From Acidaminococcaceae bacterium (GTDB lineage: Bacteria > Bacillota > Negativicutes > Acidaminococcales > Acidaminococcaceae), in NCBI GenBank assembly GCA_029004715.1, contig JAQVYX010000011.1, forward strand, positions 1 through 33,112: 33,112 nt of DNA, given 5' to 3'. Below are positions 1-33,112 of the stretch, piece after piece. A model generated the notes under the pieces. It had not been told where the DNA came from and ran no database searches. It was given only the letters and a program-made list of their open reading frames with translations. Position numbers and translations under genes: made by a program. Numbering within the stretch: the stretch's first letter is position 1; each line of letters opens with the position of its first letter.

Positions 1-1
1 G

Positions 2-460
2 CAGATTCTTATCTTAGTTATTTCTCTAGTTCTTATGGCTGGATTAACTTATATCGTAAATCACACTAAAGTAGGCAAGGCTATGAGAGCGGTGTCTTTT
101 GATGCTGATGCTGCTCGTCTTATGGGTATTAATATTGATCGTATTATTTCCATGACTTTTGCCTTGGGGTCTTCATTGGCCGCAGCGGCCGGTGTTTTGG
201 TTGGCGTTTATTATAACTCAATAGATCCTTTAATGGGCATGATGCCTGGCTTAAAGGCTTTTATAGCCGCTGTACTTGGAGGCATTGGTATAATCCCTGG
301 GGCCATGCTTGGTGGTGTTATTATGGGCATAGTAGAAGCAATGGTTAGTGGATTTTTCTCTTCTACTTTCCGTGATGCGGCGGCCTTTGGTATTTTAATT
401 TTGATCTTGCTTTATAGACCTTCGGGTATATTAGGTAAGAACATAAAAGAGAAAGTGTAG
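2..460 (+). CDS. livH: Branched-chain amino acid ABC transporter permease LivH, 5'-truncated by window edge
   Basis: Frame is open from base 2 (QILILVISLVLMAGLTYIVNHTKVGKAMRAVSFD...); LivH-type permease sequence; followed directly by livM, livG and livF. Confidence 0.92.
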   Translation, partial: QILILVISLVLMAGLTYIVNHTKVGKAMRAVSFDADAARLMGINIDRIISMTFALGSSLAAAAGVLVGVYYNSIDPLMGMMPGLKAFIAAVLGGIGIIPGAMLGGVIMGIVEAMVSGFFSSTFRDAAAFGILILILLYRPSGILGKNIKEKV

Positions 461-471
461 GTGGGGACGTT

Positions 472-1431
472 ATGAACAGCATAAAAAAACATGATTTGGC
501 AACCCTAGGCGCCTGCGCAGTTCTCTTTGCAATAGTTCAGACTCTTTTGTTTGTAGACTTTATTGGTCCCTTTTGGGAACTAAATATTATTCTTATTTTG
601 ATTAACGTTATCTTATCGGTAAGCTTAAACCTTATTAATGGTTATACGGGACAGTTTTCCATTGGGCATGCAGGGTTTTTAGCAGTAGGTGCTTATACAG
701 GCGCGATTATTACTGTAAAGCTTGGATTGCCATTTGAATTAGCCTTAGTAGTCGGTACCTTGTCTTCTGCACTGCTTGGCTTCTTAATCGGTCTTCCAAC
801 CTTACGTTTGAATGGTGACTATCTAGCGATTGCTACTTTGGGGTTGGGCGAAATTATTCGTATTTGTATATTAAACATTGAATATGTAGGTGGGGCTTCC
901 GGACTTATGGGAATACCCCGTTTTACTACCTTTGCTTGGGCTTTTTGGATTACGATTTTTGTTATTTTTGTTATTAAAAATTTCAAAAACTCAGCTCCCG
1001 GGCGTTGCTGTTTAGCTATTCGTGAAAATGAAATAGCAGCTGAAACTATGGGCATTGATACAACTAAATATAAAGTAATGGCTTTTACTATTGGTGCTGG
1101 GTTTGCTGGTACGGCGGGTGTTTTATTTGCTCATTATTTTTATATTGCACATCCTGCTTCTTTTACTTTCATGCGTTCTTTCGATATTCTAACTATGGTG
1201 GTTTTGGGGGGATTGGGGAGTATGACCGGAGCTATTACAGGGGCAGTGCTTTTGACGGCTATTTCTGCTGCGTTGGCCGAATATCCTGAATGGCGTATGG
1301 TTATTTACTCGCTAACCTTGATTATATTGATGATAAACAGACCTCAAGGTCTATTTGGCAGTAAAGAATTAAGCTTAAAAATGTTTGGGTTAGGAGGCAG
1401 CCATAATGGAAGAGCTACTGAAAGTAAATGA
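472..1431 (+). CDS. livM: Branched-chain amino acid ABC transporter permease LivM
   Basis: 319 aa multi-TM protein with NLINGYTGQFSIGHAGFLAVGAY and GDYLAIATLGLGEIIRI motifs typical of LivM; operon context. Confidence 0.95.
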   Translation: MNSIKKHDLATLGACAVLFAIVQTLLFVDFIGPFWELNIILILINVILSVSLNLINGYTGQFSIGHAGFLAVGAYTGAIITVKLGLPFELALVVGTLSSALLGFLIGLPTLRLNGDYLAIATLGLGEIIRICILNIEYVGGASGLMGIPRFTTFAWAFWITIFVIFVIKNFKNSAPGRCCLAIRENEIAAETMGIDTTKYKVMAFTIGAGFAGTAGVLFAHYFYIAHPASFTFMRSFDILTMVVLGGLGSMTGAITGAVLLTAISAALAEYPEWRMVIYSLTLIILMINRPQGLFGSKELSLKMFGLGGSHNGRATESK

Positions 1432-2176
1432 TGTTTCTATGATTTTTGGCGGTTTACGAGCTGTTTCTAATTTTACAATGGAAATTAACAAGGGTGAATT
1501 GGTGGGACTTATTGGACCTAATGGTGCTGGTAAAACTACCGCTTTTAATATGCTGACAGGGGTTTATAATCCTAGCGAAGGAGAAATAACCTTTGAGGGC
1601 AAATTAGTAAATGGTAAAAAACCTTATCAGGTAACAGCTATGGGTATGGCACGTACTTTTCAAAACATTCGTTTGTTTTCGGAGCTAACCGTTATAGATA
1701 ATGTTAAAATTGCCTATAATATGCATGTACAATATTCTTTAGCAGAGGCAGTGTGCCGTTTTGGCCGTTATTTTAACGAAGAAGAAAGTATTACAAAAAA
1801 AGCAATTGAACTATTAAAAATTTTTAAGTTGGATCGTTTTAAAGATGAAATGGCAAAAAATCTTCCCTATGGCGAACAACGTCGTTTGGAAATTGCCAGA
1901 GCTTTAGCCACTGAGCCAAAGCTCTTACTATTAGATGAACCGGCAGCTGGTATGAATCCACAGGAAACCCATGAATTAATGGAAATGATTCGTTGGATTA
2001 GGAAAGAATTTGATTTAAGTATTTTACTAATTGAGCATGATATGAGTTTGGTTATGGGTGTATGTGAGAGACTTTATGTATTAGAATATGGCTTTTGTAT
2101 AGCCAAGGGCTTGCCCGATGAGATTAAACACAATAAGCGCGTTATTGAAGCGTATTTGGGCGAGGAGGTATCATAA
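1406..2176 (+). CDS. livG: Branched-chain amino acid ABC transporter ATP-binding protein LivG
   Basis: Walker A GPNGAGKTT, Walker B LLLLDEPAAGMNP; overlaps the livM 3' end. Confidence 0.95.
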   Translation: MEELLKVNDVSMIFGGLRAVSNFTMEINKGELVGLIGPNGAGKTTAFNMLTGVYNPSEGEITFEGKLVNGKKPYQVTAMGMARTFQNIRLFSELTVIDNVKIAYNMHVQYSLAEAVCRFGRYFNEEESITKKAIELLKIFKLDRFKDEMAKNLPYGEQRRLEIARALATEPKLLLLDEPAAGMNPQETHELMEMIRWIRKEFDLSILLIEHDMSLVMGVCERLYVLEYGFCIAKGLPDEIKHNKRVIEAYLGEEVS

Positions 2177-2880
2177 TGTTAAAGGTTGATCAGATAGACG
2201 TATTTTATGGTGCTATCCACGCCGTTAAAGGTCTTAGCATCGAAGTGGCTAAGGGTGAAATAGTTACCTTGGTTGGTTCCAATGGGGCAGGTAAGTCTAC
2301 AACTTTACGCACTATTTCTGGCCTAATGAAGCCCAAAAGTGGTACAATAGTATTCGAAGATAATAATATTGCAGGGATGGCTGCACATAAAATTGTAGCG
2401 AGTGGTTTATGCCAAGTTCCTGAGGGGCGTCATGTTTTTGCTAACATGACAGTTTTGGAAAATCTTGAAATGGGTGCTTACTTGCGCAGTGATAAAGATG
2501 GTATTGCCAAGGACATGGAAGATGTTTTCAAAAAATTTCCGCGTCTGCTAGAACGCAAAGAACAAGTTTCAGGCACGTTATCCGGAGGAGAGCAACAGAT
2601 GCTGGCTATGGGACGGGCTCTTATGAGTAAACCCAAATTACTCTTATTAGATGAACCTTCTATGGGGCTTGCCCCTCTTTTGGTTAAAGAAATTTTTCAT
2701 ATTGTTCAAGAGATAAATGAAGCAGGAACTACCGTACTTTTAGTTGAGCAAAATGCTAATATGGCACTTTCAATTGCTGATAAGGCCTATGTTTTAGAAA
2801 CAGGGAAAATAGTTTTGTCGGGTACGGCACAAGAATTGGCTAGCAGCGAAGCAGTAAAAAAAGCGTATTTAGGTGGTTAA
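2176..2880 (+). CDS. livF: Branched-chain amino acid ABC transporter ATP-binding protein LivF
   Basis: Walker A GSNGAGKST, LSGGEQQMLAMGRALM signature, LLLDEPSMGLAP; start overlaps the livG stop. Confidence 0.95.
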   Translation: MLKVDQIDVFYGAIHAVKGLSIEVAKGEIVTLVGSNGAGKSTTLRTISGLMKPKSGTIVFEDNNIAGMAAHKIVASGLCQVPEGRHVFANMTVLENLEMGAYLRSDKDGIAKDMEDVFKKFPRLLERKEQVSGTLSGGEQQMLAMGRALMSKPKLLLLDEPSMGLAPLLVKEIFHIVQEINEAGTTVLLVEQNANMALSIADKAYVLETGKIVLSGTAQELASSEAVKKAYLGG

Positions 2881-2901
2881 ACCTGAAGGGGAGTGAAGCA
2901 A

Positions 2902-3558
2902 ATGATTATAAGAGAGTTGATGACTTCGGATGTATTGACTATTGGCGAGGAAAAATCTATGCTGGAAGCTCGTGAATTAATGCTTTCCAATAACTATCGT
3001 CGTATTCCTGTTGTGGATGATATTAAACGTATTCGGGGCATTATTACTGATGGTGATATTGGACGTAGTGAGCCCTCAGATGCAAGTACTCTTTCTAAAT
3101 ATGAAGCAAGCTATCTGTTAAGCAAACTAAAAGTTCGTGATGTTATGACCAAGGCTGTTATTACTGTAAGGGAAACTGATGGTATAGAAATAGCCGCATA
3201 TCAGCTCTACAAGAATAAAATCGGTGCCTTGCCTGTAGTTAATGATGAAAATAAGCTTTGCGGTATTATTACGGATAGTGATATATTCAAGGCTTTTGTA
3301 GATATTATGGGCTATGCGCAAACATCCACTAAAATTACTATTGATACTACAGATAAAGTAGGGGTTTTGGCCGATATCACAGGCATTTTTAAAGAACGTG
3401 GTATTAATATTATTTCGATTGTTACTCGTAATGTGGGCAACAGTAATGCGGAAATAGTATTGCGTGCTGATTTAACAAATGGCATGGATGTTGTGGAGCA
3501 AATTAGAGAAGCAGGCTTTAATATTACAGATATTTCCACTTTGAAGGCTGGACAGTAA
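2902..3558 (+). CDS. CBS-pair and ACT domain protein (AcuB-like)
   Basis: Two CBS repeats (MTSDVLTIGEE..., VMTKAVITVRET...) then an ACT-like C-terminus (KVGVLADITGIFKERGINIISIVTR). ATG at 2902 preferred over GTG 2893 because of SD spacing (AAGGGG). Confidence 0.85.
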   Translation: MIIRELMTSDVLTIGEEKSMLEARELMLSNNYRRIPVVDDIKRIRGIITDGDIGRSEPSDASTLSKYEASYLLSKLKVRDVMTKAVITVRETDGIEIAAYQLYKNKIGALPVVNDENKLCGIITDSDIFKAFVDIMGYAQTSTKITIDTTDKVGVLADITGIFKERGINIISIVTRNVGNSNAEIVLRADLTNGMDVVEQIREAGFNITDISTLKAGQ

Positions 3559-3559
3559 A

Positions 3560-3769
3560 ATGTCTGAAAAGCAGGAAAAATATTATGTTGGTGACATTGT
3601 GAGGATGAAAAAAGCCCATCCTTGTGGGTCATACGAATGGGAAATAACCAGGACAGGAATGGACTTTGGTCTTAAATGTCGTGGCTGTGGTCGTTTTGTT
3701 ATGATTCCGCGACCTAAGTTTGAAAAAGCAGTCAAGGGTATTTTGGAATCAGCAAAACCCGTAGGTTAA
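3560..3769 (+). CDS. DUF951 family protein
   Basis: 69 aa; YYVGDIVRMKKAHPCGSYEWEITRTGMDFGLKCRGCGRFVMIPRPKFEK matches the DUF951 pattern. Confidence 0.88.
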   Translation: MSEKQEKYYVGDIVRMKKAHPCGSYEWEITRTGMDFGLKCRGCGRFVMIPRPKFEKAVKGILESAKPVG

Positions 3770-3776
3770 AAATGTT

Positions 3777-3806
3777 AAGACCTCAAAGCTTATGTTTTGA
3801 GGTCTT
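3777..3806 (+). terminator. Rho-independent terminator after the liv/CBS-ACT/DUF951 cluster
   Basis: Perfect 11-bp stem AAGACCTCAAA-(N8)-TTTGAGGTCTT followed by TTCTTTAT. Confidence 0.85.
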
Positions 3807-3888
3807 TCTTTATGATATAATCATACTTGTAGTTAAAAAATGAGACCCAAGTAGATAAAAATCACTTATTTTATATGGGGGGATTACT

Positions 3889-4395
3889 ATGATTAGAAAC
3901 GCAACTATTGATGATGCACAAGCATTAGCCAATATATATGCGCATTATGTATTGGCTACTACGATTACTTATGAAACAGAGCCACCAGGGATTGAAGAAA
4001 TGGCTAACCGCTGGAAAAATATCAGTGCAAATTATCCTTACTTGGTCATGGAAGAACAAGGGAAAGTTATTGGTTATGCTTATGCGGGGCGTTTTCGTGA
4101 GCGCAAAGCTTTTGATCCTACTACGGAAGTATCAATATATTTTCACAAGGACTATTGTGGTAAAGGGCGGGGACCGGAACTGATGAATGCTTTATTTCAG
4201 GAGTTGGAAAAATACCCTTACGCTACTGCTGTAGCTTGTATTAGTAGTAACAATGACATTAGTGCAAAGTTTTGCAAAAATATGGGTTTTGTTTTTGTGG
4301 GCATCTTGGAAAATGTTGGTTATAAAATGAACCAATGGCTAGGATTAGCTGAGTACACAAAAAAATTGCGGGATTATAATAAAAATGCAATATAA
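3889..4395 (+). CDS. GNAT family N-acetyltransferase (phosphinothricin acetyltransferase-like)
   Basis: 168 aa; IRNATIDDAQALANIYAHYV...TTITYET, GYAYAGRFRERKAF, EVSIYFHKDYCGKGRG; PAT/Bar-like GNAT pattern. Confidence 0.85.
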   Translation: MIRNATIDDAQALANIYAHYVLATTITYETEPPGIEEMANRWKNISANYPYLVMEEQGKVIGYAYAGRFRERKAFDPTTEVSIYFHKDYCGKGRGPELMNALFQELEKYPYATAVACISSNNDISAKFCKNMGFVFVGILENVGYKMNQWLGLAEYTKKLRDYNKNAI

Positions 4396-4550
4396 GCTGT
4401 AATGAGTAGATTTTAGTAAAAGCTGCCACGGTGGGGTATTATAAAAAGCAAGGGAAAATATTATTGTCCAAAAAAAATCAATTTTACAGTGCAAAAATTT
4501 TCAATTTAAGGTAAAATTAGACAATAGAGATTATTAAAGGAGAGATGTTT

Positions 4551-5657
4551 GTGAGTACGAATTTAGAAATGGGAATTGTGGGACTGCCCAATGTAGGTAA
4601 AAGCACATTGTTTAATGCTATAACTAAGGCAGGAGCGGAAGCAGCCAATTACCCTTTTTGTACAATAGAACCTAATATAGGGGTTGTGGATGTGCCTGAT
4701 GAACGATTACAAGTACTCAGCGATATGTTTAAATCTAAAAAAATCGTACCCGCAGGTATGCGTTTTGTAGATATAGCAGGTTTGGTAAAAGGCGCTTCTA
4801 AGGGTGAAGGTTTAGGCAATAAATTTTTGGCACATATACGAGAAGTAGATGCTATTGCCCAGGTGGTACGTTGCTTTGAAGATGGCAATGTTACTCATGT
4901 AGAGGGTAGTATTGATCCAGTAAGGGATATAGAAATTATTAATACAGAATTATGCTTGGCAGATTTGGAAACAGTTGAAAAGACGATTACTCGTTTAAGG
5001 AAATTAGGCAAGGCAGGAGATAAAACAATCCCTGCAAAAATAGCGCTTATAGAAAAAGTTTTGGCGGCACTTGGTGAAGCTATACCGGCTAGACGCATAG
5101 AATTAACAAAAGACGAAAAGATTTTTTTAAGTGAGTTACAGCTATTAACCATGAAACCAGTTCTTTACGTTGCTAATGTTGGTGAAGATGAAGCAGCCGA
5201 TGCTTCTGCTAATGTTCATGTGCAGGCAGTAGAAAAATATGCCGCTGAGGATTATTCTGATGCTATAACTGTCTCTGCTAGAGTGGAGGCGGAAATCGCC
5301 GAGTTACCGGCAAGCGAGGCAAAAGAGTATTTAGAAATGGCAGGACTTGAAGAAGCCGGTTTGGATCGTTTGATTAAGGCGGGATTTAAGCTTTTGGGCT
5401 TGATGACGTTTCTAACAGCAGGGGAAATAGAATCAAGGGCTTGGACTATTGTACAAGGATATAAAGCACCTCAAGCAGCAGGCAAAATTCATACGGATTT
5501 TGAAAAGGGTTTTATTAGAGCTGAAATAGTGTCATATAAGGATTTAGTGGCCTGTGGATCCAAAGCGGCTGCTAAAGAAAAAGGTTTGGTGCGTCTTGAA
5601 GGTAAAGAATATGTCATGCAAGACGGCGATGTTGTAGAGTTTAGATTTAATGTCTAA
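4551..5657 (+). CDS. ychF: Ribosome-associated GTPase/ATPase YchF
   Basis: [21 protein letters not shown]...[16 protein letters not shown]-terminal TGS-like domain; GTG 4551 is better spaced to AAGGAG than ATG 4545. Confidence 0.95.
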
Positions 5658-5711
5658 GGTGGTTTAACGTGTACTTTAATGTCTTAAAGTTTACGAAAGG
5701 ATTCTTAAAAT

Positions 5712-6494
5712 ATGTTATTTGATACACATATGCATGCGGATTATTCTTGTGATGCAGTTCAAACTATTGTGGAAGCAATGGAGGCTGCTAAAATGGCTGG
5801 TATAGGAATGATTTTAACGGAACATTGGGATAGAGATTATCCTACTAATCCAGAAGAATTTCAATTTAATTTACAAGATTACTTTGCTAAAAACAACAAA
5901 TATCGGTCTGAAACTGTGCTTTTGGGCATTGAAGTAGGTATGCAACAGCATGTAGCCTTAATGGATAACCAAACTATAAAAGCCTATCCTTTTGATGAAG
6001 TTATTGCATCTATGCACTGTATGCACGGGCGTGATATGTATGAGCCTACTTCATATGAGGGGCTAAGTAAACATGAGGCAGTGAAGAAATATTTGGAAGA
6101 CTCAGTAGCGTGTTTGCAGTTGTATAAGGATTTTGATACCTATGGACACATTGACTATATTAGTCGTTATATGCCCTATGAGGATCAGAATTTACATTAC
6201 AGTGAGCACAGTCAACTTTGGGATCAAGTTTTCAAGTTACTAATTAACGGTGATAAGGCTATTGAAATTAATACCCGTCGTTTAGATCTAGACGGCGCAG
6301 CAGAGAATTTGATAGTTTTATATAAAAGATTTCAAGAACTGGGGGGACGTTACGTTACTTTGGGTAGTGATGCGCATTATTCCGAGCATGTTGGCAGAAG
6401 AATGCAGGAAGCTTTAGCAATTGCACAAAGTTGTAATTTGCAACCGGTATATTTCAAGGAAAGAAAACGAATGGTAATCAAGGAGGGCGAATAA
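5712..6494 (+). CDS. PHP-domain phosphatase (histidinol-phosphatase HisJ-like)
   Basis: MLFDTHMHADYSCDA, TEHWDRD, GHIDYISRY, LGSDAHYSEHVG metal-binding PHP motifs. Confidence 0.8.
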   Translation: MLFDTHMHADYSCDAVQTIVEAMEAAKMAGIGMILTEHWDRDYPTNPEEFQFNLQDYFAKNNKYRSETVLLGIEVGMQQHVALMDNQTIKAYPFDEVIASMHCMHGRDMYEPTSYEGLSKHEAVKKYLEDSVACLQLYKDFDTYGHIDYISRYMPYEDQNLHYSEHSQLWDQVFKLLINGDKAIEINTRRLDLDGAAENLIVLYKRFQELGGRYVTLGSDAHYSEHVGRRMQEALAIAQSCNLQPVYFKERKRMVIKEGE

Positions 6495-6495
6495 A

Positions 6496-7251
6496 ATGAG
6501 GGTTGTACGATTTAAAGTTAGAGGTATTGATAGAATAGGTGTTATCGAAGAAGAGAATGTAAGAGCGGTGTCTGGATCTTTGGAGACATTTTGGCAGTTA
6601 ACAGATGATGTTTTTTCTTTGACTGATGTACATTTGTTGGCACCATGTGTACCTAAGCAGATAATTTGTGTAGGTTCTAACTACAAAAAGCATTCTAAAG
6701 AAATAACTTTTGAATATGCTCATGAGCCAATTTTATTTGGTAAAGCAGCACATACTATTATTGGAATGAATGAGACTATCATTTATCCCAATCAGACAAG
6801 TAGATTGGTTTATGAAGCAGAATTAGGCATAGTTATTAAACGCAAAATGCATAATATTACACCGGAGCAGGCTCATCAATATATTTTGGGTTATACTTGT
6901 GCTAATGATGTAACGGCTAGAGATTTACAGCTACAAGATAAACAATGGCTGCGCTGCAAGTCCTTTGATACTTTTTGCCCATTAGGACCATGGTTAGAAA
7001 CTAGCTTGGATCCCCAAGATTTGGCAATAAAATCATATTTAAATGGTGAATTAAAACAAGAAGCTCGCACTAGTGAAATGGTTTATACTCCTTACGAATT
7101 ATTGAGTTATATTTCTCAAAATATGACTTTAGATGCAGGTGATTTAATTTTAACAGGAACACCGCATGGTGATGGAGAGATGCTTCCCGGAGATGTAGTT
7201 GCTATAGAAATTGAGGGAATAGGCAAACTTGAAAATGTTGTCAGTAAGTAA
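6496..7251 (+). CDS. Fumarylacetoacetate hydrolase family protein
   Basis: ICVGSNYKKHSKE, YEAELGIVIKR, GYTCANDVTARDLQ, LILTGTPHGDGEMLPGD motifs of the FAH family. Confidence 0.9.
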   Translation: MRVVRFKVRGIDRIGVIEEENVRAVSGSLETFWQLTDDVFSLTDVHLLAPCVPKQIICVGSNYKKHSKEITFEYAHEPILFGKAAHTIIGMNETIIYPNQTSRLVYEAELGIVIKRKMHNITPEQAHQYILGYTCANDVTARDLQLQDKQWLRCKSFDTFCPLGPWLETSLDPQDLAIKSYLNGELKQEARTSEMVYTPYELLSYISQNMTLDAGDLILTGTPHGDGEMLPGDVVAIEIEGIGKLENVVSK

Positions 7252-7252
7252 G

Positions 7253-7295
7253 AAACAATAAGACCTGCGCTGTATAAGCGCAGGTCTTATTGTTT
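7253..7295. terminator. Bidirectional intrinsic terminator between convergent genes
   Basis: Perfect 18-bp inverted repeat AAACAATAAGACCTGCGC-(TGTATAA)-GCGCAGGTCTTATTGTTT between a + and a - gene. Confidence 0.88.
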
Positions 7296-7302
7296 GTAAA
7301 AT

Positions 7303-8511
7303 TTATTTTTCACCTAAAGCAGCATCAACTTTTTGCCTAAAATATCCTTTGCTGCCAGTTTTATTTGTAGAATTTTTTTTCGCGGGATAGGAAGCTTTAT
7401 TTGCAGTATTAAGATTAGCAAGTAATTCATCGACGTTGTCATCGGCAGTAACTTGCATTATGGCTTCATCATTTAACCAAATGCGACCTTCACTAAAGGA
7501 AGCAAGGGGGTTTTGTATAGTTTTTTCATGATAAACTTTGGATAAGTTTCCTGCGATGAGATAAGCTCTTTCTAAAGTGCTAATGGAAGAGAGGGCGGCC
7601 GGAGTGCAAAAAACATGGTCATTAACGGTGATAAGACCATTTTTGCTATTTACTTTAACTTTATTGTTGCTATAGGAGGTAATTTTGGCATTATATTTAT
7701 CACGGCGTGCAATATTTCCGGGATGATCTGCAGGGTTAAAAATTTCACTAATAAAATTAGTATTGTTTTCTCCCATTTTTTCTAATACACGTTGCCAGGT
7801 GGCAGCTCCTGCACCTATGTTATAACCTGCAGCTTCAGTATATTGAAAAGCTTTTTCGTCAGCGGCTTTTTCCATAGGGAGGGTTACACTTTTGGCATTA
7901 CCTATATTAGCAATAACATTAGCACCTATAATGGAAACGGCATCAACATTTTGTGATTGGTACAGGGCAGCTAATACTTGTAGGGGGAGAGTTTTTTTTA
8001 CACCATTAGCAGGATCATTGTTTTGCCCATGTCCCATTTCGTGGGCAACAACAAGGGCAATTTCATCTTCGTTATAGTTCAATAAATCGAATAGGCCTAT
8101 ATTAACGCTTAGGTTATGGCCCAAAGTACAAAAAGCATTAAAGGTTTTTTCTTTGTTGACAAAATAATTGTAAGGTTTTTCTTGGATTGAGGGGTCAGTT
8201 TGTGCTATGGCTGCAGATAATCTTTGCATAATATCGTCAAGCATAGCATTAGCACGGGGTTCTTCACTAACGCCCACTTTTTCTTTAACTTGAGCAAGAT
8301 ATTTTTCGCGGCCTTTTTCGTCGTTATTTATATAATCTACTTGCTTGTTTAAATAGGCATATTGGGCACCTAGTCCTATAAGAGAGCCAAGAGCTGAAAC
8401 AGTATCAAAAGCTTCAGCTGGGCGCGGAGCTAATGCGCTTGTAGTAACAGTTATGCCAAGTAGCATACTTAAAGAGTAACATAAAAGTTTTTTGTGCATA
8501 ATAATTTTCAT
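7303..8511 (-). CDS. Secreted M48 family metalloprotease
   Basis: Signal peptide (LLCYSLSMLLGITVTTSALA); zinc motif VVAHEMGHG; downstream EKAADEKAFQY. Confidence 0.88.
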   Translation of the reverse strand: MKIIMHKKLLCYSLSMLLGITVTTSALAPRPAEAFDTVSALGSLIGLGAQYAYLNKQVDYINNDEKGREKYLAQVKEKVGVSEEPRANAMLDDIMQRLSAAIAQTDPSIQEKPYNYFVNKEKTFNAFCTLGHNLSVNIGLFDLLNYNEDEIALVVAHEMGHGQNNDPANGVKKTLPLQVLAALYQSQNVDAVSIIGANVIANIGNAKSVTLPMEKAADEKAFQYTEAAGYNIGAGAATWQRVLEKMGENNTNFISEIFNPADHPGNIARRDKYNAKITSYSNNKVKVNSKNGLITVNDHVFCTPAALSSISTLERAYLIAGNLSKVYHEKTIQNPLASFSEGRIWLNDEAIMQVTADDNVDELLANLNTANKASYPAKKNSTNKTGSKGYFRQKVDAALGEK

Positions 8512-8615
8512 TATTACATTCCTCCCATTTTGACCTAATCATAATATAAAAACAATTAAAATTCAAATATATGATATAATTAGAACCACAAAAGTTAGAA
8601 AAAGAAGGTTATTTT

Positions 8616-9965
8616 TTGATTACGAAGATGACAGAAGGAAACCCTCTGAGAATAATACTTGCTTTTACATTACCATTATTTATCGGGAATGTTTTTCAGC
8701 AAATGTATAATATTGCAGATGTGATTATAGTAGGACGGACCCTAGGTGTTGATGCTTTAGCGGCAGTTGGTGCGACTATTCCTATTTTTATGGTTGCTAT
8801 GGGAGCTACTGTTGGTATGACGGGTGGTTTAGCTGTAGTCACGGGACAGCGTTTTGGTGCAGGAGATATGCCTGGAGTTAGGAAATCAGCAGCTGTGTCT
8901 GTAGTTTTGGGAGTTGTCTACACCTTTTTCTTTATGGCCTTAACAGCGATAGGTATTGATTCTTTGTTAGAAGTGATGAATGTTCCGGAAACTATTTTTA
9001 CTAATGCACATGTTTATATTAGCATCTTATTGTATGGTATTGGAGCAATGACCTTATATAATTTACTTGCATCTTTAATGCGGGCTTTGGGTGATAGTAA
9101 AACGCCACTATATTTTTTAATTTTGGCATCAATTGTAAATATTATTTTAGCATTAGTTTTTATTGTATATTTCAGGTGGGGTGTCAGAGGTTCTGCCATA
9201 GCTTTAGTTATTTCTGAAGGTATTTCAGGTCTTTTGTGTTTAGGGTATATTTACAAGTATTTTCCTCTTTTACATTTACAAAAGAACGATTGGCATTTTA
9301 CTTGGCCTTTTATTTGGGAACACTTGCGTATGGGTATACCAATGGCAGTGCAGTTTGCAATTTTAGGTGCCGGCATCTTGGTGCTTCAAGCCGTATGTAA
9401 TTCTTTTGGCCCTGATATAATAGCGGGGTTTACTTCAGCAGGACGAGTTGAACAGTTGGCTTTGCAGCCTATGATTTCCATTGGTTTGGCCATAGCTGTT
9501 TACACCTCACAAAACTACGGGGCACGTAAATTTAACAGAATTCGTCAGGGGGTAAAGGTCTGTTCAAAAATTTTGTTTGGATTTTCCTTTATTGCCGCAG
9601 TGGGTATTTATTTTTTAGGTTCAGATATTATTATGCTTTTTTTAGGTTCTTATGATAAACAGGTAGTAGAATCGGGTTTATTATATTTGCATCTTACCGT
9701 GCCTTTTTATTTTTTCCTAAGCCAAATTTTTGTCTTTCGTAATGCGACTCAGGGGTTAGGCATAGCAATAATGCCCCTTGGAAGCGGCATTATTGAGCTA
9801 ATTTTTCGTAGTGGTGCGGCAATTATTTTGGGTAATTATTTTGGGTATAAGGGAATGTGTTATGCGAGTCCGGTAAGTTGGATAGGGGCTTCAATTTTTT
9901 TAGCTATTGGCTATTTTTATTTTATAAATATTTTAGAAAAACAAAAAAGTATAGCATTTAAGTAA
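8616..9965 (+). CDS. MATE family efflux transporter
   Basis: 449 aa; TEGNPLRIILAFTLPLFIGNVFQQMYNIADVIIVGRTLG is a classic MATE N-terminus; TTG start with SD AGAAGG. Confidence 0.93.
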   Translation: MITKMTEGNPLRIILAFTLPLFIGNVFQQMYNIADVIIVGRTLGVDALAAVGATIPIFMVAMGATVGMTGGLAVVTGQRFGAGDMPGVRKSAAVSVVLGVVYTFFFMALTAIGIDSLLEVMNVPETIFTNAHVYISILLYGIGAMTLYNLLASLMRALGDSKTPLYFLILASIVNIILALVFIVYFRWGVRGSAIALVISEGISGLLCLGYIYKYFPLLHLQKNDWHFTWPFIWEHLRMGIPMAVQFAILGAGILVLQAVCNSFGPDIIAGFTSAGRVEQLALQPMISIGLAIAVYTSQNYGARKFNRIRQGVKVCSKILFGFSFIAAVGIYFLGSDIIMLFLGSYDKQVVESGLLYLHLTVPFYFFLSQIFVFRNATQGLGIAIMPLGSGIIELIFRSGAAIILGNYFGYKGMCYASPVSWIGASIFLAIGYFYFINILEKQKSIAFK

Positions 9966-9968
9966 AGG

Positions 9969-10907
9969 GTGATTAAGATGAAAAACATTTTATTTTTAAC
10001 TACAGGTGGGACCATTGCTTGCGAAGAAACAGAAGAAGGTTTGATCCCTTCTTTGAGTGGGCAAGACCTTATAGAGCGTGTGCCGGAGATTAAGACTTTG
10101 TGCCAAATTACAGTTGCTGATGTTTGTAAATTGGACAGTAGTAATCTGCAACCTGAGAATTGGAGTAAGTGGGCCAAACTAATTGGTGATAATTATACTA
10201 AATATGATGGTTTTGTTATTACTCATGGTACAGATACAATGGCTTATACTAGTAGTGCCTTAAGCCACATGCTTGTTAATTTGGGCAAACCGGTAGTGCT
10301 TACAGGCTCACAAGTACCAATTAATTTAGCCAATTCTGATGCGCGCAGTAATTTAGAGTTAGCATTTACTATAGCTAGTAGTAATCTTGCCGGAGTGTTT
10401 ATTGCTTTTGGCAACAAGGTAATTAAAGGAGATTGCGCAAAGAAAATTTTTGCTAAAAATTTTAATGCTTTTGAGAGCATTAATGAAACACCGGTTTTGT
10501 TTTTTGATAAAACAGGTATAAAGAAAAATCTTCCTTGTGGGGAGGTTTTAGGAGAATTCAAGGTAGAAGAAAAGTTAGACCCTAGAGTTATGGCCATCAC
10601 TATTACCCCAGGGCTAAGGCCGGATATTATTGATTTTGCCGTAGCCCAAGGTAATAAGGGGATTGTTCTAGAATGTTTTGGCGCAGGAGGAGTGGATACT
10701 GCTACAAATAATTTTCTTCCCGCTATAAAACGTGCTATTCATAAAGGGGTCCGTGTTGTTTGTGTAAGTCAGTGCTTATTTGATGGCGTTGATTTAACGT
10801 TATATCCTATGGGCATTTTGGCAGCTCAAGCTGGTGTGGAATCAGGTGGTTTAATGACGTTAGAAGCGGCTTTAACTAAGCTAATGTTTGTCTTAGCAAA
10901 TGAATAA
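9969..10907 (+). CDS. Asparaginase
   Basis: FLTTGGTIACEETEEGL and VITHGTDTMAYTSSALS asparaginase signatures. Confidence 0.9.
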   Translation: MIKMKNILFLTTGGTIACEETEEGLIPSLSGQDLIERVPEIKTLCQITVADVCKLDSSNLQPENWSKWAKLIGDNYTKYDGFVITHGTDTMAYTSSALSHMLVNLGKPVVLTGSQVPINLANSDARSNLELAFTIASSNLAGVFIAFGNKVIKGDCAKKIFAKNFNAFESINETPVLFFDKTGIKKNLPCGEVLGEFKVEEKLDPRVMAITITPGLRPDIIDFAVAQGNKGIVLECFGAGGVDTATNNFLPAIKRAIHKGVRVVCVSQCLFDGVDLTLYPMGILAAQAGVESGGLMTLEAALTKLMFVLANE

Positions 10908-10921
10908 AAGGAGGAATATTT

Positions 10922-11122
10922 ATGCCATACGTAAATATTAAAATTACTAAAGAAGGAAAGGTAACCGCAGAGCAAAAAGCAGCCTTGATTAAAGGGGCAA
11001 CACAATTGTTGGCGAATGTTTTGCATAAAAACCCAGCTACAACTGTAGTTATCATTGAAGAAGTAGATACTGATAACTGGGGAATTGGCGGGGAAAGTGT
11101 TACAGAGCGTAGAAAGCTTTAA
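10922..11122 (+). CDS. 4-oxalocrotonate tautomerase family protein
   Basis: 66 aa; MPYVNIKITKEGKVTAEQKAALIKGATQLL with catalytic Pro after Met; KNPATTVVIIEEVDTDNWGIGGES. Confidence 0.9.
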   Translation: MPYVNIKITKEGKVTAEQKAALIKGATQLLANVLHKNPATTVVIIEEVDTDNWGIGGESVTERRKL

Positions 11123-11141
11123 AAATAACACAATTTTACTT

Positions 11142-11184
11142 GCATTGTTAACAAAAAACACTTGCGTTTTTTTGTTGACAATGC
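11142..11184. repeat. Near-perfect inverted repeat between the tautomerase gene and the pan leader
   Basis: GCATTGTTAACAAAAAACAC / GCGTTTTTTTGTTGACAATGC, complementary except for a wobble and small slippage. Confidence 0.6.
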
Positions 11185-11190
11185 TAATAT
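11182..11190 (+). promoter_or_regulatory. Putative extended -10 promoter of the pan operon
   Basis: TGCTAATAT (TGnTAATAT) 17 bp downstream of a weak TTGCGT -35; precedes the structured leader. Confidence 0.4.
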
Positions 11191-11197
11191 GTACCCG

Positions 11198-11367
11198 TGC
11201 TTAGAGCAAAGAATACCAAAGGATATCTTAGGAGTTCTATTGGAAAAGGTTGTTTGGCGGCACAAGACAAATAAAAATAGAGTCAAAAAACGCTTGGATC
11301 TTTAAGACCGAGACGTGTGGCAAACGCTATAATAATGCGCACTTCTCGAGGAGGAGTGTGCTTTTTT
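11198..11367 (+). promoter_or_regulatory. Structured 5' leader of the pantothenate operon; candidate pan RNA motif plus attenuator
   Basis: Hairpin AAG[A]ATACC-AAA-GG[A]TATCTT (11209-11229) with two bulged A; CTTGG[A]TCTT/AAGACCGAG hairpin; long-range GTTTG..CACA/TGTG..CAAAC pairing; terminal intrinsic terminator. The pan motif is described in the literature as a bulged-A hairpin in panBCD leaders; no covariance model was run. Confidence 0.5.
11337..11367 (+). terminator. Intrinsic terminator/attenuator immediately before the DUF2520 start codon
   Basis: GCGCACTTCTC-GAG-GAGGAGTGTGC (11 bp incl. G-T pairs) followed by TTTTTT then ATG at 11368. Confidence 0.7.
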
Positions 11368-12141
11368 ATGCAAATTGGTATTATTGGCAGAGGCCGAGTT
11401 GGCAGTGCTTTGCTGCGTAATTTGTCGGGAAGCCTAAGTATTTCTGATTGTGGAAATAAGGAAAAACTGGTACAAAGCTGCGATGTTATTTTTCTCACAG
11501 TTCCTGATCGAGTAATTAAAGAGATGGCAGTTGCTTTAGCCAAAGATAATCTCAAGGGGAAAACGTTTTTTCATTGCAGTGGTTCTTTGGGCTTGGAACC
11601 TTTAGCAGAGTTAGAAAGGCATGGAGGACAGGTTGGCAGCTTGCATCCCTTGCAAAGTTTTGGCAGTTTGACAGCAAATTTTTCAGGTGTTTATATGGCT
11701 TTGGACGGTAGCAAGAAAGTGAAAATAATAGGAAAAGAAATAGCGATGTTATTAGGTGCTAAGATTTTTACTGTACCGGAAAATGAACGCAGGCTTTATC
11801 ATGCAGCGGCTTGTTTTGCCTCTAACTATGTAGTAGCACTTATTTCCATTGCACAAACTATTATGATTAGGTGGACAGGTGATGAAAGAGCGGCACTAGA
11901 GGCACTACTCCCACTTTTAACTGGTACTGTGCACAATATGCGGCAAGTGCCTTTGGCTGCTACAACGTTAACGGGACCAATTGCTCGTGGTGATGTTACT
12001 ACTGTTGCAGGACATCTAGAGGTTTTGCCGGAAAAATATCAAGAGGCGTATAAAGCCGTGGGTAAAATAACAGTTACTTTAGCTGAACAAAATAAAAGTA
12101 TAACAAATATGCAAGCAAATAAATTAAGAGAGTTGTTGTGA
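11368..12141 (+). CDS. Rossmann-like and DUF2520 domain protein (NADP oxidoreductase-like)
   Basis: MQIGIIGRGRVGSALLRNL Rossmann motif; HCSGSLGLEPL, GSLHPLQSFG motifs; upstream of panB. ORF-track start 11317 would place the terminator inside the CDS, so ATG 11368 is preferred. Confidence 0.85.
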   Translation: MQIGIIGRGRVGSALLRNLSGSLSISDCGNKEKLVQSCDVIFLTVPDRVIKEMAVALAKDNLKGKTFFHCSGSLGLEPLAELERHGGQVGSLHPLQSFGSLTANFSGVYMALDGSKKVKIIGKEIAMLLGAKIFTVPENERRLYHAAACFASNYVVALISIAQTIMIRWTGDERAALEALLPLLTGTVHNMRQVPLAATTLTGPIARGDVTTVAGHLEVLPEKYQEAYKAVGKITVTLAEQNKSITNMQANKLRELL

Positions 12142-12185
12142 GATATAAGAGGCATACTTAGTATTTAATACAAGGAGGAAAGAAA

Positions 12186-13034
12186 ATGATAACTACAGCG
12201 ACAATTAAAAAAATGAAAAAAGAAGGCAAAACCATAACAATGCTTACGGCCTACGACTGTGCTATGGCCAGGATGGAAGACGAAGCTGGCATTGATATGA
12301 TTTTAGTGGGAGATTCCCTTGGTAACGTAATTTTGGGCTATGAGTCTACTATTCCCGTTACCATGGAAGAAATGCTGCACCATACGAAAGCTGTGTGTCG
12401 CGGAGTTTCTAATGCTTTGGTTGTGGGAGATATGCCTTTTATGAGCTACCAAATAAACGAAGCAGAGGGACTGAGAAACGCAGGACGTTTTTTGAAGGAA
12501 ACTGGTTGTAAAGCAGTTAAGCTAGAAGGGGGAGCTTCGGTTTGCCATCTGGTAGAGAAAATGGTTGTTGCCGGTATTCCTGTAGTGGGGCATTTAGGTC
12601 TTACACCCCAGTCAGTTAATCAGTTTGGTGGGTTTAAAGTACAGGGGAAAGATGTAGAGGCAGCAAAGAAAATCATAGAAGATGCCAAAAAATTAGAAGC
12701 AGCAGGAGCGTTTGCCATAGTATTGGAATGTGTACCGGCAGCGCTTGCAGAGAAAATAAGTCAAGAATTGGAAATTCCAACTATTGGTATAGGGGCAGGA
12801 AATGGCTGTGATGGTCAGGTTTTGGTTTGCAATGATATGTTAGGTATGAATAGTGGTTTTACACCAAAATTTGTGAAAAAATATCGTGACTTACATACAG
12901 AAATAGTAGGGGCTGTTAAAGAATACATTAGTGATGTACAAGGGAGAAAATTCCCAGCCCAAGTACATACTTTTAAAATTGAGGAAGGCATAATTGAACA
13001 ATTGTATCCTACTAATGAAAAGGTAACTAGATAA
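12186..13034 (+). CDS. panB: 3-methyl-2-oxobutanoate hydroxymethyltransferase
   Basis: [54 protein letters not shown]; clear PanB. Confidence 0.97.
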
Positions 13035-13098
13035 TTTTGAGATATTTAAAAGAATTTTAATGTATGAAAGCATCTTATCAAACAGGGGGTAGTGTAAA

Positions 13099-13953
13099 GT
13101 GATATTGTGTAAGACCGTTAGAGCATTGCAAAAAGAGATTAAAAAGGTAAAAGGGACTAATAAGACTATAGGGTTAGTGCCTACCATGGGTGCACTTCAC
13201 GCTGGACATGCATCACTTATTGAGGCCGCTAACAAGGAAAATGATATAGTGGTGGTAAGCGTATTTGTGAACCCAACACAATTTGGGCCTAATGAAGATT
13301 TAGATAGCTACCCACGTACCTTGGAAGCCGACTGTATCCTAGCGGAAAAAATGGGAGCAAACATTGTTTTTGCACCTACGCCTAGCGAAATGTATCCTTC
13401 TAGGGACATGACCTGGGTAGAAGTTTCGGGAGATATTACAAAAGTTTTGTGTGGGGCAACCCGCCCAATACATTTTCGCGGTGTAACGACAATAGTCGCC
13501 AAGCTTTTTAATTTAACACAGCCTGAGAGGGCCTACTTTGGGCAAAAAGACGCGCAACAAGTTCAAGTACTTACGCGTATGGTTAAAGACTTATTTTTCC
13601 AGTTAGAACTGCGGATTATGCCTATTATTAGGGAGGAGGATGGTTTGGCTAAAAGTTCTCGTAATACGTATCTATCTAAAAAAGAGCATAAAGCAGGGCT
13701 AATTCTTTATAAGAGCTTAAGAAAGGCGGAGCAGCTCTTTATTAGCGGGCAACGTGATGCAGAGAAAATTGTAGAAGAGACTATCCAAATTATTCAAAGT
13801 GAGCCGCTAGCTGATATAGACTATGTAAAAATGTATGCTATGCCGGAACTAACACCTATTGACGGTCCTATGAAGGGGCGCAATTTGTTGGCTCTCGCGG
13901 TAAAATTTGGTAAAACGCGTCTTATTGATAATACAATTTTGGAGGTAAAATAA
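13099..13953 (+). CDS. panC: Pantoate--beta-alanine ligase
   Basis: [46 protein letters not shown]. Confidence 0.97.
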
Positions 13954-14351
13954 TGTTATATACTATATTTCATGGAAAAATTCATAGGGCAACTGTTACA
14001 GAAGCAAATTTAGAATATATGGGTTCGGTGACTATTGATAGTGATTTAATGCAGCAAGCAGGAATTTTAGAGGGGGAAAGGGTACAGATTGTAGATAATA
14101 ATAATGGCAATCGTTTAGAAACATATACTATTGCCGGGCCTGCCGGCTCTGGAATTATTTGTTTGAACGGTGCTGCAGCTCGTAAAGTAACGGTGGGTGA
14201 CAAAGTTATTATTATTGCTTATGCGCAAATGACAAGAGAAGAGGCTGAACAACTAGTTCCTAAAATTGTTATGGTAGATGATAATAATAAAATCATTAAG
14301 AATCTGGGACAGGAAATTCATGGGACGACTTATACAGAGGCAAAAGTCTAA
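13953..14351 (+). CDS. panD: Aspartate 1-decarboxylase
   Basis: [26 protein letters not shown] with the G-S self-cleavage site; overlaps the panC stop. Confidence 0.96.
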
Positions 14352-14454
14352 TATTTGTGTTAAAATAACATAGTAGATTATTAAAAGATATTATCCAACA
14401 ACCAATATATTGATTTCTCTTGGTAATTAAAGCAGGAGGGTGGAGGATGCTACT

Positions 14455-15507
14455 ATGGATGTAAAAGCACAGGCACAAGATTTTATTGAGAAATGGGTTT
14501 TTGAAGATTCGAAAAAAGTAAAAATAGCATTTTTTGGACAGCCAGGAGCAGGAAAGTCTTCTCTCATTAATGAATTAGTAGGGAAAAATGTAACCGCAAC
14601 AGGTAATATGACGGATACCACTAAGACAGCACAAATAATTGAACATAATGAAGTGCTTTTTGTAGATTTACCGGGATACGATACAAGTGAATTTCCTGCT
14701 AACAAATATTTTAATAGCTTTAATCCTTTGCAATATGATTTGTTTGTCTGCGTATTCAATGAAAAGTTGCAGGAAGCAGATAAAGTATTTTTTAAAATAT
14801 TACAACAAGCAAAGCGACAATGTATTTTCGTACGTAATAAAGCAGATGGAATATATGATAACCAGAAATCATTAGCGGAATTACAGGTGGAAATCACTGA
14901 TGATATTTGCTGGCAATTGACCGATACGGTTAAAGTTTTGTTTACTTCTTGCAAACAAACACTTCCGATAGAGCAAAGAGGTATTGCCGCTTTGCAGGAA
15001 GAAATAATTTTTCGTTTAGAGCCGGCTTTAGGTGATAAATTTTTGCGTAATGTGAGAGCATATAGTCAAGAGATTTTAGTGCAAAAAAAACAAGAGACCA
15101 TAAAAGCCATTAATAAAGCAATGCTTATAGCTGCTGGTAATGGCTTAAATCCTATATTTGGCGTAGATATGGGTATTGATGCTAAAATAATGAGCATGAT
15201 GTATGAACGCATTCGCAAATCATTTGCTATAAGCGAGGAAGAAATAACAAAGGGAAGCGCAACAGATAATATGTTGCAGCTTATAGCAAGGGGCGTAAAA
15301 AAAGAAACAATTACTAAAGGTTTAAAAAAAATAATGACCAAGGAAATGCAAGAGAGATTAGTTAAATACATACCAATTATGGGACAACTTGTTTCTGTGG
15401 GTTTGGGAGCAGGTACTATGTATTATTTAGGGGTGGAATATACAGAAGCATGTTTTGCCTATGCTAAAAAAAGGTTGGAAACAGAAATAAAATTGAGGGT
15501 ACAATGA
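14455..15507 (+). CDS. IRG/p47 (IIGP-like) GTPase, copy 1
   Basis: G1 GQPGAGKSS, G3 DLPGYDTSEFPANKYFNSFNPLQYDLF, FVRNKAD G4; C-terminal helical region NGLNPIFGVDMGIDAKIMSMMYERIRKSFAISEE. ATG 14455 preferred by SD spacing over GTG 14440. Confidence 0.75.
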   Translation: MDVKAQAQDFIEKWVFEDSKKVKIAFFGQPGAGKSSLINELVGKNVTATGNMTDTTKTAQIIEHNEVLFVDLPGYDTSEFPANKYFNSFNPLQYDLFVCVFNEKLQEADKVFFKILQQAKRQCIFVRNKADGIYDNQKSLAELQVEITDDICWQLTDTVKVLFTSCKQTLPIEQRGIAALQEEIIFRLEPALGDKFLRNVRAYSQEILVQKKQETIKAINKAMLIAAGNGLNPIFGVDMGIDAKIMSMMYERIRKSFAISEEEITKGSATDNMLQLIARGVKKETITKGLKKIMTKEMQERLVKYIPIMGQLVSVGLGAGTMYYLGVEYTEACFAYAKKRLETEIKLRVQ

Positions 15508-16541
15508 CCGGATATAAAGCAGAGCTGAGGGAAAAAATTGCAAAAATTGTTCAAGAGAAAGTGAAAATAGCTTTTTTTGGACAACCGGGTGCGGGCAAAT
15601 CCAGCACAATTAACGCTATTTGTGGTGCTGAAGTTGCTAAAGTTGGTGTTACGACTGATACTACGCGAGATGTGCAGATTATCAAATATGGCGAAGTAAT
15701 ATTTGTGGATTTGCCGGGGTATGGAACTTCTAGATTTCCCCAAAATGAATTTTTTACTAAATTCAATCCTTTGCAGTATGATTTGTTTGTTTGCGTATTT
15801 GCCGGTAAATTGCATGAGGCTGATACGAAGTTTTTTCAGGAGTTAAATAAAAGAGGAAAACCTTGTATTTTTGTGCGCAATAAAACAGACGAAATATATG
15901 ATGAGGGAAAAACGCTTGAGCAATCTCAAGAAAGCATTCGCCAGGATGTTGCAAGACAGCTAGGTACATCAGAGATTGTTTTACAGTTTATTTCTGCTAG
16001 AGGTGATATGCACAGTGGCATAGAAGCTTTAAATGCATGCATTACCTCGAAAATGGGTGCAGCACGCAAAGAAAAATATATTATGGCCGTCAAAACGCAG
16101 ACCAAGGAACATTTACAGCAAAAAAGAGCTTTGGCTATTAAATATGTTAGCCGTAGTGCAAAATTTGCGGCAGTAAATGGTTTAAATCCTATATTGGGCG
16201 TAGATTTTGCTATTGATATAACGATTATTTATAATATGTATGAAGAAATTCGTCAGATTTTTGCCATAGATGAAAAAAATGTGGGTAAAAGCACATTAAC
16301 TACAGGTCTCAAGAATTATTTACTAAAAGGTATGAGTAAAGAAGGTATAGCTATAATTCTAAAATCTGTAACACAAAAAATTGCTGCTAGATCAATGCTT
16401 AAATATATACCGTTAGTAGGCCAGGCGGCTACTGTTTACGTAGGACATAAAATAGTAGAAAAGGCAGGAGAAGACTATGTAAGAGCTTGTTATCAAGTGG
16501 CAGAAGAAGAACTCTTGGATGACCTAAAACTGCAAAACTGA
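15504..16541 (+). CDS. IRG/p47 (IIGP-like) GTPase, copy 2
   Basis: Paralogue of the preceding gene (KVKIAFFGQPGAGKSS, VDLPGYGTSRFPQNEFFTKFNPLQYDLFVCVF, CIFVRNKTDEIYD, VNGLNPILGVDFAID); 4-bp ATGA overlap. Confidence 0.75.
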   Translation: MTGYKAELREKIAKIVQEKVKIAFFGQPGAGKSSTINAICGAEVAKVGVTTDTTRDVQIIKYGEVIFVDLPGYGTSRFPQNEFFTKFNPLQYDLFVCVFAGKLHEADTKFFQELNKRGKPCIFVRNKTDEIYDEGKTLEQSQESIRQDVARQLGTSEIVLQFISARGDMHSGIEALNACITSKMGAARKEKYIMAVKTQTKEHLQQKRALAIKYVSRSAKFAAVNGLNPILGVDFAIDITIIYNMYEEIRQIFAIDEKNVGKSTLTTGLKNYLLKGMSKEGIAIILKSVTQKIAARSMLKYIPLVGQAATVYVGHKIVEKAGEDYVRACYQVAEEELLDDLKLQN

Positions 16542-16668
16542 GGTTGAGGAATTAGTAAGGTCAAGAGTTAAAATTTTATGCAAAAGAAAATATTTAGCAG
16601 TTATATAGCAGATAAACAAATAATTTTGGTTTTATGCTAGTTGTAACGCTTAATAATTAGGTAAAAAA

Positions 16669-17706
16669 ATGATTAAAAAAATACTCATAATCAGACTCAG
16701 CTCTATTGGTGATGTTATGCATTGTACGCCTGTGGCCAAAGCGTTAAAAACAACTTGGCCTGACTGTCATATAACATGGTTAGTCGGGGAAGTATGTGCA
16801 GAACTTATAAAATATAATCCATATGTGGACGAATATATTGTGTGGTCTAGGGAGCGCTTTGAAAAATACTGTAGAAATTATGAATTCAAAGAAGCTTGGT
16901 CTATGTGGCAAGAGCTAATGAAAAGATTGTCTGTACTGGACTTTTACGCGGTCCTTGATATTCATGGATTGTTTTTAACAGGTTTGATTGCCAGTAAAAT
17001 AAAGGCTGAACGCCGTATAGGACTAAAGGATGCTAAAGAACTTAACTTTATTTTTATGGGGGAAACGGTTAAACCAAGCGGGCGACACATGACCAAGAGA
17101 TATATGAGTATTTTGCAGCCATTTGGCATTGTTACTAACAGCGATGATATGACGCTTATAGTTCCTAATTATGCACAACGATTTGCCGCAAAAATTTTAT
17201 CACAGGCGGGTATTGCTGCTGATGATAAGGTTGTAGTACTTGTACCGGGAACAACTTGGTCTACAAAAAATTGGCCTACGGAGTTTTTTGCTGAAACAGC
17301 AAATTTAATTGAGAAAGACTTTAAAATTGTTTTATGTGGAGGGCAATCAGAGATTGAGCTTGGTAGGAAAATTGAAAGTAAAGTCCATTGTTCTGTAATA
17401 AATACAATTGGGCAAACAGATTTGTTGGAAATGGCAGCAATTTTGCAATGTGCTTCTGTGGTTGTTGCCGGTGATACGGGACCCTTACATATGGCGGCAG
17501 CACTTAAGTTGTCAACGGTTGTTATTTTTGGCCCAAGTGATCCGGAATGCTATAAACCCTTAGGCAGCAATAGTATAACGCTTTTTTATCAACAGAAGTG
17601 TTCTTTTTGTCATAAACAAAAATGTCCTACAGGTAAAAATGATTGTATGAAAAAAGTGCGTCCTGGTGAGGTCGCAGCAGCTATTTATAAATTAGTTGGG
17701 GTATAA
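16669..17706 (+). CDS. Glycosyltransferase family 9 (ADP-heptose:LPS heptosyltransferase-like)
   Basis: ILIIRLSSIGDVMHCTPVAKALK, VLVPGTTWSTKNWPTEFFAE, GDTGPLHMAAALKLSTVVIFGPSDP. Confidence 0.92.
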   Translation: MIKKILIIRLSSIGDVMHCTPVAKALKTTWPDCHITWLVGEVCAELIKYNPYVDEYIVWSRERFEKYCRNYEFKEAWSMWQELMKRLSVLDFYAVLDIHGLFLTGLIASKIKAERRIGLKDAKELNFIFMGETVKPSGRHMTKRYMSILQPFGIVTNSDDMTLIVPNYAQRFAAKILSQAGIAADDKVVVLVPGTTWSTKNWPTEFFAETANLIEKDFKIVLCGGQSEIELGRKIESKVHCSVINTIGQTDLLEMAAILQCASVVVAGDTGPLHMAAALKLSTVVIFGPSDPECYKPLGSNSITLFYQQKCSFCHKQKCPTGKNDCMKKVRPGEVAAAIYKLVGV

Positions 17707-17735
17707 ATAAAAATTCCATTAATTAGCAACAATGC

Positions 17736-17769
17736 AAAAAGGTTCAGAGAAAAATCTCTGAACCTTTTT
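17736..17769. terminator. Bidirectional intrinsic terminator
   Basis: Perfect 15-bp stem AAAAAGGTTCAGAGA-AAAA-TCTCTGAACCTTTTT between convergent genes. Confidence 0.88.
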
Positions 17770-17815
17770 ATCGGTATTAAAGATATTTGACCATGCTAAA
17801 AAGCGAGAGGAACAA

Positions 17816-18322
17816 TTAATTATTAGATTTATTCTTTTGTATTGCTCTGGCGTAAATATATGAAAACATAAGAGCTAGGCAAAAAAGCAGCGTTGCAGAA
17901 AAAATTTTTATATGTGTAAGCTGTTCCTTTTCAAAGTGGCCTTTTTGCACAATTGTAAGAGAAGAACAGGCTATTTCAACTTCTCCAGAGTGTTTAAGGG
18001 AGTTTTTAGAGAAAACACCGGATATACGGACTGTGTCACCAATATGTTTATAGTCACCAAAACTTGTTATTTTTGCCGCATCTGAAGATTCAAGCCATAT
18101 TCCTATGGCATTTGTACCGTCATTTACGTTAATCCAGGAATAACGGCCCCTATTCATTGCTTCCCCAATTGCTTCGCCTTCTATATTAACAACTTTTCCA
18201 TCAAATTGTTCCATGTTATTGATTAAGTTGTCAATTTTTGTAATATTCGCAGCGCTACTAGAACCGGCAAAAGCAATTATGAGTAAAAACATTATGATGA
18301 GTGTTTTACAGATGTTGTGCAT
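17816..18322 (-). CDS. Predicted exported OB-fold-like protein with C-terminal TM anchor
   Basis: Signal peptide (LIIMFLLIIAFAGSSSAA), beta-rich FDGKVVNIEGEAIGEAMNRGRYSWINVNDGTNAIGIWLE...GDTVRISGVFS, C-terminal TM LFCLALMFSYIYARAIQ. Confidence 0.65.
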   Translation of the reverse strand: MHNICKTLIIMFLLIIAFAGSSSAANITKIDNLINNMEQFDGKVVNIEGEAIGEAMNRGRYSWINVNDGTNAIGIWLESSDAAKITSFGDYKHIGDTVRISGVFSKNSLKHSGEVEIACSSLTIVQKGHFEKEQLTHIKIFSATLLFCLALMFSYIYARAIQKNKSNN

Positions 18323-19836
18323 AGCGTCTTTATCCCTCCAATGATGTACCCAAACAGTGCAAAAACCGCCATAAATTCAAGCCTTCCTAAATACATAGCA
18401 ATAATATATTGTACTTTTAAAATAGTGGGCATGGATGTTGAGGTAATACCAATGGATAAGCCAACATTACCAGTGACAGAGGCGGCTTCAAAGGCGGCAG
18501 AGGCAAGCGGATATCCTAAAAATGCACCAAGCGCAGTGTTGATTGCGAATAAAAGCACATAGCATATAATGATAAGAGCAGAGGTTTTCACTAAGTTGTC
18601 TGTTAATATAAAATCTTTTATGTGGTGGTATTTATATATTTTTATGCTTCTTTCCGACGAAAGTAGTTTTTTAATATCCGCAATTAGGCCTTTGAATACA
18701 ATACCTACCCTTAATCCCTTAAAGCCTCCTGCGGTAGAACAAGCGGAACCGCCAATTAGCATGGCAATGATGATAATTAAAATCCCGAAGTCACCCCAAT
18801 CAGAGATAAATTGCTGGGAATAAATATTACTAAACCCCGTAGTTGTATGAGCAGATAGTACATTATAAACAACTCGCCTAAAAATTGAAACGGCATCGGT
18901 ATAGATACCAAGTTGGGATAATCTAACAACAGCAAAAGCGCAAGCAATAAAGGATGTTATAAAAAAGCTCTGGGTTTCAATATTTTTAATTAGCTCCTTT
19001 TTATTTCCCTGCCAGATAGCGTAGTGCAAACCAAAATTCAAGGACCCCAGCATCATCAATATGATGGTTATGATTTCATAAGAAAAACTGTGATAATACA
19101 TTATATTTTGTGCGTTAGGGGCAAAGCCGCCTGTGCTCCAGGCAGATTCAAAAATAAAAAGACCATGAAAAAATGCAGATAATGGAGATAATCCTATGTA
19201 TATACCACAAAGCCATAATGCTGTAGTTCCGATTATCATGTAAACAATACTTATTTTCCAAATAATTCTAGCTGTTCCAAGTACATTTGGCACAAGTTCA
19301 ACATCTTTTGCTTCACCAACATATAGTTTATAAGCACCACCTAGATTTTTGAGCATAAAGCTTAATGCCAAAACGACTACACCTTGTCCACCAACAAAAG
19401 TAAGCAGGTGGCGCCACATATTTAGGCTTACTGATAAATGATCAAGATCCTGCGTAAGAACTAGTCCTGTGGTTGTGAACCCACTCATAACATCAAAGCA
19501 AGCGTCAAGGACGCTTTGCACATGTCCGCTTAATACATAGGGAATTGAACATAAAAACATTAGTACAAGCCACGAAATAGCAGCTATAATAAACCCATGT
19601 TTCCCTTCTACTTTGGTTTTATTTTCGTGAGTTTCCCAGCCGCAAAAAATTAAGAGAATGCCGGTTGTAACAGAAATGGAAATGCTAATTAAAAAATCAA
19701 GAAGAGGATTCCACTCCCGTAAAATTAATGCGGTTAATAAGGGAATAACCATTAGAAGCGCGGTTCCCAGTACTATACAACCGGTATAGTAGCTAACAAT
19801 ATTAATACTTGAAAAGTTTATATTTGAATTTTTCAT
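18292..19836 (-). CDS. trkH: Potassium uptake protein TrkH family
   Basis: 514 aa multi-TM with selectivity-filter-like repeats (SGFTTTGLVL, ESAWSTGGFAPN, AHTTTGFSN, AASVTGNVGLS). Confidence 0.92.
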   Translation of the reverse strand: MKNSNINFSSINIVSYYTGCIVLGTALLMVIPLLTALILREWNPLLDFLISISISVTTGILLIFCGWETHENKTKVEGKHGFIIAAISWLVLMFLCSIPYVLSGHVQSVLDACFDVMSGFTTTGLVLTQDLDHLSVSLNMWRHLLTFVGGQGVVVLALSFMLKNLGGAYKLYVGEAKDVELVPNVLGTARIIWKISIVYMIIGTTALWLCGIYIGLSPLSAFFHGLFIFESAWSTGGFAPNAQNIMYYHSFSYEIITIILMMLGSLNFGLHYAIWQGNKKELIKNIETQSFFITSFIACAFAVVRLSQLGIYTDAVSIFRRVVYNVLSAHTTTGFSNIYSQQFISDWGDFGILIIIIAMLIGGSACSTAGGFKGLRVGIVFKGLIADIKKLLSSERSIKIYKYHHIKDFILTDNLVKTSALIIICYVLLFAINTALGAFLGYPLASAAFEAASVTGNVGLSIGITSTSMPTILKVQYIIAMYLGRLEFMAVFALFGYIIGGIKTLCTTSVKHSS

Positions 19837-19925
19837 ATTATCACCGTATTATGAAGGAAATAGAAGTGAAAATCAAAAAACAATAGAAACAAATAGAGGC
19901 GATTTCTATAATAAGGCCAAGTATT

Positions 19926-20612
19926 TCATTTTTTTTGCTTAGCATAAGATACGCCTCCGTTTTGCATATATTCCTTTATTTTAAGAAAAGTTGCTTGGTT
20001 CGTAATTAAATTGACATTGTCATTTTTTAATATTTGGGTGTCACCTCTGGGATATATAATTTTTCCGTTACGGAGCACCGCGGCAATAACGCTTTCTCCC
20101 GGTAGTTCTAAATCTCTGATGAAGCAATTAAGCCAACGGCTTTTTTCATCTACGCTAACTTCAACGAGAATCATAGCTCCGCGGTCAAATGTTTGTACAA
20201 TTTTGCAAATATCACTATCGAATTCATATTCAATCAAATTGGCAATAACTTCAGTACTGCATACGGTTTGATTTACTCCTAAGGCCTTAAACATAGAGAT
20301 ATTCTTAGGATAATTTACTCTGGCGATGGACTTATTAATTTGAAATTCCATTTTGGCAATTTGGCATATAACCAGATTTTCCTCGTCTTTGCCGGTTACA
20401 GCCGCAATAATATCGGCATTATTAATTCCGGCATCATTTAAAACAGCTAAATCACTTCCATCTCCACATATTATATCGGCATCAAGATCATTTGCGATTT
20501 TCCGACAAACATTTTCATCTTTTTCAATTAGCGTTACATTATAACCGCGTCCTTTTAGTGTTTTTAGTAGGTTGGAACCTATTTTACCGCCACCAATAAT
20601 AATCGATTTCAT
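19926..20612 (-). CDS. trkA: TrkA family NAD-binding potassium uptake protein (RCK_N + RCK_C)
   Basis: MKSIIIGGGKIGSNLLKTLKGRGYNVTLIEKD Rossmann motif; 228 aa with C-terminal RCK_C-like region. Confidence 0.85.
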   Translation of the reverse strand: MKSIIIGGGKIGSNLLKTLKGRGYNVTLIEKDENVCRKIANDLDADIICGDGSDLAVLNDAGINNADIIAAVTGKDEENLVICQIAKMEFQINKSIARVNYPKNISMFKALGVNQTVCSTEVIANLIEYEFDSDICKIVQTFDRGAMILVEVSVDEKSRWLNCFIRDLELPGESVIAAVLRNGKIIYPRGDTQILKNDNVNLITNQATFLKIKEYMQNGGVSYAKQKK

Positions 20613-21016
20613 TTTAACGTTTCCTCTATTCTGCTTTTTAGTATGTATACGCTCAGTTCTGTTGGATTGATAGTCTCAATTCCCAGCCCATCATACACCG
20701 GCTTTTTTTTTGGATTATTGATTCTTGCTATGATTCTAGGTACTTTAAAAATTTTTTGGGCGATAAGGGCTACTGTAATATTGATATTGTCATCAGAAGT
20801 AGCCGAAATTATATAATCAGCATGCTTAATTCCGGCTTCCAAAAGAACATCGTTATCAAATTCAATGCCTTTTATGCGCAGTCCATTGAATCCACTTCCA
20901 AGAGTATCAAGATTTTTAGCCTCCCGGTCGACAATAGAAATATTATAGCCGGCATCTGATAAGTCCTCTGCTAGCATACTTCCTAGCCTTCCGCAGCCAA
21001 TAATAATTATATACAT
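20609..21016 (-). CDS. TrkA-N domain-only protein
   Basis: MYIIIIGCGRLGSMLAEDLSDAGYNISIVDRE; 135 aa, RCK_N only; 4-bp overlap with trkA. Confidence 0.85.
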   Translation of the reverse strand: MYIIIIGCGRLGSMLAEDLSDAGYNISIVDREAKNLDTLGSGFNGLRIKGIEFDNDVLLEAGIKHADYIISATSDDNINITVALIAQKIFKVPRIIARINNPKKKPVYDGLGIETINPTELSVYILKSRIEETLK

Positions 21017-21073
21017 ATATAAAACCTTCCTTTAAAAAATCATATAAAATAGTAGAATTAAGTAATAGGTATT

Positions 21074-21433
21074 TTAAGGCTTATTTTCCAAAATGGTGTT
21101 TTCTTTTTTTTCAGGTTCATCGCCAAAATCATAAGCATAGGGCTCTGAGCTTTCAAAAGTACAGATTCTTTCAATATTTTTACATGCAGGTTTAAAGGTA
21201 GGGTCGAGAGAATAGGCTGCTCTATAGTGCCTACGTGCCATAATATCATTACCGTTAATTTCAAACCAAATACCAAGCAAATTATGAGGTTGTGGAGAAT
21301 CAGGAAAAATGCGCATAGCCTCAATTATTTCATAATAAGCTTTTTCCTGTTCATGGTGACGTAAGCTTTGGGTTGCTAAACTTATACATTTTGTAAATAA
21401 GTTGTTCGATCTATCAAGATCATACATAACCAT
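21074..21433 (-). CDS. Small tetratricopeptide-like protein
   Basis: About 119 aa with TPR-like helices (AYYEIIEAMRIFPDSPQPHNLLGIWFEINGNDIMARRHYRAAYSLDPTFKPACKNIERI); start chosen by SD AAAGGAG spacing. Confidence 0.6.
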   Translation of the reverse strand: MVMYDLDRSNNLFTKCISLATQSLRHHEQEKAYYEIIEAMRIFPDSPQPHNLLGIWFEINGNDIMARRHYRAAYSLDPTFKPACKNIERICTFESSEPYAYDFGDEPEKKENTILENKP

Positions 21434-21522
21434 ACACATCTCCTTTCAAGCTAAGTATAATATAATGGCAATAAGGTTTGTGTAAGGGTTTTGAGGTTTT
21501 GTGTAAGTTTTTTGTTAGCAAA

Positions 21523-21549
21523 AAAAGACCATCCATAGGAAGGTCTTTT
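21523..21549 (-). terminator. Intrinsic terminator downstream of the kdpE-like gene
   Basis: AAAAGACC-A-TCC-ATA-GGA-A-GGTCTTTT; T-run on the minus strand (A7 on plus). Confidence 0.7.
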
Positions 21550-21567
21550 GATCATTTTGTCAATAAA

Positions 21568-22263
21568 TTATTCGTCTGCAAGGCGATAGCCAACGCCTAT
21601 TTCAGTTATAATATAGCGAGGCTGCGCCGGGTCTTCTTTAAGTTTTCTTCTAAGGTTACCCATACATACCCTTAATGATTGGGTATCATCAGCAATCATG
21701 CCACCCCAGACGTTTTCTATAATAAATTTATGCGTAAGGACTTTTCCCTGATACTTTATGAGTAAGGCTAAGACTTTGTATTCATTTGGGGTAAGATGGA
21801 TTTCGTCATTACTGAGCCAGACTCTGCGCTTATCAGCGTCAACAGTTAAATCACCCATTTTGAAGGTTGACTCTGTTTGTAGGCTGGAAGCATGGACGAT
21901 TGATTGCCGCCGGATTATAACGCGAATGCGGGCAAGCAGTTCAGCGACACTAAAAGGTTTTGTTAAATAATCATCAGCTCCGGCGTCAAGAGCTTCTATC
22001 TTTTCCCTATCATGTCCACGAGCAGAAACGATTAAAATGGGAATCTGCGATACTTTGCGTAATTGTCCAATGACATCTATTCCGTCTATATCAGGCAAGC
22101 CAAGGTCTAAAATTAATATATCGGGATTACAGGAAGCGGCAAGCATGAGTGTAGCTCTTCCGCAATCTGCTTCAATACATTTATACCCTTGTGTTTCAAG
22201 GGAAACTTTTAGAAATCCACGAATAGATTTTTCGTCATCAGCTACTAAGACCAATGGTTGCAT
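21568..22263 (-). CDS. kdpE: KdpE-like OmpR-family response regulator
   Basis: LVADDEKSIRGFLKVSLETQGY, DLGLPDIDGIDVI, C-terminal winged helix LTPNEYKVLALLIKYQGKVLTHKFIIENVWG. Confidence 0.88.
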   Translation of the reverse strand: MQPLVLVADDEKSIRGFLKVSLETQGYKCIEADCGRATLMLAASCNPDILILDLGLPDIDGIDVIGQLRKVSQIPILIVSARGHDREKIEALDAGADDYLTKPFSVAELLARIRVIIRRQSIVHASSLQTESTFKMGDLTVDADKRRVWLSNDEIHLTPNEYKVLALLIKYQGKVLTHKFIIENVWGGMIADDTQSLRVCMGNLRRKLKEDPAQPRYIITEIGVGYRLADE

Positions 22264-23827
22264 TATTAGATTCCTCCTTTACCGGCAAACAAAATCGTAC
22301 CAAAGTCCCATGGGGTTTTTTATTATATATTGCTATTTTACCACCGTGAGCTTCAACAATGGACTTGCATAAAGAAAGACCTAGACCGGTACCGTGCCTA
22401 GTCCCGTAGGTCTTGGCGTGTTGCGCATAAAATCTTTCAAATATGTGGGGAAGATCAGTTTCTAAAATTCCAGGGCCATTATCGCTAACCTCAAAAATGA
22501 CTTCACTTTTCACTTTATTTACGGTTACGATAATTTCACTGCCATCCGGAGTATAATTTATAGCGTTGCTTAAGAGGTTTACTAAAACCTGCGTTATTAA
22601 CACGCCATCAACCTTAAGTAAAATAATGTCCGGAGGCATTTTGGCATTAATTATATGTTTGCCGGCGGGCTTTTTCACGTGGCTGATGGCATCTGCAATA
22701 ATTTCTTCGGCCGCTTCTTGTTCAAGATTCATGGTTATTTTTCCTTCATCAAAACGGGTCATGTTTAAAATGTTTTCAACCATTTCATTTAGCCACTTAG
22801 CATCATCATAGATGTTGTTTAAAAAATCCTTTTTAATATCATCACTTACTGTAGCAAAATTATAGATAATGGTACTTGCAGAGCCCATAATGCTGGTTAA
22901 AGGAGTTCGCAGGTCATGAGATATTGCTCTTAGCATATCTGCACGAAGATGTTCGCGCTGTATTTGCATTTGAGTTTCTTCCTGTTTTTCATAAAGCTTT
23001 TCTCTTTCTAAAACCACAGCAATCTGGGGGGCAATGGTATCAAGAAATTTTATTTGTAACGAAGTTAAAGTCGAAGACTTACTAAGAGCTATGCCGATGA
23101 CTCCCATTACGCTGTTTTGCCCTATTATGGGGAGATAATACGCTTTGCTTTTGGGAAAAAGTGCTGTACCATGTCCACAGCAATTTGCCGAATGGTAAGT
23201 CTCATAACAAGCAAGACGTTCTCTATCTTCATTGAAAAAATCTTTACCGGCTACATATCTATTTTGTATTTTTCCTACATCATCAAAAAATTGAACTAAA
23301 ATATCTGCGGAAAACTGTTTAGTAAGTTCTTCGGCGGAAACTTTAGCTAGTGATTTGCTGCTTTTTACTCCTAGTAGTTTCCTCTCTAGCAGGTATAAGG
23401 ATTTAAAACGTTGCTCTCTTTCTTCAGCTAAAGCGGTTTGTGATTTTAACCTTATGGTTAGCATACTAGTAAAGGAGCCCACGAGAAACATTATAAGGAA
23501 AGTTATGGGGTAGCCGGGATTGTATACTTCCAAGGTAAGATAAGGTTCTGTAAAGAAAAAATTGTAAAGTAATACGCCGCAAACAGAGGCTAAAAAGCTA
23601 TAAAAGTAGCTGCTTGCCCAATATGAAAATAAAATAATCCCTAGCAGATAGACCATGACAATGTCAGATTCAAGGGAGCCGCTTTGTTTAAAAAAGATAG
23701 AAATAGCTGTACAGAGAGAAAACATGATAATCATGGTTACAATATTATGTACGATTAAAAAGGTTTTATTTTCCTCATTTTGTTGTTTTGCAGAAGAAAT
23801 ATTTGTTTCGTCTGTCTTAGTATTCAT
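22238..23827 (-). CDS. KdpD-like sensor histidine kinase lacking the N-terminal KdpD/USP domains
   Basis: Four-TM DUF4118-like segment, GAF-like segment, HisKA ISHDLRTPLTSIMGSAST, HATPase NAINYTPDGS...GTGLGLSLCKSIVEAHGG; 529 aa. Confidence 0.85.
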   Translation of the reverse strand: MNTKTDETNISSAKQQNEENKTFLIVHNIVTMIIMFSLCTAISIFFKQSGSLESDIVMVYLLGIILFSYWASSYFYSFLASVCGVLLYNFFFTEPYLTLEVYNPGYPITFLIMFLVGSFTSMLTIRLKSQTALAEEREQRFKSLYLLERKLLGVKSSKSLAKVSAEELTKQFSADILVQFFDDVGKIQNRYVAGKDFFNEDRERLACYETYHSANCCGHGTALFPKSKAYYLPIIGQNSVMGVIGIALSKSSTLTSLQIKFLDTIAPQIAVVLEREKLYEKQEETQMQIQREHLRADMLRAISHDLRTPLTSIMGSASTIIYNFATVSDDIKKDFLNNIYDDAKWLNEMVENILNMTRFDEGKITMNLEQEAAEEIIADAISHVKKPAGKHIINAKMPPDIILLKVDGVLITQVLVNLLSNAINYTPDGSEIIVTVNKVKSEVIFEVSDNGPGILETDLPHIFERFYAQHAKTYGTRHGTGLGLSLCKSIVEAHGGKIAIYNKKPHGTLVRFCLPVKEESNNATIGLSS

Positions 23828-23946
23828 CTTTTCCCTCCATATGTTTAATTAAACCTTTCTTGAATACATAAGATAAGTTTGTTTTATGTGTTCAGTGTAA
23901 ATCAAAAAAAAATGAATAGCAAGGGAGTATTTAAGGTAATTAAATA

Positions 23947-23975
23947 TTGACAGTACTTAAATAACGTAGTACAAT
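23947..23975 (+). promoter_or_regulatory. Sigma70-type promoter for the iron/heme-type uptake operon
   Basis: TTGACA-17 bp-TACAAT; -10 lies within the left arm of the 21-bp inverted repeat. Confidence 0.7.
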
Positions 23976-24012
23976 TTCTAAGTTAGCAGTAGCTAACTTA
24001 GAAATTGTACTA
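23967..24012. repeat. 21-bp perfect inverted repeat with 4-nt spacer
   Basis: TAGTACAATTTCTAAGTTAGC-AGTA-GCTAACTTAGAAATTGTACTA followed by T8. Confidence 0.95.
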
Positions 24013-24075
24013 TTTTTTTTATACTTTATTTTGTGTGATGGTATAGAACGGTTAGTACAGTTTTTTTAGCTCATC

Positions 24076-24093
24076 AGTTAGCCGTGGCTAACT
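24076..24093. promoter_or_regulatory. Second operator-like palindrome sharing the core of the 21-bp repeat
   Basis: AGTTAGC-CGTG-GCTAACT; same AGTTAGC-N4-GCTAACT core as 23981-23998. Confidence 0.75.
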
Positions 24094-24119
24094 AAAAAAC
24101 TATTTTTTGAGGTGGCTTT

Positions 24120-25100
24120 ATGCAAAAATATTTTCATAAATTTCTAGTTATGTGGCTAATTTTAATTGTATGCGCAATTTATTTTTTTATGGAACGGGCA
24201 GCCCCGCAAATCCAGTCCGAACAAAACGTTAGAATTGTAATAGATAGTGTGGGACGTGAAATTGTTATACCTGAACACCCTAAAAGAGTAGTAATTCTTA
24301 ATGCGTCTAATCTTGAACTCTATTATGCCGCAGGTGGTCAGGCAATAGCTAAACCAGTCAGTAGCGCATTTGACGTGGAACTACAAAAAAAAATAGCGGA
24401 TATTCCGGAAATCGGTTTTATACATTCGCCTAATCTTGAAAAGATAATTTCGTTGCAGCCGGATTTAGTAATAGGAACTAACGTTCCTTTTCACAATGCT
24501 TTAAAAGATGCCTTGCAAAAAGCAGGCATCCCTCTTTATATAAATAGTCTTTCTTCATATGAGGATGTCTTAAAGACCATAACTTTTTATGGGGAGCTGG
24601 CAAATACCAAAGATAGGGCTATAGAAAAAAGACGGGACATTGAAACAGAATATGCAGCAGTAATTAACCAGGTAAAAGGTAAAAAAACTCCTAAAAGTTT
24701 GATTGTTTTTGGTTCTCCTGACAGTTATAGTATGGCTACTAAGAAAAGTTTCAGCGGCGACTTGGTAAATAGATTGGGAGGAGGCAATATAGCAGACTTA
24801 AATAATAATTTTGGGGATTCATATGTTCCACTAAGTATGGAATATATTACCCAAAAAGATCCTGAAGTTATTTTTATAATTACAATGGGGAATTCCCAAA
24901 AAGTGATGGAAAACTTTAAGACTAATATGAAAGAAAATCCTATTTGGAATGATGTCAGTGCTGTTAAAAATGACCGTATTTATCAGTTGCCGGCAGACTT
25001 GTTTACGGTAAATCCAGGAACTCAGGTAGCGAAAGCTATGTTGCTATTGGCGGAATACCTTTATCCTGAGGAGGGAAAATATGACAATAAAGCAGGATGA
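24120..25100 (+). CDS. Periplasmic iron/heme/cobalamin-type ABC substrate-binding protein (FepB/BtuF-like)
   Basis: VIDSVGREIVIPEHPKRVVILNASNLELYYAAGG, ISLQPDLVIGTN, DPEVIFIITMG; followed by FecCD permease and ATPase. Confidence 0.88.
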   Translation: MQKYFHKFLVMWLILIVCAIYFFMERAAPQIQSEQNVRIVIDSVGREIVIPEHPKRVVILNASNLELYYAAGGQAIAKPVSSAFDVELQKKIADIPEIGFIHSPNLEKIISLQPDLVIGTNVPFHNALKDALQKAGIPLYINSLSSYEDVLKTITFYGELANTKDRAIEKRRDIETEYAAVINQVKGKKTPKSLIVFGSPDSYSMATKKSFSGDLVNRLGGGNIADLNNNFGDSYVPLSMEYITQKDPEVIFIITMGNSQKVMENFKTNMKENPIWNDVSAVKNDRIYQLPADLFTVNPGTQVAKAMLLLAEYLYPEEGKYDNKAG

Positions 25101-26085
25101 TACACGTAGCAAGCAACGCTTTGTAGTTCTCGGAACTGGATTCTTTTTGCTTTTTATTACGATGTTTTTCAGCATAAGTACAGGCGCTGTACATGTGAGT
25201 TTTCCTGAGATAACTTCTGTGTTCATGGGCGCAATGGATGGCGAGGCTTACAGAATAATTTATTTGTTACGTTTACCAAGAACCATAGTTGCTGGGTTAG
25301 TTGGCGCAAATCTTGCACTGGCAGGATGTATATTGCAGGGTGTCTTGCGTAATCCTCTTGCAGACCCCGGAATTATAGGCGTATCTTCTGGGGCTGGGCT
25401 TTTTGCCATGTTACTCATGGTTTTGGTTCCTGAACAGACAATTCTTGTCCCTGTAGCAGCATTTCTAGGGGCAGTTTTAGCGACGGGAATAGTGTTTCTT
25501 CTATCTTGGGAACGAGGGATCAATCCTTTACGTATGATTTTAGCCGGAGTAGCAGTTGCCGCATTTTTTGGCGGCGGCATGAGTGCTCTAATGATATTTT
25601 TTCCGGATCGTATTCAAGGGACAGTTGCTTGGATGGCGGGAGGTTTTCAGGGGCGAAGTTGGAATCATGTGCGTTTGCTGTTGCCGTACAGTGTTTTAGG
25701 AACTGTCGGTACAATGTTTTTTTACAAGCAATTGAATGCGCTTCAACTTGGGGATGAAGTTGCGGTGGGCGTTGGTATAAGCGTTAAACGTACAAGGGTG
25801 ATTTTGATAGTTGCGTCAGCACTTTTGGCGGCCTCTGCAGTCAGTGTTGCGGGGTTACTTGGATTTGTAGGACTTATTGTGCCTCATATTGTAAGACTGC
25901 TGGTGGGCTCAGACCATGAGTATTTGTTGCCATGTACTGCTGTTTATGGTGCAATTCTTGTCATGGGGGCAGACACTGTTGCTCGTACTGTTTTCAATCC
26001 ATTGGAAATACCTGTAGGTATATTTATGGCATTTTTAGGTGCACCGTTTTTTTTATATCTTTTGCGAAAGGGTAAACATAAATGA
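25081..26085 (+). CDS. FecCD-family iron ABC transporter permease
   Basis: LLRLPRTIVAGLVGANLALAGCILQGVLRNPLADPGIIGVSSGAGL is the FecCD signature; LLGFVGLIVPHIVRLLVGSDH. Confidence 0.95.
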   Translation: MTIKQDDTRSKQRFVVLGTGFFLLFITMFFSISTGAVHVSFPEITSVFMGAMDGEAYRIIYLLRLPRTIVAGLVGANLALAGCILQGVLRNPLADPGIIGVSSGAGLFAMLLMVLVPEQTILVPVAAFLGAVLATGIVFLLSWERGINPLRMILAGVAVAAFFGGGMSALMIFFPDRIQGTVAWMAGGFQGRSWNHVRLLLPYSVLGTVGTMFFYKQLNALQLGDEVAVGVGISVKRTRVILIVASALLAASAVSVAGLLGFVGLIVPHIVRLLVGSDHEYLLPCTAVYGAILVMGADTVARTVFNPLEIPVGIFMAFLGAPFFLYLLRKGKHK

Positions 26086-26882
26086 CGAATACTTTCTTGA
26101 AAATGCAAACGGTGTGTCTAAAGTATAGAGATAAAACGGTTTTTAAAGATGTAAACTTGGAGTTCTTGCAACCGGAAATTGTAAGTATTATAGGACCTAA
26201 TGGATCAGGAAAATCTACCATATTAAAGGCTTTGAGCAGAATTTTGACTCCAGCTTCAGGATATGTTTATTTACAAAACGAAAGCTTACAGAAAATACCG
26301 ACCGAATGTGTGGCTCGTACCATTTCCATTTTACCTCAATCAGCAAATGCTCCCGGAGATATGACTGTCCGCGATTTAACCGCTTGCGGAAGAATACCCT
26401 ATCAAAATCTATGGGGAAGCAGAACACTAAACGATGATGCGGCCATTGATGAGGCTTTAGATATTACAGGATTAACAAAGTTGCAGAATAGACTGCTAAG
26501 CACTCTTTCCGGTGGAGAAAAACAACGAGCGTGGTTATCTATGGCCTTAGCGCAGAAACCCAAAATCTTGCTTCTGGATGAACCTACAACTTATTTGGAT
26601 GTAAAGCATCAGCTTGAACTAATGGAACTCATTGTTAAACTTCACCGAGAATGTGATATGACTATAATTATGGTTTTACATGATTTAAATCATGCAGCTA
26701 GATATAGTACGCGCTTGATTGCTGTGAAAGAAGGTATTGTTGTTGCCGATGGCAATGTTAAAGAGGTTTTTACTGTAGGGGTTTTAGAAGAACTTTATGA
26801 TGTTCAGGTAGTAGTTACGAAAATAGAGCGAGATGGTTGCAGTTATCCCATCTGCTTACCATATACTAAGGAAAATTACTAA
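26082..26882 (+). CDS. Iron ABC transporter ATP-binding protein (FepC/BtuD-like)
   Basis: Walker A GPNGSGKST, signature LSGGEKQRAWLSMALAQ, Walker B ILLLDEPTTYLD. Confidence 0.95.
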   Translation: MTNTFLKMQTVCLKYRDKTVFKDVNLEFLQPEIVSIIGPNGSGKSTILKALSRILTPASGYVYLQNESLQKIPTECVARTISILPQSANAPGDMTVRDLTACGRIPYQNLWGSRTLNDDAAIDEALDITGLTKLQNRLLSTLSGGEKQRAWLSMALAQKPKILLLDEPTTYLDVKHQLELMELIVKLHRECDMTIIMVLHDLNHAARYSTRLIAVKEGIVVADGNVKEVFTVGVLEELYDVQVVVTKIERDGCSYPICLPYTKENY

Positions 26883-26892
26883 GGAGGTAAAT

Positions 26893-27414
26893 ATGAAAAT
26901 TTTAGTTATGTACTCCTCGCTAACGGGGAATACAAAGAAAGTTGCAGAGGCTATTACTGCAGCGTTACCTGAAGAAAGCACTTTGGTACAGGTGGCTGAT
27001 AAGCTTCCCATTCAAAATTATGATATTGTATTTTTGGGATTTTGGATTGACCGTAGCAGTGCCGATAATGCTATGGCGCAATTTATGCAACAAATGCATG
27101 ATGAGAATGTAGCACTTTTTGCCACATTGGGAGCTTATCCTAATACCGCTTATGCTAAGAAGTGTATGGAAAATGCTGTGGCTTTATTACCTAAGGACAA
27201 TACTGTGTTAGGCAAATTTCATTGTCAAGGTAAGCTAGCGGAGAAACTTGTGGAGAAATTTAAAACATTGCCACCGGAACATCCTCATGCCCTAACTCCG
27301 GAAAGGTTGATGCGGTACCAAAAAGCGGCTTCACATCCTGATGAAGTTGATCTTAAGGCTGTGGCCCAATTTGCAATCAAAGTAAGGGAAGAATTTATAA
27401 ATAAGCACCACTAA
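26893..27414 (+). CDS. Flavodoxin family protein
   Basis: MKILVMYSSLTGNTKKVAEAI FMN motif; GFWIDRSSADN, FATLGAYPNTAYAKKCMENA; ATG 26893 preceded by AAGGAGG. Confidence 0.9.
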   Translation: MKILVMYSSLTGNTKKVAEAITAALPEESTLVQVADKLPIQNYDIVFLGFWIDRSSADNAMAQFMQQMHDENVALFATLGAYPNTAYAKKCMENAVALLPKDNTVLGKFHCQGKLAEKLVEKFKTLPPEHPHALTPERLMRYQKAASHPDEVDLKAVAQFAIKVREEFINKHH

Positions 27415-27455
27415 CAAATTGCAAAAAAAGATATTTGCAGAAAAGGAGATTGTTT

Positions 27456-29414
27456 ATGAAGAACCACATTTCTAAGGTACAAGTGCTAGCAATTTCGGCT
27501 TTTGCTTTTTCGGTGTTTTGTACTGATATAGCTGCCGCTTCCGAACCGGAGGAGTTTAATCTTGATACTGTGCTTGTAACTGCTACGCGCACACCTATGA
27601 CAGAAAAGCAAATCCCCCAAGCTGTTCAGGTAATTACGGCTAAAGATATAGAAAATTTAGGTGCTGCAAATGTTACGGATGCCTTGCAATTAGCAGCTAA
27701 CGTAAATTTATCCAAGGCTGGCATGACAGGAAATCAAGTGTCTATTCGTGGAATGGATACGGCTCATACCTTAATTCTTATTGATGGGAAACGTATGGCT
27801 GCAGAGGATGCCAATAGTACGGCTAATGTTTATGAATTAAATCGTGTTAATGTTAGTGCTATTGAGCGGATAGAGATTGTACGCGGTAATGGTAGTGCTC
27901 TTTACGGAAGTGATGCGCTAGGTGGTGTTATCAATATTATCACTAAGAGGCCGGGGGTAGCTAAAGCTACTCTTGGGATTAATACAGGGACAGAAGAAAA
28001 AGGCACTTATCTGCATTATGATACAGGCAAACAAGGTAAATGGAGCATGAGCACATCTGCAAGAATTACCGATGTACGCAGCCAGCAATCTGATAGTGAT
28101 GATAGTACAAACATGAATGGGCCAAAGCGTTATATTGATTTTAAAGCTGATTATGATTTAGGTAAAGGTAAAGGGCTTACTTTTGATATGAGTCATTTAA
28201 AAGAACAACTCAGGGAATATTATGACGATGATCTTACTAGTTCTAAAGCAGTAATTGATCAGAAAGAATGGTTTGATAATACTAGATCAGCTTATGGATT
28301 GACCTATTATGGTAAGGATAGTAAAAATGATTATCAGCTACGAACTTATTATAATGTTTTAAAAAAAGAGTCACGAAAGACTAACAATGGTGTATGGAGT
28401 GACTTTGACCATATGCAGTACGAAACATTTGTTATAGATGGCAAGAACTCCAGCAAGTTAAATGAAAAGCATCTTTTAACTTATGGAGGTGAATACAGAA
28501 ATAATTTTGTGCGTGGAACACGGATGGGGACCGGAGGAGATAATACTTATGAAGACGATTACCTTGGTTTAGAGAAAACGGGATCAGAAAAGTCTCTGGA
28601 AAATTATTCCGCTTATGTCCAAGATGAATGGCAGATAAATGAAAAAATGTTTGTTATTCCTGCCTTACGGTATGATTATCATACTAGTTTTGGCTCAAAT
28701 ATAAGCCCTAAGCTAGGAACAACATATAATTTAAGTGACAGTACACGTTTGAAGGCAAACTATGGTAAAAGCTATAGAGCACCGACCATTAGTCTTTTAT
28801 ACTATGAGATGACTAGAAACATGGGCAAAAGGATTGTACAAGTATTAGGAAATCCGGATTTACAACCTGAAACATCTATATCTTTTGATTTTGGAATTGA
28901 GGCGGAAAAAGGCAATAATTGGGGTAAGCTTACATATTTCAATAATTCTGTCAGCAACCTTATTACATCAGAAACTGTTTCTAAAATAGGTACAAAAACT
29001 ATTGCCAGATATATAAATGTTAATAAAGCACAAATAAATGGTGTGGAAGCAGAGCTAGGAAGACATTTTAATAAACATTTATCTATTAAAACAACCTATA
29101 ATTGGCTAGATGCTATTGATAAAGAAACAAATGAAAGGCTAAATAATAGAGCAAAGAATAATGCTGCAATACAATTAACCTATACGGATAATAAACCCAA
29201 CCCGCTTACTGTGACCTTGTGGAATGAATGGAACTATGATTATCGCTATGATGACGTGAATTATGACTACAGTTCTACAAATTTTGTTATAAACAAGCAT
29301 TGGAATAAACATTTGAGCAGTTATTTTGGTATTAACAATATTTTTGATAAGGAAGTGGATGATCTTACTGTAAGTGGACGAAACTGGAGAATGGGTATGG
29401 AATATAGTTTTTAA
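27456..29414 (+). CDS. TonB-dependent outer-membrane receptor
   Basis: Signal peptide, NLDTVLVTATRTPMTEKQIPQAVQVITAKDI plug, RIEIVRGNGSALYGSDALGGVINIITKR, beta-barrel ending in NWRMGMEYSF; ATG 27456 with SD AAGGAG. Confidence 0.93.
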   Translation: MKNHISKVQVLAISAFAFSVFCTDIAAASEPEEFNLDTVLVTATRTPMTEKQIPQAVQVITAKDIENLGAANVTDALQLAANVNLSKAGMTGNQVSIRGMDTAHTLILIDGKRMAAEDANSTANVYELNRVNVSAIERIEIVRGNGSALYGSDALGGVINIITKRPGVAKATLGINTGTEEKGTYLHYDTGKQGKWSMSTSARITDVRSQQSDSDDSTNMNGPKRYIDFKADYDLGKGKGLTFDMSHLKEQLREYYDDDLTSSKAVIDQKEWFDNTRSAYGLTYYGKDSKNDYQLRTYYNVLKKESRKTNNGVWSDFDHMQYETFVIDGKNSSKLNEKHLLTYGGEYRNNFVRGTRMGTGGDNTYEDDYLGLEKTGSEKSLENYSAYVQDEWQINEKMFVIPALRYDYHTSFGSNISPKLGTTYNLSDSTRLKANYGKSYRAPTISLLYYEMTRNMGKRIVQVLGNPDLQPETSISFDFGIEAEKGNNWGKLTYFNNSVSNLITSETVSKIGTKTIARYINVNKAQINGVEAELGRHFNKHLSIKTTYNWLDAIDKETNERLNNRAKNNAAIQLTYTDNKPNPLTVTLWNEWNYDYRYDDVNYDYSSTNFVINKHWNKHLSSYFGINNIFDKEVDDLTVSGRNWRMGMEYSF

Positions 29415-29425
29415 TTAAGACATAA

Positions 29426-29680
29426 AAAGATATAACAGGTATAAATATCTTTAAATATGGTAAAAAATTTGTTGATGAGTTAGTTGCCTTGCTTAGAAAG
29501 GGCCAATGGGATGCGGCAAAAACCTTTGCACAGAATAAAAAAGGTGTTTTTGGTTGTATTCTTACTTAGGCAAGGAGAAAAGATGATGCTAAAGGTTATA
29601 GTAGTAATGGCTCAGGACAAGGTACTGATTATGAGCGTAATGGAAACTTAGTTTATATTAATGGTGAATTATTAAATTAA
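29426..29680 (+). pseudogene. Degenerate coding remnant with one in-frame stop
   Basis: Single frame reads KDITGINIFKYGKKFVDELVALLRKGQWDAAKTFAQNKKGVFGCILT*ARRKDDAKGYSSNGSGQGTDYERNGNLVYINGELLN*; no credible start. Confidence 0.35.
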
Positions 29681-29768
29681 GGATGCTAGCTTGATACAAA
29701 AAGGTATTATAGTTTTAATTCCTATAGTGGTCTGTGTTTTTAATGTTATCTAAATTAGTAAGTTAATT

Positions 29769-29844
29769 ATAGCCTGCAATGTCTGCTCCGTTGGAATTTC
29801 GTTTTAAACGACGATATTCTATAAGAAGAGTCATTGCAGGCTAT
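29769..29844. repeat. Inverted-repeat-bounded hairpin element
   Basis: ATAGCCTGCAATG (29769-29781) / CATTGCAGGCTAT (29832-29844), perfect 13 bp, with internal CGTTTTAAACG palindrome; followed by TGTTTT. Confidence 0.75.
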
Positions 29845-30089
29845 TGTTTTACTAATTTTTATATGCTATTTTATAAGTGGTATTATATAAAATTCCTTCT
29901 GTAATGAAGAATGGTAGAAATGAAGGCGTGCGATTTTGGGAAAAAATAGCCCTCCGAATATTAAGGCTAATATTGCTACTTATAGCAATCCCAATATACC
30001 ACTAGCAAAACCTTTAATTCCGGCTATAACAAATTTTGTAAAACAAATAGACGTAAAAAAATAATTTTTACTTACAAAGGAGAAATTAT

Positions 30090-31049
30090 ATGAAAATTGT
30101 AGTTTTAGATGGTTATGCAGAAAACCCAGGGGACTTGACTTGGTCAGCTTTAGAGAATTTGGGAAATCTTATGGTATATGATAGAACGGAAGAGACAAAA
30201 ATTGTAGAGAGAATTAATGATGCAGAAATAGTTATCGTCAACAAAACGAAGATTGATAAAACGGTATTAGATGCCTGCCCGGAAATTAGATATATTGGTG
30301 TTTTAGCAACGGGCTATAACAATATAGATATTGAATATGCAAAAAAAAGAGGAATTTTAGTGGCAAATGTTCCCACCTATGGAACTTTTGCTGTAGGACA
30401 GTTTGCTATTGCACTATTGCTGGAAATATGTCATAGGATTGGACATCATGATAAGGTTGTGCACGAAGGAAAGTGGACCAATAATCTTGACTGGTGTTTT
30501 TGGGATTATCCGCTAATAGAGTTGTCAGGAAAGACTATGGGAATCATTGGTTTTGGCCATATTGGTAAGACTACGGGCCGTATTGGTAAGGCTTTGGGCA
30601 TGAACATAATTGCCTATACCCCTAATCCTCAAGCTGAAGATAAAAAAGAGGTAGAGTTTGTAGATAAATTAGACGATTTTTTTGCTCAAGCGGACGTTGT
30701 TGTATTACATTGTCCACTATTTCCTGAAACAAAAGAAATCATAAACAAGACAAATATAGAAAAAATGAAAGACGGGGTCATCATTATTAACAATTCTCGT
30801 GGTGGATTGATTAATGAAAAAGATTTGGCTGGGGCATTAAAGAGTGGAAAGATTTATGCGGCTGGGTTAGATGTTGTAGCAACGGAACCCATAGATAAAG
30901 AAAATCCTTTACTTACGGCACCTAACTGCATTATTACTCCGCATATTTCTTGGGCAGCGAAGGAGAGCAGAAAACGATTATTAAATATAGCGGTTGAGAA
31001 TGTAGCTGCTTTTATAGCTGGAAAAGCTATAAATATAGTTAATAAATAA
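30090..31049 (+). CDS. D-2-hydroxyacid dehydrogenase (hydroxypyruvate/glycerate dehydrogenase-like)
   Basis: GKTMGIIGFGHIGKTTGRIGKALGMNIIAYTP NAD motif; ADVVVLHCPLFPETKEIINK, INNSRGGLINEKDLAGALKSGKIYAAGLDVV, ITPHISWA. Confidence 0.93.
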   Translation: MKIVVLDGYAENPGDLTWSALENLGNLMVYDRTEETKIVERINDAEIVIVNKTKIDKTVLDACPEIRYIGVLATGYNNIDIEYAKKRGILVANVPTYGTFAVGQFAIALLLEICHRIGHHDKVVHEGKWTNNLDWCFWDYPLIELSGKTMGIIGFGHIGKTTGRIGKALGMNIIAYTPNPQAEDKKEVEFVDKLDDFFAQADVVVLHCPLFPETKEIINKTNIEKMKDGVIIINNSRGGLINEKDLAGALKSGKIYAAGLDVVATEPIDKENPLLTAPNCIITPHISWAAKESRKRLLNIAVENVAAFIAGKAINIVNK

Positions 31050-31294
31050 ATTCATCTTTTGCAAGTCCAATTAAAAACTTAAATTGGAGTGACAAAGGTG
31101 TATAAATTAAGCAAAGCATGAAAAAAACTGTTCAGGACAGAGGATGAAAACATGCAGATACGTCAGTGTCTTTTTAAGGAGAATATACGTATTGCGTAAG
31201 AGGACTAAATGAAAAAGGTTCAAATTATTCGTAAAATAAAGGAGAAAAACGTTCGTATGAACGCATAGTGTTTACATTTTAACAGTTTATTTTG

Positions 31295-31323
31295 TTGACA
31301 AAAAAAATAATAAATGTGATAAT
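31295..31323 (+). promoter_or_regulatory. Putative sigma70 promoter upstream of the dipeptide ABC operon
   Basis: TTGACA-17 bp-GATAAT with extended -10 TG (TGTGATAAT). Confidence 0.65.
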
Positions 31324-31329
31324 ACTTTC

Positions 31330-31357
31330 AAGCAACGGTGTGAAAACACCGTTGCTT
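31330..31357 (+). terminator. Intrinsic-terminator-like hairpin at the predicted transcript start
   Basis: AAGCAACGGTGT-GAAA-ACACCGTTGCTT (12 bp) followed by TTATTTTTT. Confidence 0.75.
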
Positions 31358-31462
31358 TTATTTTTTATCTAGGGGGGATAGCGGTCTTTACAGTAAAGAA
31401 TAGAGTTTGTAGAGCTTCTATTCTAGCAATATCGTTAGTTTTTGGAGAAGGAGGGACAACAC

Positions 31463-32416
31463 ATGATTAGGTATGTATTAAAACGGCTGGTTATTTCTAT
31501 TCCCGTTCTTTTTCTGATTTCCGTCGGTGCCTTTATACTTGTACATCTTACACCAGGAGATCCGGCAGATATGTATATTTCACCGGACATGACTCAAGCA
31601 CAAATTGACCTTACACGGTCAGTTTTAGGCTTGGATAAACCCTGGCTTATCCAGTATTTTGAATGGATAAAGAATTTCATTAGCGGTAATTTTGGGTTTT
31701 CCTTTAGCAGCCGCCAGCCTGTAGCAGAAATTCTCGCACAGCGCTTTAATCCTACTCTGCTTTTGATGAGCGTAAGCTTGCTTGCAGCTTATCTTGCTGC
31801 AATTCCGCTGGGAATAATTGCAGCTTTAAACAAAAATTCATGGATTGACCGTTCTATTATTGGCTGGACATTTTTTAATGTTTCATTTCCACCCTTTTTT
31901 TTAGGTCTTGCGTTGATTTACGTTTTGGGAATAAAACTAGCGATTTTTCCCACAGGCGGAATGGTAGTTTTAGGACAGGAAAATGATATTGCAGGTCGAT
32001 TGATGCATTTGGTATTACCGGTAGTGGTTATGGCTTCTCAGTTTTCTGCGAATATGATCCGTTACGTTAGGGCTAGCGTATTAGATGTTTTAGACCAAAA
32101 CTATATTAGAACGGCAGTTTCCAAAGGATTATCAGAGCTACATATACTGTTTGCTCATATATTTAGAAATTCCTTGATTCCCATTATAACCGTAATAGGA
32201 ACAGATCTTCCGAAAATTATAGGGGGAGCGGTTATCACAGAACAAATATTTCAGTGGCCGGGAATAGGGTCATTAACAGTAGCGGCAATTAATTCTCGTG
32301 ATTATCCAATTTTGATGGCCATAGTTATCTTGTCTGCCGTTGCCGTCCTTTTAGCGAATTTATTAGTAGATGTATTGTACGCGGTAATTGATCCTCGTAT
32401 TAGATATGAAAAGTGA
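31463..32416 (+). CDS. Dipeptide/oligopeptide/nickel ABC transporter permease (DppB/OppB/NikB family)
   Basis: MIRYVLKRLVISIPVLFLISVGAFILVHLTPGDPAD; YVRASVLDVLDQNYIRTAVSKGLSE EAA-like loop; ATG 31463 with SD AAGGAGGG. Confidence 0.93.
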   Translation: MIRYVLKRLVISIPVLFLISVGAFILVHLTPGDPADMYISPDMTQAQIDLTRSVLGLDKPWLIQYFEWIKNFISGNFGFSFSSRQPVAEILAQRFNPTLLLMSVSLLAAYLAAIPLGIIAALNKNSWIDRSIIGWTFFNVSFPPFFLGLALIYVLGIKLAIFPTGGMVVLGQENDIAGRLMHLVLPVVVMASQFSANMIRYVRASVLDVLDQNYIRTAVSKGLSELHILFAHIFRNSLIPIITVIGTDLPKIIGGAVITEQIFQWPGIGSLTVAAINSRDYPILMAIVILSAVAVLLANLLVDVLYAVIDPRIRYEK

Positions 32417-32427
32417 GGTGCGTGAAA

Positions 32428-33112
32428 ATGAATACAGATAAATTTATGTTGGTAGGTGATGACGGAGCCTTCGGAAATTTAGCAGCAAGGGCAGTTTATG
32501 ACGGAATTGTGGATAAATCGGATGACGCTATGGAAGAGGTAGTGGAATCATGGGAGAAAATAACTTGGAGAAGATTTTGCAAAAACAAAGTGGCTTTGTG
32601 GAGTATGGTTTTGTTGTTAGGAATTGTACTAATGGCAGTGCTGGCTCCGGTTATTGCACCATTTAATCCCAATACTACAGTGGGGGACTTTGACGTTGCT
32701 CCTTCAGCAGCTCACCTTTTGGGGACTGATGATGTAGGACGAGATATTTTAAGCCGGTTAATTTATGGCTCACGGGTATCTTTAATCGTTGGTGTAGGTT
32801 CCGTATTTATTTATGCGCTTATAGGCATTACGCTGGGTCTGTTATCAGGTTATTTAGGAGGCACAGTTGATGGTGCTATTATGAGAATAACAGAGGTTTT
32901 CATGGCGTATCCTCATTTCATGATAATAATGGTAATTGTAAGTCTAATTGGCCCTAATATGATGACAGTCATGTTAGTTATGGGGGTTATGGGGTGGCCG
33001 CCTATCTGTCGCTGGGTGCGAGGAGAAGTTTTGAAGGTAAAGTCCATGGACTACATAGCATCGGCTGTAGTTACAGGCTATTCACCTTATACAATCGTTG
33101 CTAAGCATATTT
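32428..33112 (+). CDS. Dipeptide/oligopeptide/nickel ABC transporter permease (DppC/OppC/NikC family), 3'-truncated by window edge
   Basis: Open from ATG 32428 to window end: MNTDKFMLVGDDG...RFCKNKVALWSMVLLLGIVLMAVLAPVIAPFNP...HLLGTDDVGRDILSRLIYGSRVSL; not in the ORF track because it runs off the edge. Confidence 0.92.
   Translation, partial: MNTDKFMLVGDDGAFGNLAARAVYDGIVDKSDDAMEEVVESWEKITWRRFCKNKVALWSMVLLLGIVLMAVLAPVIAPFNPNTTVGDFDVAPSAAHLLGTDDVGRDILSRLIYGSRVSLIVGVGSVFIYALIGITLGLLSGYLGGTVDGAIMRITEVFMAYPHFMIIMVIVSLIGPNMMTVMLVMGVMGWPPICRWVRGEVLKVKSMDYIASAVVTGYSPYTIVAKHI

Follow-up and report, generated by a model that had tools for sequence, protein, structure and literature searches.

The closest solved relatives of the gene pair described here are the vertebrate IRG GTPases (p47 GTPases; IIGP, PF05049; Irga6, IRGB6, IRGB10, and GM4951), which match it over nearly the whole length. 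These mouse immunity GTPases attack parasite vacuoles. Irga6 forms a head-to-head G-domain dimer and acts on membranes in a dynamin-like manner (PMC4774019), and Irgb6 directly deforms membranes (PMC9504060). In the IRG-type G domain, a large hydrophobic or aromatic residue replaces Gln61 of Ras (PMC1297648). Bacterial dynamins mostly occur as gene pairs and are hetero-oligomeric; Cj-DLP1/2 tether membranes as a hetero-tetramer (PMC6104087). DynA, which supports the membrane, delays lysis by phages (PMC8844932). In 2005, a survey by Bekpen and co-workers pointed out IRG-reminiscent bacterial sequences, most strikingly in cyanobacteria, although kinship could not be demonstrated from sequence (PMC1297648). 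We found no later study of bacterial IRG-like pairs in the open-access literature.

The window, which is the whole stretch of 33,112 nucleotides of Acidaminococcaceae DNA that was analyzed, contained two IRG-like genes, designated A and B, with the following features.

14455..15507, plus strand: gene A, IRG-like GTPase of 350 aa (P0001), ending with TGA
15504..16541, plus strand: gene B, IRG-like GTPase of 345 aa (P0002)
15504..15507, plus strand: ATGA stop/start overlap of A and B
14434..14446, plus strand: Shine-Dalgarno-like stretch AGGAGGGTGGAGG 5' of gene A, read from the sequence
15019..15504, plus strand: C-terminal helical/DUF697-like domain of A
16056..16538, plus strand: C-terminal helical/DUF697-like domain of B

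The sequence-only reading of this DNA had described two paralogous GTPases of about 350 aa that overlap by ATGA and share a series of motifs, and all of these were found in the open reading frames at 14455-15507 and 15504-16541. For gene A, ATG at 14455 was preferred over GTG at 14440 as the start codon, based on GGAGG located ~8 nt upstream and on the family alignment. The two proteins showed 44% identity over 346 columns. Gene A encodes GQPGAGKSS (G1), DLPGYDT (G3), and NKAD (G4), and gene B encodes GQPGAGKSS, DLPGYGT, and NKTD at the same positions; common to both were GQPGAGKSS, DLPGYxTSxFPxN, FNPLQYDLFVCVF, FVRNKxD, and NGLNPIxGVDxxID...MYExIR. The GTPase site (P-loop, DxPG, and NKxD) was intact in both proteins, and both have Tyr, a large residue, where Ras has the catalytic Gln, as in IRGs. 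Orthologues of A and B in other Acidaminococcaceae genomes kept the gene order and mostly the ATGA overlap as well; the 4-base overlap was also observed in L003, L039, L040, L042, L043, and L044. We infer that A and B are translationally coupled via this overlap.

Pfam IIGP was the top family for both proteins; their scores of 58.8 and 74 bits exceeded its cut-off of 24 bits, which places the observation far beyond chance. All 21 family members tested matched IIGP at E <0.01, and D/E-x-PGY was present in 44 of 44 aligned sequences. Like IRGs, A and B have DLPGxxT/S-x-FP, a hydrophobic residue in place of Ras Gln61, and FVRxKxD. When B alone was searched against the PDB, mouse Irga6 and IRGB10 ranked first. 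A profile of 21 relatives matched IRGB10 over positions 11-343 (E 1.5e-28, 103 bits), followed by IRGB6 and Irga6, compared to 70 bits for Der; a broader profile gave 117 (IRG) versus 87 bits. The matches began near residue 60 of the IRG chains. With the G domain only as query, IRGB10 scored 82.5 and Der 74.4 bits, indicating that the G domain alone hardly separates IRG from Der. The C-terminal half raised the scores of IRGB10 and IRGB6 by ~20 bits and that of Irga6 by 13 bits, whereas Der gained nothing. Two sequences initially taken for distant relatives (L004 and L005) proved to be Der and HflX, low-scoring IIGP matches in G042 and G299 belonged to a different GTPase family upon inspection, and such low-scoring matches in other Bacillota were few and weak.

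The G-domain scores bear on the explanation that A and B are ordinary cytosolic GTPases of the Era/Der/YihA type, which act on ribosomes or RNA and resemble IRGs in the G domain only. Era, Der, and EngB (TRAFAC Era-like) have the same G-domain fold and motifs as A and B, and the NCBIfam equivalogs Era, Der, YsxC, and HydF matched them within the G domain, with E ~1e-15 for Era and Der. However, the Era, Der, and EngB equivalog scores did not exceed 58.6 bits, far below cut-offs of 116-307, and full-length profiles and structural models clearly favored IRGs. A and B have no KH, other RNA-binding, or second G domain, and their C-terminal domain is unrelated to Era, Der, and EngB. The occurrence of the family is also patchy, unlike that of ribosome factors. 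The curated cut-offs and the full-length comparison ruled out an Era/Der/YeeP-type identity, and we regard a role on ribosomes or RNA as very improbable.

AlphaFold2 models of A and B were built from five sequences and showed mean pLDDT values of 71 and 76, respectively, with weak stretches in the helical domain. In Foldseek searches of the PDB, the first 37 (A) and 38 (B) ranks were all occupied by the IRG family (IRG proteins or GM4951), with TM scores up to 0.65 (A) and 0.57 (B) over ~340-390 columns. EngB, matching by its G domain only, showed TM scores of 0.37-0.39, and mitofusin and IniA ranked below all IRGs (TM <0.42). A viral structure library gave matches at the level of the G domain only. 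The high rmsd (7-12 Å) shows that the models differ from IRGs in how the domains are oriented or in the weaker helical part. At full length, the C-terminal helical domain appeared to match that of IRGs in register. Only one short helix of ~15 residues precedes the P-loop in the models, so that most of the N-terminal part corresponding to helices αA-C of IRGs is absent. Unlike IRGs (~410 aa; TKxD), A and B are bacterial proteins of ~350 aa with NKxD, a modular DUF697-like C-terminal domain, and an arrangement as an overlapping tandem pair. This side-by-side arrangement resembles that of the paired bacterial dynamin-like proteins (Campylobacter DLP1/DLP2, LeoA/LeoBC, Bacillus DynA, and Nostoc BDLP), and the PADLOC models of LeoA/LeoBC matched the G domain of all family members. 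However, bacterial dynamin-like proteins are longer and have long trunk and neck helical bundles and a paddle, whereas A and B have only ~160 residues after the G domain, and the dynamin-like proteins did not outrank IRGs in the fold search.

The C-terminal domain is mostly helical and contains two hydrophobic segments, NPxxGVDxxID, and YIPxxGQ. A strong transmembrane helix was looked for in A and B and not found, the highest 19-residue hydropathy values being 1.26 and 1.37. Pfam DUF697 (PF05128) remained below its cut-off (19.1 versus 27.7 bits for B) but was matched by 12 of the 21 members at E <0.01 (best, 7.5e-7), and the motifs NPxPGxDxxxD and P-x-x-G-Q were common to DUF697, stand-alone domain proteins, and A/B. 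These matches suggest that the domain is probably a diverged DUF697 relative. As to homology with helices F-L of Irga6, the full-length profile gained 13-21 bits for IRGs relative to the G domain alone and the fold match spanned the length, whereas the C-terminal profile by itself found no IRG by sequence; its matches were short TALE repeats, which were judged spurious, and this domain alone was rejected as proof of IRG membership. Thus, the C-terminal motif block that had been taken as a mark of IRGs is common to both proteins, but it is DUF697-like and not specifically of the IRG type. The IRG resemblance as a whole held in Pfam, in the PDB profile search, and in the fold comparison with Der, Era, and EngB as controls, with IRGs favored over Era-type GTPases at full length, but the N-terminal bundle was mostly lacking. 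Because of these missing helices, and because the C-terminal domain alone finds no IRG, we use the term "IRG-like" instead of "bacterial IRG".

The C-terminal domain is modular, since it is homologous to stand-alone proteins (hhalign probability 99.7, E 4.5e-27) that, unlike A and B, have no GTPase domain. Such proteins of 160-210 aa (L082:4902-5444, L081:5995-6483, and L090-L095) were observed in Staphylococcus, in front of ptsH, on a Chimaeribacter plasmid, and in Selenomonadaceae, and stand-alone versions were present in eight Negativicutes genomes that have no full-length copies. No separate GTPase gene was located beside the stand-alone gene in six loci examined. In L095, this gene lies behind that of a large FIST-domain histidine kinase. 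The sequence OR845008.1 (L082), labelled Staphylococcus phage SA 1306 Kay, carries ptsH-ptsI and looks like host chromosome.

Full-length members were present in 34 of 381 Negativicutes genomes, and 23 of these 34 carriers had a tandem pair. Within Acidaminococcaceae, the family of the window, 15 of 59 genomes had members, including all nine of genus g5 and both of genus g1. Phylogenetic analysis showed that A and B form two sister clades and that the members of a second kind of pair, C and D, form two others, all well supported; A/B arose in Acidaminococcaceae and C/D in Selenomonadaceae. Trees in which A and C, or A and D, were forced together were rejected (AU p ~0.0003). These results indicate at least two origins of tandem pairing, provided that the tree is not misled by gene conversion. 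A single ancient duplication behind both pairs was rejected by the same test, although gene conversion within pairs could mimic this result. One Acidaminococcaceae genome (G226) has a C/D pair, which suggests transfer between the families. The Asp of NKxD, the GTP-specificity motif, was lost in all seven C proteins, whereas NKxD or a near form was kept in A, B, and most D proteins. One C/D pair (L052:8025-12594) apparently lies within a pyrimidine operon, in the order pyrK-like, DUF4145-like, pyrD-like, C, D, pyrF-like, and pyrE-like. Another tandem pair of small GTPases (330-350 and 230 aa) was also observed in Negativicutes (L059:7322-9085 and L060:6536-8254); it is of the GATGxGKSST...DSPGLGDG type and is not IRG-like.

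These distributions bear on whether A and B act together. They could be products of a tandem duplication that function independently, by gene dosage or as subfunctions, without a hetero-complex. Consistent with this, the A/B duplication is confined to Acidaminococcaceae in our sample, the G motifs are kept in both copies, and single-copy relatives exist in g16 and g81. However, both copies and their order were kept in 13 of 13 A/B genomes, pairing evolved again as C/D, and the 4-base overlap was present in most A/B pairs; we therefore consider independent products rather unlikely. It had been asked whether the pair was merely a lineage-specific duplication with no conserved linkage. The duplication was indeed lineage-specific, but the linkage was strongly conserved. 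The pair is a conserved unit, and related tandem pairs arose independently.

The conserved surroundings of the pair include two further genes of the window.

9969..10907, plus strand: asparaginase (ancestral synteny; here, pantothenate-type genes lie between asparaginase and A)
7303..8511, minus strand: M48 peptidase, likewise part of the conserved neighborhood in the family

Asparaginase immediately precedes the pair in most g5 genomes as well as in L003 and L037; the distance is ~13 bp in L003 and in several g5 genomes, where the M48 peptidase lies on the other side of asparaginase. The linkage of A/B to asparaginase and M48 is old and conserved. The neighbors of the window pair were metabolic (pan genes, asparaginase, GT9, and Trk), and no defence genes were noticed around it. 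A promoter and terminator scan gave promoters no more frequently than in shuffled sequences. The dN/dS ratio of A/B was ~0.07-0.17, indicating purifying selection, which in most comparisons was weaker than that on metabolic genes. Between two g1 species, A/B showed 66-68% identity, panB, panC, and panD 84-87%, and a panE-like gene 68%. Rapid evolution as an immune signature was rejected, since the panE-like gene was equally low and, in g5, the pair resembled a neighboring M20-type peptidase. As side observations in the window, a TrkA-like protein is split into two overlapping genes of 228 and 135 aa (19926-21016), located between TrkH and a sensor kinase/regulator pair, and a 66-aa frame after asparaginase (10922-11122) is probably a real small gene because it is 92% identical in a sister species.

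This setting is consistent with a housekeeping pair for membrane maintenance, which, like Campylobacter DLP1/2 or Bacillus DynA, would tether and seal the inner membrane of stressed cells and would have no specific link to phages. Every sampled g1 and g5 genome carries A/B, in a conserved position close to asparaginase and M48, the dN/dS values carry no arms-race signature, the vicinity has no noticed defence genes, and paired dynamin-like proteins with a proposed role in membrane repair are known (PMC6104087). On the other hand, with any copy in only 15 of 59 genomes of the family and absence from most genera, the pair is not essential, and relatives have been picked up as cargo by phages and lie within a BREX locus. 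A housekeeping role of this kind is possible, and we hold it tentatively.

The relatives in defence contexts were few and mostly diverged (31-36% identity), and their numbers are raw counts. On a plasmid of Deinococcus sp. QL22, an IRG-like trio was located inside a BREX locus, between pglZ and a DarT/NADAR module, on the opposite strand. Its members are a possible nuclease of 515 aa, which matches an HsdR-N-like domain weakly, an IRG-like GTPase that scores 75.9 bits with IIGP, and a second GTPase of 234 aa, in which a segment near the N-terminus is hydrophobic and G4 is degenerate. This BREX locus (L079:6341-9729; L088:4483-22749, NZ_CP097151.1) has two nested modules, namely a DarT1-NADAR toxin-antitoxin-like pair and the three-gene IRG-like cassette on the opposite strand. 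IRG-like genes were also observed in environmental phages.

L067:4914-6020, antisense: phage IRG-like gene
L068:1190-2291, antisense: phage IRG-like gene

In both phage contigs (IMG/VR), the gene lies antisense between the tail tube and tail assembly chaperone genes. Rhodobacter and Nostoc phages related to them have these two tail genes directly adjoining, with 12 bp and no bp between them. This insertion is a cargo-gene pattern; the copy in L068 appears frameshifted. Furthermore, in G226, Septu ptuA/ptuB (E 5e-148 and 2e-100) is located 4 kb downstream of the C/D pair, and in G686, a pair lies on a contig with DUF932, RadC, ERF, and Api92-like genes.

These contexts would fit a dedicated anti-phage system that detects infection at the membrane and then kills the infected cell or permeabilizes it, as a functional equivalent of vertebrate IRGs. 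The BREX-nested trio with its possible nuclease and membrane-anchored GTPase, the phage-borne copies at one junction in two phages, the Septu genes near the C/D pair of G226, and the mobile-element contig of G686 point in this direction. However, none of them concerns the A/B clade of the window, and the counts are small and raw; we consider such a dedicated system unlikely for A and B. The suggested role in defence thus found its support in the context of distant relatives (phage cargo, BREX, and Septu), whereas the window pair itself has metabolic neighbors. Defence is plausible for the family but unproven for the window pair. We infer that phage defence is likelier for the mobile relatives and that membrane maintenance is as likely for the window pair.

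Taken together, we favor, at a probability of roughly 0.45, the reading that A and B form a hetero-oligomeric, membrane-acting, IRG-like pair of the dynamin/septin-type superfamily, with cell-autonomous protection as the most likely family-wide use. A and B would dimerize across their G domains as a hetero-pair, and the hydrophobic segments of their C-terminal domains may bind the inner membrane. The pair would assemble with GTP, and hydrolysis would then reshape, seal, or disrupt the membrane, presumably triggered by membrane damage or invasion. Regulation of one partner by the other is probable, given that C/D pairs have one member without the guanine-specificity motif. Across the family, the protection would most likely be directed against phage or envelope attack, and the Acidaminococcaceae pair may now serve a stable chromosomal function.

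The A/B family may represent the bacterial equivalent of a family of immune proteins in animals. The question of IRG origin becomes testable, because the bacterial profile and IRGs align over almost the entire length and the models retrieve IRGs first. It is conceivable, though we doubt it, that IRG-like pairs constitute an undescribed form of cell-autonomous defence in bacteria. An active GTPase would then assemble on a membrane with a regulatory partner that is sometimes degenerate, and the vertebrate IRGs, with active GKS and regulatory GMS proteins, would descend from or parallel this system. The recurrent tandem pairs, one kind with a degenerate partner, offer a compact system for the mutual regulation of IRG-type GTPases. 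Should the phage-cargo and BREX contexts reflect defence, IRGs would be added to the animal immune proteins, such as cGAS and viperin, that have counterparts in bacteria.
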